This document shows positions 1 through 64,000 of a stretch of DNA of 64,000 nucleotides, piece after piece. The translations under genes and the position numbers were made by a program. Source of the stretch: an uncultured Lachnospiraceae bacterium (lineage in GTDB: Bacteria > Bacillota > Clostridia > Lachnospirales > Lachnospiraceae); assembly GCA_947165025.1 (NCBI GenBank), contig CAMUYQ010000002.1:62001-126000 (forward strand), written 5' to 3'. Below the pieces are notes generated by a model, which had not been told where the DNA came from, made no database searches, and saw only the letters and a program-made list of their open reading frames with translations. Within the stretch, counting starts at the first letter, position 1. Every line of letters starts with the position of its first letter.

Positions 1-378
1 AGACATTCCGGCACAAGTGTCACGGCGACGGGATCCGGACTTGGAACCGACATAGCCAATTATGCGCTCCAGTTTGTGGGCTGTCCTTACGTTGCGGGAG
101 GAACATCTCTTTCAAACGGCTGTGACTGTTCGGGATTCACGCAGGGTGTGTTCTCGCATTTCGGGATAAAGATACCGAGAAGTTCATATGCTCAGTCGGC
201 TGATGGTACCGAAGTATCGTATGACGAGGCAAAGGCCGGAGATATCATCTACTACGGCGGACACGTCGGGATATACATCGGTAACAACCAGATAGTCCAT
301 GCGAGCACAGCCGCAACCGGTATTAAGATAAGCAGTGCATTTTACAGATCGATCATAACGGTCAGAAGATATTATTAG
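1..378 (+). CDS. NlpC/P60 cell-wall endopeptidase, C-terminal part (5' end outside window)
   Basis: The reading frame is open from base 1, so only the last 125 residues are seen. They form an NlpC/P60 domain: the nucleophile Cys is in DCSGFT, the general-base His in GGHVGIYIG and the third polar position is the His of IVHAS. This family cleaves gamma-D-Glu to diamino-acid or related peptide links in peptidoglycan outside the membrane. A Gly/Ser/Thr-rich linker precedes the domain, which suggests an exported protein with other domains upstream. A GTG at 76 could start translation, but the open frame upstream and the linker make a cut longer protein the better reading. Its exact wall substrate cannot be told from this fragment. 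Confidence 0.85.
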   Translation, partial: RHSGTSVTATGSGLGTDIANYALQFVGCPYVAGGTSLSNGCDCSGFTQGVFSHFGIKIPRSSYAQSADGTEVSYDEAKAGDIIYYGGHVGIYIGNNQIVHASTAATGIKISSAFYRSIITVRRYY

Positions 379-396
379 AAACAAAGGATGAAAAAG

Positions 397-1302
397 ATGA
401 GCTTACCGGCATTAAAGGTAAACGGATTAAAACTTACGGATGAGACAGGCAGGATCGTGCAGCTTCGGGGCATCAGCACTCTCGGATTGCGCTACCCGCA
501 GTATATAACAAAGGAATCGTTTGAAACTTTCAGGGATGAATGGGGCGCAGATACGATGAGGCTTGCGCTTTATACAGACGAGCCGGGCGGATACTGTACC
601 GACGGGGATAAAGAGGAGCTTAAGAAGCTGGTTATAAAGGGTGTCGAGGTCGCAACCGAACTTGACATGTACGTTATAGTCGACTGGCACATTCTTTATG
701 ACAAGGATCCCATGCTTTACAAAGCTGAGGCGATCAGGTTCTTTGATGAGATGGCGGAAAGATTTGCCGGTAATACGAACGTGATCTGGGAGATATGCAA
801 TGAACCTCAGGAATCACCGTTTGCAACCGTTATAAAGCCGTATGCCGAAGAGGTTATTCCCGTCATCAGAAAGTACAGTAAGGATTCACTGATCATAGTC
901 GGTACCAATAAATGGTCTCAGGAAGTTGATGATGTTATAGGTCAGCAGCTCAGTGACGGCAATGTAATGTATGCGCTTCATTTCTATGCGGCTTCCCACA
1001 AAGACGAGCTCATGGAAAGAGCTAAGAAAGCGATCGCAGGAGGGGTGCCGATCTTCATAAGCGAATGCAACATCTGCGATGCGTCCGGAAACGGGGAGAT
1101 AGACAGGCAGTCCGGAGACAAATGGATAAGCTTTGCGGATGAGAATGACATCTCGTACATCGTATGGAACTTAAGCAACAAAGAAGAAAGCTCTTCAATA
1201 ATCAGAAGTGATGTTACGACACTTGATCACTGGAAAGATGAAGAGTATTCCGAAACCGCTCTGTGGTTTAAGAAAAAGATGTCCTCAAGGAAAGATAAAT
1301 GA
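397..1302 (+). CDS. Glycoside hydrolase family 5 endoglucanase-like enzyme, cytoplasmic
   Basis: The product is about 301 aa and looks like a single GH5 TIM barrel of the bacterial cellulase type. Visible landmarks are QLRGIS near the N terminus, VDWHIL, the acid/base Glu in WEICNEPQ and the nucleophile Glu in IFISECN, followed by YIVWNLSN. There is no signal peptide and no carbohydrate-binding module, so it probably cleaves imported beta-glucan or mannan oligosaccharides inside the cell. I prefer the ATG at 397: AAAGG at 383-387 is 9 nt away, whereas it touches the in-frame ATG at 388. The stop overlaps the next gene (ATGA), so the two are translationally coupled. The substrate is not resolved. 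Confidence 0.85.
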   Translation: MSLPALKVNGLKLTDETGRIVQLRGISTLGLRYPQYITKESFETFRDEWGADTMRLALYTDEPGGYCTDGDKEELKKLVIKGVEVATELDMYVIVDWHILYDKDPMLYKAEAIRFFDEMAERFAGNTNVIWEICNEPQESPFATVIKPYAEEVIPVIRKYSKDSLIIVGTNKWSQEVDDVIGQQLSDGNVMYALHFYAASHKDELMERAKKAIAGGVPIFISECNICDASGNGEIDRQSGDKWISFADENDISYIVWNLSNKEESSSIIRSDVTTLDHWKDEEYSETALWFKKKMSSRKDK

Positions 1303-2009
1303 AAAAGACGATAATTGTCATGCCCGTTGCAAATGAAGAAGCAACAATGGGAAAAGTAATAGATGAGATACTCGCACTCCCTTATGACAATCTGTATCTG
1401 TATCCGGTCATAGATTCCTACTCAAAGGATTCGACCGAAGAGATCATCAGGAGTTATGAATCCGGCGGAAGAGTAAAGTGCATCTTCTACAAAGAATCAA
1501 GAGGAGTTATCTCGTGCTATCTCGAAGGATACAGGCAGGCTCTTAAAGACGGTGCCGAGTGCGTTCTTGAGATGGACGGGGGAGGCAGCCACCAGCCGTC
1601 GGAAATACCGCAGTTCATCGAGAAGCTTGAAGAAGGTTATGACTGTGTGTGGGGTTCGAGATTCACAAAGGGCGGAGAGATGAGTCACCAGCCTTTGTAC
1701 AGAAGGATTTTAAGCTCGGGCGGAACGATCCTCGCAAATCTTGTTCTCGGAACTAAGCTTAAAGATATGACGAGCGGCTTTGAAGGTTTTCAGGCTCATG
1801 TCCTTGAATCGATGAATCTTGATTCATTCCTGTCGACCGGTCATATGTACCAGACGGAGATGAGATTCTATTGCAGAAAGCTTAACTGTGTGGAAGTGCC
1901 GATCCATTATATCGGCGGTGATTCGTCACTGAAGTTCAAGTCGGTAACGGAAGCACTGAAGATACTGTTCAAACTGAAAAAACACGAACCATTGATATGG
2001 AAAAAATAA
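1299..2009 (+). CDS. GT2 family glycosyltransferase (DPM1/undecaprenyl-phosphate type)
   Basis: This 236-aa protein has a GT-A fold signature: MPVANEEATM at the start, IDSYSKDST in the nucleotide-sugar region, a DXD-like EMDGGGSHQPSE, GSRFTKGG, and MTSGFEGFQA typical of dolichol/undecaprenyl-phosphate sugar transferases. No C-terminal membrane helices are present, so the enzyme is soluble or peripheral. Enzymes of this kind move a sugar from a nucleotide donor to a lipid phosphate or glycan. The start overlaps the GH5 stop by 4 nt, an unusual pairing of a hydrolase with a transferase. A hairpin terminator follows directly. The donor and acceptor are unknown. Confidence 0.85.
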   Translation: MKKTIIVMPVANEEATMGKVIDEILALPYDNLYLYPVIDSYSKDSTEEIIRSYESGGRVKCIFYKESRGVISCYLEGYRQALKDGAECVLEMDGGGSHQPSEIPQFIEKLEEGYDCVWGSRFTKGGEMSHQPLYRRILSSGGTILANLVLGTKLKDMTSGFEGFQAHVLESMNLDSFLSTGHMYQTEMRFYCRKLNCVEVPIHYIGGDSSLKFKSVTEALKILFKLKKHEPLIWKK

Positions 2010-2034
2010 AAAGTGTGGCTTGCCACACTTTTTT
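2010..2034. terminator. Bidirectional rho-independent terminator
   Basis: GTGTGG (2013-2018) pairs with CCACAC (2023-2028) around a CTTG tetraloop. The stem is flanked by A-rich sequence on the left and TTTTT on the right, so it can end the GH5-GT2 transcript on the plus strand and the small membrane-protein gene on the minus strand. Confidence 0.8.
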
Positions 2035-2158
2035 AATCTTCTTCATCAAGCTCGGAACCGGCAACACCGGAAATGACGCTTGTCACTGCGGATATCACTA
2101 CCGCCACTATGATCACCAGCAGAACTATGCCGGCAAATATCACCATTCCTGAATCCAT
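2033..2158 (-). CDS. Small single-pass membrane protein, 41 aa
   Basis: I translated this by hand on the minus strand. The ATG at 2158 is preceded by GGAG at a good distance, and the frame stops at 2033. After MDSGM comes one hydrophobic segment of about 25 residues rich in Val, Ile and Ala (VIFAGIVLLVIIVAVVISAV), then a Ser/Gly stretch and an acidic tail ending ELDEED. This fits a small bitopic membrane protein with its acidic end in the cytosol or outside. It lies alone between two convergent or unrelated genes and uses the shared terminator. I do not recognise a family; the ribosome site and membrane segment are the only evidence. Confidence 0.5.
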   Translation of the reverse strand: MDSGMVIFAGIVLLVIIVAVVISAVTSVISGVAGSELDEED

Positions 2159-2250
2159 AATAAACGCTCCGTTTCCGTCAGAGAACTGACTCTTCCCATA
2201 TACTAGCAGGAATCCCGTGATTTGTCAAAATCATGTGATGCCGGCTGCCG

Positions 2251-3120
2251 TTACTTTTCGGAGTACATCATGTTCAGGTTCCTGAACTGTGTCGGTGTGC
2301 AGTTTCTGACGATCTTGAACATCCTCATGAATGCTGAGATGCTGTTGAAACCGCTCCTTATCGCAACTTCGGTAACGTTGATGTCGGGGTCGAGAAGCAG
2401 CCTTTCGGAGTATGCGATCCTTCTTGTGTTCAGGTATTTGTAGAACGGCATTCCTGCAAATTCCTTGAACAGACGGCTGAAATGATACTTGGAAAATCCT
2501 GCCATGTCGGCAACTTCTTCGAGAGTAAGATCCTCGGTGCAGTGCTGGTTTAGATAGTTGCAGATCGACATGAACTTCTCCGTATATTCCTGCTGCTTTG
2601 TCGGTTTGATACCGGCAAACCTGTCCGGACTGGCGGTATATGAACGACCTGCAAGAACGAGCATCTTTAAAAACTTTTGGACTATGGAGAAGTTCCTGAG
2701 CGGAAGGTTTCCGAAGTACTCGTCAAATATTTCTTTCATGAGAGTAACGCAGGCATCGTGTATCTGAGGAAATTCTTCGGGAGATATGACGACGGCAGGC
2801 TGCATGATCGAAAAGATCGAATCGTATTCGTCAAACGACTGGATCATCGACAGATCAACCTGGAAGATGAGTCTCCTGCCTTGATGGGCATACAGGTGAT
2901 GAAGTACACCGGGGCATATGATTATGATGTCTTTTTCACGCAGTTTGAAAGGGATATCGTTACAGTCCATCGTGTATTCACCTTCGAGGGGCATAACGAT
3001 CTCCACAGCCGGATGCCAGTGATTCGGATATTCTTCATAGTCGGTGTTGTTATAGAGGAGAAGGGTCGAATTGTACTCGTAACTGACCGTTTCCTTAACA
3101 CCGTCAAGGATCTTTATCAT
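2251..3120 (-). CDS. AraC family transcriptional regulator with cupin sensor
   Basis: The 289-aa protein has an N-terminal cupin-type effector domain (residues ~20-110, with NHWHPAVEI and CPGVLHHLYAH) and a C-terminal AraC/XylS double helix-turn-helix (~190-289, with LTLEEVADMAGFSKYHFSRL and VTEVAIRSGFNSISAFMRMF). Such proteins bind sugars through the cupin and activate adjacent catabolic genes. It is divergent from the sugar ABC transporter, GH43 and xylulokinase genes, which makes it their likely activator. GAGGAT precedes the ATG on the minus strand. An 11-bp inverted repeat at 3143-3189, just upstream of its own start, is a candidate operator. Confidence 0.9.
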   Translation of the reverse strand: MIKILDGVKETVSYEYNSTLLLYNNTDYEEYPNHWHPAVEIVMPLEGEYTMDCNDIPFKLREKDIIIICPGVLHHLYAHQGRRLIFQVDLSMIQSFDEYDSIFSIMQPAVVISPEEFPQIHDACVTLMKEIFDEYFGNLPLRNFSIVQKFLKMLVLAGRSYTASPDRFAGIKPTKQQEYTEKFMSICNYLNQHCTEDLTLEEVADMAGFSKYHFSRLFKEFAGMPFYKYLNTRRIAYSERLLLDPDINVTEVAIRSGFNSISAFMRMFKIVRNCTPTQFRNLNMMYSEK

Positions 3121-3142
3121 TTCTTGCTAAATCCTCACGCTG

Positions 3143-3189
3143 TTTGTTGCAAATTTAACAAATAATACATTACTAATTTTTGCAACAAA
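3143..3189. promoter_or_regulatory. Candidate AraC-regulator operator (11-bp inverted repeat)
   Basis: TTTGTTGCAAA (3143-3153) is repeated as its exact reverse complement TTTGCAACAAA (3179-3189), centre to centre 36 bp. It lies 22 bp upstream of the AraC gene start, in the divergent control region. Paired sites like this suit an AraC-type regulator, but binding is inference. Confidence 0.45.
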
Positions 3190-3264
3190 AATCATACAAT
3201 AAAAGTCCTGAAAAGAAAAGAATCAAATGATTTTATGGCAAAATGCACAAAAACAGGAGAGATA

Positions 3265-3288
3265 TTAAGTTGATTATAAACAACTTAA
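3265..3288. promoter_or_regulatory. Perfect inverted repeat in the divergent control region
   Basis: TTAAGTTG and CAACTTAA flank an 8-nt AT spacer; the repeat is immediately followed by the palindrome AAACGTTT (3287-3294), which resembles the CG-centred core of LacI/CcpA operators. It lies about 140 bp upstream of the binding-protein gene. The rest of 3121-3426 is AT-rich with no gene that I can support. Confidence 0.35.
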
Positions 3289-3328
3289 ACGTTTTCGTAA
3301 ATCAGAGGCTACCCCTGAATAGCAATTT

Positions 3329-3356
3329 TTGATACTCAAAAAGCAAGAATTATGTA
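3329..3356 (+). promoter_or_regulatory. Possible promoter of the sugar ABC transporter locus
   Basis: TTGATA (3329-3334), a 16-nt spacer and TATGTA (3351-3356) stand about 70 nt upstream of the lipoprotein start. The match is moderate, as would suit an activator-dependent promoter. Confidence 0.3.
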
Positions 3357-3426
3357 GTTAAAGTTGGGCCACAGAAGTAGAGTAAAGTTACCGTTTTTTA
3401 TCTACATCTTTAAAGGAGGAAAAATA

Positions 3427-4824
3427 ATGAAGATGAAAAAGTTTTTGGCAGTTTGTCTTTCTGCAGCAATGACTATGAGCCTTCTTTCGGCTTGTGGCGG
3501 CGCAGCAGCACCTGCTCCCGCAGCAGACGCAGCAGCACCTGCAGCAACAGAGGAAGCAGCACCCGCAGCTGATGAAGCAGCACCCGCAGCTGACGAGGCA
3601 TCAGGAGAAGTTCAGGAGATCAAGTTCATGATCTGGGACGACCTTGAGGCATCAGAAGACCTTATCACAAAGGGTTACAAAGAGTCTGTTGACAGATTCA
3701 ACAAGGATTTCGAAGGCAAGTATCATTGCACACCTATCACAACAAACCTTGAAGAGTATTATGACAAGCTCAATGCTCTCGTAGCAGCAGGCGATACACC
3801 CGATGTATTCATCGCATCTCCCGGCGCAAACCTTAACGATTACGCTACATCAGGAGAAGCTGCAAAGCTTGATGAGTATCTTGAAGCTGACGGATGGAAG
3901 CAGACATTCACAAGTGACGCTGTATTCGCAGGCGGCACATACGGTGATGACGGTGCTTTCGGCCCCGGTATCTATGCTATACCTCTTAACATCGCAGCAG
4001 CATGCGTATTCTACAACACAGAGATGTTCGAAGATGCAGGCGCAGCAGTTCCGAAGACTTTCTCAGAACTTCTTGATGCTTGCCAGAAGCTTCAGGACAA
4101 GGGTTACACACCTATCACGATCTCAGCAGGAACAGCTTGGTGTCTGTCAATGGTAGCAGGTTACCTTTGCGACAGAAACGGACTTAACCTCCAGGATATC
4201 AAGGATCACAAGACAGACTGGAAGGATGAGAAGGTTATCCAGGCAGGTAAGCAGATCCAGGAGCTTTCAAAGTATTTCCAGAAGACAGCAGCCGGTGATG
4301 ACAACGATGTTGCTACAGCAGCATTCTACAACGGCGAAGCTGCAATCCTTATCCAGGGTTCATGGGCTATCGGTCAGATCAACGGTTCATGTGCAGAAGG
4401 ATTCGCTGACAAGGTTGGCGTATTCGCATTCCCTGCAGTTGACGGTTCATCAGCAGATCCCAACAGAGTTATCGCTAAGTCAGACTCACTCTGCATGAGC
4501 GCTAAGACAGAGCATCCCGAAGCAGCTATCCAGCTCATCAAGTACTTCGTAGATGACACAGCAAGTAAGTACACAGCAGAAGTCGGTGGTAAGATCCCTG
4601 TAACAAACGTTCAGTATGACGAGAAGGTTGCTCCTCCCGAGCTTAAGTATGTTATGGACGTATTCAAGAATGCATCCGCAACATTCGGTTTCTACAACGA
4701 GTCACTTGCTGACACAGAGGCAGGTTCAACATTTGATAACTGCTTCGTAGAGATCTTCAAGGGAACGGATCCTGCAACAGCTCTCGATCCGATCCAGCAG
4801 TACTATGAGGAGAACGTTTGGTAA
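3427..4824 (+). CDS. ABC transporter sugar-binding lipoprotein (CUT1 family)
   Basis: The start at 3427 is chosen because AGGAGG lies 7 nt upstream and the next residues form a lipoprotein signal peptide: MKMKKF, a hydrophobic core and the lipobox LLSAC with Cys23. An Ala/Pro/Glu/Asp repeat linker (about residues 25-60) follows, then a family 1 extracellular solute-binding domain up to residue 465. The lipid-anchored protein would catch oligosaccharides outside the membrane for the two permeases encoded downstream. Codon choice is highly biased, which suggests strong expression. The adjoining GH43 and xylulokinase genes point to xylo- or arabino-oligosaccharides, which is inference. Confidence 0.92.
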   Translation: MKMKKFLAVCLSAAMTMSLLSACGGAAAPAPAADAAAPAATEEAAPAADEAAPAADEASGEVQEIKFMIWDDLEASEDLITKGYKESVDRFNKDFEGKYHCTPITTNLEEYYDKLNALVAAGDTPDVFIASPGANLNDYATSGEAAKLDEYLEADGWKQTFTSDAVFAGGTYGDDGAFGPGIYAIPLNIAAACVFYNTEMFEDAGAAVPKTFSELLDACQKLQDKGYTPITISAGTAWCLSMVAGYLCDRNGLNLQDIKDHKTDWKDEKVIQAGKQIQELSKYFQKTAAGDDNDVATAAFYNGEAAILIQGSWAIGQINGSCAEGFADKVGVFAFPAVDGSSADPNRVIAKSDSLCMSAKTEHPEAAIQLIKYFVDDTASKYTAEVGGKIPVTNVQYDEKVAPPELKYVMDVFKNASATFGFYNESLADTEAGSTFDNCFVEIFKGTDPATALDPIQQYYEENVW

Positions 4825-4865
4825 ACATCGGAATCTTTCGATAAATCAACGTTTGTACAATCGGC

Positions 4866-4928
4866 CAGCACCCGCTTTTTGGGTGCTGACCTTTGTATAA
4901 AGGATCTGCAAAGGTATTTTATACAAAG
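4866..4928 (+). other. Two intercistronic hairpins between binding protein and permease
   Basis: CAGCACCC (4866-4873) pairs with GGGTGCTG (4881-4888) over a 7-nt loop. It is followed by a second perfect inverted repeat, CTTTGTATAAA (4891-4901) with TTTATACAAAG (4918-4928). There is no T-tract after the first hairpin, so it is more likely an mRNA 3' stabiliser or partial attenuator that keeps binding-protein mRNA in excess over permease mRNA. Confidence 0.5.
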
Positions 4929-4968
4929 GGTTTTGTATGTAACTAATATCTGTTCAGGGAGGTTATTT

Positions 4969-5886
4969 ATGGACAAGTTAATGAGAAACAAAAAGGCGAT
5001 ACTGCTGTTTATCGCGCCGGCGCTCATTCTGTTTACCGCCGTTTTGTTCGTACCGGTATGCAAGGCGATCTATTATTCGTTCTGTAATTACAAGCTGCCG
5101 GGAACAGCCAAGTTCCTTGGTCTTGACAACATGTTCAAGAATTACAAACAGCTTCTGCTCAAGGATCAGACGATGAGAATGGCATTCAGGAACTCGATGT
5201 TCTTCATGATCTTCTCGATCGTGACTCAGCTCGTGTTCGGACTGTTTCTTGCGGCACTTCTTACGAACATCAAAAAGGGCAGGAACTTTTTCAAGAATAT
5301 ATATTATCTTCCCTGTGTTCTTTCGTCGGCAGCACTCGGTCTTCTGTGGATGTTCGTGTTCACTCCGAGACTCGGTATCAACAATATGCTCGCTTCGTTC
5401 GGTAAATGGGGCGGCGACTGTACGCTCGGACCGCAGTGGCTGTTCAATACCGAAGGATATATCATCCTGCCGATATGGGTAGTGTCTTTCGTGGCACTGT
5501 GGCAGTACGTCGGTCAGTCGATGATGCTCTACATGGCACAGATCTCAGGGATCAGTTCCGATGTGTATGAGGCTTCATACATAGACGGCTGTAACAAGAG
5601 ACAGGCATTTTTCCATATAACACTTCCGCTTATCAAACCGATGGTCGCAACGGCTATGTCGCTCAATGCGATCGGATCGCTGAAGTTCTTCGATCTTATA
5701 TATAACATGATACCTGAAGGATTCTTAAGTCATAAGGCCGACGTTATCGCAACCCATCTTTATACTTCCGCGTTCAAGTTCAGAAAGCTCGGATACGGTT
5801 CTGCGATCGGTGTTATCCTTCTGATCCTCTGCCTGATCATGACGGTACTCATCAACAAGTTCGTCAAGACAGAGAACTACGAGTAA
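4969..5886 (+). CDS. Sugar ABC transporter permease (MalF/UgpA type)
   Basis: The start at 4969 has GGGAGG 6 nt upstream; an upstream in-frame ATG at 4879 lies in the hairpin region and lacks a ribosome site. The 305-aa product has six predicted membrane helices and the cytoplasmic EAA loop EASYIDGCNKRQAFFHITLP, which docks on the transport ATPase. It forms the translocation channel with the next gene product. No ATPase gene is in the operon, so the system probably uses a shared MsmX/UgpC-type ATPase encoded elsewhere, as is common for CUT1 systems in Firmicutes. It is followed after 13 nt by the second permease. Confidence 0.9.
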   Translation: MDKLMRNKKAILLFIAPALILFTAVLFVPVCKAIYYSFCNYKLPGTAKFLGLDNMFKNYKQLLLKDQTMRMAFRNSMFFMIFSIVTQLVFGLFLAALLTNIKKGRNFFKNIYYLPCVLSSAALGLLWMFVFTPRLGINNMLASFGKWGGDCTLGPQWLFNTEGYIILPIWVVSFVALWQYVGQSMMLYMAQISGISSDVYEASYIDGCNKRQAFFHITLPLIKPMVATAMSLNAIGSLKFFDLIYNMIPEGFLSHKADVIATHLYTSAFKFRKLGYGSAIGVILLILCLIMTVLINKFVKTENYE

Positions 5887-5899
5887 GGAGGGTTGGAAG

Positions 5900-6757
5900 A
5901 TGGCATCCGTAATGACAATAAGTAAAGAAAAAAGACAGGCCAAGGCCGTATCGACCGTAATATATATATTCCTTATACTTCTTGCGGTCATTTACATAGT
6001 CCCTCTTCTGTGGGTACTCATAACATCTCTCAAGGATGACAGCACGCTGATGCTCTCGCCGTGGGCAATGCCTGCACAGATCGAATGGGGCAACTACGAA
6101 TTTGCATGGACGAAGGGACATCTCGGAACTGCGATGCTCAACTCGCTTATCGTATGTTCGGTAACACTTGTCGTTTCAATGTTCTTCGGAGCGATGGCTG
6201 CATTCGCTATAGCAAAGCTTCGCTGGAAACTGTCAAAGCTGACAATGTATTATTTCCTGATCGGTATGATGATCCCGATCCATACGATACTCATCCCGCT
6301 TTTTGTTCAGTTTTCGGGCTGGGGAATGAGTAATACGCTGATCGGTATCATTATCCCGTACATAACGTTCTCCCTTCCGATCACTATATACATAATGGTA
6401 GGGTTCTTTGAAGGAATACCGAACGAACTGTTTGAGGCGGCATGTATTGACGGATGTTCCGTGTATAAGATGTTCGGAACCGTTGCCATTCCTCTTGCCA
6501 AGACTGGATTCATGGTAACGGGGCTTATGTCATTCGTATCAAACTGGAACGAACTGCTCCTGGCGATGGTATTCATATCGGATGAAACAAAGAAGACACT
6601 TCCCGTATCACTTACAAAGTTTGTCGGTCCTTATCATACGAACTACTGTCAGATGTTTGCCGCGATCATGATCGCGATCGTTCCTACGATCATCGCGTAT
6701 GTCGCATTTGCAAACCAGATCGTAGAAGGACTTACCGCAGGTGCGGTTAAAGGCTAG
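5900..6757 (+). CDS. Sugar ABC transporter permease (MalG/AraQ type)
   Basis: This 285-aa inner-membrane protein has about six hydrophobic helices (first at residues ~17-38) and an EAA loop, EAACIDGCSVYKMFGTVAIP, typical of the second CUT1 permease. AAGGAGG stands 8 nt before the ATG. It pairs with the upstream MalF-type subunit to import the sugar delivered by the lipoprotein. The C terminus, NQIVEGLTAGAVKG, is the usual ending of AraQ/MalG-type permeases. It is 18 nt upstream of the GH43 gene, so uptake and hydrolysis are co-expressed. Confidence 0.9.
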   Translation: MASVMTISKEKRQAKAVSTVIYIFLILLAVIYIVPLLWVLITSLKDDSTLMLSPWAMPAQIEWGNYEFAWTKGHLGTAMLNSLIVCSVTLVVSMFFGAMAAFAIAKLRWKLSKLTMYYFLIGMMIPIHTILIPLFVQFSGWGMSNTLIGIIIPYITFSLPITIYIMVGFFEGIPNELFEAACIDGCSVYKMFGTVAIPLAKTGFMVTGLMSFVSNWNELLLAMVFISDETKKTLPVSLTKFVGPYHTNYCQMFAAIMIAIVPTIIAYVAFANQIVEGLTAGAVKG

Positions 6758-6775
6758 GCAGCAAGGAGAACCACA

Positions 6776-7756
6776 ATGAGCGAACAAAGAAAACCACTTG
6801 TGCGCCATATGTTCACGGCAGACCCGTCGGCGCATGTGTTCAATGACAAACTGTATATATATCCCTCACATGATATCCCTCACGACGGTGAGGACAATGA
6901 CAACGGTGACGAGTATCAGATGAGAGATTACCATGTTCTGTCAATGGACAGTCTCGAGGCAGAGTGTGTTGATAACGGACTCGCACTTTCGGAAGATGAT
7001 GTTCCGTGGGTAAGCAGCCAGATGTGGGCACCGGATGCCGCATATGTCGGTGGGAAATACTACCTGTTCTTTCCTGCCAGGGACAAGGATGAGATATTCA
7101 GACTTGGGGTTGCATCATCGGACAGCCCGACAGGACCGTTTGTTCCGGAAAGCAACTATATAGAAGGAAGTTACAGTATCGATCCGGCAGTGCTTGTTGA
7201 TGATGACGGAAAAGTCATAGTGTACTACGGGGGACTGTGGGGAGGACAGCTCGAGAAATGGCAGACAGGAAAGTTTGATCCTGATGCGCCGTTCTCACCG
7301 GAGCCCAATCCGGAAGCTCCTGCGCTCGGACCGATGTGTGCCGTCATGAATGAGGATATGAAGTCATTTGCGACAAAGCCGGTCATGCTGAAGATCCTCG
7401 ATGAGAACGGAGAGCCTCTCAAGGCAAAGGATGAGGACAGAAGATATTTCGAAGGACCGTGGATGCACAAATACAACGGGAAATATTACCTGTCATATTC
7501 AACGGGTACCACGCACTATATCGTATATGCAACAAGTGATTCTCCGATGGGCCCGTTCACATACCGCGGAAGGATAATGGAACCGGTTATCGGGTGGACA
7601 ACACATCACTCGATAGTCGAGTATCACGGAAAATGGTACATCTTCTATCACGACTGCGAAATGTCGGACGGCATCAATCACAGAAGAAGTGTAAAATACA
7701 CGGAATTGAAGTATAATGATGACGGTACGATCATAACGATCGATCCGTACAAATAG
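6776..7756 (+). CDS. Glycoside hydrolase family 43 (beta-xylosidase/arabinofuranosidase type)
   Basis: The 326-aa protein is a single five-bladed beta-propeller of the GH43 kind without a signal peptide. The expected three carboxylates are visible: base Asp16 in FTADPSAH, pKa-modulating Asp136 in SIDPAVL and acid Glu226 in YFEGPWMHK. It should release xylose or arabinose from short imported oligosaccharides in the cytosol. The gene sits between the permeases and xylulokinase, so its product would feed the pentose route. The exact linkage specificity cannot be read from sequence alone. Confidence 0.88.
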   Translation: MSEQRKPLVRHMFTADPSAHVFNDKLYIYPSHDIPHDGEDNDNGDEYQMRDYHVLSMDSLEAECVDNGLALSEDDVPWVSSQMWAPDAAYVGGKYYLFFPARDKDEIFRLGVASSDSPTGPFVPESNYIEGSYSIDPAVLVDDDGKVIVYYGGLWGGQLEKWQTGKFDPDAPFSPEPNPEAPALGPMCAVMNEDMKSFATKPVMLKILDENGEPLKAKDEDRRYFEGPWMHKYNGKYYLSYSTGTTHYIVYATSDSPMGPFTYRGRIMEPVIGWTTHHSIVEYHGKWYIFYHDCEMSDGINHRRSVKYTELKYNDDGTIITIDPYK

Positions 7757-7783
7757 TTTTTTGGAAAAGGACAGGAGGGTAAT

Positions 7784-9241
7784 ATGCTTTACATTGGTGT
7801 TGATCTTGGAACCAGTGCCGTCAAACTTCTTCTTATGAATGAAAAGGGCGGTATAGAAAATATCGTTTCAAAAGAGTATCCTTTGGAATTCCCGCATCCG
7901 GGCTGGTCACAGCAGAAGCCGGAAGACTGGTGGGACAAGACTGTTGAAGGTCTCAAGGAACTGACCGCAAACGCAGATAAGAGCCGGATCGCAGGAATAA
8001 GCTTCGGCGGACAGATGCATGGACTGGTAGTTCTTGATTCGGATGATAATGTCATAAGACCCGCGATCCTCTGGAACGATGGCCGTACGACAAAGGAGAC
8101 GGACTACCTTAATAACGTTATAGGGAAGGACAAGCTTTCGCAGTATACGGCTAATATCGCATTTGCAGGATTCACTGCTCCGAAGATCCTCTGGATGAAG
8201 GAGAACGAGCCCGAGAACTTCAATCGTATAGCCAAGATCATGCTTCCGAAGGATTACATCGCATACAAGCTGTCGGGCGTACACTGCACCGATGTTTCGG
8301 ATGCATCGGGAATGCTCCTGTTTGATGTTAAGAACAAATGCTGGTCCAAAGAGATGATGGATATCTGTTCCGTCAGGGAAGACCAGCTTGCAAAGATATT
8401 TGAGAGTTATGAAGTAGTCGGCAATATCAAAGCGGATGTTGCTGCACAGCTCGGATTCCCCGAGAGCGTTAAGATAATCGCAGGTGCAGGCGACAACGCA
8501 GCAGCTGCCATCGGAACGGGAACAGTCGGTGACGGAAGGTGTAACATCTCTCTCGGAACCAGCGGAACGATATTTATCTCAAGCAAAGATTTCTGCGTTG
8601 ATGAGAACAATGCGCTTCACGCATTCGCACATTCTGACGGACATTATCATCTTATGGGATGCATGCTTTCCGCGGCAAGCTGTAACAAATGGTGGATGGA
8701 AGACATCATCGGAACGGATGATTTTGCCGGGGAACAGAAGGATATCACAAAGCTCGGTGAGAACAACGTATTCTTCCTTCCCTATCTTATGGGAGAGAGA
8801 AGCCCGCACAACAACCCGGATGCAAGAGCGATGTTCATCGGCATGAGCATGGACACAACGAGAGCTGACATGACACAGGCTGTTCTTGAAGGAGTTGCTT
8901 TCGGTATCAGGGATTCGTTTGAAGTCGCAAGATCGCTCGGTATCAACATCACAAAGACAAAGATCTGCGGCGGAGGCGCAAAGAGCCCGCTCTGGAAAAA
9001 GATCATGGCCAATGTTCTTGGCATCACCGTTGAGGTCATTGAGTCCGAGGAAGGTCCCGGGTACGGCGGTGCGATACTTGCGGCAGTAGGATGCGGCGAG
9101 TATGCTTCTGTCGAAGAAGCTGCGGACAAGCTCGTGAAGGTTGTCGGAACTGTTGAGCCTGATGCTGAACTTACCAGGAAATACGAAGAGAAGTATCAGA
9201 AGTTCAAGAAGATATATCCTACGGTCAAGTGCCTGTATTAA
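7784..9241 (+). CDS. xylB: Xylulokinase
   Basis: The 485-aa protein is a FGGY carbohydrate kinase. It opens with the phosphate-binding GVDLGTSAVK, has the xylulokinase-typical FGGQMHGLV and WNDGRT with the catalytic Asp in the latter, and the C-terminal ICGGGAKSPLW adenosine-binding motif. It phosphorylates D-xylulose to xylulose 5-phosphate for the pentose phosphate pathway. AGGAGG precedes the ATG. Within the operon it follows GH43 and precedes DUF4867 and a FucI/AraA-fold isomerase, while no classical xylose isomerase XylA gene is seen in the window. Confidence 0.92.
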   Translation: MLYIGVDLGTSAVKLLLMNEKGGIENIVSKEYPLEFPHPGWSQQKPEDWWDKTVEGLKELTANADKSRIAGISFGGQMHGLVVLDSDDNVIRPAILWNDGRTTKETDYLNNVIGKDKLSQYTANIAFAGFTAPKILWMKENEPENFNRIAKIMLPKDYIAYKLSGVHCTDVSDASGMLLFDVKNKCWSKEMMDICSVREDQLAKIFESYEVVGNIKADVAAQLGFPESVKIIAGAGDNAAAAIGTGTVGDGRCNISLGTSGTIFISSKDFCVDENNALHAFAHSDGHYHLMGCMLSAASCNKWWMEDIIGTDDFAGEQKDITKLGENNVFFLPYLMGERSPHNNPDARAMFIGMSMDTTRADMTQAVLEGVAFGIRDSFEVARSLGINITKTKICGGGAKSPLWKKIMANVLGITVEVIESEEGPGYGGAILAAVGCGEYASVEEAADKLVKVVGTVEPDAELTRKYEEKYQKFKKIYPTVKCLY

Positions 9242-9280
9242 GGCTGATATTATAACAGAACAGGAAAAGGAGAAGATATC

Positions 9281-9916
9281 ATGGAGATCAAAAAGGTTAC
9301 AGATCCGGAATTTGCCGCATACGGCAAGGTACTTGAGGGGTATGATTTTAAGGGGCTGGTTAAAGCGCTTGAAGAGAAGACACCTCTTCCTGCGGGGGTT
9401 GAGTATGTTGCGAGCTGTGCAGACCTTGAGTACACGGATGCTTTCGGAGTACTTCAGAACAACGTATACGGCGGAATGCCGATACAGATAGGTTACTGTA
9501 ACGGACATAACACGAAGCTCAACTGTCTTGAATATCACCGCGACAGCGAGATCAATCTCGGCTGCACCGATTTCATCCTTCTTCTTGCAAAGGAAGATGA
9601 TATCGTTGACGGAAAGCTCGACACATCAAAGGTCAAGGCATTCCTTGCAAAGGCAGGACAGGCTGTTGAGGTATATGCGACATCACTTCATTATGCACCG
9701 TGCAGCGCAAAGGCAGGCGACGGTTTCAAGGTCATCGTGGTCCTTCCGAAGGGAACAAACGGGCCCGTACCCGCACTTACTGCAAAGTGCGAGGAAGACA
9801 AGTGGATGACAGCATGCAACAAGTGGCTTCTTGCTCATGCTGAAGCAGCAGAGGCAAAGGACGGCGCATATGTCGGACTTACCGGAGTTAACATCGATAT
9901 CGCCGGAGACATCTGA
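9281..9916 (+). CDS. DUF4867 family protein
   Basis: This 211-aa soluble protein resembles the DUF4867 family, which I know from pentose/fucose catabolic clusters of Lachnospiraceae; the function is unproven. The sequence suggests a cupin-like beta fold: LNCLEYHRDSEINLG contains His and Glu residues in metal-cupin spacing, and SLHYAPCSA could supply another His. That would fit a sugar epimerase or mutarotase, for example of a lyxose- or ribose-type ketose, but this is inference. It lies between xylB and the isomerase gene, and a probable extra promoter follows it. Confidence 0.7.
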   Translation: MEIKKVTDPEFAAYGKVLEGYDFKGLVKALEEKTPLPAGVEYVASCADLEYTDAFGVLQNNVYGGMPIQIGYCNGHNTKLNCLEYHRDSEINLGCTDFILLLAKEDDIVDGKLDTSKVKAFLAKAGQAVEVYATSLHYAPCSAKAGDGFKVIVVLPKGTNGPVPALTAKCEEDKWMTACNKWLLAHAEAAEAKDGAYVGLTGVNIDIAGDI

Positions 9917-9960
9917 TGATTCAGTGTAAAAATTTCAACCTGTCGCGTATGATTTTACAT

Positions 9961-9989
9961 TTTACTTTCGGGTTGATATGAAATAAAAT
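9961..9989 (+). promoter_or_regulatory. Possible internal promoter before the isomerase gene
   Basis: TTTACT (9961-9966), 17 nt and TAAAAT (9984-9989) form a fair sigma-A promoter in the 139-nt gap. Upstream, TGTAAAA (9925-9931) and TTTTACA (9953-9959) form a 7-bp inverted repeat that could be an operator. Confidence 0.35.
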
Positions 9990-10055
9990 TAGATTTCAGA
10001 GGGTATCCATTTCCAATATGGGAGCCCGTGACAAAACGGATTAGGAGGATTACAA

Positions 10056-11543
10056 ATGAACAACACACCCAAAATGAAGATCGGTATCGTCGGCGTTTCA
10101 CGTGACTGTTTCCCGGCTGACCTTACTATCAGAAGAAGAAAAGCACTCGTTGACGCATATGCCAAGAAATATGATGCAGCAGATATATATGAGTGCCCTG
10201 TAACGATCATCGAGAGCGAGATCCATATGCAGCAGGCTCTTGAAGATGTTAATAAGGCAGGATGTAATGCGATCTGCATCTATCTCGGAAACTTCGGTCC
10301 CGAGATCTCAGAGACAATGCTCGCACAGCAGTATAACGGACCTGTTATGTTCTGTGCAGCTGCAGAGGAAGATTATGAATCGGTTACGACATCCGGACGT
10401 GGTGATGCATACTGTGGTATGCTCAATGCCAGCTACAATCTCGCACTTCGTAACGTCAGGGCTTATATCCCCGAGTATCCCGTAGGTGATGCAGAGGATT
10501 GCGCGGACATGATCCACGAGTTCCTTCCCGTTGCAAGAGCCGTATATGCACTCAAGAACCTTAAGATCTTCACATTCGGACCTCGTCCGCAGAACTTCTT
10601 CGCTTGTAATGCTCCCATCAAGCAGCTTTACAATATCGGCGTTGAGATCGAAGAGAACTCAGAGCTTGATCTTTTCGAGTCATTCAACAAGCACGCAGGA
10701 GATTCACGTATAGCAGATGTTGTTAAGGATATGACAGCAGAACTTGGTGACGGAAACAAGAAGCCCGAGGTTCTCGAGAAGCTTGCTCAGTATGAGATCA
10801 CTCTTCTTGACTGGATCGAAGAGCACAAAGGTTCAAAGACATACTTCGCTATCGCAGGTAAGTGCTGGCCCGCATTCCAGACACAGTTCGGATTCGTTCC
10901 CTGCTACGTTAACTCAAGACTGACAGGTCGCGGCATTCCCGTAGCATGTGAAGTTGATATTTACGGATGTCTGTCAGAGTTCATCGGAACATGCGTAAGT
11001 GATGATATCGTTACTCTTCTTGATATCAACAATTCTGTTCCGAAGATCATGTACAAGGAGTCTATCGAAGGCAAGTTTGATTACAAACTTACAGATACAT
11101 TCATGGGATTCCATTGCGGAAATACATGCTCCAAGAAGCTTACAAAGGGCGAGATGAAGTACCAGGCCATCATGGCACGTGCACTTCCCATCGAGGTTAC
11201 GAACGGAACTCTCGAAGGCGATATCGTTCCCGGAGACATCACATTCTATCGTCTGCAGTCAACATCTGACAACAAGCTTCGTGCTTACGTTGCTGAAGGT
11301 GAAGTCCTTCCCGTTGCAACAAGATCGTTCGGTGGTATCGGCGTATTCGCTATTCACGATATGGGAAGATTCTACCGTTACGCTCTTATCGACGGCAACT
11401 ATCCTCACCACGGCGCAGTTGCATTCGGACATCACGGTAAGGCACTCTATGATGTATTCAAGTACATCGGGGTTGCTGCCGATGAGCTTGAGTTCAACAG
11501 ACCTGCAGGAAATCTTTACAAGACGGAGAATCCTTATAAGTAA
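10056..11543 (+). CDS. L-fucose/L-arabinose isomerase-fold sugar isomerase
   Basis: The 495-aa protein has the three-part architecture of FucI/AraA-type ketol isomerases: an N-terminal Rossmann-like domain (KIGIVGVSRDCFP), a middle domain, and a C-terminal barrel with candidate metal ligands in ACEVDIYG (Glu and Asp) and FGHHGKALYD (His). It interconverts an aldose and ketose. It is distant enough from FucI and AraA that its own substrate is open. The operon also holds xylulokinase and GH43, so a D-xylose or D-arabinose/D-ribulose type reaction is plausible. Codon use is strongly optimised. TAGGAGG lies 9 nt before the ATG and a strong terminator follows. Confidence 0.8.
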   Translation: MNNTPKMKIGIVGVSRDCFPADLTIRRRKALVDAYAKKYDAADIYECPVTIIESEIHMQQALEDVNKAGCNAICIYLGNFGPEISETMLAQQYNGPVMFCAAAEEDYESVTTSGRGDAYCGMLNASYNLALRNVRAYIPEYPVGDAEDCADMIHEFLPVARAVYALKNLKIFTFGPRPQNFFACNAPIKQLYNIGVEIEENSELDLFESFNKHAGDSRIADVVKDMTAELGDGNKKPEVLEKLAQYEITLLDWIEEHKGSKTYFAIAGKCWPAFQTQFGFVPCYVNSRLTGRGIPVACEVDIYGCLSEFIGTCVSDDIVTLLDINNSVPKIMYKESIEGKFDYKLTDTFMGFHCGNTCSKKLTKGEMKYQAIMARALPIEVTNGTLEGDIVPGDITFYRLQSTSDNKLRAYVAEGEVLPVATRSFGGIGVFAIHDMGRFYRYALIDGNYPHHGAVAFGHHGKALYDVFKYIGVAADELEFNRPAGNLYKTENPYK

Positions 11544-11576
11544 TTTCAAAACAGGGATTTATCCTGCATTGATAAG

Positions 11577-11605
11577 AAAAGAGAGCGCTCTGCGCTCTCT
11601 TTTTT
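11577..11605 (+). terminator. Rho-independent terminator of the pentose locus
   Basis: GAGAGCGC (11581-11588) pairs with GCGCTCTC (11592-11599) over a 3-nt loop, followed by six T. The T-run overlaps the -35 element of the next promoter. Confidence 0.9.
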
Positions 11606-11633
11606 GACAGTGTCCTATGATTTGCGGTATAAT
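11604..11633 (+). promoter_or_regulatory. Sigma-A promoter of plsY-like gene
   Basis: TTGACA (11604-11609), an 18-nt spacer and TATAAT (11628-11633) are both consensus. Transcription would begin about 11640, at or just before the ATG at 11641, so the message would be nearly leaderless. Confidence 0.65.
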
Positions 11634-11640
11634 CCGACCT

Positions 11641-12342
11641 ATGGAAACCAAGATTCTGATCAATACGATTTTGGGAAGCCTGATCATAGGATATTTCATG
11701 GGATGTATCAATCTTTCCTATATAATATCCAAGATAAAAGGCTTTGATATAAGGAATGTCGGGTCCGGAAATGCCGGTGCATCGAATGTTGTTATTGTGA
11801 TCGGCAGGAAGATCGGACTGTTCATTGCAGTTCTTGATATACTGAAAGCATTTCTGGCATTTAATCTGGCAGAGATCATATTTCCGGAAGCAATGAGCGG
11901 CACACTCAGCTGGGCGGGTATCCTGGCCGGAGCCGGAGCCGTGATCGGACATGTTTTTCCTTTTTATATGGGCTTTAAAGGCGGAAAAGGACTGGCATGC
12001 TTCGGCGGAACAGTACTCGGGATCGATTACAGACTGTTCGTCGTTCTTTTTGTTGCGGCTTTCCTTATTGCGATGATAACGGATTATATATGCTTTGCCC
12101 CGATATCAATGGCTTTCATCGTTCCGGTCACGGTAGGTGTGATCTACAGGGTATGGCTGCCTTCGGCGATCCTTTGTGTGATCAGCGTTGTGATACTGTT
12201 CAGACACAGGCAGAACATCGCAAGGATACGATCCGGAGATGAACTGCGGTTCCACTTTTTGTGGAAGCGGTCGGATGAATCCGAGAGATTCGGCGTGATC
12301 GATGACGGAAAAGACATATTTAACAGAAAAGTCGACAAATGA
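11641..12342 (+). CDS. plsY: Glycerol-3-phosphate acyltransferase PlsY family
   Basis: The 233-aa membrane protein carries the PlsY signatures GSGNAGASNV (glycerol-phosphate site) and FKGGKGLACFGG (acyl-phosphate site) among five or so hydrophobic helices. PlsY moves an acyl group from acyl-phosphate to glycerol 3-phosphate in phospholipid synthesis. I start at 11641 because the -10 box lies just upstream; the in-frame ATG at 11617 would be ahead of the promoter. There is no Shine-Dalgarno sequence. Compared with the usual ~200 aa the C terminus is extended by about 30 charged residues. The Asn-Ala-Gly-Ala-Ser variation from GNPGATN suggests a divergent paralogue. Confidence 0.8.
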   Translation: METKILINTILGSLIIGYFMGCINLSYIISKIKGFDIRNVGSGNAGASNVVIVIGRKIGLFIAVLDILKAFLAFNLAEIIFPEAMSGTLSWAGILAGAGAVIGHVFPFYMGFKGGKGLACFGGTVLGIDYRLFVVLFVAAFLIAMITDYICFAPISMAFIVPVTVGVIYRVWLPSAILCVISVVILFRHRQNIARIRSGDELRFHFLWKRSDESERFGVIDDGKDIFNRKVDK

Positions 12343-12374
12343 AATTAAAATATACATGACAGAGGAGTTTTATT

Positions 12375-13559
12375 ATGGAAGAGAACACAGTCAGCAAGAG
12401 TAAACAGAAGAGGGAAGACCGTGCAAAGAATCTTGCAAAGCAGAAGAGAAACGGTTGGATCGTTAAGCTCGTATTCGGTATCATCGGTGTTGCGCTCATT
12501 GCACTTCTGGGATATCTTATCGTTGATAAGATCATCACTGAGGCAAACACGGTAAAGCCGAGCAGCGATTATTCGGCACAGCTTAATGACAACGGATACA
12601 TTAAGGATGTCAAGGCAACGGACTATGTTACGCTGTGCAATTATAAAGGTATAGAAGTTCCTTCAAGTGAGGTTAATTATACCGATGAAGAATTCCAGGA
12701 TGTCATCAACCAGGCGCTTGAGGCACATCAGGTGCTGAAGGAGGAAGGTACCATCAAGGACGGCGACAAGGTCAATATCGATTATGTCGGAAAGATCGAC
12801 GGTGTGGAATTTGAAGGCGGTAATTCAGGCGGAAACGGATCAGATCTTACTATCGGAAGCGGACAGTTCATTCCGGGATTTGAGAGCCAGCTCATCGGAC
12901 ATAAGGCAGGGGAAGAGGTCCAGGTTAATGTCACTTTCCCCGCAGATTACCAGAAGGCAGAGCTCGCGGGAAAGGATGCGGTATTTGATGTTACCATTCA
13001 CGGCATCTATCAGAATCCCGAGTACAATGATGATTTTGTATGCGCATATTATCCCGACAAGGGATCGACTGTTGCCGAATATGAAAAATCATTGCGCGAC
13101 AGTTATTACGAAGGACAGCTGAAAGCGTATGTCGACAAGTACCTTACCGACAATTCGACGATCATCAGCTATCCCCGCAAATATCTCAAGAACCTCAAGT
13201 CAACGACAAAGTATTCGGATGTTCAGTCATACCAGTACATGTCCGAGATGTATGCCCAGTACGGACAGGCTGTAGGAACATTCGAAGAGTTCATTGGAAT
13301 GAGCGACGAGGATTACGAGAAGGATATTGCTACAAGGGCTGAGGAATTTGCCAAAGAGGATCTTGTTTACCAGGCTGTTCTTGAGACCGAAGGCATCACT
13401 CTTACAGAGGAAGAAGCTCAGGGTATCGTTGAAGAGATGTATGGTGACGAGAGCTTCTACAACAACTCGATAGAAACATACGGTAAAGGATATACTATGA
13501 AGAATGCGGTCAAGACAAAGGCAGTCGATATCGCCATGGACGCCGCTGTCGTCAAGTAA
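12375..13559 (+). CDS. Membrane-anchored FKBP-type peptidyl-prolyl isomerase, trigger-factor-like
   Basis: The 394-aa protein starts with a Lys/Arg-rich cytosolic segment (residues 1-28), one membrane helix (~30-52) and then an extracytoplasmic part. An FKBP domain follows (~115-210, with DKVNIDYVGKIDGVEFEGG and GSGQFIPGFESQLIG), after which comes a helical region resembling the trigger-factor C-terminal chaperone arms. It probably helps fold exported proteins at the membrane surface. Trigger factor itself is cytosolic and ribosome-bound; the anchor and absence of a ribosome-binding domain make this a surface relative. GAGGAG lies before the ATG. Confidence 0.82.
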   Translation: MEENTVSKSKQKREDRAKNLAKQKRNGWIVKLVFGIIGVALIALLGYLIVDKIITEANTVKPSSDYSAQLNDNGYIKDVKATDYVTLCNYKGIEVPSSEVNYTDEEFQDVINQALEAHQVLKEEGTIKDGDKVNIDYVGKIDGVEFEGGNSGGNGSDLTIGSGQFIPGFESQLIGHKAGEEVQVNVTFPADYQKAELAGKDAVFDVTIHGIYQNPEYNDDFVCAYYPDKGSTVAEYEKSLRDSYYEGQLKAYVDKYLTDNSTIISYPRKYLKNLKSTTKYSDVQSYQYMSEMYAQYGQAVGTFEEFIGMSDEDYEKDIATRAEEFAKEDLVYQAVLETEGITLTEEEAQGIVEEMYGDESFYNNSIETYGKGYTMKNAVKTKAVDIAMDAAVVK

Positions 13560-13590
13560 AGTCAGGGTTTATAAAGAACATGATTTGCGG

Positions 13591-13628
13591 TAAAATAGTA
13601 CAGACGTCAGTCTGTACTGTTTTATTTT
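13591..13628 (+). promoter_or_regulatory. -10-like element with palindrome: terminator or operator
   Basis: TAAAAT (13591-13596) is followed at once by the perfect palindrome AGTACAGAC (13597-13605) with GTCTGTACT (13610-13618) and a T-rich tail. The hairpin can terminate the upstream gene. Because it also covers the predicted start of transcription for the next gene, it could instead be a repressor operator. Sequence alone does not decide between them. Confidence 0.55.
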
Positions 13629-13650
13629 GGAGAATAACAGAGGAAGAAAA

Positions 13651-15726
13651 ATGTCCGGATATATTAAACTTCGGGATCTTGCAAAGCACCTCGGACTTAA
13701 CCGGGGAGACAGGGTATATGTCACGAGTGATGTAAAGGGTCTGCTTTATACGATCATGCATCACGACGACGAAACGGATCTTAATATACTTATCGACGGG
13801 ATCATAGAAATAATCGGCGAAGAAGGTTCACTCGTGTTCCCGACCTTTAACTGGAGCTTCTGCGGCGGTACCCCGTATGATCATTACAGGACCATGCCCA
13901 AGACGGGATCTTTATGTAAGATAGCGATGCAGAGGGATGATTTTCGAAGGACGAAGCACCCGCTCTATTCGTTTGCCGTATGGGGAAAAGATACTGATGA
14001 GCTTTGCGCACTCGATAACAAAAGCTCGTTTGGCGAGGACTCGCCGTTTGCGTTCATGGTGGAGAAGGGATACCGCAATCTGTTCATCGATAAGGATCTG
14101 CAGCATTCGTTCGTGTTCGTTCACTATGCTGAGCAGTCGGTCGGTCATCTGTACAGAAACTACAGATATCTGAAAGATTTCACCGGGGAGTATACCGATG
14201 AGAACGGTGTGACGACGACAAGAACGTATGACATGAACGTCAGGGCGCTTGATAAGAATGTTGAAAATGTCATATATGCCTTTGAAGATGAGTTCATCGA
14301 AAAGGGCATCATGCAGAGATTTTTCGTCAATGATCTTGAGTTCAAGATAATAGAACTTGCAAAATCCCACCCGATCCTTCAGGAGGATGTAAGGCACAAC
14401 AGGAGCCGGAGGATCTGTTCGTTCATCGGACAGGACGATCCTTATCTTGAAGACGGAAAGGAAATGTTTGAAAGAGCAAAGGAACTGTTCCCGATATGCC
14501 GCAGCATTATGGGTGACGGTGTGCGCAGGACTTTTGAGATACTGACGCGCTTTATGCCTGACATGAAGCTTTACGAAGTACCGACAGGCACAAAGGTCTT
14601 TGACTGGACGATCCCGAATGAATGGACGATAAGGGACGCATATATCGAAAACAATCAGAGAGAGAAGATCGTCGACATGAATGTCAACAATCTTCATGTC
14701 CTGGGATATTCGACACCTGTTGATGAGTGGATGGAACTTGATGAGCTTAAAGAGCACATATACACGCTCAAGGACCAGCCCGATTACATACCGTACTGCA
14801 CGTCCTACTACAAGGAACGCTGGGGATTCTGTATGAGCGAAAATCATCTGCGCTCGCTTCCCGACGGAAAATATCATGCGTATATCGATTCCGAGCTTAA
14901 GCCGGGAAGTCTTACGTACGGAGAACTCCTTATTCCCGGGAAGACTCAGGAGGAGATATTCTTCAGTTCATACATCTGCCATCCTTCGATGGCTAACAAC
15001 GAGTGTTCGGGGCCTGTCGTTCTGTCAAAGCTTGCCGAGTATATCAAGGCGATGCCCGACAGAAAGTATTCGTACAGGATCGTGCTCCTTCCCGAGACTA
15101 TCGGTGCGATAACGTATATCTCCCGAAATCTTGAGACTATGAAAAAAAATATCATCGCCGGATTTAACGTAACGTGTGTCGGTGATGACAGGACATATTC
15201 GATAGTTCATTCAAGATATGCAAACACTCTGGCTGACAGGGTACTTATGAACGTACTTAAAGGACAGGATCCGGATTTCTGTGAGTACTCGTATCTTGAA
15301 AGAGGAAGTGACGAGAGACAGTATCAGGCACCGGGAGTCGATATCCCGCTCGTATGCTTCTGCAGATCGAAGTACCATGTATATCCGGAGTACCATACGA
15401 GTGCGGACAACCTTGATATCATATCACCCGACGGTCTTGCGGGAAGTCTTGAGGTACTGATAAAATGTATAGAGGCACTTGAGAATAACTGCAAGTATCG
15501 GATAAAGTGCCTGTGCGAACCGCAGCTCGGCCCCAGAGGCCTGATGCCGACGATGAGCAACAAGGAGAGCTACAAGGATACGCTCATTCTGAAAGATATC
15601 TCGGCATATGCCGACGGCACGAATGATATATTCGAACTTAGCGATTACATAGGACATCCCGTATCTGACATGCTTCCGACGATAAAGAAGATGGTCGATG
15701 CGGGTCTGCTGGAGGCTGTAAAATGA
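13651..15726 (+). CDS. Fusion: AAC(3)-like N-acyltransferase plus DUF4910 (M28-like) aminopeptidase-type domain
   Basis: The 691-aa product joins two enzymes. Residues ~1-260 match the aminoglycoside 3-N-acetyltransferase fold, with RRTKHPLYSFAVWG and the His of FVFVHYAEQS. Residues ~270-615 match DUF4910/DUF2172, a zinc aminopeptidase-like fold with candidate ligands in CHPSMANNECSG, LPETIG and YHTSADN, and a C-terminal winged-helix-like tail. DUF4910 proteins are known from surface-glycan gene clusters. The start at 13651 has GAGGAAG upstream; an in-frame TTG at 13627 does not. The stop overlaps the ACP start (ATGA). A role in transferring or removing an acyl group on a glycan or amino sugar is inference; drug resistance is not implied. 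Confidence 0.8.
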   Translation: MSGYIKLRDLAKHLGLNRGDRVYVTSDVKGLLYTIMHHDDETDLNILIDGIIEIIGEEGSLVFPTFNWSFCGGTPYDHYRTMPKTGSLCKIAMQRDDFRRTKHPLYSFAVWGKDTDELCALDNKSSFGEDSPFAFMVEKGYRNLFIDKDLQHSFVFVHYAEQSVGHLYRNYRYLKDFTGEYTDENGVTTTRTYDMNVRALDKNVENVIYAFEDEFIEKGIMQRFFVNDLEFKIIELAKSHPILQEDVRHNRSRRICSFIGQDDPYLEDGKEMFERAKELFPICRSIMGDGVRRTFEILTRFMPDMKLYEVPTGTKVFDWTIPNEWTIRDAYIENNQREKIVDMNVNNLHVLGYSTPVDEWMELDELKEHIYTLKDQPDYIPYCTSYYKERWGFCMSENHLRSLPDGKYHAYIDSELKPGSLTYGELLIPGKTQEEIFFSSYICHPSMANNECSGPVVLSKLAEYIKAMPDRKYSYRIVLLPETIGAITYISRNLETMKKNIIAGFNVTCVGDDRTYSIVHSRYANTLADRVLMNVLKGQDPDFCEYSYLERGSDERQYQAPGVDIPLVCFCRSKYHVYPEYHTSADNLDIISPDGLAGSLEVLIKCIEALENNCKYRIKCLCEPQLGPRGLMPTMSNKESYKDTLILKDISAYADGTNDIFELSDYIGHPVSDMLPTIKKMVDAGLLEAVK

Positions 15727-15962
15727 CACATGAAGAAGTGATGGCGATCGTAACACGCATATTCAGGGATGTATTTGATGATGAGACGCTTGTCATCAAA
15801 GACTCGACCAATTCTTCGGACATAGAAGACTGGGATTCCCTTGAACATATCGCGCTCATCGTTTCAATGGAGAAGGAATTTGACCTGAAGTTCGACATAA
15901 AGGAAGTAAACAAACTGGCAAATGTCGGAGAGATGGTAGACCTTATCATTTCCAAACTGTAG
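15723..15962 (+). CDS. Acyl carrier protein, dedicated
   Basis: This 79-aa acidic helical protein has the phosphopantetheine attachment Ser in DWDSLEHIALI, the usual DSL motif. It is longer at the N terminus and more divergent than a fatty-acid-synthesis AcpP, and it is translationally coupled to the AAC(3)/DUF4910 fusion upstream and next to a MaoC hydratase downstream. It therefore most likely carries the acyl group used by that transferase rather than serving general lipid synthesis. Confidence 0.88.
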   Translation: MTHEEVMAIVTRIFRDVFDDETLVIKDSTNSSDIEDWDSLEHIALIVSMEKEFDLKFDIKEVNKLANVGEMVDLIISKL

Positions 15963-15974
15963 AAAGTGCGATCA

Positions 15975-16394
15975 ATGAACGAATACAGATACGAAGAGAT
16001 AGAGACCGGACATAAAGAGAGCTTTACGGTAACGGTTACCGAAGAGATGATGGACTCGTTCCGGACGATGACAGGGGATATCAATCCGCTTCATAATGAT
16101 GAAGAGTATGCCGGATCAAAGGGACATCCGGGACGCGTCGTATACGGGATGCTGACGGCATCTCTTCTGTCAACTCTTGCGGGGGTTTATCTTCCCGGTA
16201 AGAGGAGCCTGATCCAGGAAGTGAAGATCAAGTTCGCGAAGCCGGTGTATATCGGGGATACGCTCACGGTAGAGGGCGTTGTTGAAGAGAAGCATGATGT
16301 ATATTCACTGCTCATGCTCAAGGTAACGATCCGTAATCAGAACGGGGAGAAGGTGTGCAGGGCCAAGATGCAGGTTGCCTGCGAAGAGACATAG
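15975..16394 (+). CDS. MaoC-like (R)-specific enoyl hydratase
   Basis: The 139-aa protein is a single hot-dog fold of the MaoC type. The hydratase signature is present as MTGDINPLHNDEEYA with the catalytic Asp and His, followed by GRVVYGML. Such enzymes hydrate trans-2-enoyl-CoA or -ACP to (R)-3-hydroxyacyl products. Placed after an ACP, it may supply a 3-hydroxyacyl-ACP to the AAC(3)-like transferase, which is inference. ATG 15975 is chosen; an in-frame GTG at 15966 is possible and neither has a strong ribosome site. A 137-nt repeat follows immediately. Confidence 0.85.
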   Translation: MNEYRYEEIETGHKESFTVTVTEEMMDSFRTMTGDINPLHNDEEYAGSKGHPGRVVYGMLTASLLSTLAGVYLPGKRSLIQEVKIKFAKPVYIGDTLTVEGVVEEKHDVYSLLMLKVTIRNQNGEKVCRAKMQVACEET

Positions 16395-16402
16395 TTTTTT
16401 CG

Positions 16403-16539
16403 GGTGAGGGGTGCGTATATGTTTCGAAAAAACCTTGTGAAGGGGCCTGCGCTTGGCGAGGTATTTTCGAGCCTAGCGTCAGCTGCGCCTGAACAGGAGC
16501 GGGAGCGCGTTTTTGAGAAATATATACGCAGCACTCACC
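16403..16539. repeat. 137-nt palindromic repeat, copy 1
   Basis: The element begins GGTGAG and ends CTCACC, with about 23-bp imperfect inverted arms. The core from about 16426 to 16510 is identical to that of copy 2 (47394-47530) except for one base. In the arms, three differences between the copies are paired and compensatory. Inside, CGCT-T-GGC pairs with GCC-T-AGCG, and tandem G-A steps occur. A frame opens at ATG 16419 and encodes MFRKNLVKGPALGEVFSSLA and onward. It is either a small non-autonomous mobile element, a structured RNA or a mini-gene; no target duplication is obvious. Confidence 0.8.
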
Positions 16540-16550
16540 TTAATGCACTA

Positions 16551-16600
16551 GTGAGCGGTATGGAGCGAAAGCGCGTTTTCGGGGAATATATACATACCAC
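16551..16600. repeat. Internally deleted relative of the 137-nt repeat
   Basis: Eleven nt after copy 1 is a 50-nt unit beginning GTGAGCGGTATG and ending with CATACC, whose right half (GAGCGAAAGCGCG, then GGGGAATATATA) matches the right half of the full repeat. GGTATG and CATACC still pair. It looks like a copy that lost its centre. The stretch 16395-16629 otherwise holds only copy 1 and the ribosome site of the next gene. Confidence 0.6.
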
Positions 16601-16629
16601 GAACGAAAAGGGAAAAAGGAGGAGTTACG

Positions 16630-17352
16630 ATGACACCACAGGAAACATTGCAGGAATGGATCAGCGGATCCGACAACATAGTCTTCTTCGGCGGAGCCGG
16701 AGTGTCAACCGAGAGCGGCATCCCGGATTTCAGAAGCGTGGACGGACTGTATAACCAGAAGTACGATTATCCTCCGGAGACGATCCTTTCACATACGTTT
16801 TACCGCAGCAAGCCGGAAGAGTTCTACAGATTCTACCGCGACAAGATGCTGTGTACGACCGCTAAGCCGAACAAGGCTCATCTGAAACTGGCAGAGCTTG
16901 AAGCAGCCGGTAAGCTCAAGGCGGTCGTCACCCAGAACATCGACGGCCTTCACCAGGCAGCAGGCAGTAAGGAAGTGCTTGAACTTCACGGAAGCGTTCT
17001 TCGCAACTACTGTGAATCCTGCGGAAAATCATTTGATATCGACTACATCATAAACAGCGAGGGTGTTCCGAAATGCGACAAGTGCGGCGGCCCGATCAAG
17101 CCGGACGTTGTCCTTTATGAGGAAGGCCTTGATAATACGGTCATGTCAAAGTCGCTTAACTATATCGCGAACGCAGATGTTCTTATAATAGGAGGAACTT
17201 CGCTTGCAGTGTATCCGGCAGCCGGACTGATAGATTACTACAGGGGTCACAAGCTTGTTTTGATCAATAAGTCAAAAACCCCGATGGACGGTCGTGCCGA
17301 TCTTGTGATAAATGACAGTATTGGGGCGGTTTTAGGCGCAATAACGGTATGA
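16630..17352 (+). CDS. cobB: Sirtuin-type NAD-dependent protein deacylase
   Basis: The 240-aa protein has the full Sir2 set: GAGVSTESGIPDFRS for NAD binding, TQNIDGLHQAAG, the catalytic His of LELHGS, a zinc knuckle with CESC and CDKC, and GTSLAVYPAAGL. It removes acyl groups from lysines using NAD. The length is that of bacterial class U/III sirtuins. AGGAGG stands 5 nt before the ATG. It is monocistronic between the repeat and the ribosomal operon. The neighbouring ACP/MaoC acyl genes may be chance. Confidence 0.93.
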   Translation: MTPQETLQEWISGSDNIVFFGGAGVSTESGIPDFRSVDGLYNQKYDYPPETILSHTFYRSKPEEFYRFYRDKMLCTTAKPNKAHLKLAELEAAGKLKAVVTQNIDGLHQAAGSKEVLELHGSVLRNYCESCGKSFDIDYIINSEGVPKCDKCGGPIKPDVVLYEEGLDNTVMSKSLNYIANADVLIIGGTSLAVYPAAGLIDYYRGHKLVLINKSKTPMDGRADLVINDSIGAVLGAITV

Positions 17353-17384
17353 TTTTTTGTCACCGAAAACCCTTGAAAACTGTT

Positions 17385-17419
17385 ATGGTATATGTTATCA
17401 TACCATTTCGTGATACAAT
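17385..17419 (+). promoter_or_regulatory. Extended -10 promoter of rpsF-ssb-rpsR with inverted repeat
   Basis: TGATACAAT (17411-17419) is an extended -10 element (TG, one base, TACAAT). Just upstream ATGGTAT (17385-17391) and ATACCAT (17400-17406) form a 7-bp inverted repeat over the -35 region, which could be an operator. Confidence 0.45.
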
Positions 17420-17476
17420 TTATCCTTGCTCTCAAGGAAGTATTTGAGGGCCATAGTCCAAAAGGAGGTACCAGGC

Positions 17477-17764
17477 ATGAGCAAATATGAATTATGCGTT
17501 GTTCTTAATGCTAAGATCGAAGACGATGACAGAGCAGCCGTGATCGAAAAGATCAAGAAGTACATTGATCGCTTCGGTGGTGCTGTCACAAACGTGGACG
17601 AATGGGGTAAGAAACGTCTCGCTTATGAAGTTCAGAAGATGAGAGAAGGTTTCTACTACTTCATCCAGTTTGATGCAGAGCCGTCCACGCCGCTCGAGAT
17701 CGAAAATCGTGTCCGCATTATGGATAACGTTCTTCGTTATCTCTGCGTTAAGGCAGAAGCGTAA
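17477..17764 (+). CDS. rpsF: 30S ribosomal protein S6
   Basis: The 95-aa product begins MSKYELCVVLNAKIEDDD and has the S6 motif NVDEWGKKRLAYEVQKMREG, and it ends without the long acidic tail of some homologues. S6 binds S18 and 16S rRNA in the platform of the small subunit. AAGGAGG lies 8 nt upstream of ATG 17477; the open frame extends further up without a ribosome site. The order rpsF-ssb-rpsR is the standard Firmicutes operon. Confidence 0.96.
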   Translation: MSKYELCVVLNAKIEDDDRAAVIEKIKKYIDRFGGAVTNVDEWGKKRLAYEVQKMREGFYYFIQFDAEPSTPLEIENRVRIMDNVLRYLCVKAEA

Positions 17765-17780
17765 TAGAAAGTGAGATTAT

Positions 17781-18242
17781 ATGAATAAAGTAATACTAGT
17801 TGGAAGACTTACCCGTGATCCCGAAGTGAGATATTCCGCCGGAGAAGGTTCAATGGCGATCGCAAGATATTCACTTGCTGTTGACAGAAGAGGAAGGCGC
17901 GACAATAACGGAGGAGATCAGCCCACTGCCGATTTTATCAACATAGTTGCTTTCGGCCGTGACGGAGAATTTGCGGAGAAGTACCTTCGCAAAGGAAACA
18001 GGATACTTGTTGAAGGACATATCCAGACGGGAAGCTACACCAACAAGGAAGGTCAGAAGGTCTATACGACGGATGTAGTTGTTGAGCGTCATGAGTTTGT
18101 TGACAGCAAGTCCTCATCTCAGTCTTCGGGCGGAGACGCATTCATTCCCGCATCGGCAGGAGAGGCGTCAGGTTCATCGGACAGCGGTGACGGATTCATG
18201 AACATTCCGGACGGAATAGAAGAGGAGCTTCCTTTCAGTTAA
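17781..18242 (+). CDS. ssb: Single-stranded DNA-binding protein
   Basis: The 153-aa protein has the OB-fold N terminus ([19 protein letters not shown], residues 1-105), a Ser/Gly-rich linker and the acidic tip EEELPFS that recruits replication and repair partners. It coats single-stranded DNA in replication and repair. It lies 16 nt after rpsF and before rpsR, as in most Firmicutes. The D-[FL]-PF tip is intact. Confidence 0.96.
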
Positions 18243-18261
18243 AGAACAGGAGGAAAAAACA

Positions 18262-18537
18262 ATGGCTTTTGGTAAACCGCAAGGCGACAATGATAGAGCA
18301 GAAGCACCTGCAAGAAGAAGAAATTCCATCCACAGACGCAAGAAGGTTTGCGTATTCTGCGGCAAGGAAAAGGCTTTGGATTACAAGGATACTGCAACTC
18401 TCAAGAAGTATGTTTCAGAGAGAGGAAAGATCCTTCCCAGAAGGATTACAGGTAACTGTGCAAAGCATCAGAGAGCTCTTACAGTAGCCGTTAAGCGTGC
18501 ACGCCACGTAGCATTAATGCCCTACACTGCTGAGTAG
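18262..18537 (+). CDS. rpsR: 30S ribosomal protein S18
   Basis: The 91-aa basic protein contains the S18 core [20 protein letters not shown] followed by [17 protein letters not shown]. The Cys pair in [10 protein letters not shown] resembles the zinc-binding (C+) form, although only some of the ligands (Cys33-type CxxC, later Cys and His) are present. It binds S6 on the 30S platform. AGGAGG precedes the ATG and a strong terminator closes the operon. Confidence 0.96.
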
Positions 18538-18563
18538 GCACGAAGGAAGGGCCCGTATATTTC

Positions 18564-18599
18564 AAAGACCGACCGCGTTTTGCGGTCGGTCTTTTATTT
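18564..18599 (+). terminator. Rho-independent terminator of rpsF operon
   Basis: AAGACCGACCGC and GCGGTCGGTCTT pair as a 12-bp GC-rich stem over a TTTT-type loop, followed by a T-rich tail. Confidence 0.92.
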
Positions 18600-18626
18600 G
18601 ACATTTGTACCCCGAAAAGATAAACT
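18598..18626 (+). promoter_or_regulatory. Sigma-A promoter of the acyl-CoA synthetase gene
   Basis: TTGACA (18598-18603), 17 nt, TAAACT (18621-18626). It starts in the T-run of the preceding terminator. Confidence 0.6.
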
Positions 18627-18689
18627 AATATCTGTGCGCTAAAACGCGTCACAGTGCTAAAGTGAACAGATTTTACCGGAGGATTTTTC

Positions 18690-20324
18690 ATGCCTATCAC
18701 AGAACTTCTTGAGAGAAATGCCGCACAGTATCCGAATGATGTGGCACTTGTTGAGATAAACCCGAAGATCCAGGAAACGAAACGCGTTACCTGGAAAGAA
18801 TACGAACTCATCCAGAGTACGGAAAAGGAATCATACCGCAGAGAGATAACGTGGAGCGTGTTCGACGAGAAAGCAAACCGTTTTGCGAACTACCTTATGT
18901 CTATGGGTATTAAGCGCGGACACAAGGTCGGTATCATCATGATGAACTGTCTCGAGTGGCTTCCGATCTACTTCGGTGTACTGAAGACGGGTGCGATGGT
19001 AGTTCCGTTCAACTTCAGATATTCGTCCGATGAGATAATGTACTGTGCAAAACTGTCGCAGATAGACATACTCGTGTTCGGTCCTGAGTTCATAGGCAGG
19101 ATCGAGGAGATCTGTGACGAGCTTTCCAAAAAAAGACTTCTTATATATGTAGGTGACAACTGTCCGACATTTGCGGAGGACTACAAGGAAGCTGTTGCAA
19201 ACTGCTCAAGTGTTAAGCCTGATGTAAAGATAACGGATGATGATGAAGCAGCGATCTATTTTTCATCGGGTACGACGGGCTTTCCCAAAGCGATACTTCA
19301 CAAGCATCGTTCGCTCATGCATTCGGCTGCATGTGAGCAGAATCATCACGGACAGCAGAGGGATGATGTGTTCCTGCTGATACCGCCTCTCTACCACACG
19401 GGAGCAAAGATGCACTGGTTCGGAAGCCTTCTGTCGGCATCAAAGGCAGTCCTTCTGAAGGGAACGAGCCCGGACATCATACTCGATGCGATATCAAAGG
19501 AAAAATGTACGATCGTATGGCTTCTAGTTCCGTGGGCACAGGATATCCTCGAAGCGATCGAAAGCGGCAGGGTGAACCTTAAAGATTATGAACTTGACCA
19601 GTGGAGACTCATGCATATCGGAGCCCAGCCGGTACCGAGAAGTCTGATCAAGAAATGGAAAGAGATATTCCCGAATCATCAGTATGATACAAACTACGGA
19701 CTTTCCGAGTCCATCGGACCCGGCTGCGTACATCTCGGTGTTGAGAACATACACAAGGTCGGTTGCATAGGTAAAGCCGGATACGGTTGGGAGACCGCGA
19801 TCGTCGGAGAAGACAGAAAACCGGTTAAGCGCGGTGAAGTAGGAGAACTTGCCGTCAAAGGCCCCGGTGTGATGGAGTGTTATTATCACGATCCCAAGTC
19901 GACAAAGGAAGTTCTTGCCGACGGATGGCTCTACACCGGAGATATGGCGATGGAAGACGAGGACGGGTTCATTATGCTCGTTGACCGAAAGAAAGATGTC
20001 ATCATAAGCGGCGGTGAAAACATCTATCCCGTTCAGATCGAAGATTTCATAAGAACAAACGATGCGGTTCATGATGTTGCCGTTATAGGTATTCCGGACA
20101 AACGTCTTGGAGAAGTGAGCTGTGCGATCATCGAACTCAAGAAAGACTATGTCGTAACGGAAGAAGAGATGAACGAATTCTGCATGGCCCTTCCGAGATA
20201 CAAAAGGCCGCACAGGATCATCTTTGCGGATATACCCCGTAACCCGACCGGTAAGATCGAAAAACCGAAGCTTCGTGAGCTGTACGGCGGGAAAGGCCTG
20301 GTAGAGGCTCAGAACTTAGGTTGA
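18690..20324 (+). CDS. AMP-dependent acyl-CoA synthetase/ligase
   Basis: The 544-aa protein is a class I adenylate-forming enzyme. It shows the P-loop-like YFSSGTTGFPKAILH, the aromatic gate NYGLSES, the hinge region GWLYTGDMAMEDEDGF followed by DRKKDVIISGGENIYP, and the C-terminal catalytic Lys in NPTGKIEKPKL. It activates a carboxylic acid with ATP and moves it to CoA. An insertion of about 25 residues (QETKRVTWKEYELIQSTEKE region) is unusual near the N terminus. It stands alone behind its own promoter; the substrate acid is unknown. Confidence 0.88.
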   Translation: MPITELLERNAAQYPNDVALVEINPKIQETKRVTWKEYELIQSTEKESYRREITWSVFDEKANRFANYLMSMGIKRGHKVGIIMMNCLEWLPIYFGVLKTGAMVVPFNFRYSSDEIMYCAKLSQIDILVFGPEFIGRIEEICDELSKKRLLIYVGDNCPTFAEDYKEAVANCSSVKPDVKITDDDEAAIYFSSGTTGFPKAILHKHRSLMHSAACEQNHHGQQRDDVFLLIPPLYHTGAKMHWFGSLLSASKAVLLKGTSPDIILDAISKEKCTIVWLLVPWAQDILEAIESGRVNLKDYELDQWRLMHIGAQPVPRSLIKKWKEIFPNHQYDTNYGLSESIGPGCVHLGVENIHKVGCIGKAGYGWETAIVGEDRKPVKRGEVGELAVKGPGVMECYYHDPKSTKEVLADGWLYTGDMAMEDEDGFIMLVDRKKDVIISGGENIYPVQIEDFIRTNDAVHDVAVIGIPDKRLGEVSCAIIELKKDYVVTEEEMNEFCMALPRYKRPHRIIFADIPRNPTGKIEKPKLRELYGGKGLVEAQNLG

Positions 20325-20345
20325 TTTTTTCAGGGAGATAAATAT

Positions 20346-22172
20346 ATGGGATACAATGCTTCAAGAGAGGCCAGACGCAGACGAAGAAGAAGGAAAAGGA
20401 TACTGCAGACAGTACTTCCGATACTGATACCGATAGTACTGATGCTGGTGATACTTGTCTGTGTGCTGAATATAGACAGCTGCAGAAACGCGTTCATCGG
20501 AGATCTGTTCGAGGACCTTATGTACTCGAGTGAAAAGGCGGATCTTAACGAATATTTCAAGACCACACCCGAAGATATGAATACGAGTGCCACGGTCATA
20601 GAAGAGTGTGAGGTCACCGATGAGAAGATCACAGTAAAGGACGGAAGACTTTATCTTCCGTATGAGACCGTGATCGAGAAATACAATCCGAACTTTTATT
20701 GGGAAAAATCATCCGAAAAGCTTCTGTACACTACGGGTGACGGTGTTTATACGGCAACACCTGGTGAAACGTTCTATACACTTGACGGGACGGGGATCCA
20801 GGCAGGATATCAGACATGCTACAAAGAGGGCGACATAGTAATGGTCAGCCTTGATTTTGTAAGGGTGTTCACAAACATGGAGATCCGGCTGTTCGGAGGA
20901 GGCAAGGAGCCTTACCGTACTCTGATCAGAACGAGTTGGGAAAATGAAGTGGTTGCCGATGTTACAAAAGATGATGTTGCGATCAGGACCGAACCCGACA
21001 AAGACGGAAAGATCATGAAGCAGCTCAGAAAGGGCAGCACTGTCATCATAGTTGCTTCCGAAGGTGAGAAGTGGATGAGGGTCATGTCTGAAGACCTTAT
21101 CACAGGTTACATCGAGACAAAGCATCTCGGAGACAAATATGACCGTCCTCAGACTCCGGTAACAAACGTTGCACCGATACAGGTAAACATGGTCGCGGAT
21201 TATTCCGAACCGGTGATACTGGCATGGCATAATGTTGTGGGAGACGGATCGGCAGCCTCGCTTAAAGATAACGAAAAATTCCTTAAATATATCAACACGA
21301 TATCTCCGACCTGGTTTGCTCTTTCGGATAATGAAGGAACGATAGCATCGATAGCATCGACAGCGTATGTGGAAACATGTCATTCGAAAGGGATCAAAGT
21401 CTGGGGACTTGTCAGCAATCTGACATATCCTGAAGTATCAACATCGACCGTACTGAACGATCCTGAGAAGAGACAGTTCATGACGGAGCAGCTTCTTGCA
21501 TATGCTTCACAGTTCAAGCTTGACGGTATCAACCTTGATTTTGAGTCGATAGCCGGTGAGGACGGACCTGCGTACGTTCAGTTCATCAGAGAGTTCTCAT
21601 TAAAGGCTCATGAAAAGAACCTTGTTGTTTCGGTAGATAATTATGTTCCGAAGGAGTATACGTCCCATTACAACCGAAAGGAACAGGGAACGTTTGCAGA
21701 CTATGTCGTCATCATGGGATACGATGAACATACAAGTGCATCCGATGAGGCAGGTTCGGTCGCGTCTCTTGGATTCGTACAGGAGGGAATAGAAAATACC
21801 CTTGCAGAAGTTCCGAAGGAGAAAGTCATAAACGGTCTGCCGTTCTATACGAGATACTGGACGGTCGATGCCAACGAGAACATAATCGATATGCAGACAC
21901 TGCCGATGACAAAAGCGGCTGAAACGGTCAGCGCATCCGGAGTAACTCCCGAGTGGGATGAAGAGACCTGCCAGGACTATGCCGAGTGGGCTAACGGCGC
22001 GAACAAGAATAAGATCTGGATCGAGAATGTTGCATCTCTTCGCGCGAAGCTTGAAGTCATGAAGGCTCATGATATCGGAGGAGCTGCCGTATGGCAACTT
22101 GCTTTCGGAACGGAAGAAGCGTTTGCTGTGATAGATGAATATTACCGGCCTTCGGCAGATACAGAAATGTAA
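20346..22172 (+). CDS. GH18-family protein with SH3 domain and N-terminal membrane anchor
   Basis: The 608-aa protein starts with a very basic stretch (REARRRRRRRKR), one membrane helix (~20-45), a region of copper-amine-oxidase-like repeats (~75-190), a bacterial SH3 domain (~195-255) and a GH18 barrel (~285-600). The GH18 signature LDGINLDFESI keeps the acidic DxxxDxE residues, though the catalytic-site spacing matches spore-protein YaaH-like GH18 proteins rather than chitinases. It probably acts on or binds wall glycans outside the membrane. Flavin reductase follows 12 nt later. Confidence 0.85.
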   Translation: MGYNASREARRRRRRRKRILQTVLPILIPIVLMLVILVCVLNIDSCRNAFIGDLFEDLMYSSEKADLNEYFKTTPEDMNTSATVIEECEVTDEKITVKDGRLYLPYETVIEKYNPNFYWEKSSEKLLYTTGDGVYTATPGETFYTLDGTGIQAGYQTCYKEGDIVMVSLDFVRVFTNMEIRLFGGGKEPYRTLIRTSWENEVVADVTKDDVAIRTEPDKDGKIMKQLRKGSTVIIVASEGEKWMRVMSEDLITGYIETKHLGDKYDRPQTPVTNVAPIQVNMVADYSEPVILAWHNVVGDGSAASLKDNEKFLKYINTISPTWFALSDNEGTIASIASTAYVETCHSKGIKVWGLVSNLTYPEVSTSTVLNDPEKRQFMTEQLLAYASQFKLDGINLDFESIAGEDGPAYVQFIREFSLKAHEKNLVVSVDNYVPKEYTSHYNRKEQGTFADYVVIMGYDEHTSASDEAGSVASLGFVQEGIENTLAEVPKEKVINGLPFYTRYWTVDANENIIDMQTLPMTKAAETVSASGVTPEWDEETCQDYAEWANGANKNKIWIENVASLRAKLEVMKAHDIGGAAVWQLAFGTEEAFAVIDEYYRPSADTEM

Positions 22173-22183
22173 ACAGAAGGGTA

Positions 22184-22771
22184 ATGGATATGAATAAAAA
22201 GCAAGTTGCCAAACAGGAATGGAAACCGGGAAATATGCTTTATCCGCTTCCCGTTGTGATGGTCAGTTGTAAAAGGGGTGATGAGCGTCCGAACATCATT
22301 ACCGTTGCATGGTGCGGGACCATCTGCTCCGATCCGGCAATGGTATCGATCTCGGTCAGAAAAGAGAGATACTCTCATGATATCATCAGTGAAACAGGTG
22401 AATTTGTTATCAATCTGACGACAAAGGACCTTGCGTTTGCTACGGACTACTGCGGCGTCAAGTCGGGAAGAGATGTTGACAAGTTTGAAGCAATGAAGCT
22501 TACTGCTTCCGCTGCTTCCAAGGTGTCATGTCCCGTTATTGCCGAAAGTCCCGTGAACATAGAGTGCAGGGTGGTTGAATGTAAGGAGCTCGGTTCTCAC
22601 GACATGTTTGTGGCAGAAGTTGTGGCCGTTGATGTGTCGGAAGAATATATCGATGAAAACGGAAAATTCGATCTGAATGATACTGATCCCATAACATATT
22701 CACATGGGGAATATTTCACACTGGGAGAGAAGATCGGAAAGTTCGGTTATTCCGTCAAAAGGAAAAAATAA
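22184..22771 (+). CDS. Flavin reductase-like protein
   Basis: The 195-aa protein belongs to the FMN-binding flavin reductase family (split-barrel). PLPVVMVSCKRGDERPNIIT and SISVRKERYSHDI match the flavin-contact regions, and SHDMFVAEVVAVDV is the usual C-terminal strand. It likely binds FMN and passes electrons or acts as a flavoprotein with an unknown partner. AGAAGGG stands 8 nt before the second Met (22190) and only 2 nt before ATG 22184, so the true start may be two codons later. Confidence 0.85.
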   Translation: MDMNKKQVAKQEWKPGNMLYPLPVVMVSCKRGDERPNIITVAWCGTICSDPAMVSISVRKERYSHDIISETGEFVINLTTKDLAFATDYCGVKSGRDVDKFEAMKLTASAASKVSCPVIAESPVNIECRVVECKELGSHDMFVAEVVAVDVSEEYIDENGKFDLNDTDPITYSHGEYFTLGEKIGKFGYSVKRKK

Positions 22772-22783
22772 AATTCATACATC

Positions 22784-22840
22784 CGGGCTCTTCGCACTGC
22801 AGTATCGGTAACTCATTTAGTATGATATGCAAAGAGCCCG
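22784..22840 (+). other. Long hairpin after the flavin reductase gene
   Basis: CGGGCTCTT (22784-22792) pairs with AAGAGCCCG (22832-22840), extended by GCA/TGC after one mismatch, around a loop of about 31 nt. No T-tract follows, so it is not a clear terminator. Confidence 0.45.
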
Positions 22841-22873
22841 ATGGTAGGTACCCGCATCTGTTGACTGGGTAAG

Positions 22874-23057
22874 TGATACAATTATCTTGTTAAGATCGCA
22901 CTTCGCGTGTGGAGTATGCGTTTGCTTTCAGGTTGATCAATTGCTTTGAATCTGATTACGAACAACCAATTACATTAAAAAACGGGGAGTTATCGAAAGA
23001 TCAATTAATAAGTTGATTAGGTCGGGGAAACCCCGATTAGAAACTCCTGATATGTGC
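22874..23057 (+). ncRNA. Candidate structured small RNA or leader
   Basis: The 630-nt gap 22772-23402 has no gene I can support. TGATACAAT (22874-22882) is an extended -10 element. Downstream, GGTTG (22931-22935) can pair with CAACC, then GGAGTT (about 22985) with AACTCC (about 23041) encloses two hairpins, ATCAAT/GTTGAT and TCGGGGAAACCCCGA: a three-way junction. I do not recognise a known RNA family. Further helices occur from 23140 to 23280, including a GATCTCA/TGAGATC pair. Existence as a stable RNA is inference. Confidence 0.35.
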
Positions 23058-23320
23058 AAATCTCCTGTCGTCACAGAAAATTCACTAGAAAAAATAAGAC
23101 ATATATCTTAAAATATAGATAAGAAATATGAATTTTTCCTGCCCTCCTTTCGCCACTGATTGCGAAGGAGCGATCTCAGTTTTGGATTTTATCCGATGAT
23201 CGGATCTTTCGCAAGTACTACATATAGTGGTGAGATCTGCCGGATAATACATTAAGAGCGAAAAATGCCTGCAAATCCGACATTTGAAAAGGAGATATGT
23301 TTTTTCAACCAATATATTAT

Positions 23321-23349
23321 TTGACAATTTGATTTTGCCGATATATAAA
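23321..23349 (+). promoter_or_regulatory. Sigma-A promoter of mecA
   Basis: TTGACA (23321-23326), 17 nt, TATAAA (23344-23349), giving a leader of about 45 nt before the mecA start. Confidence 0.65.
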
Positions 23350-23402
23350 TATATACCTAAATAGGTTTTTATCTACGACCAATGACGGAGGAGGTGAATA
23401 GC

Positions 23403-24149
23403 ATGAAACTGGAACGTGTTAATGATCATCAGATCCGATGCACGCTGACCAAGGCAGATCTTGCCGACAGACAGCTGAAGCTTTCGGAACTTGCGTATGG
23501 GACCGAAAAGGCAAAGACACTGTTTCGTGACATGATGCAGCAGGCCTCTTATGAGCTTGGTTTTGAAGCAAATGATATACCTCTTATGATCGAAGCGATC
23601 CCGCTTTCATCCGAGTCGATCATTCTCATCATTACCAAGGTTGAAGACCCCGACGAACTCGATACAAGATTTGCAAATTTTGCACCCGACATCAAGGACG
23701 AGGAAGATGATGTGATATCCGAGCTGTTCCGCTCCGTATCGGAGGAGATGCCGGAAGTTCTCGATCTGTTCAAGAAGCTTTCGCAGGAGGTTGCAAAGAA
23801 CCCCGAACTTCTTGAAGAGGCAAAGGAAAAGCTCATCGAGCAGGCAAATGCGGCCGGAGAACTGTCAAGGGCGTTTGCGTTTGATACGCTTGCGGACGTT
23901 ATAAAGGCTGCCGGTGTTGTGTCAAAGTTCTATAAAGGCAGGAATTCACTCTATCACGACGAGACCGATGACTGCTATATCCTTGCTCTCTCAAAGAGCG
24001 ACCATACAATGGAAGAGTTCAACAGGATATGTAATGTCCTTTCCGAATACGGATCGATGGAAAGATCTACTCCCGCAACGGAAGCATTCTTTGCGGAGCA
24101 CAACAACTGCATCGTTGCAGACAATGCGATAGAGACGTTGCTGTCGTGA
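23403..24149 (+). CDS. mecA: Adaptor protein MecA
   Basis: The 248-aa acidic protein has the MecA N-terminal domain (MKLERVNDHQIRCTLTKADL, residues 1-80), an acidic linker and the C-terminal ClpC-binding domain (~165-248, YKGRNSLYHDETDDCYILAL). MecA delivers proteins to the ClpCP protease. ATG 23403 follows GGAGGAGG at 8-9 nt; an upstream in-frame ATG at 23382 overlaps the ribosome site. It is monocistronic, with its own promoter and terminator. Confidence 0.9.
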   Translation: MKLERVNDHQIRCTLTKADLADRQLKLSELAYGTEKAKTLFRDMMQQASYELGFEANDIPLMIEAIPLSSESIILIITKVEDPDELDTRFANFAPDIKDEEDDVISELFRSVSEEMPEVLDLFKKLSQEVAKNPELLEEAKEKLIEQANAAGELSRAFAFDTLADVIKAAGVVSKFYKGRNSLYHDETDDCYILALSKSDHTMEEFNRICNVLSEYGSMERSTPATEAFFAEHNNCIVADNAIETLLS

Positions 24150-24162
24150 TCCAGACATAGTT

Positions 24163-24190
24163 AAAGCCCGGCAATATGCCGGGCTTTTTG
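24163..24190. terminator. Terminator between mecA and the convergent DUF1858 gene
   Basis: AAAGCCCGGC pairs with GCCGGGCTTT over an AATAT loop, followed by a T-run on the plus strand. Confidence 0.85.
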
Positions 24191-24214
24191 TGTTACAGTG
24201 ATCAAATGCTCCGA

Positions 24215-24406
24215 TCAGCCAAGTGCAGCTATCCTGCTCATAAGATCGTCAATGTTCATTCCGTGAACCATTGCTGCTTCCTCGAGCGATTCACCCTGGG
24301 CCGAAGGACATCCGAGGCAGTGCATACCTGCTTCCATAAGGATGGGTGCTACTTCGGGTTTATTAACGAGGATCTCTCCGATCGTCATTTCTTTAGTGAT
24401 ATCCAT
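24215..24406 (-). CDS. DUF1858 domain protein
   Basis: The 63-aa protein [20 protein letters not shown] and onward is a complete DUF1858 domain with the [18 protein letters not shown] motif holding two Cys (C-x2-C). Such domains occur alone or fused to hybrid-cluster and DUF438 proteins and are thought to bind a metal or haem-like cofactor in redox or nitrosative stress; the role here is unproven. The start at 24406 has GGAGGT upstream on the minus strand. It is divergent from the pyruvate formate-lyase locus. Confidence 0.85.
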
Positions 24407-24456
24407 AAATATACCTCCGTTGAAAACTGTGTCATATGATTTTCTGAAACGGTGTA

Positions 24457-24485
24457 AGATTAGCATTTTTGATGTTTCAAGTCAA
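24457..24485 (-). promoter_or_regulatory. Promoter of the DUF1858 gene
   Basis: Minus strand: TTGACT (24485-24480), 17 nt, TAATCT (24462-24457). It overlaps the control region of the divergent pfl locus. Confidence 0.5.
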
Positions 24486-24487
24486 GG

Positions 24488-24514
24488 ATAAAGGGACCAT
24501 TCATAAAGGGACCA
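24488..24514. repeat. Direct repeat in the pfl upstream region
   Basis: ATAAAGGGACCA occurs at 24488-24499 and again at 24503-24514, a 15-nt period. It may be a regulator-binding pair between the divergent promoters; no known operator fits. The rest of 24515-24620 shows nothing else I can support. Confidence 0.4.
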
Positions 24515-24624
24515 GTCATTCATCATATTGTGGTCGGAAAAGGAGTGCACACAACGGGTGGGAAAATGGTCATAATGCCTATAAAATAAGGTCTCATGTA
24601 TGCAAAAAAATACAGAGAGCAACC

Positions 24625-24654
24625 TTGACGTGTATACAATCCACAAACTATAAT
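24625..24654 (+). promoter_or_regulatory. Sigma-A promoter of the pfl locus
   Basis: TTGACG (24625-24630), 18 nt, TATAAT (24649-24654), with a leader of about 70 nt. Confidence 0.7.
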
Positions 24655-24730
24655 AACAATTACCAAAACACTAAACATCCGCGAGTCGGATTTATCAAAA
24701 TTAACCAATTAAAGTTTAGGAGGCGTTACA

Positions 24731-26770
24731 ATGAGATCAGAATGGAATGGTTTCGTAGGCGGCAAGTGGGAAAGCGAAGTCAACGTACGTGACTTCATCC
24801 AGAAGAACTATACTCCGTATGACGGAGATGATTCTTTCCTTGCAGGACCTACACAGAACACAAAGGATCTGTGGCAGATGGTTCTCGACCTTCAGAAGAA
24901 GGAAAGAGAAAACGGCGGTGTTCTTGATATGGACACAAAGGTTGTTTCGACCATCACTTCTCACGGTCCCGGCTATCTTGACAAGAGCAAGGAGACGATC
25001 GTAGGTTTCCAGACAGATAAGCCTTTCAAGCGTTCACTTCAGCCTTACGGCGGTATCCGTATGGCAGAGAAGGCATGTTCCGATAACGGATACGAAGTTG
25101 ATCCCGAGATATCAGAGTTCTTCTCAACACATCGCAAGACTCATAATGCAGGTTGTTTTGATGCTTACAACCAGGAAATGAGAGCTTGCCGTACATCACA
25201 CATCATCACAGGTCTTCCGGATGCATACGGAAGAGGACGTATCATCGGCGACTACAGAAGAGTTGCTCTTTACGGTATTGATTTCCTGATCGAAGACAAG
25301 CAGGCTCAGAAGGATTCAACGGGCCGCGTTATGACAGATGATGTTATCCGTCTTCGTGAAGAGCTTTCAGAGCAGATGACAGCTCTTAAGATGATGAAGG
25401 AAATGGCTGCTTCATACGGTTGCGATATCAGTAAGCCCGCAACAAACGTTAAGGAAGCTATCCAGGCTACATACTTCGGATACCTTTGCTCGGTTAAGGA
25501 GCAGAACGGTGCTGCAATGTCACTCGGACGTACTTCGACATTCATCGACTGCTACGCAGAGCGTGACCTTAAGAACGGAACATTCACAGAGGAGCAGATC
25601 CAGGAGTTCGTTGATCACTTCATCATGAAGCTTCGTTGCGTTAAGTTCGCTCGTACACCTGAGTACAACCAGATCTTCGCAGGCGATCCCGTTTGGGTAA
25701 CCGAGTCTATCGGTGGTATCGGTGTTGACGGACGTCATATGGTAACAAAGATGAGCTTCCGCTATCTTCATACACTTGAGAACCTCGGTGCAGCTCCCGA
25801 GCCTAACCTTACGGTTCTCTGGTCAACAAGACTTCCCCAGAACTTCAAGAAGTTCTGTGCAAAGACATCTATCAACACATCATCGATCCAGTACGAGAAC
25901 GATGATCTTATGAGACCGGTTCACGGTGATGACTACGGTATCGCATGCTGCGTATCATCAATGGTAATCGGTAAGGAAATGCAGTTCTTCGGAGCACGTG
26001 CAAACCTTGCAAAGTGCCTCCTGTATGCATTAAACGGTGGTATCGACGAGAAGACCAAGAAGCAGGTCGGACCGAAGTATCGTCCTTACGACGGAGATGT
26101 TCTTGACTACGATAAGGTTATGGAACTGTTCATCGACATGGTTGAGTGGCAGGCAGATGTATACGTTAACACGCTTAACATCATCCACTACATGCACGAC
26201 AAGTACTGCTATGAGAGAGCAGAGATGGCTCTTCATGACAGAGACGTTAAGAGATATTTCGCAACAGGTATCGCAGGTCTTTCAATCGTAGCAGATTCAT
26301 TCTCAGCAATGAAGTATGCAAAGGTTGAATGTATCAGAGACGAAGACGGTATCATCACAGACTTCAAGATCACGGGTGACTTCCCTAAATACGGTAATGA
26401 TGATGACCGTGTTGATTCGATCGCAAAAGAAGTTGTTCATAAGTTCATGACAGCTATCAGACGTCATCACACATACAGGAACGGTATTCCTACAACATCG
26501 ATCCTTACGATCACATCAAACGTTACATACGGTAAGGCAACAGGTAACACACCTGACGGACGTCGCGCAGGACAGCCTTTTGCACCCGGTGCAAACCCGA
26601 TGCACGGCCGTGATACACACGGAGCTATCGCTTCACTTTCATCTGTATCGAAGCTTCCGTTCAACGATGCACAGGATGGTATTTCAAATACATTTACCAT
26701 CATCCCCGGTGCACTCGGTAAGGAAGATCAGGTATTCGCAGGCGATATCGAACTCGATCTTAACAAGTAA
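24731..26770 (+). CDS. pflB: Pyruvate formate-lyase catalytic body lacking the glycyl-radical domain
   Basis: The 679-aa protein matches pyruvate formate-lyase from the N terminus to [16 protein letters not shown]. The catalytic pair Cys406-Cys407 is in [10 protein letters not shown], and [11 protein letters not shown] follows as in E. coli PflB. The protein ends about 80 residues early, exactly before the linker and glycyl-radical segment. Those are found in separate genes downstream, each with its own AGGAGG site. It would convert pyruvate and CoA to acetyl-CoA and formate once the separate radical subunit is bound. Codons are strongly optimised. The truncation is not a simple frameshift because the missing part is displaced by 240 nt and has a new start. 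Confidence 0.93.
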
Positions 26771-26791
26771 TACAGTAAGGAGGTGACATCT

Positions 26792-26986
26792 ATGGATCAG
26801 ATCGATGATCTTGTAGCTTATCTTGACGGTTCGGTTGAGGCGGGAGTCGGACATCTGAACGTTGATGTCGATGAAGCGCAGAAAGAAATGAGAAGTACGG
26901 AGACCATGGGTTGTACCGACTGCTCAAGAACGCCGCTGGCATGCAGCGTTCCGACGCTTCATCAGGGCCTCGACGACTATAGTTGA
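26792..26986 (+). CDS. Small Cys-containing protein similar to the PFL linker
   Basis: This 64-aa protein starts at ATG 26792 with AAGGAGG 7 nt upstream. Residues 1-26, [14 protein letters not shown] then GHLNVDV, parallel the start of the glycyl-radical protein encoded next ([12 protein letters not shown] then HHLNVNV). The radical motif RVSGYA is missing. In its place is a new tail with Cys41, Cys44 and Cys51 ([14 protein letters not shown]). It sits between the PFL body and its radical domain, so it may bind the same surface of PFL as a protective cap, metal/redox sensor or assembly factor. This is inference; I know no family name. Confidence 0.75.
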
Positions 26987-27012
26987 CAGGAGAAAAAAAG
27001 GAGGACAAAGAA

Positions 27013-27255
27013 ATGGCAGCAAATAAGGCACAGATTGATAACCTTGTAAACCTTTTGGACGGCTATGCAACAAAAGGCGGACATCATCTTAATGTAAACG
27101 TACTTAACAGAGAGACTCTTCTTGATGCTCAGGCTCATCCGGAGAACTATCCTCAGCTTACGATCAGAGTAAGCGGATATGCCGTAAATTTCATCAAGCT
27201 TACACCGGAGCAGCAGGCAGACGTAATCTCAAGAACATTCCACGAATCGATTTAA
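27013..27255 (+). CDS. Separate glycyl-radical domain of pyruvate formate-lyase (GrcA-like)
   Basis: The 80-aa protein equals the last 80 residues of ordinary [41 protein letters not shown] and DVISRTF. Gly55 in RVSGYA is the radical-bearing residue. E. coli GrcA (YfiD) is a similar spare part that rescues damaged PFL, but there full-length PflB also exists; here no full-length copy is in the window, so this protein is probably an essential subunit. AGGAGG lies 9 nt before ATG 27013. It is 27 nt after the Cys-containing mini-protein. Confidence 0.93.
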
Positions 27256-27276
27256 GTGAGATAAGCATACAAGGCA

Positions 27277-27363
27277 GCGCGTCCTGATGCTTGCATCGAA
27301 GGACGCGGGGCATTGGATGTAAAAGGAAAAAGCAAGCCCGGATCAGATTCCGGGCTTGTTTTC
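27277..27363 (+). terminator. Two hairpins, the second a terminator, between grcA-like gene and pflA
   Basis: GCGTCC (about 27279) pairs with GGACGC (about 27301), then AAGCCCGG pairs with CCGGGCTT (about 27336-27359) followed by GTTTTCT. This would end much of the highly expressed pfl mRNA and let only some transcription reach pflA. Confidence 0.7.
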
Positions 27364-27377
27364 TACAGGAGAAGATC

Positions 27378-28151
27378 ATGACTAAAGGCCGCATACATTC
27401 CCTTGAAAGTTTCGGAACGGTTGACGGACCCGGAACAAGATATGTCGTGTTCGTTCAGGGATGTCCGATGAGATGCCTGTACTGTCATAATCCCGATACA
27501 TGGGCTATGACAGGCGGGGAGGAAATGGATCCCGAATACATATTTGAACAGTATCTTCACAATGAGCCCTTCTACAAAAACGGAGGAGGACTTACCGTGA
27601 CGGGCGGAGAACCGCTGATGCAGGTTGATTTTCTGATCGATCTGTTCACATTGTGTAAAGAACACGGTGTACACACGTGCATTGATACATCGGGGATAGC
27701 ATACCGTCCCGAGAACAAAGAGTTCATCAAAAAGCTTGACAGGCTCATGGAACTGACCGACCTTGTCATGCTCGACATCAAGCATATCGATCCCGATATG
27801 CACAAAAAGATAACGAGCCAGCCGAACGACGGGATACTTGCGTTTGCCGAGTATCTGTCCGAAAAGGGCATTGATACATGGATCAGACATGTCATTGTTC
27901 CCAATCTTACGGATGATGACAAATATCTCTATGATCTCGGGTATTTTATAGGAGGACTGAAGAGTCTCAAGGCTCTTGATGCTCTTCCGTATCATACTAT
28001 GGGAAAGGTAAAATACGAGAAGCTCGGATTCGATTATCCGCTTGGCGATACACCGCCAATGGATAAGAAAGAGCTGATTGCAAAAAAGCAGGTCATCCTT
28101 GACGGGATAAAGGCAAGAAGAGCAGCAGACAAAGATCATGAAGATCAGTGA
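27378..28151 (+). CDS. pflA: Pyruvate formate-lyase activating enzyme
   Basis: The 257-aa radical SAM protein has the cluster motif Cys29-x3-Cys33-x2-Cys36 in GCPMRCLYCHNPDTW, the GGEPLMQ SAM-binding strand and DTSG. It abstracts hydrogen from the PFL glycine to make the active radical, here on the separate 80-aa subunit. ATG 27378 has AGGAGA upstream; upstream in-frame codons run through the terminator hairpin and are not expected to be translated. Its last 14 nt overlap the maf gene. Confidence 0.94.
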   Translation: MTKGRIHSLESFGTVDGPGTRYVVFVQGCPMRCLYCHNPDTWAMTGGEEMDPEYIFEQYLHNEPFYKNGGGLTVTGGEPLMQVDFLIDLFTLCKEHGVHTCIDTSGIAYRPENKEFIKKLDRLMELTDLVMLDIKHIDPDMHKKITSQPNDGILAFAEYLSEKGIDTWIRHVIVPNLTDDDKYLYDLGYFIGGLKSLKALDALPYHTMGKVKYEKLGFDYPLGDTPPMDKKELIAKKQVILDGIKARRAADKDHEDQ

Positions 28152-28779
28152 CAGATTAAACGCAGAATTCAAGATAGTCCTTGCTTCTGCATCCCCCAGG
28201 CGCAAGCAGCTCATGGAACTTGCAGGGCTGCAGTTTGATATATGGCCGTCGGATAAGGAAGAGGTCATCACAAGGACCGATCCGAAAGAGATCTGCATGG
28301 AACTGTCAAAGCAGAAAGCACTTGATGTTGCATCATCCATCAGGACGTTCAATGACAGCCACAGGGAACTGACGACAGATACGGACATCATCGTGATAGG
28401 CGCGGATACTATAGTCGCGAAGGGCGGTACTGTGTTCGGAAAACCCGCAGACGAAGAAGATGCCGTCCGGATGCTGACAGAGCTGTCAGGATGCACTCAC
28501 AGTGTGTTCACCGGTGTGACGTTTGTTTTTTCGGGCAAGGACGGGCGCACGGGAGAGTATTCATTTTACGATGAGACAAAGGTCACATTCTATCCTCTTG
28601 ACGAAGATGAGATCAGGGATTACGTCGAAACGGGAGATGCTCTGGATAAGGCCGGCGCATACGGGATCCAGACAGGCTCTGCTGTTTTTGTAAGATCGAT
28701 CGAGGGAGACCATTACAACGTAGTCGGGCTTCCTGTTGCAAGAGTTCTGCAGGAACTTAAGCGTATATTGGAATATTGA
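28138..28779 (+). CDS. maf: Maf-family nucleoside triphosphate pyrophosphatase
   Basis: The 213-aa protein shows the Maf motifs LASASPRRKQLM (N-terminal phosphate loop), IGADTIV and the FGKPADEEDAVRML helix, plus KAGAYGIQ. Maf proteins remove pyrophosphate from dTTP, UTP or modified nucleotides and are linked to septum and cell-shape control. An insertion of about 15 residues (SSIRTFNDSHRELTTDTD) precedes IGADT. The start overlaps pflA by 14 nt, so expression is coupled. Confidence 0.9.
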   Translation: MKISDRLNAEFKIVLASASPRRKQLMELAGLQFDIWPSDKEEVITRTDPKEICMELSKQKALDVASSIRTFNDSHRELTTDTDIIVIGADTIVAKGGTVFGKPADEEDAVRMLTELSGCTHSVFTGVTFVFSGKDGRTGEYSFYDETKVTFYPLDEDEIRDYVETGDALDKAGAYGIQTGSAVFVRSIEGDHYNVVGLPVARVLQELKRILEY

Positions 28780-28804
28780 GTTTTTTGCACCGATGATGTA
28801 CAAT
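28776..28804 (+). promoter_or_regulatory. Promoter of ferredoxin gene
   Basis: TTGAGT (28776-28781), 17 nt, TACAAT (28799-28804); leader about 38 nt with AAAGGAGG. Confidence 0.5.
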
Positions 28805-28848
28805 ATTTAATTATTAAGAGGCTTTAGTACATAAAGGAGGATATTATC

Positions 28849-29019
28849 ATGGCATTTGTAATCAAAGACGGATGCATTTCATGCGGTGCCTGTGCAGGAC
28901 AGTGCCCTGTAGGTGCTATCGCTGAAGGCGACGGAAAGTTCGAGATCGATGAGAATACATGTGTAAGCTGCGGCGCTTGTGCTGCGCAGTGCCCTGTTTC
29001 TGCGATCGAAGAAGGCTGA
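28849..29019 (+). CDS. 2[4Fe-4S] ferredoxin
   Basis: This 56-aa protein was translated by hand: MAFVIKDGCISCGACAGQCP, then a mirror second half CVSCGACAAQCPVSAIEEG. Each half has a C-x2-C-x2-C-x3-C-P cluster motif, so all eight ligands are present. It carries electrons at low potential between pyruvate, hydrogenase and similar enzymes. The length is that of clostridial ferredoxin. AAAGGAGG stands 9 nt before the ATG, and the gene has its own promoter and strong terminator. Confidence 0.95.
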   Translation: MAFVIKDGCISCGACAGQCPVGAIAEGDGKFEIDENTCVSCGACAAQCPVSAIEEG

Positions 29020-29036
29020 ACAGACAAAAACAGTGA

Positions 29037-29079
29037 AAATGCCGACTGTATACACATACAGCCGGCATTTCTTTTTTTT
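29037..29079 (+). terminator. Ferredoxin terminator
   Basis: AAATGCCG-CTGTA pairs with TACAG-CGGCATTT in a long stem and is followed by eight T. Confidence 0.92.
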
Positions 29080-29096
29080 GACATTTAGGGTATAAT
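29078..29096 (+). promoter_or_regulatory. -10 element of gdpP operon
   Basis: TATAAT (29091-29096) lies 21 nt before the gdpP ATG. TTGACA (29078-29083) is present but only 7 nt away, too near to be its -35, so the -35 must be weak or upstream in the terminator T-run. Confidence 0.4.
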
Positions 29097-29117
29097 ATCC
29101 CTTAATGGAGAAAAATC

Positions 29118-31172
29118 ATGAGCAGCAGTAACATCAGATTCAAGGGACAGATCCGTACATATATAATGTGGCCGGTCTGGATGACGATACTCGTCGGAGT
29201 ATTTGCCCTTGTAATGTATTTTGTCAATATTAGAGCAGGCGTGGCCGCTACGGTATTTGCCGTTATCTATGCGGGCGTTGCTTATTTTCTGTATTTCCAT
29301 AACAGAAATCGGGTCGTCAAGGATCTGATATCATTTGCCACCCAGTACGGACAGGTTCAAAAACAGCTTCTTCGTGATCTCGAGATCCCGTATGCACTGC
29401 TGGATGAATCGGGTAAGGTCATATGGACCAACGATGCGTTTGAGCAGATCATGAACATTACGAGGAAGTACAGTAAGTCCATCACAAATCTTATCCCCGA
29501 GATAACAAAAGAAAAACTGCCGGGAATGGAGCACGAGACTGAGAGCGAGATAACGGTCGACGGGCATGATTTTCGCGCAAGCATGAACAAGGTGTCCATG
29601 GAGGCTCTCATGGACGCACCGGATATGGTCGAGACTGTTGATTACGACAGCTATCTGATCGCACTGTATATGTTTGATGTTACCGAAGTCAACAGTCTGG
29701 CAAGACAGATCGAGGAACAGAAGACGGTATGCGGACTTATCTATATGGATAATTATGACGAGGCTCTTGAGAGTGTTGATGAGGCAAGACGTTCGCTCGT
29801 TGTTGCGCTCATCGACAGACAGATAAACAAGTATTTCTCCAAGGTCGATGCTATCGTCAAGAAGATGGAGAAGGATAAGTTCCTTGTTCTTATGAAACGC
29901 AAGGAACTCGACAGTATGATAGAAAAGCGCTTCACGATCCTTGAAGAGGTCAAGAATGCGAACATAGGTAACGAGCTTTCGTTCACGCTTTCGATAGGAT
30001 TCGGTGCAGGAGCCGCTTCGCTCATGCAGAACTATGAATATGCAAGGACGGCTATCGATCTTGCTCTCGGACGAGGCGGAGATCAGGCGATCATCAAGAC
30101 TGATGATGAGATCAGTTACTTCGGAGGAAAGAGAGAGGTTACGGCCAAGAACACAAGAGTTAAGGCCAGAGTCAAGGCACATGCTCTTCGTGAGATCATT
30201 GAGACGAGTGATCATATCGTGATCATGGGTCACAAGATACTGGACGTTGACGCGTTCGGTTCATCGATAGGAATATACCGTGTTGCCAGGACTTTCAATA
30301 AAAAGGTCAGCATCGTTGTTGATGAGGTCACGACTTCTATACGTCCGATGCTGGAAATGATGACACATGACGGTGCGCATGATGAGAGCATTTTCGTATC
30401 CAAGGAAGGTGCGATCGATATCGCTTCATCAAATGAATGCACGCTCGTAGTTGTTGATGTTAACAAGCCGAGCTTTACGGGCTGTCCGGATCTTCTTGAA
30501 CTGTGCAACACGATAGTGGTACTCGATCACCACAGACAGGGGGCCGAGAAGATAGAAAAGGCAACGCTTTCATATATCGAGCCGTATGCATCAAGTGCAT
30601 CGGAAATGGTATCGGAAGTTCTTCAGTATATAAGTGATAATGTTAAGCTGCTGGCGGACGAGGCGGACTGCCTGTATGCCGGTATGATGATAGACACTAA
30701 CAACTTTATGACCAAGACAGGCGTAAGGACGTTTGAGGCGGCCGCATACCTCAGAAGGAACGGCGCGGATGTCACGAGAGTGCGCAAGATGTTCAGGGAC
30801 GATGTCGGTGCATACAAGGCAAGAGCCGAGATCGTCAGCAATGCGGAGATTATTGACAAGGCATTTGCAATGGCAGTGACTCCCGATACTGTTGTCGACA
30901 GTCCGACGATCATCGGCGCGGAGGCCGCAAACGAGCTTCTGAACATTAACGGTATCAGGGCATCATTCGTATTTACGATGCATCAGGGCGAGGTATATAT
31001 AAGTGCCCGCTCGATCGACGATGTAAATGTTCAGGTTATCATGGAGAAGCTCGGCGGAGGCGGTCATATGAACGTTGCCGGCGCACAGCTTAAGGATGTA
31101 TCGCTTGAAGAGGCGAAGAAGTCACTTATACGTGTTCTTCGCGAGATGCGTGATAAAGGAGAACTCGAATGA
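29118..31172 (+). CDS. gdpP: Cyclic-di-AMP phosphodiesterase GdpP
   Basis: The 684-aa membrane protein has two N-terminal helices (~15-60), a PAS-like domain, a degenerate GGDEF domain (~190-330, no GGDEF signature) and a DHH/DHHA1 module (~355-680) with GHKILDVDAFGSS, VVLDHHRQG and GGGGHMNVAGAQL. It breaks down c-di-AMP and so sets osmotic and wall homeostasis. The canonical PD in GHKxPDxDA reads LD here, a mild change. It is followed by rplI with a 4-nt overlap, the standard gdpP-rplI-dnaB order. Confidence 0.93.
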   Translation: MSSSNIRFKGQIRTYIMWPVWMTILVGVFALVMYFVNIRAGVAATVFAVIYAGVAYFLYFHNRNRVVKDLISFATQYGQVQKQLLRDLEIPYALLDESGKVIWTNDAFEQIMNITRKYSKSITNLIPEITKEKLPGMEHETESEITVDGHDFRASMNKVSMEALMDAPDMVETVDYDSYLIALYMFDVTEVNSLARQIEEQKTVCGLIYMDNYDEALESVDEARRSLVVALIDRQINKYFSKVDAIVKKMEKDKFLVLMKRKELDSMIEKRFTILEEVKNANIGNELSFTLSIGFGAGAASLMQNYEYARTAIDLALGRGGDQAIIKTDDEISYFGGKREVTAKNTRVKARVKAHALREIIETSDHIVIMGHKILDVDAFGSSIGIYRVARTFNKKVSIVVDEVTTSIRPMLEMMTHDGAHDESIFVSKEGAIDIASSNECTLVVVDVNKPSFTGCPDLLELCNTIVVLDHHRQGAEKIEKATLSYIEPYASSASEMVSEVLQYISDNVKLLADEADCLYAGMMIDTNNFMTKTGVRTFEAAAYLRRNGADVTRVRKMFRDDVGAYKARAEIVSNAEIIDKAFAMAVTPDTVVDSPTIIGAEAANELLNINGIRASFVFTMHQGEVYISARSIDDVNVQVIMEKLGGGGHMNVAGAQLKDVSLEEAKKSLIRVLREMRDKGELE

Positions 31173-31615
31173 AAGTAATACTTTTACAGGACGTAAAGTC
31201 AGTCGGAAAAAAGGGTGATGTTGTCGAAGTATCCGACGGATATGCAAAGAACTTCATACTCAAGAAGAAGCTCGGTACCGTTGCCGATTCAAAAAATATG
31301 AACGACCTGAAACTTAAGAAGGCAAACGATGAAAAGGTTGCCGCAGAGAACCTTGCCGCAGCAAAGGATTTTGCAAAAGTTGTCGAGAGCAGGACCGTCA
31401 TCGTGCGGCTCAAAGCAGGAGAAGGCGGCAAAACGTTCGGAAGCGTATCAAGTAAAGAGATCGCTCAGGAAGCAAAGATACAGTTTGATATGGATATAGA
31501 CAAGAAGAAGATCGTCCTTAACGAGGCGATCAAATCATTCGGTACTTTTGAGGTGCCTGTGAAACTTCATCCGCAGGTAACGGCTACTCTGAAAGTTAAG
31601 GTTGAGGAGTGCTGA
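31169..31615 (+). CDS. rplI: 50S ribosomal protein L9
   Basis: The 148-aa protein opens MKVILLQDVKSVGKKGDVVE with GYAKNFILKKKL, the classic L9 N domain, then a long helix and a C domain ending VTATLKVKVEE. L9 binds 23S rRNA at the base of the L1 stalk and helps keep the reading frame. GATAAAGGAG lies inside the end of gdpP, and ATGA overlaps couple the two genes. Confidence 0.96.
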   Translation: MKVILLQDVKSVGKKGDVVEVSDGYAKNFILKKKLGTVADSKNMNDLKLKKANDEKVAAENLAAAKDFAKVVESRTVIVRLKAGEGGKTFGSVSSKEIAQEAKIQFDMDIDKKKIVLNEAIKSFGTFEVPVKLHPQVTATLKVKVEEC

Positions 31616-31618
31616 GAA

Positions 31619-32953
31619 ATGGATGAAGCTGCCATCAAAAAACTGCCTCCCCATCACAAGGAATCCGAAAGAGGCGTGGTGGGCGGAATGATGCTCGACA
31701 GGGATGCCGCCATCATCGCGATGGGTGCTCTCACTTCGGATGATTTTTATCTGAAGGAATGTGCTTACGTTTTTGATGCCGTAAAATCCGTGGTGGACGA
31801 GGGCGGACAGGTTGATCCGACAACAGTATCCAACAGGCTGATGGAGATGAACGCTCCCGCGGAGATCGCATCGGGTGATTTTCTGAGAAACCTGTGCATG
31901 TGGGCATCGACGGCTGCAGTCATCGAACAGCACATTGAAATAGTCAGGAAAAAATCACTTCTCAGAAAGATGATCAAGCTGAGCCGGGACATAGAGAACA
32001 AATGCTATGCCGACCAGGGAGAAGAGGATGACATCCTCGAGGAAGCCGAGAAGAGAGTATTTGAGATCACAAACAGCAAATCAACGGGAGATTTTGTTCC
32101 GATCAGACAGGTCGTAAAGAATGCGATAGACAAGATAGGACTTGCCGCAAAGACTGACGGTGTCGTTACCGGAGTCGCTACCGGATTTACAGATCTTGAT
32201 TACAAGACCGCAGGACTTCAGCCATCTGATCTGATACTGATCGCGGCAAGACCTTCGATGGGTAAGACCGCATTTGCGCTTAACATAGCACAGCACGTCT
32301 GCTTCAAAGACAAAAAGGGCGTGGCGATCTTTTCGCTCGAGATGTCAAAGGAACAGCTCGTCAACCGTCTTCTTTCACTTGAATCCCACGTGGATTCCAA
32401 ATCGATCAGGAACGGAAACGTTTCTGCAAAAGACTGGGAAGGTATCATCGAGGGTGCGAGCACGATCGGTGAATCGGGACTTATCATAGATGACACTCCC
32501 GGTATCAGCATCGGAGAGCTTCGTTCCAAATGCAGAAAATACAAAGCAGAGAATAAAGACCTGTCTGTCATCATCATTGATTATCTCCAGCTCATGTCAG
32601 GCTCAAAAAGGGTCGATTCCAGACAACAGGAAATATCTGATATATCCAGATCGTTAAAATCACTTGCAAGAGAACTGAACGTTCCCGTTATTGCATTGTC
32701 TCAGCTTTCAAGAGCGGTCGAAAAGCGTGACGATCACAGACCGATGCTGTCGGATCTGCGTGAATCGGGAGCCATCGAGCAGGATGCGGATGTCGTTATG
32801 TTCCTTTACAGGGAAGATTATTACAACAAAGATACCGACAGAAAGAATATAGCCGAGGTCATAATCGCCAAGCAGAGGAACGGCCCGATAGGCACAACGG
32901 AACTTGTATGGCTGGCAGATCTGACCAAGTTTGCCAATCTGGAAAAAAGGTAA
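31619..32953 (+). CDS. dnaB: Replicative DNA helicase DnaB
   Basis: The 444-aa protein has the DnaB N-terminal domain (~8-110, LPPHHKESERGVVGGMMLDR) and the RecA-like C domain with Walker A ARPSMGKTAFALN, Walker B VIIIDYLQLM, and the H4 motif SRAVEKRDDHRPMLSDLRES. It forms the hexameric helicase at the replication fork. No intein is present. It starts 3 nt after rplI. Confidence 0.96.
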   Translation: MDEAAIKKLPPHHKESERGVVGGMMLDRDAAIIAMGALTSDDFYLKECAYVFDAVKSVVDEGGQVDPTTVSNRLMEMNAPAEIASGDFLRNLCMWASTAAVIEQHIEIVRKKSLLRKMIKLSRDIENKCYADQGEEDDILEEAEKRVFEITNSKSTGDFVPIRQVVKNAIDKIGLAAKTDGVVTGVATGFTDLDYKTAGLQPSDLILIAARPSMGKTAFALNIAQHVCFKDKKGVAIFSLEMSKEQLVNRLLSLESHVDSKSIRNGNVSAKDWEGIIEGASTIGESGLIIDDTPGISIGELRSKCRKYKAENKDLSVIIIDYLQLMSGSKRVDSRQQEISDISRSLKSLARELNVPVIALSQLSRAVEKRDDHRPMLSDLRESGAIEQDADVVMFLYREDYYNKDTDRKNIAEVIIAKQRNGPIGTTELVWLADLTKFANLEKR

Positions 32954-32962
32954 GGAGAGTTC

Positions 32963-33457
32963 ATGGACAAGCCTATTCTGTATCGAAAACGGATCATTCC
33001 CGAGGAGATCATCCTTCTTGATAAGGATGAGATTCTTTATCAGGATGAGACTCACATCGTTACCAGATGGAATACCATCAGGCCGAAGAAGATACTGCAT
33101 CACGGCTGTTCATGTTATTTTCTGAAGGAAGGCTTCAAAGTCAGCAAGTTCTACCGCGAAGACGGTTCACTCATATACTGGTACTGCGACATCATCAGTT
33201 ATACGCATGACACCCAAAAGAACTCATATGTGTTCACTGATCTTCTCGCGGATGTCCTGATCTATCCCGACGGAAAAGTCGAGGTAGTTGATGTCGGCGA
33301 GATCGCAGATGCACTTACGGACGGGACACTGACCGTTGAAGAGATGATACCGGCACTCAGAAGTCTTGATGAACTTCTGAAGATAATCTACTCCGGGGAA
33401 TTTGTTGCGATACAGAATATGATCAACAGGATCGAGGAAGGCAAAGATCCTTCATAA
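32963..33457 (+). CDS. DUF402 family protein
   Basis: The 164-aa protein has the DUF402 fold seen in nucleoside-phosphate phosphatases and FAU-1/RNase E-G-like proteins: KFYREDGSLIYWYCDIISY and VFTDLLADVLIYPDGKVEVVD are the conserved metal-site segments with acidic residues. A role in hydrolysing nucleoside di- or triphosphates or in RNA metabolism is possible; not proven. AAGGAGAG precedes the ATG and the TAATG junction couples it to the next gene. Confidence 0.8.
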   Translation: MDKPILYRKRIIPEEIILLDKDEILYQDETHIVTRWNTIRPKKILHHGCSCYFLKEGFKVSKFYREDGSLIYWYCDIISYTHDTQKNSYVFTDLLADVLIYPDGKVEVVDVGEIADALTDGTLTVEEMIPALRSLDELLKIIYSGEFVAIQNMINRIEEGKDPS

Positions 33458-34509
33458 TGAACACGATATACAGAACAGTCGATAAAGACAGGATCGACAT
33501 GTCGGTCATAGAAGAGGCGGCATCGGTCATAAAGGCGGGAGGTCTTGTAGCGTTCCCGACAGAAACGGTATACGGTCTCGGAGGAGATGCTCTTTTACCG
33601 GAGTCGTCAAAGAAGATATACGAGGCAAAGGGACGACCTTCGGACAATCCTCTGATCGTTCATATTGCAGAGTTTGATGACATTGAAAAGATAGTCGAGA
33701 GTGTTCCGGAGGCGGCAAAGATCCTTGCAGACAAATACTGGCCCGGGCCTCTTACGATGATATTCAAAAAGAAACCGATCGTTCCCGATGAAACTACGGG
33801 AGGACTTGATACGGTCGCTGTCAGATTCCCATCGCATCCTGTCGCAAGATGGCTGATAAGATCGTCCGGCGGATATATCGCGGCACCTTCGGCAAATATA
33901 TCGGGAAGACCTTCGCCGACTTCGGGTGAACATGTCAGACAGGACATGGATGGAAGGATAGATATGATAATCGATTCGGGAAACTGCGATATAGGACTCG
34001 AATCGACGATAATAGATATGACCGGTGATGTTCCGATGATGCTTCGCCCCGGATACGTCAACGAGCAGATGCTTGAAAGCGTGATAGGCGAGATCGAGAA
34101 GGATCCCGCGGTGTTCGGAAAAGCGGATGCAAATGCGGTACCTAAAGCCCCTGGAATGAAATACCGGCACTATGCTCCGAAGGGACAGCTTACGATAGTC
34201 TCGGGTGATAATGACAGCGTAGTCGGATTCATCAGGGAAAAGACCGAAAAGAAAGATAAGGATATACGCGTGGCGGTACTTTGCTGTTCGGCAGATTCAG
34301 CCCGGTTTCCCGATGCGGATCTTGTCGGAGACATCGGAAGCAGGGATGACGAGCTTCAGATCGCAAACAGACTGTACGCTCTGCTCAGAAGATGCGATGA
34401 GGAAAACATCGATCAGATATACTCGGAGGAATTCGATACTCCGGGACTGGGGCTTGCGATCATGAACAGACTGATCAAGGCAGCGGGCCACAGTATCATA
34501 AATGTTTAG
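33457..34509 (+). CDS. L-threonylcarbamoyladenylate synthase (Sua5/YwlC type)
   Basis: The 350-aa protein has the TsaC/Sua5 catalytic domain (~10-210, FPTETVYGLGGDAL, KGRPSDNPLIVHI, APSANISGRPSPTS) and the C-terminal Sua5 domain (~240-350), so it is the long form. It makes threonylcarbamoyl-AMP for the t6A37 modification of ANN-reading tRNAs. The start overlaps the DUF402 stop by one base. The rpiB gene overlaps at its end. Confidence 0.92.
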   Translation: MNTIYRTVDKDRIDMSVIEEAASVIKAGGLVAFPTETVYGLGGDALLPESSKKIYEAKGRPSDNPLIVHIAEFDDIEKIVESVPEAAKILADKYWPGPLTMIFKKKPIVPDETTGGLDTVAVRFPSHPVARWLIRSSGGYIAAPSANISGRPSPTSGEHVRQDMDGRIDMIIDSGNCDIGLESTIIDMTGDVPMMLRPGYVNEQMLESVIGEIEKDPAVFGKADANAVPKAPGMKYRHYAPKGQLTIVSGDNDSVVGFIREKTEKKDKDIRVAVLCCSADSARFPDADLVGDIGSRDDELQIANRLYALLRRCDEENIDQIYSEEFDTPGLGLAIMNRLIKAAGHSIINV

Positions 34510-34519
34510 GAGAAAAGAT

Positions 34520-34975
34520 ATGAAAGTTGCAATCGGCGCGGATCACGGCGCATTTGACAGAAAGGCGGAAGTGATCGAACACCTTAAGAAAACAGGACAC
34601 GAGGTAAAAGACTTCGGAACATTCACACCGGACAGCTGTGACTATCCGGCGATCGGAAGAAGTGTTGCAAAGGCAGTCGCATCCGGGGAGTTTGACAGAG
34701 GTATCGTGATGTGCACAACGGGTATAGGAATATCCGTAGTTGCAAACAAAGTCAAAGGGATCAGGTGTGCACTCTGTTCTGACGTTACGAGCGCGAAGCT
34801 TACAAGAGCCCATAATGATGCGAACATGCTCTCGATGGGTGCCGGGATAATCGGTCCGAATCTTACGATGGACATAGTCGATATGTTCATGAACACGGAA
34901 TTCTCAAACGAAGAAAAGCACGTAAGAAGGCTTTCGCAGTTATCACAGATAGAGAAAGAGGAGGGTTTACAATGA
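34520..34975 (+). CDS. rpiB: Ribose 5-phosphate isomerase B
   Basis: The 151-aa protein has the RpiB/LacAB motifs [14 protein letters not shown], the catalytic Cys region [19 protein letters not shown] and the [11 protein letters not shown] loop. It interconverts ribose and ribulose 5-phosphate. ATG 34520 is chosen because AGGAGA lies 8 nt upstream; the in-frame ATG at 34502 lies inside the previous gene without a ribosome site. It overlaps upp by 4 nt. Confidence 0.93.
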
Positions 34976-35619
34976 AACAGTATCCGGGAATCGACAACAT
35001 CTATGTAATGGATCATCCGCTCATTCAGCATAAGATCGGGTATATCCGCAGAAAAGAAACTGGAACAAAGGATTTTCGCCAGACGATCGGTGAGATCGCG
35101 ATGCTCATCTGTTATGAGGCAACGAGAAATCTGGAGCTTTCCGATGTTCAGATAGAAACACCGATCTGCAAAACAACCGCAAAGGAACTGAAGGGTAAGA
35201 AGATGGCGATAGTTCCGATACTCCGTGCGGGACTTGGAATGGTTGACGGTATGCTCAGCCTTATCCCCGTTGCAAAGGTCGGACATATAGGACTGTACCG
35301 TGACCCGGAAACACTCAAGCCTGTTGAGTATTACTGCAAGCTCCCTGAGGACTGCGCAAACAGGGAAGTGTTTGTTGTCGATCCGATGCTTGCGACCGGC
35401 GGATCTTCATGTGCCGCTATTACAATGCTAAAGGAAAAAGGATGCAAGAACATTCATTTCATGTGCATTATCGGAGCTCCCGAGGGTGTTGCGGAAATGC
35501 ACAAGGCTCACCCCGATGTTGATGTATATATAGGCGCTCTTGATGAGAAGCTCAATGATCACGGTTATATCGTTCCCGGTCTCGGTGATGCCGGAGACAG
35601 GATATTCGGTACAAAATAA
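34972..35619 (+). CDS. upp: Uracil phosphoribosyltransferase
   Basis: The 215-aa protein has the PRPP-binding motif [15 protein letters not shown] and the uracil site [13 protein letters not shown] at the C terminus. It salvages uracil to UMP. The gene starts inside the rpiB stop and ends at a TAATG junction with the deaminase gene, so pyrimidine salvage genes are coupled. Confidence 0.95.
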
Positions 35620-36104
35620 TGAGTGATAAAAGACAGGACTACATTTCGTGGGATGAGTATTTCATGGCTGTCGCAAAGCTTGCAGGAATGCGCTCCAAAG
35701 ATCCGAACACACAGGTGGGAGCCTGCATAGTAAGCAACGATAATAAGATACTCTCAATGGGATACAACGGCTTTCCGAGAGGATGCTCGGATGATGATTT
35801 TCCGTGGGCAAGGGAAGGCGATACACTTGAGACCAAGTACGTGTATACCGTCCACAGCGAACTGAATGCGATACTGAATTACAGGGGAGGAAGCCTTGAA
35901 GGAGCAAAGCTGTACGTGTCACTTTTCCCGTGCAATGAGTGTGCCAAGGCGATCATCCAGAGCGGTATCAAAACGATAATCTACGACTGCGACAAATATC
36001 ATGATACAGAGCCTACGATCGCATCAAGAAAGATGCTTGATGCGGCAGGTGTTTCATACAGAAAATACGAACCGACTGACAGGGAAATTCTGATCACCGT
36101 CTGA
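35619..36104 (+). CDS. dCMP deaminase (ComEB family)
   Basis: The 161-aa zinc enzyme shows the HxE motif TVHSELNAILNY and the CxxC motif FPCNECAKAIIQ. It deaminates dCMP to dUMP on the route to dTTP. The N terminus WDEYFMAVAKLAGMRSKDPN is typical. It follows upp with a one-base overlap. It is the last gene of the gdpP-to-deaminase run. Confidence 0.92.
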   Translation: MSDKRQDYISWDEYFMAVAKLAGMRSKDPNTQVGACIVSNDNKILSMGYNGFPRGCSDDDFPWAREGDTLETKYVYTVHSELNAILNYRGGSLEGAKLYVSLFPCNECAKAIIQSGIKTIIYDCDKYHDTEPTIASRKMLDAAGVSYRKYEPTDREILITV

Positions 36105-36123
36105 CCTGCAATACCGATACGAC

Positions 36124-37299
36124 ATGAAGAAAAATGTGATAACGAGGATAACCGCATATTTTCTCTGTGCCGCCGTTACGATCATAAGCGTGGCAGGATA
36201 TGATGTGAAGAATTTAAACGCATCGGTTGAGAGTACTTCCCAGAAGATCAAGGACGCGGAAGAACTGAAGAAAGCCACCGAAGAGATGAAAGAGGCAACC
36301 GAACTGAAGAAGGAAGGCCTCAAGGATCAGAAGCAGGAGCTGGAGTCGTATCTTAACGAGCTTAATGAAAATCTGTCACAGATAACCGATAACATCAGTG
36401 AAATAGAGGGACAGATAGCCGCGAAGCAGGAAGAGATCGCTGCAGCCCAGGCAGATCTGTCTGCGGCACTCGAAGAGGAAAATACACAGTATGAACTGAT
36501 GAAAAAAAGGATCAAGTTCATGTATGAGCGCGGTGACAAAACGCTCATATCGACTTTTTTTTCTTCAAGGAGTTATGCTGATTTTCTGAACAAGGCCGAT
36601 TACATCGACCGCATCGAAGAATATGACAAGAAGATGTATGACAGGCTGATCCAGATGCGAAGCCAGATCGAGGAAAGGGAGGAAACTCTCAGGACCGAAG
36701 AAGAGCAGCTGCAGAGTCTTAAGAGCCAGGCAAAGACCGAAGAGATGAAGGTCAGCAATCTTGTGACTTCAACAAACGGTTCGATCGCCCAGACCGACGG
36801 ACAGATATCTGCGGCCGAGCTTGAAACGGCTGCATATGAAGCGGAGCTCAAGGCCCAGGAGGAAAATCTTGCCGCGCTGAAAAAACAGCTTGCGGAAGAG
36901 CAGGCCATGATCGCCAAAGCGGCCAAGATGTCGTGGAGGGATATTTCCGAAGTCCAGTTCCAGGAAGGCGACAGGGATCTTCTTGCGTGCCTTATATACT
37001 GCGAGGCCGGAAACCAGCCGTACGTCGGACAGGTAGCTGTCGGCGCGGTTGTCATCAACCGTGTCAGAAGCGCAGCTTTCCCGAATACGGTATCAGGAGT
37101 CATATATGCTCCGCGTCAGTTTACTCCCGCGGGGAGCGGCCGTCTTGCAACAAGGCTTGCGATGGGCGCCCCATCTTCCTGTTATCAGGCCGCGGATGAA
37201 GCCATGAGCGGTGCAACGCCGGTTGGAAACTGCCTGTATTTCAGAACGGTCATTCCGGAAATAAACGGAACGATAATTGGCGGTCATGTATTCTATTGA
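36124..37299 (+). CDS. Exported coiled-coil protein with SleB-type cell-wall hydrolase domain
   Basis: The 391-aa protein has a signal peptide (residues 1-~32), a long coiled coil (~35-270, rich in Glu, Lys and Gln heptads, with KFMYERGDKTLISTFFSSRS) like PcsB/RipA regulators, and a Hydrolase_2/SleB domain (~285-391) with IYCEAGNQPYVGQVAVGAV holding the catalytic Glu and AMSGATPVGNCLYF. Coiled-coil parts of this kind are controlled by FtsEX; the SleB domain is a lytic transglycosylase. The pairing suggests a division or septum hydrolase. The start lacks a clear ribosome site. Confidence 0.85.
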   Translation: MKKNVITRITAYFLCAAVTIISVAGYDVKNLNASVESTSQKIKDAEELKKATEEMKEATELKKEGLKDQKQELESYLNELNENLSQITDNISEIEGQIAAKQEEIAAAQADLSAALEEENTQYELMKKRIKFMYERGDKTLISTFFSSRSYADFLNKADYIDRIEEYDKKMYDRLIQMRSQIEEREETLRTEEEQLQSLKSQAKTEEMKVSNLVTSTNGSIAQTDGQISAAELETAAYEAELKAQEENLAALKKQLAEEQAMIAKAAKMSWRDISEVQFQEGDRDLLACLIYCEAGNQPYVGQVAVGAVVINRVRSAAFPNTVSGVIYAPRQFTPAGSGRLATRLAMGAPSSCYQAADEAMSGATPVGNCLYFRTVIPEINGTIIGGHVFY

Positions 37300-37327
37300 T
37301 AAAGTCCCCGAACATATGGACTTTTTA
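37300..37327 (+). terminator. Terminator before the atp operon
   Basis: AAAGTCC (37301-37307) pairs with GGACTTT (37318-37324) over a 10-nt loop, then T residues. It overlaps the -35 of the atp promoter. Confidence 0.7.
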
Positions 37328-37345
37328 GGCTTTCGCGTATATAAT
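37317..37345 (+). promoter_or_regulatory. Promoter of the ATP synthase operon
   Basis: TGGACT (37317-37322), 17 nt, TATAAT (37340-37345), followed by a leader of about 28 nt. Confidence 0.6.
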
Positions 37346-37378
37346 ATATAGCGACACTGTCACAGAAAAGGACAACTA

Positions 37379-37693
37379 TTGAAGTATCAGAAAGATGTAT
37401 TCCGAAGTTTTTCGCTTGTACTGCAGTTTGGTATCAACATGCTGGTGCCCATCCTGCTGTGTACTTTTCTCGGGATATTTCTCGACAGATTTTTCGGAAC
37501 ATCGTTCATTGTCATAATATTGTTCTTTGTCGGAGCGCTGGCCGGATTTCGAAATATCTTCGTATTCGCAAAGAACATGAATTCAAAGACAACGCATCTT
37601 GGGAGTGACAGAGACGAGACTGTTTCCGGTCATGACAAAGAGGATTTTGCCGAGACTATGGACAGGGTATACAGGGATAACATGAATGAATAG
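37379..37693 (+). CDS. AtpZ/AtpI-like small membrane protein
   Basis: The 104-aa protein has two hydrophobic helices (~12-34 and ~42-63) with FLDRFFGTSFIV and GALAGFRNIF, the AtpZ (F0F1-ATPase subunit, putative) pattern, then a charged tail. AtpZ-type proteins help c-ring assembly or Mg/Ca uptake. It uses a TTG start with AAAGGA upstream. It is the first gene of the operon and overlaps the next by 8 nt. Confidence 0.8.
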   Translation: MKYQKDVFRSFSLVLQFGINMLVPILLCTFLGIFLDRFFGTSFIVIILFFVGALAGFRNIFVFAKNMNSKTTHLGSDRDETVSGHDKEDFAETMDRVYRDNMNE

Positions 37694-38078
37694 ACTGAAG
37701 ATCATTCTCCGTGAAAATCATACCCTGCATGAAATGCTCATCGGCGCAGTCTTTATCAACATGATACTTGCGGTCATTGCCCTGTTTGTTACCGACAGAA
37801 AGCATGCTCTTTACGCAGTTCTTATCGGGACACTGACAGTGGTCTTTTATCTGATACATATGGCGGTGACTGTTGATGATGCGCTCTGCCTTGACGAAAA
37901 GGGTGCGGCGGTTCAGCTCAGAAAGAACATGGTCATACGGTATGTGATCGTATGTATCGTTGTAGGGGTAAGCCTTTACTTTAAGATAGCCGATCCGGTA
38001 TTTCTGGTAATATCGGTGATCACGATAAAAGCGGGTGCATATCTGCAGCCGACGGTTCATAAAATAACCAAGTGGTAG
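37686..38078 (+). CDS. atpI: ATP synthase subunit I-like protein
   Basis: The 130-aa protein has four hydrophobic helices and the usual AtpI position between the AtpZ-like gene and atpB. Sequence identity in this family is low, so the call rests on topology (helices near 17-36, 42-62, 85-102, 105-122) and synteny. AtpI is thought to guide c-ring assembly. It overlaps the preceding gene by 8 nt and is followed by atpB. Confidence 0.7.
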   Translation: MNRLKIILRENHTLHEMLIGAVFINMILAVIALFVTDRKHALYAVLIGTLTVVFYLIHMAVTVDDALCLDEKGAAVQLRKNMVIRYVIVCIVVGVSLYFKIADPVFLVISVITIKAGAYLQPTVHKITKW

Positions 38079-38092
38079 GAGGAAAGATTATA

Positions 38093-38806
38093 TTGAACAG
38101 CGTCATTCTGTCAGCCGATGTCAATTTCATGATCAAAGGCATATTCTCTTATCAGATATTCGGACAGACTGTCTGGATCACGACCACGCATGTGAGCCTT
38201 CTGATAGTATTTCTTCTGTTCATCGTGTTCGGCCTCTGTGCCCATCACGTGATCGTTAATGCCGATCCTTACGCCAAGCCCGGCACATTCCAGAATATCG
38301 TGGAACTTATGGTCGAGATGCTCGACAACATGATAACCGGATGTATGGGCAAGAGTGCAAAACCTTTTCTCGGATATATCTCAACACTGTTTTCGTTCAT
38401 ACTTATCAGCAACTTCTCGGGACTTCTCGGCCTTCGTCCACCCACAGCGGATTACGGCGTGACCTTCCCTCTCGGACTTATCACGTTCGGACTGATCTTC
38501 TTTAACAAGATCAAACACCAGGGTGTCGGCGGATTCATAAAGGGACTGTGTGATCCCTGGCCGATCTGGGCACCGATCAATGTTATCGGAGATATAGCGG
38601 TTCCGGTTTCTATATCGCTCCGTCTTTTTGCAAACATACTTTCAGGAACAGTCATGATGGCACTTGTGTACGGCCTTCTTAACAGGATAGCCTGGGGCTG
38701 GCCGGGACTTCTGCATATGTACTTCGACCTGTTCTCGGGTGCGATACAGACATATGTATTCTGTATGCTGACGATGACATACGTCGCCGATGCTATTGGG
38801 GAATGA
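38093..38806 (+). CDS. atpB: ATP synthase subunit a
   Basis: The 237-aa membrane protein has the essential Arg in SISLRLFANILSGTVM and the C-terminal AIQTYVFCMLTMTYVADA. It forms the ion half-channels next to the c ring. The start is the TTG at 38093 because AGGAGGAAAG lies just before it; a GTG at 38072 precedes the ribosome site. The stop codon is the first base pair region of a structured RNA element. Confidence 0.92.
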   Translation: MNSVILSADVNFMIKGIFSYQIFGQTVWITTTHVSLLIVFLLFIVFGLCAHHVIVNADPYAKPGTFQNIVELMVEMLDNMITGCMGKSAKPFLGYISTLFSFILISNFSGLLGLRPPTADYGVTFPLGLITFGLIFFNKIKHQGVGGFIKGLCDPWPIWAPINVIGDIAVPVSISLRLFANILSGTVMMALVYGLLNRIAWGWPGLLHMYFDLFSGAIQTYVFCMLTMTYVADAIGE

Positions 38807-38900
38807 CGTGAGGTGTCTGCGAAGCAGACGGAGTCCTGACGTCACCGCGAGGCCCATTCTGCGAAGCAGAATTCTTATGGCCGAGCGTCTTTAAGGCGAC
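38804..38900 (+). ncRNA. Intercistronic structured RNA element A (atpB-atpE)
   Basis: Starting at the atpB stop, TGACGT and AGG pair with CCT and ACGTCA around a hairpin GTCTGC-GAA-GCAGAC. CACCGCGAG follows, then GCC/GGC enclosing the hairpin ATTCTGC-GAA-GCAGAAT, and CGAGCG. CGC pairs with GCG, leaving a tandem G-A/A-G internal loop in CGAG/CGAG. The same plan with different base pairs is found at 42816-42914. It is therefore a conserved fold, not a chance palindrome. Confidence 0.7.
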
Positions 38901-38947
38901 ACTCCTTAACAAGCAAATAAAATATGTTCAGAATATAAATATTATAA

Positions 38948-39217
<270 letters not shown>

Positions 39218-39252
39218 TTATTACGAAACAATAATCGAAAGGAGGCAAAAAC

Positions 39253-39797
39253 TTGGATCAGATTATTACAGCTGTGCTGCTCGAAGGCGAGCAGATGGAG
39301 CGTCTGTTTGATCTTGATTTCCAACTGCTTCATGATGCGATCATAACAGCGGTTGCCGTTTTTGTTTTATTCCTTTTTCTGTCCTATATTCTGTTCAAGC
39401 CTACGCGTGAACTGTTAAGAAAGCGCCAGGAAAGGATCCAGACGGATCTTGACAGCGCAAAGCAGGACAGGGATGAAGCGCTCTCATTGAAGGGCGAATA
39501 TGAAGCAAAGATGGCGGGAGCCCAGAAGGATGCCGATGCGATCCTTTCGGAGGCTCGCCAGAAAGCAGTCAGGAACGAGGAACAGATCGTAGCCAAAGCC
39601 AAGGACGAAGCAGCTGGCATTATCCGGCAGGCTCATAACGAGGCAGAACTGGAAAAACAGAAAGCAGCGGATGAGATCAAGACGCAGATCATCGATGTTG
39701 CGTCGCTTATGGCGGGTAAAGTCGTTGCAGCAGGTATAGACACGAACATTCAGGATTCTCTTGTTGAGGAGACCCTGAAAGAAGTAGGTGAGAGTAC

Positions 39798-39810
<13 letters not shown>
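39253..39810 (+). CDS. atpF: ATP synthase subunit b
   Basis: The 185-aa protein has a membrane helix (~33-53, IITAVAVFVLFLFLSYILF), FKPTRELLRKRQERI and a long charged helix typical of the peripheral stalk. It starts at TTG 39253 with GGAGG 7 nt upstream. The last 13 nt overlap atpH. It dimerises and ties subunit delta/alpha to the membrane. Confidence 0.92.
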
Positions 39811-41874
<2,064 letters not shown>

Positions 41875-41906
41875 ACAATATCCCCTTGAAGGGAGGGTAT
41901 CAGTTT

Positions 41907-42815
41907 ATGGCGTCGATGCGCGACATCAAAAGACGTAAAACAAGTATACAGTCCACTCAGCAGATAACAAAAGCCATGAAGCTCGTCTCAACGGTCAAGC
42001 TTCAGAGAGCCAAGGCGCGTGCGGAGCAGAGTAAGAACTACACGATGCTGATGTATGATACGATCGTATCCATTACAAGCAAGTCGGGATACATCGATCA
42101 TAAGTTTATGAATCCTAACGGCAGCAACAAAAAGGCTGTCATCCTCATCACATCAAACAGAGGACTGGCCGGCGGATACAACAGCAACATCACAAAGCTT
42201 ATCACGCAGAGCGGATGGGACACAGACAAGACTCTGATATATGCGATCGGTAAAAAGGGTCGTGACGGTGTTAAGAGAAAAGGTTTTGAGGTTGTGTACG
42301 AAAATGCGGGCATGATCGAAGAACCTGTTTATGCGGATGCCATGGAGCTTGCCGACGATCTTCTCGAGAAATATTCAAACGGGGAGATAGGCGAGATCTA
42401 TATCGCATATACGATATTTAAGAATACGGTCGTTCATGTTCCCAAGCTTCAGAAGCTGTTACCGCTCGGAGAAGAGAGCACACCGACCGAATCCGTATCG
42501 GGTAAGGAAGGCGAAGAATCTATCAGACCGAACGTCGAAGAGGAAAGTGCAAAGCGTGCACTCATGACTTATGAGCCCGATGAAGACGAGGCACTTTCAG
42601 CGATTATACCGAAGTATGTTACGAGCCTTATTTACGGTGCCCTGATCGAGGCGGTTGCAAGTGAGAACGGAGCCAGGATGCAGGCAATGGATTCAGCGAC
42701 CGACAATGCGGAGAAGATGATATCATCGCTTGAACTTCAGTATAACCGCGCAAGACAGGGAGCCATCACTCAGGAGCTCACTGAGATCATCGGCGGCGCT
42801 GAGGCACTTGGTTAA
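41907..42815 (+). CDS. atpG: ATP synthase subunit gamma
   Basis: The 302-aa protein has the N-terminal helix MASMRDIKRRKTSIQSTQQI and the C-terminal MDSATDNAEKMISSLEL with RARQGAITQELTEI. It is the rotor shaft. It is about 15-20 residues longer than usual owing to an acidic insertion (around 195-225, EESTPTESVSGKEGEE). The start at 41907 has GGGAGGG upstream. Its stop is directly followed by structured element B. Confidence 0.94.
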   Translation: MASMRDIKRRKTSIQSTQQITKAMKLVSTVKLQRAKARAEQSKNYTMLMYDTIVSITSKSGYIDHKFMNPNGSNKKAVILITSNRGLAGGYNSNITKLITQSGWDTDKTLIYAIGKKGRDGVKRKGFEVVYENAGMIEEPVYADAMELADDLLEKYSNGEIGEIYIAYTIFKNTVVHVPKLQKLLPLGEESTPTESVSGKEGEESIRPNVEEESAKRALMTYEPDEDEALSAIIPKYVTSLIYGALIEAVASENGARMQAMDSATDNAEKMISSLELQYNRARQGAITQELTEIIGGAEALG

Positions 42816-44361
<1,546 letters not shown>

Positions 44362-44370
44362 GGAGTTATT

Positions 44371-44775
44371 ATGGCTGATACATTTCATCTAAAGATCACC
44401 AGCCCGGACAGAGTGTTCTTCGAAGGCGAAGTGACGATGGTGGAAATAAATACTACGGAAGGTCAGATAGGTGTACTCCCTAACCACATCCCGCTCACGA
44501 GCGTGCTTGCTCCGGGAGTATGCTATCTGTATGTTCCTGATCAGGATCCGAAAGTCTGTGCAGTTCACGGCGGGTTCTTTGAGATCCTTCAGGATTCCAT
44601 GACGATACTGGCCGAAGTATGTGAATGGCCGGATGAGATCGACATATCAAGGGCGGAACAGGCCCGCGAGCGTGCCGAGAAGCGTCTGTCGGACAAAGAT
44701 GAGGCGACGGATATTGACCGTGCCGTTCTGGCGCTTAAGAGAAGTGCGGCGAGGATCGAAGCCGCCGGCAAATGA
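44371..44775 (+). CDS. atpC: ATP synthase subunit epsilon
   Basis: The 134-aa protein has the N-terminal beta sandwich (TSPDRVFFEGEVTMVEINTT, GQIGVLPNHIPLTSVL) and the C-terminal helical pair rich in Arg, Glu and Ala. It links the rotor to the c ring and can inhibit hydrolysis. It is the last subunit gene of the operon, 9 nt after atpD and 12 nt before the large unknown gene. Confidence 0.93.
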   Translation: MADTFHLKITSPDRVFFEGEVTMVEINTTEGQIGVLPNHIPLTSVLAPGVCYLYVPDQDPKVCAVHGGFFEILQDSMTILAEVCEWPDEIDISRAEQARERAEKRLSDKDEATDIDRAVLALKRSAARIEAAGK

Positions 44776-44787
44776 TTTTAGATCTGT

Positions 44788-47385
44788 ATGGATCGTAGCA
44801 AGCTCAAAAGAAGAGCGATCAAGCTCAGTGTTTCGTTTGTCCTGTTTCTGATATCGCTGTTTGTATCAAACATTCTCCTCAACAGGGGTAATACGGATAT
44901 GACGGCGGAGATGGGAAAAGCTACACTGCCGATCGTATATATGAACGTCAATGACGAATACATAAATCCTCTCCATGGTTATACAACCGAAATGGAGGGG
45001 AATTATTTGCGTGGGCCGATCACACCGCTTATGGCGAACAGATCGGTCTCTTTTCGTGCCGATCTTTATGATGCGGTCATCGCAAAGGTATCATATGAAG
45101 TCAGACCCGTTGATATGTCAAGACTGATAGAGGATACCGAAGTGTCCGATTTTACGTACGACGGTGACGTGATATATGCGACCGCAACGCTCAAGGATCT
45201 GATCGAGGATGATACGGAGTATATGCTCATAATCAAGCTCACGACATCCGGCGGAGCGGTTATCAGGTACTATGCGCGAGTCATCAACAGAGCTGAGCTT
45301 TATCTGTCGGAGAAGATGCAGTTCGTCCGTGATTTTTCGGATAAGACGATGAACAAAAAAGATGCGGACGAGATCAAAAAATATATGGAATCAAATGCGG
45401 AAGGTGACAACAGCAGTTACGCCTATGTCAACATCCACTCAAGCTTCAGGCAGCTTACATGGGGTGATATTGATCCGGTTCTGATATCCGACAAGGACAT
45501 GGAGATATTTGAGATAGACGAGACGACGGCATCGATCAGACTGACGTATCAGGTTGAGGTATTGTCACAGGTGCTGAACGTGTCTGAATTCTTCAGGGTG
45601 CTTCGCGGAAAACGAATGTATCTGATGGAATATGAGAGGATCGCCGATCAGGTGTTTGACGAAACAAAGAACGTTGTCGTCAACGGGAAGATCATTCACG
45701 GGATAGTTCATAAAAAACCGGTGGCGATCGAGAATTCAAACGCTTCGATATATGCCTTTGTTCAGCAGAACGCTCTTTTTTCCTATAACAGTTCCACAAA
45801 GACGATAGCAAGACTGTTTGCTTTTTCGGACAAGGACAATAACGATGCCAGGACAAGATACGATGCACATTCGATCAAACCGATGATGATCGATGGAGTC
45901 GGAAATACGTGGTTTATAGTATATGGCTACATGAACCGAGGCATCAATGAAGGAAGAATGGGTGTGTCGCTTTACTATTACGATTGTGCGATGAACACCA
46001 TAGAGGAGCAGCTGTTCATTCCTTATACAAAATCATATGACATACTTGCCAAAGAGATCGATAATCTTGCATATATCAGTAACAGAAACAGAATGTACAT
46101 CTTCCTTGACGGTTCGGTCTATACGGTCAATATCGCATCAAGGGAATCTGAGACGATGCAGAGCAGCATAAGCGAAACGGGATTTTTCGCATCGGATGAT
46201 GAGAGCATCATCGCATGGCAGACAGGTGAATCGGTTATCGATTATACGGAGATACAGCTGTTCCGATTAAATTCCATGACACCGTCCGTGATCCCTTCAT
46301 CTGCTGGAGAGATCGTCATTCCGCTCGGATTCATGGATAATGATGTGATATATGGAAGCGCGAGAGTATCCGATATAACCACGGATTATACGGGAAAGAC
46401 GATGATCCCTATGTACAGCGTGAAGATACAGGATCAGAACGGAAACCTTCTGAAGGACTACAGACAGGACGGTATATTTGTTCTCGGAATAGAAAAATCG
46501 GACAATATGATCATACTGTCGAGAGTTGCAAAGGACCCCGAAACCGGTCTGTTCACAAGGATCGATGATGACCAGATAGTGAACAACAAAACCCAGACAA
46601 CACTTAAGAACAAACTGTCGACAGTTGTCACGGAGAGTACCGAGACAACTTATCAGACTGTTCTGTACAAGCCGGGAGAGGTAGATCCGGCCTCGATAAA
46701 GATCACCAATCCGAAGGAGGTTGTGTTCGAAGGAAGCAGGGACGTTATGCTTGAGGGAGATGACACGTTGAAGAGATATTACGTGTATGCGAAAGGTGAG
46801 CTTGAGGGAATATACACTTCCGCATCCGAGGCGGTAAGCGTGGCCAGTGACGCATTCGGAGTTGTTACAAACAGAAAAATGGCATATGTTTGGGAAAGTG
46901 CCGACAGAAAACCTTCGGTAAAACTGTCTGATCTTGAGATATCAGGTTCAGCAGAAAGCGCTCCGGCAAAGGAAGAGGAAGCGACGACAGCAGAAGGAGA
47001 AGAAGAGAACATCGAAGGTGAGAGCACACCGTCATCATATGTTAAGAGTATAGACATGATGCTGCAGTCGGGAGGCGTTTACAAGAGCAGCGAAGAGGAG
47101 ATAAGGACAAAATCACTCGTGAAGGTTCTGTCCGACAATATGGATGCGGACATCCTCGACCTGTCAGGATGCTCACTTTCGGATGTGCTGTTCTATCCGT
47201 CCGCGGGAATCCCCGTAATGGCTATGACCGGCGAGGGAAACGCAGTCATAATAATGGGATATGATGCGAAGAATACGATACTGTACGATCCGAATGAAGA
47301 CAGGGTATACAAGATGGGGATGAACGATTCGGCGAAGCTGTTCGAGAGGGCCGGAAACCGCTTCATCACATACATTCCAAATTAA
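44788..47385 (+). CDS. Large membrane-anchored protein of unknown function with C39-like end
   Basis: The 865-aa protein begins with a basic patch and one membrane helix (~12-31), so the rest is outside. Residues ~350-620 show beta-propeller-like repeats (AKEIDNLAYISNRNRMYIFL and similar). An acidic linker (~725-760) leads to a final domain ending GNAVIIMGYDAKNTILYDPN, which is the C39_2 papain-like pattern. The His normally before AVxxxGYD is Asn, and the expected early Cys appears only as LSGCSLSDV, so it may be inactive. It is co-transcribed with the atp genes (12-nt gap). I do not know its role. Confidence 0.75.
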   Translation: MDRSKLKRRAIKLSVSFVLFLISLFVSNILLNRGNTDMTAEMGKATLPIVYMNVNDEYINPLHGYTTEMEGNYLRGPITPLMANRSVSFRADLYDAVIAKVSYEVRPVDMSRLIEDTEVSDFTYDGDVIYATATLKDLIEDDTEYMLIIKLTTSGGAVIRYYARVINRAELYLSEKMQFVRDFSDKTMNKKDADEIKKYMESNAEGDNSSYAYVNIHSSFRQLTWGDIDPVLISDKDMEIFEIDETTASIRLTYQVEVLSQVLNVSEFFRVLRGKRMYLMEYERIADQVFDETKNVVVNGKIIHGIVHKKPVAIENSNASIYAFVQQNALFSYNSSTKTIARLFAFSDKDNNDARTRYDAHSIKPMMIDGVGNTWFIVYGYMNRGINEGRMGVSLYYYDCAMNTIEEQLFIPYTKSYDILAKEIDNLAYISNRNRMYIFLDGSVYTVNIASRESETMQSSISETGFFASDDESIIAWQTGESVIDYTEIQLFRLNSMTPSVIPSSAGEIVIPLGFMDNDVIYGSARVSDITTDYTGKTMIPMYSVKIQDQNGNLLKDYRQDGIFVLGIEKSDNMIILSRVAKDPETGLFTRIDDDQIVNNKTQTTLKNKLSTVVTESTETTYQTVLYKPGEVDPASIKITNPKEVVFEGSRDVMLEGDDTLKRYYVYAKGELEGIYTSASEAVSVASDAFGVVTNRKMAYVWESADRKPSVKLSDLEISGSAESAPAKEEEATTAEGEEENIEGESTPSSYVKSIDMMLQSGGVYKSSEEEIRTKSLVKVLSDNMDADILDLSGCSLSDVLFYPSAGIPVMAMTGEGNAVIIMGYDAKNTILYDPNEDRVYKMGMNDSAKLFERAGNRFITYIPN

Positions 47386-47393
47386 ACCATCAT

Positions 47394-47530
47394 GGTGAGT
47401 GGCGTGTATATGTTCCGAAAAAACCTTGTGAAGGGGCCTGCGCTTGGCGAGGTGTTTTCGAGCCTAGCGTCAGCTGCGCCTGAACAGGAGCGGGAGCGCG
47501 TTTTTGAGGAATATATACACGCCGCTCACC
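47394..47530. repeat. 137-nt palindromic repeat, copy 2
   Basis: The same 137-nt element as at 16403, again between genes and in the same orientation relative to the plus strand. Arms run GGTGAGTGGCGTGTATATG and CATATA-free complement ending GCCGCTCACC. Here a frame opens at ATG 47410 and closes at TAA 47533-47535: 41 codons starting MFRKNLVKGPALGEVF and ending EEYIHAAHQ, preceded only by a weak GGTGAG. The core is nearly identical to copy 1, while the arm changes are compensatory. Confidence 0.8.
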
Positions 47531-47581
47531 AATAATATATTTACGGTGAAGATAGCATAACAATCATGGGAGGATGATTTC

Positions 47582-48697
47582 ATGGATGAGAGATTAAAGA
47601 AGCTTGCACACAATCTGGTGAATTACTCGGTTGCTGTAAAGCCGGGTGACAAGGTCTGGATCAACTATATCGGAGAGACCACATATGATCTTGCAAGAGT
47701 ACTTGTAAAGGAAGTATATGCGGCGGGAGGAATTCCGTTTCCGCATTGCGAGGACCAGCGCGTTCACAGGGAAGTACTGATGGGATGCAGCGATGAGCAG
47801 CTGAAGATCATGTGTGAGACAGACAGCCTTATGATGTCGAAGATGGACTGTTTTATCGGAGTCAGGGGAGCAGGCAATGCATCAGAGCTTGCCGATGTTC
47901 CTTCCGAGAAGATATCTCTGTACAACAAACTGTATTCGTCACCGGTCCATCACGGGATAAGAGTGCCGAAGACGAGATGGGTCGTGCTCCGTTTTCCTAC
48001 GGAGGGAATGGCTCAGCTTATGGATTCAAGCTATGAGGCATTTGAAGATTTTTATTACAACGTCTGCAATCTTGACTATGCAAAGATGGGCAAGGCAATG
48101 GAGAACCTGGTCGATCTGATGAACAGGACTGACAGAGTCCGTATAACGGCCAAGGATACGAAACTGTCATTTTCGATAAAAGGGATACCAGCGATCAAAT
48201 GTGACGGTCATATGAACATTCCCGACGGTGAGGTGTACACGGCACCGGTCAGGGATTCGGTGAACGGGATCATCACATACAATACGCCTTCAAGATATGA
48301 AGGATTCACCTATGAAAACGTATCGCTGGAGTTTAAGGACGGAAAGATAATAAAGGCTACTGCAAATGACAGCGAGCGGGCAAACAGGTTATTCGACACT
48401 GATGAGGGTGCAAGATATGTAGGTGAATTTGCGATCGGAGTTAATCCGTATGTATTAAAGCCGATGAAAGAGATACTGTTTGACGAGAAGATATGCGGAA
48501 GCATCCACTTTACTCCGGGAATGAGCTACGATGATGCTCCCAATGGAAACAAATCGGCGATCCACTGGGATCTTGTCCTGATACAGACAAAAGAGTACGG
48601 CGGAGGAGAGATATTCTTTGATGACGTGCTGATCCGCAAAGACGGCAGATTTGTGATACCGGAACTTGAATGCCTGAATCCTGAAAATCTCATGTAA
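47582..48697 (+). CDS. M29-family aminopeptidase
   Basis: The 371-aa protein is a leucyl aminopeptidase of clan M29 (thermophilic AmpS/T type). The metal-site segments are visible: NIPDGEVYTAP with Glu, YVGEFAIG with Glu, SIHFTPGMSY with His and SAIHWDLVL with His and Asp. It removes N-terminal residues from peptides in the cytosol. GGAGG lies 9 nt before the ATG. It stands alone between repeat copy 2 and a convergent terminator. Confidence 0.92.
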   Translation: MDERLKKLAHNLVNYSVAVKPGDKVWINYIGETTYDLARVLVKEVYAAGGIPFPHCEDQRVHREVLMGCSDEQLKIMCETDSLMMSKMDCFIGVRGAGNASELADVPSEKISLYNKLYSSPVHHGIRVPKTRWVVLRFPTEGMAQLMDSSYEAFEDFYYNVCNLDYAKMGKAMENLVDLMNRTDRVRITAKDTKLSFSIKGIPAIKCDGHMNIPDGEVYTAPVRDSVNGIITYNTPSRYEGFTYENVSLEFKDGKIIKATANDSERANRLFDTDEGARYVGEFAIGVNPYVLKPMKEILFDEKICGSIHFTPGMSYDDAPNGNKSAIHWDLVLIQTKEYGGGEIFFDDVLIRKDGRFVIPELECLNPENLM

Positions 48698-48701
48698 AAA
48701 T

Positions 48702-48737
48702 AAAACAGGGGGACGCCGTCCTCCTGTTTTGTTTTTA
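48702..48737. terminator. Bidirectional terminator
   Basis: AAAACAGG-GGACG pairs with CGTCC-CCTGTTTT, flanked by T on the right and A on the left. It serves both the aminopeptidase gene and the convergent GT2 gene. Confidence 0.88.
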
Positions 48738-49451
48738 CTACTGTTCTACTTTGTCGTTTATCACGATAAAACTTCTGATCGATGACAGCCCCACCTTGAT
48801 TATCTTGATGATATTGATGGAGTTCTTGCCGCCCTGGCGCGGGCGGAAAGAGATCGGTATGAAATGGACCTTCTGGCGGCGCTTCTTGTATATCGCGGAA
48901 AGAGCGACGTTTGTAAGGAAAAAATCATCCGGTATGTACTTAAGGTTTTCCCTGAGTGTTTTAGCGCTCATCAGTCTGTAAGGTGTGTTCGCATCAAGAA
49001 CATATACCTTGAAACAGATATAAACAACAAGGCGGAGTATCTTGGTCACAAACACTCTTGAGAGACCGTCGCGTCTCTTGTTCCTGTATCCGATCGACAC
49101 GTCGTATTTATCCCTCGCGATCCAGAAAGGCTCAAATTCCGAAGGAAGCGTCTGTCCGTCCGAATCGGTCTGGAAAACATAGTCAGCCCCGTTTTCAAGG
49201 GCATATTTGTATCCGTACATAACGGTTGCACCATGCCCTGCGTTCTGTTTGGTAAGCGCGGTAAGAAGGGGCATTGAACGGCTCATTTCCTGAAGGATCG
49301 AGAAAGTATTATCGCGGCTTCCGTCGTCGATCACAACAAGTCTTGAATCCGTGCCGTACTTCTCGACGAGAGGATACCAGTCACTTACGACCTGTCTGAT
49401 ATTATCCTGTTCATTGTATGCGGGAATGATGATGAATAATCTGTCTGACAT
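48738..49451 (-). CDS. GT2 family glycosyltransferase
   Basis: The 237-aa protein has a GT-A fold: IIIPAYNEQDNIRQVV, VIDDGSRDNT, the DXD-type FQTDSDGQTLPSEF and SFRPRQGGKNSINIIK at the C terminus, as in polyprenyl-phosphate glucosyl/mannosyl transferases. It lacks the C-terminal two-helix anchor of GtrB-like enzymes but has one hydrophobic stretch (RLVVYICFKVYVL). It probably loads a sugar on a lipid phosphate for a surface glycan. It is divergent from the vanW gene. Confidence 0.88.
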   Translation of the reverse strand: MSDRLFIIIPAYNEQDNIRQVVSDWYPLVEKYGTDSRLVVIDDGSRDNTFSILQEMSRSMPLLTALTKQNAGHGATVMYGYKYALENGADYVFQTDSDGQTLPSEFEPFWIARDKYDVSIGYRNKRRDGLSRVFVTKILRLVVYICFKVYVLDANTPYRLMSAKTLRENLKYIPDDFFLTNVALSAIYKKRRQKVHFIPISFRPRQGGKNSINIIKIIKVGLSSIRSFIVINDKVEQ

Positions 49452-49524
49452 ATAGACCCCCTGTTTATTGAAATCTTCTATATTTTACACCATTTACGAT
49501 GTTAATTAAAGCCTATTCTTCCGC

Positions 49525-49553
49525 TTGTTTAAACAGGCTTTGCGTGATATACT
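49525..49553 (+). promoter_or_regulatory. Promoter of the vanW-like gene
   Basis: TTGTTT (49525-49530), 17 nt, TGATATACT with extended -10 (49545-49553). AAAGCCT (49508) and AGGCTTT (49535) form an inverted repeat across the -35 region. Confidence 0.55.
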
Positions 49554-49587
49554 AATTCATAGCGCGTAAACGTGAAGGAGAGAGATT

Positions 49588-50604
49588 ATGATGAGAAGAT
49601 TACGGAAGATCACGGCAGTTCTGACAGCGCTTTTTGCGCTTTCGATCATTTTCCCCGAAAATGTTCTTGCCGATTCGGTCACAAGTGTTGTTATGACCTA
49701 TCAGGACAAGACATATACAAAGCAGTTTTACGGAACGGAAGTTGAGAAGATCAGGGCCGGTGAAAATACAGACGGATTAAGGGATATCGGCGGTCTTATA
49801 GACAGCCTTACATATCTGATGAACGGAGATGTGAAGATAGACAAGTCTGCTGTAACAGCGGCTGTTAAATCTTCGATCATCGCAGGCCAGACAGGGATCA
49901 ACATAGATCTTTCAAAATATGTTGAAGGAGCTTCGTCTGCACCTGTTGCAAACACAACACCTTCGACAGAAAATGCCGCATCATCCGATACGGCACAGAC
50001 AGCATCAACACCGATGGTCGGTGCAGGATATAAGCTGTCGGAAGCATCAACAAAGTTCAGAGCTAACGAGGACAGGGCACAGAATATCAGAAATGCGGCA
50101 AGCAAGATAAACGGTATGGTCATCATGCCGGGACAGCTTTTTTCGTGCACGACCGCATTCGGACCGAGACTTACTTCAAACGGTTACGGACTCGGAAATG
50201 TCATTTCCGGAGATACATATGTAAAGGGAGTAGGCGGTGGAATATGCCAGGTAAGCTCCACACTCAATCTTGCGGTGCTCCGTGCGGGGATAGTACCCGT
50301 TGAGCGTCACAATCACAGTCACAGATCAAGCTATATAGCATCCGGACTTGATGCAACTATATCGGGTACAAGTCTTGATTACAAGTTCATCAATCCTTAT
50401 GATGCGCCTATTTATATTTCGGCCGTTACAAACGGCGGTGTCATTTCCATTTCCATTTTTTCGACGGAAGACGTGTTCAAGGGCATAACATATGAACCGG
50501 CAGTTTCCGGAGGCAAGATGTCGAACACGACCCACATCATCGGAAAACTTGCGGGTGTACAGATAAGCGACAGGGTTGCCTACAGCAGCAGGTATAAACA
50601 GTAG
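49588..50604 (+). CDS. VanW-family exported protein
   Basis: The 338-aa protein has a signal peptide (1-~28, ending VLADS), a low-complexity linker (~108-135, Thr/Ser/Ala rich) and a VanW domain (~150-310) with FSCTTAFGPRLTSNGYG and VGGGICQVSSTLNLAVLRAG. VanW domains are common in Firmicutes surface proteins and may bind or process wall material, but have no proven activity; glycopeptide resistance is not implied. GGAGAG precedes the ATG. Confidence 0.85.
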   Translation: MMRRLRKITAVLTALFALSIIFPENVLADSVTSVVMTYQDKTYTKQFYGTEVEKIRAGENTDGLRDIGGLIDSLTYLMNGDVKIDKSAVTAAVKSSIIAGQTGINIDLSKYVEGASSAPVANTTPSTENAASSDTAQTASTPMVGAGYKLSEASTKFRANEDRAQNIRNAASKINGMVIMPGQLFSCTTAFGPRLTSNGYGLGNVISGDTYVKGVGGGICQVSSTLNLAVLRAGIVPVERHNHSHRSSYIASGLDATISGTSLDYKFINPYDAPIYISAVTNGGVISISIFSTEDVFKGITYEPAVSGGKMSNTTHIIGKLAGVQISDRVAYSSRYKQ

Positions 50605-50613
50605 GAGACCGTA

Positions 50614-51228
50614 ATGCGAAAAAAGATAACAACATTTTTGCTACAGACCGTTGCGATAGCAGCACTGTACACGATCATAACGGTCATACAGGAAAAAACG
50701 GTGGGATTCACCAAGGATGCGATCCAGTCCAGACTGGCGGAAGCACTGACCATTCTTCCCGTATTCACTCCTGCTGCGATACCGGGGCTGTTCCTGGGAT
50801 GTCTGGCGGCTGACTACATAGTACTGATCTACTTCCAGACCGCACCGGTTCCGCTGGAACCTTTCTATTGGGACATGATATGCGGAAGTCTTTCGACAAT
50901 GCTGGCCGCGATAGTAACATATTCGATCAGGAAGAAGATAAAGAAACAGAAATATGTGGCAGCCATTCCGCCCATAGTGATCAATATGATCGTTCTTCCG
51001 CTCTTATTCACTTTTAAATACAGGCTCGATGAGTCGTTCTGGTATTATGTGGCATCGATAGGAGTCGGAGAACTGCTCGCATGCGGTATTTTCGGAACGG
51101 CACTTCTGCTCGTTCTTGATGATTACAAGGAAAGACTGTTCCCGTCATTTTCATTGGATGACAGTACAAAAGAAGATAAAACGGAAGATATAACAGAAGC
51201 AACAGGAGATATGGAAGACGATGTATAA
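50614..51228 (+). CDS. QueT-family membrane transporter
   Basis: The 204-aa membrane protein shows the QueT pattern IQSRLAEALTILPVFTPAAI and GLFLGCLAADYI, with about five helices and an acidic tail. QueT proteins are substrate-binding (S) components of ECF transporters thought to take up queuine or its precursors. No ECF ATPase genes are nearby, so it would share a general module. No PreQ1 riboswitch is visible since only 9 nt separate it from vanW. It overlaps ileS by 8 nt. Confidence 0.78.
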   Translation: MRKKITTFLLQTVAIAALYTIITVIQEKTVGFTKDAIQSRLAEALTILPVFTPAAIPGLFLGCLAADYIVLIYFQTAPVPLEPFYWDMICGSLSTMLAAIVTYSIRKKIKKQKYVAAIPPIVINMIVLPLLFTFKYRLDESFWYYVASIGVGELLACGIFGTALLLVLDDYKERLFPSFSLDDSTKEDKTEDITEATGDMEDDV

Positions 51229-54200
51229 AAAGGTATCAACGGACCTCGGATTTGTCGACAGGGAGAAAGAGATCGAAAAGTTCTGGGCCGAAAACAATAT
51301 TTTCGAGAAGAGCATGAAAAACCGTGAGGGTCATCAGACTTACATGTTCTATGACGGCCCCCCGACAGCTAACGGCAAGCCTCATATCGGACATGTCCTG
51401 ACACGTGTCATCAAGGATATGATACCGAGATACCGCACGATGAAGGGATACTATGTTCCCCGTAAGGCCGGATGGGATACTCACGGTCTTCCGGTTGAAC
51501 TTGAAGTTGAAAAGCTTCTCGGACTTGACGGTAAGGAGCAGATCGAAGAATACGGACTTGCACCTTTTATTGACAAGTGTAAGGAAAGTGTCTGGAAATA
51601 CAAAGGTATGTGGGAGGATTTTTCGGGTACGGTTGGATTCTGGGCCGACATGAACGATCCTTACGTAACGTACCACGATGATTTTATCGAATCCGAGTGG
51701 TGGGCTCTCAAGACGATATGGGATAAGGGACTTCTGTACAAGGGTTTTAAGATAGTACCTTACTGCCCGAGATGCGGAACACCTCTGTCATCGCACGAGG
51801 TTGCCCAGGGATATAAGACTCTCAAGGAGAGGACTGCGATCGTCAGATTCAAGATCAAGGATGAGGATGCGTATTTCCTTGCATGGACGACAACTCCGTG
51901 GACGCTTGCCAGCAATATCGGTCTTTGCGTCAATCCCGAAGATACATATGTAAAGGTCAAGGCAGCTGACGGATATACATATATCCTTGCAGAGGCGCTT
52001 GCCGACAGCGTTCTTTCGGGTATTGAAAGAGAAGAGGGAACACCTGCATACGAGGTGCTTGAGACATACAAAGGCACGGATCTTGAATACAAAGAGTATG
52101 AACCGCTTTACGAATGTGCAAAGGCATGCGCCGATGCACAGAACAAAAAAGCGTTCTTCGTATACTGTGATGATTATGTAACAATGGCAGACGGTACCGG
52201 TATCGTTCACATCGCACCTGCATTCGGTGAAGATGATGCGAGAGTCGGCCGTAAATACGACGCACCGTTTGTTCAGATGGTTGATGAAAAGGGTGTCATG
52301 AAAGACGAGACACCGTTTGCAGGAATGCGAGCGAAGCCTACACAGGCCGAGATTGATGCGGGCGCGGTAAGTGCCGATCCGGAAGTATTAAAGGAACTTG
52401 ATAAGAGAGGTATCCTTTTCTCGGCGCCCAAGGTTGAACATGATTATCCGCACTGCTGGAGATGTTCGACACCGCTCATCTATTATGCACGTGAATCGTG
52501 GTATATAGAGATGACAAAGGTCAGGGATGACCTTATCAAAAACAACAATACGATCAACTGGATCCCCGAATCGATCGGAACAGGAAGATTCGGAAACTGG
52601 CTTGAGAACATTCAGGACTGGGCTGTTTCGCGTAACCGCTACTGGGGAACGCCGCTTAATGTCTGGGAGTGCGAATGCGGTCACAGACATGCGATCGGAA
52701 GCCGTGAGGAACTGAAGGAAATGTCCGGCCGCGACGATGCGCTGACAGTTGAGCTTCACAGACCATACATAGATGAGATCACGATCACCTGCCCGAAGTG
52801 TGGTAAGCAGATGAAGAGGGTTCCCGAGGTCATTGACTGCTGGTTTGATTCGGGAGCGATGCCTTTTGCACAGTACCACTATCCGTTTGAGAACAAGGAG
52901 ATATTCGAGTCGAGATTCCCGGCACAGTTCATTTCCGAGGCGGTTGACCAGACAAGAGGATGGTTCTATTCGCTTCTTGCCGAGTCGACGCTGCTCTTCA
53001 ACAAGGCTCCGTATGAGAACGTTATAGTTCTCGGTCTCGTCCTTGACGAGAACGGAGAGAAGATGAGCAAATCCAAAGGTAATGCTGTCGATCCTTTTGA
53101 TGCATTAAAGACCATGGGTGCCGATGCAATAAGATGGTATTTCTACATCAATTCTGCACCGTGGCTTCCGAACAGGTTCCATGACAAGGCGGTCATGGAA
53201 GGACAGAGAAAGTTTATGGGAACACTGTGGAACACATATGCGTTCTTCGTTCTGTACGCGAACATAGATAACTTTGATGCAACGAAATATGAGCTTAAAT
53301 ACGACAGCCTTCCGGTAATGGATAAATGGATCCTGTCAAAGCTTCATTCGACGATAGGCAGTGTTGACAAAAACCTTGAGAATTATCAGATACCCGAAGC
53401 TGCAAGAGCGCTTCAGGATTTCGTCGAGGATCTGTCCAACTGGTACGTAAGGCGCTGCCGTGAACGTTTCTGGGCAAAGGGAATGGAGCAGGACAAGATC
53501 AACGCATACATGACGCTCTATACCTGCCTTGTTGAGATATCGAAGGCAGCGGCTCCTATGATCCCGTTCATGACGGAGCAGATATATCAGAACCTTGTGC
53601 GTTCCGTAGACAGCAGCGCACCCGAGAGTGTTCATCTGTGTGATTTTCCCACCGTCAGACAGGAGTGGATCAACACAGAGCTTGAAGCGGACATGGATCA
53701 CGTCCTTAAGAGCGTCGTGATGGGAAGAGCGTGCAGAAACGCCGCAAACATCAAGAACAGACAACCGATCGCAAAGATGTTCATCAAAGCCGACTTTAAG
53801 CTTGATGAATTCTATGTACAGATCATCGAAGACGAGCTTAATGTCAAGAAAGTGGAGTTTACCGATGATGTCCGTGCTTTCACGACATATATCATGAAGC
53901 CTCAGCTCAAGACGGTAGGCCCGAAGTATGGAAAGTTCCTTGGCGGTATTCAGAAGCATCTGTCAACGGTCGACGGAAATGCCGCAATGGACGAACTCGA
54001 ATCTTCAGGAGCGCTGAGATTTGATGTTGACGGCAATCCGATAGAGCTTACAAAAGACGATCTTCTGATCGAGATGACGCAGCAGGAGGGCTTTGAATCG
54101 CTGAATGAGGGCGGTATCACGGTCGTACTCGACACTAAGCTTACGGACGAGCTCATTGAAGAAGGATTTGTCCGTGAGATCGTATCAAAGGTCCAGACGA

Positions 54201-54409
54201 TGCGTAAAGAAGCCGGATTCGAGGTCATGGACAGGATCAGGGTGTTCGCGAAGGATAACGAAAAGATCGCAGGTGTGCTTACAGCCAATAAGGATGCGAT
54301 CTCGAAGGAGGTTCTTGCGGATGATATCGTGATCGGAGAAACCGACGGATATGTCAAGGATTGGAACATAAACGGAGAAAACGTTACACTTGGTGTAAAG
54401 AAACAATAA
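51221..54409 (+). CDS. ileS: Isoleucyl-tRNA synthetase
   Basis: The 1062-aa class I synthetase has the HIGH motif in PPTANGKPHIGHVLTR, KMSKSKGN, the CP1 editing domain (~190-400) and two zinc-type Cys clusters (CPRCGTPLSSHE; CECGHRHA and CPKCGKQ). The length and C-terminal layout suit the longer type 2 IleRS clade, known for lower mupirocin sensitivity; this is inference. It charges tRNA-Ile. Because it overlaps the QueT gene there is no T-box leader, which is unusual for a Firmicutes aminoacyl-tRNA synthetase. Confidence 0.95.
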   Translation: MYKKVSTDLGFVDREKEIEKFWAENNIFEKSMKNREGHQTYMFYDGPPTANGKPHIGHVLTRVIKDMIPRYRTMKGYYVPRKAGWDTHGLPVELEVEKLLGLDGKEQIEEYGLAPFIDKCKESVWKYKGMWEDFSGTVGFWADMNDPYVTYHDDFIESEWWALKTIWDKGLLYKGFKIVPYCPRCGTPLSSHEVAQGYKTLKERTAIVRFKIKDEDAYFLAWTTTPWTLASNIGLCVNPEDTYVKVKAADGYTYILAEALADSVLSGIEREEGTPAYEVLETYKGTDLEYKEYEPLYECAKACADAQNKKAFFVYCDDYVTMADGTGIVHIAPAFGEDDARVGRKYDAPFVQMVDEKGVMKDETPFAGMRAKPTQAEIDAGAVSADPEVLKELDKRGILFSAPKVEHDYPHCWRCSTPLIYYARESWYIEMTKVRDDLIKNNNTINWIPESIGTGRFGNWLENIQDWAVSRNRYWGTPLNVWECECGHRHAIGSREELKEMSGRDDALTVELHRPYIDEITITCPKCGKQMKRVPEVIDCWFDSGAMPFAQYHYPFENKEIFESRFPAQFISEAVDQTRGWFYSLLAESTLLFNKAPYENVIVLGLVLDENGEKMSKSKGNAVDPFDALKTMGADAIRWYFYINSAPWLPNRFHDKAVMEGQRKFMGTLWNTYAFFVLYANIDNFDATKYELKYDSLPVMDKWILSKLHSTIGSVDKNLENYQIPEAARALQDFVEDLSNWYVRRCRERFWAKGMEQDKINAYMTLYTCLVEISKAAAPMIPFMTEQIYQNLVRSVDSSAPESVHLCDFPTVRQEWINTELEADMDHVLKSVVMGRACRNAANIKNRQPIAKMFIKADFKLDEFYVQIIEDELNVKKVEFTDDVRAFTTYIMKPQLKTVGPKYGKFLGGIQKHLSTVDGNAAMDELESSGALRFDVDGNPIELTKDDLLIEMTQQEGFESLNEGGITVVLDTKLTDELIEEGFVREIVSKVQTMRKEAGFEVMDRIRVFAKDNEKIAGVLTANKDAISKEVLADDIVIGETDGYVKDWNINGENVTLGVKKQ

Positions 54410-54433
54410 AAATGTCAAACAGGAGGATTGTTC

Positions 54434-56899
54434 ATGGCAGCACGCAAGGTGGGTTTTAACAAGGAAACATTCAAGAAACAGGTTAAGGAAAACGTCAAGG
54501 CGCTTTTCAGAAAGACTCTGGAGGAAGCCAACGAACAGCAGATATATCAGGCTGTTGCGTATACCGTTAAGGATACGATCATCGACAACTGGCTTGAAAC
54601 CCAGAAGGCATATGAGAAGCAGGATCCCAAGACAGTGTACTATCTGTCGATGGAATTCCTGATGGGAAGAGCGCTCGGAAATGCCATGATCAACCTGAAG
54701 GAATACAAGGAGGTTGCCGAGGCTCTTGATGAGATGGGTATCAACATCAATCTTGTTGAGGATGAGGAAAGAGATCCGGCTCTCGGAAACGGTGGTCTCG
54801 GAAGACTTGCCGCATGCTTCCTCGATTCACTCGCAACTCTCGGATACAGTGCATACGGATGCGGTATCCGTTACCGCTACGGAATGTTCAGACAGAAGAT
54901 AAGAGACGGTTTCCAGGTTGAGGTTCCCGATAACTGGCTGAAGGACGGATATCCGTTTGAACTCCGCCGCCCCGAATATGCAAAGATCGTTAAGTTCGGC
55001 GGTAACGTATGCGTGAACGTGGACGAGAAGGGCGAAAATCATTTCTCCCAGGAAAATTATCAGTCTGTACAGGCTATCCCGTACGACCTTCCTATTCCCG
55101 GATACGGAAACGGAGTTGTAAACACTCTGAGAATATGGGATGCACAGCCTGTAGAGTGTTTCCAGCTTGACTCGTTTGACAAGGGTGATTACCGTCTTGC
55201 GGTTGAGCAGGAAAACCTTGCAAGGAACATATGCGAAGTGCTCTATCCCAATGACAATCATTATGCAGGTAAAGAGCTCCGCCTTAAACAGCAGTACTTC
55301 TTTGTATCGGCAAGCATACAGGAAGCGGTCGACAAATACATGCGTAAGCATGACGATATCACGAAGCTTTACGAGAAGGTAACGTTCCAGATGAACGATA
55401 CACATCCGACGCTTACGGTTCCCGAACTTATGCGAATCCTTATGGATGAATATAATCTCGGATGGGAAGAAGCATGGAATGTTACGACTAAGACCGTTGC
55501 ATACACGAACCATACAATCATGTCGGAAGCACTTGAGAAATGGCCTATAGAGCTGTTCTCCAACCTTCTCCCGAGGATCTACCAGATCGTTGAGGAGATC
55601 AACAGACGCTTCTGTCTACTCATCGAGGCATCCCATCCGGGTAATGTTGACAAGATCCGTAAGATGGCGATCATTTATGACGGACAGGTCAAGATGGCTC
55701 ATATGGCTATCTGTGCTTCATATTCGGTAAACGGTGTCGCAAGACTTCACACTGAGATACTTAAAAAACAGGAGCTCAGGGACTTCTACGAGCTCATGCC
55801 GGATAAGTTCAACAACAAGACTAACGGTATCACGCAGAGAAGATTTCTTCTTCACGCAAACCCGCTTCTTGCAGACTGGGTAACGGCCCATGTCGGAGAC
55901 GAATGGATCACGGATCTTACGGTACTGCGTCATCTGAAGGTATATGCTGATGACAAGAAGGCGCAGCATGAGTTCATGAACATCAAGTATCAGAACAAGG
56001 TAAGACTTGCAAAATACATTCTCGATCACAACGGTATCGAAGTCGATCCGAGATCGATATTCGATGTTCAGGTTAAGCGTCTGCATGAGTACAAGAGACA
56101 GCTCATGAACATCCTTCATATCATGTATCTGTACAATGAACTGAAGGATCATCCGGATATGGATTTCGTACCGCGTACGTTTATATTCGGCGCAAAGGCA
56201 GCAGCGGGCTACAAGAATGCTAAGCTTACCATCAAGCTCATCAACTCTGTTGCCGAGGTCATAAATAACGATGCTTCGATAGGCGGCAAGATCAAGGTTG
56301 TGTTCATCGAAGATTACTGTGTATCTAATGCGGAACTTATCGTTGCGGCAGCTGATGTTTCCGAGCAGATATCAACCGCTTCAAAGGAAGCTTCCGGAAC
56401 TGGTAACATGAAGTTCATGCTCAACGGTGCCATTACGATCGGTACGATGGATGGAGCGAACGTTGAGATGTACGAAGAAGTCGGCAAAGAGAATATATTC
56501 ATATTCGGTCTGTCGAGTGATGAAGTCATAAACTACGAGCAGAACGGCGGATATGATCCCAACGTCATATTCAACAACGACGCGAACATCAGAAAAGTGC
56601 TGATGCAGCTTGTGAACGGCACATACAGCGCGAACGATACCGAACTTTTCAGGGATCTTTACAATTCGCTGCTTAACACACAGTGCACGGCCAAGGCCGA
56701 TACATACTTTATCCTTAAGGATTTCGAGTCATATGCCGAGACACAGAAGCTCATCAGTGAGGCATACAAGGATACGAAGCGCTGGAACAAGATGGCGATC
56801 ATGAATGTATCATGTGCCGGAAAGTTCTCTTCGGACAGAACGATACAGGAGTATGTCGACGATATCTGGCATCTCGATAAGGTCACAGTCAGAAAATGA
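54434..56899 (+). CDS. glgP: Glycogen/maltodextrin phosphorylase
   Basis: The 821-aa protein is a GT35 phosphorylase. The PLP-binding Lys is in EASGTGNMKFML, and EDEERDPALGNGGLGRLAAC and MNDTHPTL are characteristic. It releases glucose 1-phosphate from alpha-1,4-glucans. ATG 54434 has AGGAGG 7 nt upstream. Glycogen is a common reserve in Lachnospiraceae. It follows ileS after 24 nt. Confidence 0.95.
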   Translation: MAARKVGFNKETFKKQVKENVKALFRKTLEEANEQQIYQAVAYTVKDTIIDNWLETQKAYEKQDPKTVYYLSMEFLMGRALGNAMINLKEYKEVAEALDEMGININLVEDEERDPALGNGGLGRLAACFLDSLATLGYSAYGCGIRYRYGMFRQKIRDGFQVEVPDNWLKDGYPFELRRPEYAKIVKFGGNVCVNVDEKGENHFSQENYQSVQAIPYDLPIPGYGNGVVNTLRIWDAQPVECFQLDSFDKGDYRLAVEQENLARNICEVLYPNDNHYAGKELRLKQQYFFVSASIQEAVDKYMRKHDDITKLYEKVTFQMNDTHPTLTVPELMRILMDEYNLGWEEAWNVTTKTVAYTNHTIMSEALEKWPIELFSNLLPRIYQIVEEINRRFCLLIEASHPGNVDKIRKMAIIYDGQVKMAHMAICASYSVNGVARLHTEILKKQELRDFYELMPDKFNNKTNGITQRRFLLHANPLLADWVTAHVGDEWITDLTVLRHLKVYADDKKAQHEFMNIKYQNKVRLAKYILDHNGIEVDPRSIFDVQVKRLHEYKRQLMNILHIMYLYNELKDHPDMDFVPRTFIFGAKAAAGYKNAKLTIKLINSVAEVINNDASIGGKIKVVFIEDYCVSNAELIVAAADVSEQISTASKEASGTGNMKFMLNGAITIGTMDGANVEMYEEVGKENIFIFGLSSDEVINYEQNGGYDPNVIFNNDANIRKVLMQLVNGTYSANDTELFRDLYNSLLNTQCTAKADTYFILKDFESYAETQKLISEAYKDTKRWNKMAIMNVSCAGKFSSDRTIQEYVDDIWHLDKVTVRK

Positions 56900-56906
56900 T
56901 TGATTT

Positions 56907-57764
56907 ATGAACATACGACGCGCCCGAAAACTTCAGATACAGGGTCCCGACAGTAAACCCTGTTACGGAGGTGATCAGTTATGGTTCTCGTCAAACACGA
57001 GAGCCATGGGCGGGTGCGGGTCTGTAGCCGGTGCAAATGTGCTGCGTGCTCTTGCGCAGACCGATCCGGTATTCTTAAACAGGATAAGATCCTCAAAGAT
57101 CATTCCAGAGGGCGTGAAGGACGCGATCTGTTCGGATGATCCCTCACATGAGAACTATTCGTTTCTCATGACCGGGGTGTACGAGACTATGGGCTCATTT
57201 GAGGTTTTTCCTCTTAACCGTTTCTATGACCGAAGTGACAGGTCATCAAAAGTCTTTACCACATTAAAAAGTACATTCGGTCTTACAAATGTCGGTTTTA
57301 TAACCGGGATCATAAGATTTGCCAGGAAACTCGGCATAGATCTTAAGGTCAGATATATTCCCGCGGCCTTTCTGTCTAAAGAAGAGGCCAGATCTTTCAT
57401 AAAAGAGGGACTAAAGACAAGCGGTGCTGTAGTCCTGCTGACGTGCCAAAATAAGCACAATGTCCGGCTCTTTTCGGCAGACAGCGATCTGACGAAAAAA
57501 CTGTCAGGAGGATGGGATTCCTCGATCAGGAGCCATTTTGTCACCATTACCGACATGGATCTGGACAGACTGCTGATCACAACGTGGGGAAAGCCCGGGA
57601 TACTTGATTTTAATGAACTGGCGGGAAGCTGGCGGAGCATAAAGGCTTATGAGGCGTCACTCATGTATATTGTGCCCTCTACGAGAAAAGAGGCTACATC
57701 ATGTATGCTTGGGGCCTGGAAGCTGTTTATGTCAGGGATCGGACACGCCCTGATAAGACGCTAG
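56907..57764 (+). CDS. Papain-fold-like protein of unknown function
   Basis: The 285-aa protein has a possible active-site segment MGGCGSVAGANVLRALA, like the Cys helix of C39/papain-type proteases. Then comes SHFVTITDMDLDRLLITTWG, with a His and a following polar Trp/Gly strand as in those enzymes. No signal peptide is visible. A fold-level match is all I can offer; the substrate is unknown. The ATG has no ribosome site, so start selection is uncertain. It sits 7 nt after glgP and before the flagellar genes. Confidence 0.65.
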   Translation: MNIRRARKLQIQGPDSKPCYGGDQLWFSSNTRAMGGCGSVAGANVLRALAQTDPVFLNRIRSSKIIPEGVKDAICSDDPSHENYSFLMTGVYETMGSFEVFPLNRFYDRSDRSSKVFTTLKSTFGLTNVGFITGIIRFARKLGIDLKVRYIPAAFLSKEEARSFIKEGLKTSGAVVLLTCQNKHNVRLFSADSDLTKKLSGGWDSSIRSHFVTITDMDLDRLLITTWGKPGILDFNELAGSWRSIKAYEASLMYIVPSTRKEATSCMLGAWKLFMSGIGHALIRR

Positions 57765-57809
57765 GATCACAAAGAAATAGAATTTAAAAAATTTTTTTGA
57801 GAAAAAGTA

Positions 57810-57836
57810 TAAAGATAATCTCTGTTTGTCCGATAA
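57810..57836 (+). promoter_or_regulatory. Sigma-28 (SigD/FliA) promoter of flgM operon
   Basis: TAAAG (57810-57814), 15 nt, CCGATAA (57830-57836) match the SigD consensus TAAA-N15-GCCGATAT closely. It lies about 90 nt before flgM. Confidence 0.8.
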
Positions 57837-57924
57837 ATATTATGAAACTTGTAAAAGGGTTTCATATGTATTTGATTGATAAGGGACAGGGGAGTGATCT
57901 CCAGACAGGGAAGGAGGAGAAGTT

Positions 57925-58206
57925 ATGCGTATAGAAGCATACAATGCCGTAAGCCAGGTATATCAGGCTAAAAAGCCCGGCAAAGTTAACAAGACCGCGG
58001 CTGCTTACGGAAGAGACCAGGTTCAGATTTCCAGTATCGGAAAGGATTTCCAGACTGCGAAAACTGCAGTGGCTAACGCTTCCGACATCAGAAAGGAAGT
58101 TACCGAGCCTATCAAGGCTGCCATTGCAAACGGTACTTATAATGTAAGCAACGAAGATTTTGCGTCCAAACTGCTCGCAAAATATGAAGAAAAATTAAAC
58201 TTTTAG
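57925..58206 (+). CDS. flgM: Anti-sigma-28 factor FlgM
   Basis: The 93-aa protein has the FlgM pattern: a flexible N terminus with DQVQISSIGKDFQ and a C-terminal helical sigma-binding part ANGTYNVSNEDFASKLLAKY. It holds SigD inactive until the hook is complete. GAAGGAGGAG precedes the ATG. The SigD promoter upstream makes a feedback loop. Confidence 0.9.
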   Translation: MRIEAYNAVSQVYQAKKPGKVNKTAAAYGRDQVQISSIGKDFQTAKTAVANASDIRKEVTEPIKAAIANGTYNVSNEDFASKLLAKYEEKLNF

Positions 58207-58216
58207 GGGATGACCG

Positions 58217-58732
58217 GTGGCTAGCCTTATTGAAGAACTTATCGATACACTGAATAAGGAAAATGACGAATATGGCAAGCTGCTGGAGATGTCCCGTCAG
58301 AAAGCGGCCGTTATAGTCTCAAGAGATATACCGGCCCTTGAAAAGATCACGGATGATGAACAGATCGTTGTGACGACTATCGGCAATCTGGATTCCAAGC
58401 GTGCCCAGGTGACCCGTGACATCGCCGACGTAATCAACAAGGATGTTGAAACATTGAAGCTGTCTGTGCTGATCGACCTGCTTTCAAAGCAGCCGGATGA
58501 ACAGAGAAGACTGTCAGAGATTCATGATAAACTGAAAACGACAGTTGAAAGTGTCCGGATGATAAATGAAAGTAACAGGCAACTGATCGAACAGTCTCTT
58601 GAAATGGTCGACTTTGACCTGAACATGATAAGAGCCATGAGACAGGCTCCGGAGACAAACAATTACGGCCGCAGTGCCGTGAGCGTTGGAGATACGCTGG
58701 GATCAGTGAGAGGCTTTGATGCGAAGCAATAG
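58217..58732 (+). CDS. flgN: Flagellar chaperone FlgN-like
   Basis: The 171-aa helical protein has the FlgN topology: coiled helices with KENDEYGKLLEMSRQKAAVI, and a C-terminal helix SLEMVDFDLNMIRAM. FlgN delivers the junction proteins FlgK and FlgL to the export gate. It uses a GTG start at 58217 with AGGGGATG nearby. It lies between flgM and flgK, as expected. Confidence 0.85.
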   Translation: MASLIEELIDTLNKENDEYGKLLEMSRQKAAVIVSRDIPALEKITDDEQIVVTTIGNLDSKRAQVTRDIADVINKDVETLKLSVLIDLLSKQPDEQRRLSEIHDKLKTTVESVRMINESNRQLIEQSLEMVDFDLNMIRAMRQAPETNNYGRSAVSVGDTLGSVRGFDAKQ

Positions 58733-58764
58733 GTAATTGAGCGTCGAAAGACCGGGGTGATTAC

Positions 58765-60441
58765 ATGTCGTTGATGAGCGGCCTCTTTGTTGGGGCAACA
58801 GGACTTCAGACAAGCCAGAACTCGCTGCATACAACAGCGCACAACCTTTCAAACGTCGAAACAAAAGGTTATGTTCGCCAGCAGACGCTGCATGCGGACA
58901 TGACTTATAATAATATAGCAAACGCACCCGTTTCTAAAATGCAGATAGGCCTCGGGGTTGAGTACGATATCGTACGCCAGGTCAGGGATGAATTCCTGGA
59001 CAAGTCGTATCGTAGGGAAACCGGCAGGTCTTCTTTTTATGAGATAAGCCAGGAAACAACTCAGGAGATAGAGACGCTTCTCGGAGAATTTGACGGTGTT
59101 GCATTCCAGGAATCCGTTGCCGATCTTTGGACGGCGGTCCAGGAGCTTCAGAAGGATCCGTCCAGTTCCGTAACAAAGGGTTATTTCGTAAACACATCCG
59201 CACAGTTTCTTGAAAGAGCACAGGCCGTTTACAACGGACTTTCAGATTACCAGGACAATCTTAACGCGAGAGTCAAGGAGTATGTTGACAGGATCAATGA
59301 TCTCGGTGATGAGATCCATAAGCTCAATGACATGATCCACCGCGAGGAGATTGGTGAACAGGAAGCGAACGATCTCAGGGATCGCAGGAACAAAGCTCTT
59401 GATGAACTCTCATCGCTTGCGAATATATCATATCATACGAATGCGGACGGTGGGGTTGAGGTTCTCGTTGAGGGTGTTGAGCTTGTGGCCCGTGACCGGG
59501 TATTCCATATGGATACCGTTGTTGACCAGGGAACAGGATTCTATACCCCGGTATGGCCACAGAACATGGATGCGGAAGTGTTCATCAAGAATGAGGAGAT
59601 CGCGACAGCATACAATACCGATGTAGGACAGCTCAAGGCTATCGTCCTCGCAAGAGGTGACAGAAGAGCAAACTACACTGACATGAACTATGCTACGTAT
59701 GCAAACGGAAAGTATACGTATGAAGATAAAACCACGGGAACAACTGTTGAGGAGGATGTCATCCCGACATCAAAATCAATAGTCATGAAGGTCCAGGCCG
59801 AACTCGATCAGCTTGTTCACAGTATCATGAAGGAAGTGAACAACATACTTACGGACGAGAAGGCTACGATCGATGCCGGAGGTACCCCCGAATACAATGT
59901 TGATGAGGATCTTCCGAAGGAACTTTTCGTAAGACTCGGGACTTCAAGATATGTAGAGGATGGCGGAAAGTATAAGTATGTGGCTGAGGATAAGTATCCT
60001 TCGCATGCTGATATAGACAATCTCTATACGATAGCGAACATGAAGATCAACCCGGATCTGTTAAAGACCCCGTCACTTCTGGGTAATTCGTTTGTTACGG
60101 AAGATAAGCAGGTTGACCAGCCCAAGGCAGATGCACTTGTTGATGCGTTCAATTTCAAGTTCTCAAGTCTCAACCCGGATCTAACGACGACATATGATTA
60201 CAGAGATTATTACGCAGCACTTGTCGGACAGGTCGCAACGGAGGGAAGCGTGTATTCAAGCATAGTCACGGCTCAGCAGGTGGCAACGCACAACCTTTCG
60301 GACAGCAGGGATGCCATCATGGGCGTTTCTTCAAACGAAGAACTTACCAATATGATCAAGTACCAGAACGCATACAATGCGGCTTCAAGATATATCACGG
60401 CATGCAATGACATGCTTGAGAACCTTCTGCAGAGTGTATAA
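58765..60441 (+). CDS. flgK: Flagellar hook-associated protein FlgK (copy 1)
   Basis: The 558-aa protein has the N-terminal flagellar rod/hook signature (HTTAHNLSNVETKGYVRQQT) and C-terminal MIKYQNAYNAASRYITACND with the coiled ending LENLLQSV. It is the first junction protein between hook and filament. A central variable region (~250-450) differs from standard FlgK. GGGGTGATTAC stands before the ATG. Confidence 0.92.
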   Translation: MSLMSGLFVGATGLQTSQNSLHTTAHNLSNVETKGYVRQQTLHADMTYNNIANAPVSKMQIGLGVEYDIVRQVRDEFLDKSYRRETGRSSFYEISQETTQEIETLLGEFDGVAFQESVADLWTAVQELQKDPSSSVTKGYFVNTSAQFLERAQAVYNGLSDYQDNLNARVKEYVDRINDLGDEIHKLNDMIHREEIGEQEANDLRDRRNKALDELSSLANISYHTNADGGVEVLVEGVELVARDRVFHMDTVVDQGTGFYTPVWPQNMDAEVFIKNEEIATAYNTDVGQLKAIVLARGDRRANYTDMNYATYANGKYTYEDKTTGTTVEEDVIPTSKSIVMKVQAELDQLVHSIMKEVNNILTDEKATIDAGGTPEYNVDEDLPKELFVRLGTSRYVEDGGKYKYVAEDKYPSHADIDNLYTIANMKINPDLLKTPSLLGNSFVTEDKQVDQPKADALVDAFNFKFSSLNPDLTTTYDYRDYYAALVGQVATEGSVYSSIVTAQQVATHNLSDSRDAIMGVSSNEELTNMIKYQNAYNAASRYITACNDMLENLLQSV

Positions 60442-60463
60442 AGCGGATAGGAGGATCGGTTAA

Positions 60464-62353
60464 ATGTCAACATCACAATTCTTCGGACTGAATATCGGAT
60501 ACACAGGGCTGCAGGCTGCAAATGCGGCTCTTAATGTTACGGGTAACAATATCTCAAATGTTGAGACAAAGGGCTACACGAGGCAGGAAGCAACGCAGAC
60601 TGCAGCGGATGCACTCCGTACCAACACTTCGTACGGTATGGCCGGTGCCGGTGTTGATGTCAAGTCGATCGATCAGATCAGGAACGAATACTACGACCTT
60701 AAGTACTGGCAGAACAATGCCAGCAAGGGAATATACGAGATCAAGCAGCAGTATTACCGCCAGATAGAGGATTACTTCACGGATACGGAAGATGTTCAGG
60801 GATTCAACGTTGTGTTCTCAAATCTCTTTGATTCGATCGATGAAGTATACAAGAGCTCGGGAGACGATACAAAGAAGGCTGCGTTTATGTCCCAGTGCAA
60901 GTGCCTGACCGAGTATTTCAACAATATGTATACTTCGTTGCAGAGACTGCAGATCGATGCCAACAACGAGATCCAGAATAAGGTTGATGAGATCAATTCG
61001 CTCGCATCAGAGATCGCAACTCTCAACAAGCAGATAAATACCATAGAGGTTAATAAAGTAAGGGCAAACGAACTTCGTGATAAGAGAAACCTTCTCATAG
61101 ACCAGTTGTCAAACATCGTTGATGTCAAAGTGACCGAGGTCCCGATATACACGACGGAAGGCGGCAACGAGGAATCGGGTATATACAGATATATAGTAGA
61201 TATCGCCGGCGGACAGAATCTCGTTAACAGCTACGAGTATTCTACCGTTGAATGTGTTGCAAGAGACGGTGACGCCAAGGTCAACCAGTCCGATGCGGAC
61301 GGTCTGTTTGATATATACCTTAACGGTCTTCCGCTCAATCTGTACGGTGGAAGTCTCGGAGGAGAACTAAAAGGACTCATAGAAGTAAGGGACGGAAACA
61401 ATGACGAGAATTTCTCGGCAAAGGGAGCGTTTGTTACATGCCCGGCTGCTGATACGGTCACGGTCAAGATCGATAAATCAAACCCCAACTATGATTTTCT
61501 GACCGACATGAACAAGGTCACGATGAATGCCGGCGGTACGATCGTTGTCGGAAACAAGAGTCTTGTTTATGAGTCGTGGACATATGATGATGACACCAAA
61601 GAATATACGTTCAAGCTTGCCGCTCCGGACGCAAACCATCCGAACAACACTGCAGGACCCGAGCTTTCGGGCAAGGACTGCTATATCGGTGTTTCGATAG
61701 ATTACCAGGGAATACCATATTACATGGCCCAGATGAATGAATGGGTCAGGAGCTTTGCCCAGGCAATGAACAAGATCGAGCTTACTGCACAGGATGAATA
61801 CGGTAATCAGGCAAGTGTCCTGTTCACAAGCGGATCGAACGAGGACAAATTTGCAGACTACGATTACGAATCAGGATATGACAAGTCTGCTGCACCGAAA
61901 CATACGGTAACATTCTCGGCAACAAGCGATAACTACCAGCAGCTGACTGCCGGAAACTTCAATATAAATGGGAAAATGCTCACAGACGTGAATCTGATCG
62001 GTACGACGGAGGACATAACCCGCGGACAGGATGCACAGGATATCACACTTGAGCTCATGAAGGTCAGAGTGGACAAGTCCAAGATGACATACAGGGGCTG
62101 CTCTTCGGAAGAGTTTCTTCAGTGCATGACGAGCGACGTTGCACTCGGTGCATCAAGCGCAAACAATTTCTATTCGAACTTCGACAAGATCAGCAAAGCG
62201 ATCGTTGCACAGCGCACATCGGTATCGGGCGTTGATAACGACGAGGAAGCACTTAATCTCGTGAAGTTTCAGGAAGCGTATAACCTTTCATCGAAGATGA
62301 TACAGATCATGACGGAGATATATGACAGGCTTATACTTCAGACAGGAGTATAA
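60464..62353 (+). CDS. flgK: Second FlgK paralogue
   Basis: The 629-aa protein also has FlgK termini: VTGNNISNVETKGYTRQEAT and LVKFQEAYNLSSKMIQIMTE. It is longer than copy 1 and diverged outside the ends. Two tandem hook-junction proteins suggest a hetero-oligomeric junction or specialised ring; I do not know which joins the hook. AGGAGG lies 9 nt before the ATG. A 140-nt gap with a terminator-like hairpin follows. Confidence 0.88.
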   Translation: MSTSQFFGLNIGYTGLQAANAALNVTGNNISNVETKGYTRQEATQTAADALRTNTSYGMAGAGVDVKSIDQIRNEYYDLKYWQNNASKGIYEIKQQYYRQIEDYFTDTEDVQGFNVVFSNLFDSIDEVYKSSGDDTKKAAFMSQCKCLTEYFNNMYTSLQRLQIDANNEIQNKVDEINSLASEIATLNKQINTIEVNKVRANELRDKRNLLIDQLSNIVDVKVTEVPIYTTEGGNEESGIYRYIVDIAGGQNLVNSYEYSTVECVARDGDAKVNQSDADGLFDIYLNGLPLNLYGGSLGGELKGLIEVRDGNNDENFSAKGAFVTCPAADTVTVKIDKSNPNYDFLTDMNKVTMNAGGTIVVGNKSLVYESWTYDDDTKEYTFKLAAPDANHPNNTAGPELSGKDCYIGVSIDYQGIPYYMAQMNEWVRSFAQAMNKIELTAQDEYGNQASVLFTSGSNEDKFADYDYESGYDKSAAPKHTVTFSATSDNYQQLTAGNFNINGKMLTDVNLIGTTEDITRGQDAQDITLELMKVRVDKSKMTYRGCSSEEFLQCMTSDVALGASSANNFYSNFDKISKAIVAQRTSVSGVDNDEEALNLVKFQEAYNLSSKMIQIMTEIYDRLILQTGV

Positions 62354-62445
62354 AGTTTAAGGATCGTAATGTCGATATATAATTAAATACATTGTGGTGA
62401 AAAGGAATTCGCCCGTAACAGCTTCACAAAAGGTGAGATAAGGAG

Positions 62446-62473
62446 ATCCGCCGGTTGTGACGGATTTTTTATT
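62446..62473 (+). terminator. Hairpin with T-run in the flgL leader
   Basis: ATCCG (62446-62450) pairs with CGGAT (62461-62465), then six T. It may partly terminate before flgL, lowering filament-junction mRNA. AAGGAG stands just before it, perhaps part of a leader. Confidence 0.5.
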
Positions 62474-62493
62474 GTTTTACGGAGGATACGGTT

Positions 62494-64000
62494 ATGATGC
62501 GAATCACCAACGCCATGATGACGTCAAATACCAAGAATAATATCAATATCAACAAGCTCAATGAGGACAGGCTCAATACACAGATCTCAACAGGACAGGT
62601 TATATCACGTCCTTCAGAAGATCCGGTCGTTGCCATCCGTGCGCTTCGTCTGAATACGAATCTCTCGCAGCTTACCCAGTATTACAAAAAGAATATCCCC
62701 GATGCACAGGCGTGGATGAACGTTACCGAGACCGCGCTCAAGCAGACTAATGATATATTCACGAATATCAAGGAAAATCTTACGGCAGGTGCAAGTGACA
62801 ACCATACGGCAACAGACCGCCAGAAGATACTTGAGAACCTTAAGGGACTTCGCGCAGAGCTTTATTCATCGGGTAATGCCGATTATGCTGAAAGAACAGT
62901 ATTTACCGGATACAGGACCGGTGAATCGCTCACATTCCTCGAGACCGACACAGATCTTAAGAGTGACTATATGATCCATGAGGAACTGAAAGCAGGTTCA
63001 CTTGATAAGATCAACTATATCAAAACGTTTAATCCTGATAAAGGGACCCCGGGCAATCCCGGATATATGGAAGAAGATGTTCAGGCCAAGGAACTTTACA
63101 GGATCAGGCTGGCATACGGTGATCTTCAGTATCCGGGCGCATCCAGTACCGTAAATATCTCATTTGAGCCCAATTACGCTTCGCCTGATCCCAGGCATCA
63201 TGATAGTATAACTGCAAATGTGGTATCCATAGCAGGAAAGAGCCAGCAGGATATCGACACCATATATCTGACGGTATCAGCAGATCCCACCAGGGCTGTT
63301 CTTATTGCAGAGACAGGTGAGCTTCTTCTTGGAAGCGATGTAGAGGCAAATTATACAGGATATTTTAAGGATTATTCAGATGTTCCGGGTGCCAAGGCAA
63401 CGATAGAGTATCACAAGGATGAGTGGAAATCGGGAGATCTTCGTCCGGAACATTATTTTTCATGTGTTCAAACCGTCGGCAGCGATACCACATACTTTAA
63501 TTATGATCCTAAGCTTGATTCTTCTGACAAGCCTTTGATCCCCACACAGCCTGATCCGAGCAAGCCGAACTTCAAGAACCAGGATATAGAAGTTGAAATC
63601 AGCTTCAATCAGAAAATAACTATTAACACGCATGCAAATGAAGTGTATACTCATGATATAGGGCGTGATATAGATGAACTTCTCACAGTTACCCAGTCAG
63701 TCGTTGATGCCGACGAGATGGTGACGAAGTATAAGAATGCGTTGAGTGAGGCAAAAACGGATGCCGAGAAGAATAAGGCACAACTTCAGCTTGACGCGGC
63801 CGAGAAGGAATACGCCATGAAGAAGGACAAGATGCAGAAGATGTTCTCTGCGGCACTCGATCAGTTTGATGCATATGCGGACCGCAACAACGTGGCTATC
63901 GCAAACATCGGAAGCATGCAGTCAAGACTTACGATCACGAAGGAAAGAGTAGCTGACCAGCTTCAGAGCTTCAAGGAGCTTGCTGACAAGAACATCAATG
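62494..64000 (+). CDS. flgL: Flagellar hook-filament junction protein FlgL (3' end beyond window)
   Basis: I translated this from ATG 62494 (ACGGAGG upstream): MMRITNAMMTSNTKNNINI and then LNTQISTGQVISRPSEDPVV is the FlgL/flagellin N domain. The frame is open to the last base (502 codons), while usual FlgL is about 300 aa. A large insert (~170-390) with predicted beta structure splits the conserved ends; the C-terminal part DEMVTKYKNALSEAKTDAEK is coiled. It is the second junction protein. Its stop is outside the window. Confidence 0.9.
   Translation, partial: MMRITNAMMTSNTKNNININKLNEDRLNTQISTGQVISRPSEDPVVAIRALRLNTNLSQLTQYYKKNIPDAQAWMNVTETALKQTNDIFTNIKENLTAGASDNHTATDRQKILENLKGLRAELYSSGNADYAERTVFTGYRTGESLTFLETDTDLKSDYMIHEELKAGSLDKINYIKTFNPDKGTPGNPGYMEEDVQAKELYRIRLAYGDLQYPGASSTVNISFEPNYASPDPRHHDSITANVVSIAGKSQQDIDTIYLTVSADPTRAVLIAETGELLLGSDVEANYTGYFKDYSDVPGAKATIEYHKDEWKSGDLRPEHYFSCVQTVGSDTTYFNYDPKLDSSDKPLIPTQPDPSKPNFKNQDIEVEISFNQKITINTHANEVYTHDIGRDIDELLTVTQSVVDADEMVTKYKNALSEAKTDAEKNKAQLQLDAAEKEYAMKKDKMQKMFSAALDQFDAYADRNNVAIANIGSMQSRLTITKERVADQLQSFKELADKNIN

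Follow-up and report, generated by a model that had tools for sequence, protein, structure and literature searches.

A dispersed two-hairpin repeat of Lachnospiraceae genomes, with two copies in an ATP synthase operon

Tandem clustering is a trait of REP repeats. REPs are described as 20–40 bp long (PMC3733652), occurring in many copies largely outside genes and forming hairpins in which the loop, a bulge or mismatches set one strand apart (PMC8266576, PMC3733652); their mobilisation is attributed to Y1 transposases of the TnpA-REP type (PMC8266576). Pneumococcal BOX elements are composite, modular interspersed repeats (boxA-boxB-boxC) in which the number of tandem boxB modules varies; they are predicted to form stem-loops if transcribed, and are described as apparently dormant (PMC3049150). 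Group IIC introns insert at intrinsic-terminator or attC motifs (PMC4424553).

Here we describe what looks like a previously undescribed repeat of about 90 bases, made of two hairpin modules and scattered through the genome of an uncultured Lachnospiraceae bacterium (the host) and those of its relatives. Two copies lie in the 64,000-nt stretch of the host genome that we analysed (the window). We call the repeat undescribed because we found neither an Rfam match nor relevant literature. No Rfam family matched in the window at the gathering score, and at E≤5 the region 38700–43000 gave three weak matches that all lie away from the two copies, in agreement with the original prediction, which knew of no Rfam family with this layout. 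Among the titles and opening lines of abstracts of open-licence PMC articles, there was no relevant report of such repeats in Lachnospiraceae, Roseburia, Butyrivibrio, Clostridium or Firmicutes.

The repeat resembles REPs in being short, in having many copies (36 matches in its own genome) and in being an imperfect palindrome found mainly outside genes, as its flanks show under simple ORF calls, with hairpin irregularities that tell one strand from the other. It differs in its length of about 90 nt, in its two-module build, and in its positions at tRNA ends, which the passages on REPs compared here do not mention. With BOX it shares a composite, modular design, but it has two modules rather than three, neither module is itself repeated in tandem within the units examined, and it is whole units that stand head to tail; the pneumococcal host of BOX also belongs to another family. 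Some copies follow terminator-like hairpins and others tRNAs, which recalls group IIC introns, whereas Rfam recognised no ribozyme domain in the repeat and the host genome has no match to RVT_1, the reverse transcriptase to be expected in the genome of a group II intron derivative. Like the structured RNAs of Rfam, the repeat has a covariation-supported structure on one strand; unlike the cis-regulatory RNAs among them, neither copy matches a curated model.

Both window copies lie among genes for F0F1 ATP synthase subunits a, c, gamma and beta (Table 1). A two-hairpin element starting at the atpB stop codon, and a second copy with the same tandem G-A, had been predicted; we find them at 38803–38894 and 42815–42909, each with a CGAG/CGAG tandem G-A internal loop. 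In both copies module A is an outer stem interrupted by mismatches and then a hairpin, while module B runs from CGC/GCG through the tandem G-A and a second stem to an asymmetric bulge and its hairpin. The predicted recurrence of the loops holds for hairpin B, which has a GAA loop in both copies, but not for hairpin A, where the GAA of copy 1 is replaced by GTAA in copy 2. The hairpin B stem of copy 2 contains an additional G.A mismatch. The covariance model used for scoring (R2) was built from 24 own-genome copies that include these two, and its third-best match in the window reached 11.7 bits, against 83 and 75 bits for copies 1 and 2. The junction motif CACCGCGAG has a third exact match in the window, at 59338, unrelated to the element, and with up to one mismatch it matches nine times against a chance mean of 11.5, so the motif alone is unremarkable in the window. 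The atpB product scores 101.2 bits against TIGR01131, slightly below the cut-off of 102.6, and the AGGAGG ahead of atpE falls outside copy 1.

Table 1. Repeat copies, their parts and neighbouring genes, in window coordinates.
Feature	Position	Strand	Description	Basis
Copy 1	38803..38894	+	atpB-atpE gap, overlapping atpB stop TGA 38804-38806	CM R2 83.4 bits, 2.1e-19
Module A, copy 1	38804..38844	+	outer stem TGACGT/ACGTCA + AGG/CCT around one mismatch	sequence, alignment, pair counts
Hairpin A, copy 1	38815-38829	+	GTCTGC-GAA-GCAGAC	sequence
Module B, copy 1	38846..38887	+	CGC/GCG, tandem G-A, GGCC/GGCC, asymmetric bulge, hairpin	sequence, pair counts, tandem GA tally
Tandem G-A, copy 1	38849-38850 with 38883-38884	+		sequence
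Hairpin B, copy 1	38857-38871	+	TTCTGC-GAA-GCAGAA	sequence
Copy 2	42815..42909	+	atpG-atpD gap, at atpG stop TAA 42813-42815	CM R2 74.6 bits, 3.8e-17
Module A, copy 2	42816..42858	+	hairpin ACCGC-GTAA-GCGGT at 42830-42843	sequence, CM match
Module B, copy 2	42860..42902	+	CGC/GCG, tandem G-A, GCCG/CGGC, hairpin with GAA loop	sequence, CM match
Tandem G-A, copy 2	42863-42864 with 42898-42899	+		sequence
CACCGCGAG	38843-38851 (copy 1), 42857-42865 (copy 2)	+		sequence
atpB (F0 subunit a)	38072..38806	+	stop overlapped by copy 1	NCBIfam subunit A models, best 2.2e-52
atpE (subunit c)	38963..39217	+		NCBIfam TIGR01260, 50.1 bits, cut-off 43.95
atpG (gamma)	41907..42815	+	copy 2 at stop codon	TIGR01146, 286 bits, above cut-off

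Further fragments lie next to both copies. Directly after copy 1, GGCGACACTCC (38895–38907) looks like what erosion has left of a further copy's right end. Copy 2 is followed by a GACCCGCGAAGCAA-like fragment (42910–42925), with similar ones after copies in relatives (L224, L250, L255), which may be a further module or a remnant.

Compared with shuffled sequences, copy 1 folds better (z −2.95) and copy 2 does not (z 0.05). We accept the structure because it recurs and is maintained by compensation; neither folding alone nor CACCGCGAG alone would prove anything. Across the 24 complete own-genome copies and 27 pairs, 96.1% of pair cells hold standard pairs, none of 500 shuffles reached the observed pairing, and structures slid along the alignment gave 33–41%. 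Pairing is conserved by compensation, as had been claimed, with both-sided changes in 19 of the 27 pairs. We then applied model R2 to 60 loci of seven relatives, taken from the listed, better-scoring matches, so that this sample leans towards complete copies. None of the 68 resulting matches (67 distinct rows) had been used in the model; 96.6% of their cells are paired (slid control, 37–48%), and both-sided changes occur in 23 of the 27 pairs of the distinct rows. Alignments were fitted to the structure of the model, which favours pairing; the slid controls lie far below nonetheless. One outer-stem pair is weak, being broken in 10 of 24 own-genome rows and 32 of 63 rows from the relatives.

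Two features mark one strand. The tandem G-A persists in 65 of 68 rows from the relatives, in 21 of the 24 complete own-genome rows and in 25 of 36 once partial copies are included, while the pairs flanking it vary. GNA triloops cap DNA hairpins with unusual stability. Among 102 distinct rows, the C(GNA)G form caps hairpin A in 59 and hairpin B in 81. Both the caps and the tandem G-A are strand-specific. G.T pairs fill 74 of 2601 cells (2.8%) in the repeat, against 35 of 557 pairs (6.3%) in 25 tRNAs from these loci, which leans towards single-stranded DNA rather than RNA as the folded form, in a comparison that is weak, the sequences being related. With regard to the terminal inverted repeats of MITEs, pair counts show the left arm pairing within module A and not with the right end. 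REP palindromes have a GTAG or CGTC tag tetranucleotide beside them; some copies here carry GTAG in their left arm, but this arm changes along with its partner.

The repeat is present in many copies. A pattern for the core of module B occurs at 18 places in the host genome (at least two of which, L028 and L030, are not the repeat on inspection) and its reversed form at none. Covariance searches of Lachnospiraceae genomes, with a model of six copies and then with the model of 24, supported the pairing and found copies in related genomes, as the original prediction required. In the host genome, the first model (R1) gave 37 matches at E≤1 and R2 gave its 36 at E≤0.001; head-to-tail dimers of the whole unit stand at two places. 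In the genus, 29 of 37 genomes, the host included, carry the repeat, in a patchy number that ranges from 0 to 41 copies, the highest count being that of genome G193. In the family it was found at E≤1e-4 in at least 23 of 299 genomes including the host, an undercount, since scoring was restricted to 14 candidates in each genome. The module A core, used to search named genomes, gave at least 113 stretches; among the matches listed, 63 of 80 titles say Lachnospiraceae, and the others include, for example, Roseburia, Pseudobutyrivibrio, Lachnospira, Kineothrix, Clostridium and Eubacterium. Three of these stretches (L280, L315, L343) contain tandem arrays of module A with a period of 47–49. The module A core was also seen in one viral contig (L383), and a distant blastn search with copy L020 found no match in plasmid and phage collections. 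Some copies carry inside one of their hairpins, near its loop, another small hairpin repeat of the approximate form TATCYCGTACG..GTGCGRGATGCCAYCCCGGCGAGGG (L222, at 1272–1409; L312; the atpG-atpD gap of G193, L167).

We next asked where copies sit. From 104 matches we removed one duplicate locus (L071), leaving 103, and then rows shorter than about 70 nt or repeated, leaving 96. In 18 of these a tRNA end falls −1 to 5 nt from the left end, against 0.27 expected from random intergenic positions in the same loci, whereas no right end has a tRNA end that near (0.44 expected). Six of the 18 are at the 3' ends of sense tRNAs and 12 at the 5' ends of antisense tRNAs, so that in all 18, read along the strand of the element, the tRNA or its complement lies on the 5' side. 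In the set from named genomes, counting distinct copies with at least 40 nt of left flank, a tRNA lies within 60 nt to the left of 26 of 122 copies, 21 of them at 0–5 nt, while the right side has one tRNA at 4 nt, measured from the end of module A. The two counts are not independent because some stretches (for example, L325 and L258) are common to both.

Gene ends are a second preferred site. In 33 of 96 copies (17.3 expected) the left end coincides with a sense ORF's stop codon, which often falls within the element; this excess is less striking than that at tRNA ends. Nor is the right end neutral, since 8 of 96 copies have a sense ORF beginning there where 2.0 would be expected; all ORF figures are approximate, coming from simple open-frame calls and not from gene prediction. 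In L226, L231, L232, L239 and L216 the left end holds AGGAGG, and a shortened trailing repeat stands directly before the next frame, whose ribosome-binding site it may provide.

For 95 copies we also folded the left flank. The 45 nt to the left of 39 copies away from tRNAs, ORF ends and tandem joints have a mean MFE of −9.9 kcal/mol against −6.9 kcal/mol for shuffled sequence, with several terminator-like hairpins among them. A last pair within 4 nt of the junction is hardly more frequent than in shuffled sequence in any class, being found in 23 of the 39 (shuffled fraction, 0.53) and in four of six tandem copies (0.64). Next to 32 copies at ORF ends the mean MFE is −7.6 against −7.0 kcal/mol shuffled, and a last pair this close is rarer than in shuffled sequence both there (13/32 versus 0.53) and at tRNAs (10/18 versus 0.60). 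We therefore rejected the idea that left ends as a rule follow hairpins; only part of the copies do.

These positions bear on whether the repeat acts as RNA. Copies at gene 3' ends might stabilise or delimit transcripts and be kept by selection on the RNA, with the atp copies tuning their operon. That one strand folds, with strong compensation, would suit such a role, as would the orientation of 71 of 96 copies along the local coding strand (both orientations occur) and the excess of left ends at stop codons. However, the 12 antisense copies at tRNA 5' ends do not suit it, an RNA role does not explain why it is the left end that meets both tRNA ends, G-U pairs are few, and most relatives examined lack complete atp copies. 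We read the tRNA-side polarity as a mark of insertion, not of transcription, and regard an mRNA element as unlikely.

A classic REP family moved by a RAYT (REP-associated tyrosine transposase) encoded in the same genomes appears less likely still. The imperfect stem, asymmetric bulge, specific loop and tandem clusters of the repeat recall REPs, Y1_Tnp is found in 18 of 37 genus genomes, and two of these genes score 52 bits against NCBIfam REP_Tyr_transpos, whose cut-off is 80. But a search for the Y1 transposase domain (PF01797) that was positive in 5 of 14 known genomes, taken as a control, gave no match in the host, and none was found in G193 with its 41 copies. The 20 Y1 loci retrieved, from 28 Y1 matches, contain no copy of the repeat; five contain the motif GA[AG]CCGTCCC, flanking the Y1 domain on both sides in four (L202, L204, L205, L206), where it is probably the RAYT-like genes' own REP. 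The motif is also present at two own-genome loci (L057, L058). Thus, despite its REP-like form, the repeat does not group with REP-RAYT systems: the host has no Y1 match, no copy lies at the 20 Y1 loci retrieved, and in the genus another palindrome adjoins several of the RAYT-like genes.

On the same grounds, with no host match, no linkage in the fetched loci and another palindrome beside several of the genes, we rejected a Y1 transposase as the mobiliser. RVT_1 (PF00078) matches in 15 of 37 genus genomes and in none of the host's sequences; a reverse transcriptase was likewise rejected, copy number showing no evident relation to it by eye. As to the surroundings of the RAYT-like genes, those at L199, L202, L204, L205 and L206 lie near a palindrome that differs from the present repeat and contains GAACCGTCCC, those at L204 and L206 adjoin, by eye, a butyrate-kinase-like frame, and a stretch with the same core as the GAACCGTCCC palindrome sits in the atpB-atpE gap of G303.

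Comparison between relatives shows that sites can be empty. We read the atp gaps in 30 loci, host included, from 36 genomes with a match. A complete copy is present in four of the 30 atpB-atpE gaps, one of which has two copies, and in five of the 30 atpG-atpD gaps, with a weak match in two others; by eye, the remaining gaps in close relatives hold fragments or nothing recognisable. At the host's dimer locus C15, 12 relatives were searched and both flanks placed in 10, of which nine have no copy and one (G320) a single copy; a stretch like the element's left end at one copy-free site (G323) could be a remnant. The patchy atp gaps and the mostly empty C15 locus indicate that copies come and go. 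No clear target-site duplication was visible by eye between filled and empty sites, and the left-end sequence recurs behind 18 of 103 copies, a pattern that tandem arrangement would produce as well.

In a comparison of 93 of the 103 copies (length 86–116), the nearest neighbour is in the same genome for 25, against a shuffled mean of 16.7 and maximum of 32, and mean alignment scores are 34.2 within genomes and 36.0 between them. Copies from one genome thus do not clearly resemble each other more than they resemble those of other genomes, and the signal of genome-specific amplification is only weak. Some positions are common to different species, by eye (L045/L261, L054/L214), which fits old, inherited copies.

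The suggestion that the element is a stability or processing element setting ATP synthase subunit stoichiometry, prompted by its place between atpB and atpE and by a second copy in the same operon, can hardly be upheld, and we consider it extremely improbable, since the family is genome-wide, beside tRNAs and other frames in both orientations, 26 of 30 atpB-atpE gaps lack a complete copy, orthologous operons thus showing no conservation of the kind expected of an atp cis-regulatory RNA, and the second atp copy does not precede atpE.

We conclude that the element is likely a non-coding, dispersed DNA repeat of two hairpin modules, REP- or BOX-like and folded strand-specifically, whose copies derive from polar insertion. 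On the element-bearing strand, such insertion would attach the left end 3' of the target, probably via a folded single-stranded DNA intermediate and with an enzyme acting in trans. The atp copies would be two such insertions, and any effect on atp mRNA would be secondary. Transcribed copies may also have an RNA effect; such effects are reported for other repeats (PMC3049150). We would suggest, quite tentatively, a more specific form of this dispersed-repeat reading: that these are widespread non-autonomous elements of Lachnospiraceae moved by a mechanism not yet described, neither a Y1/HUH transposase nor RVT_1 having been detected in the host. The left end would go in 3' of something folded, whether a tRNA (or its complement), a terminator or a pre-existing copy, so that the elements would mark tRNA and gene ends.

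The repeat adds a structurally well-defined family to the genomes of gut and rumen Lachnospiraceae, and it cautions against annotating single copies of a repeat as gene-specific regulatory RNAs. It also poses a puzzle: what joins a hairpin repeat this tightly, and by one and the same end, to the borders of tRNA genes on both strands. Finally, the repeat may illustrate the reuse, at gene borders, of stop codons and ribosome-binding sites that arrive by insertion.
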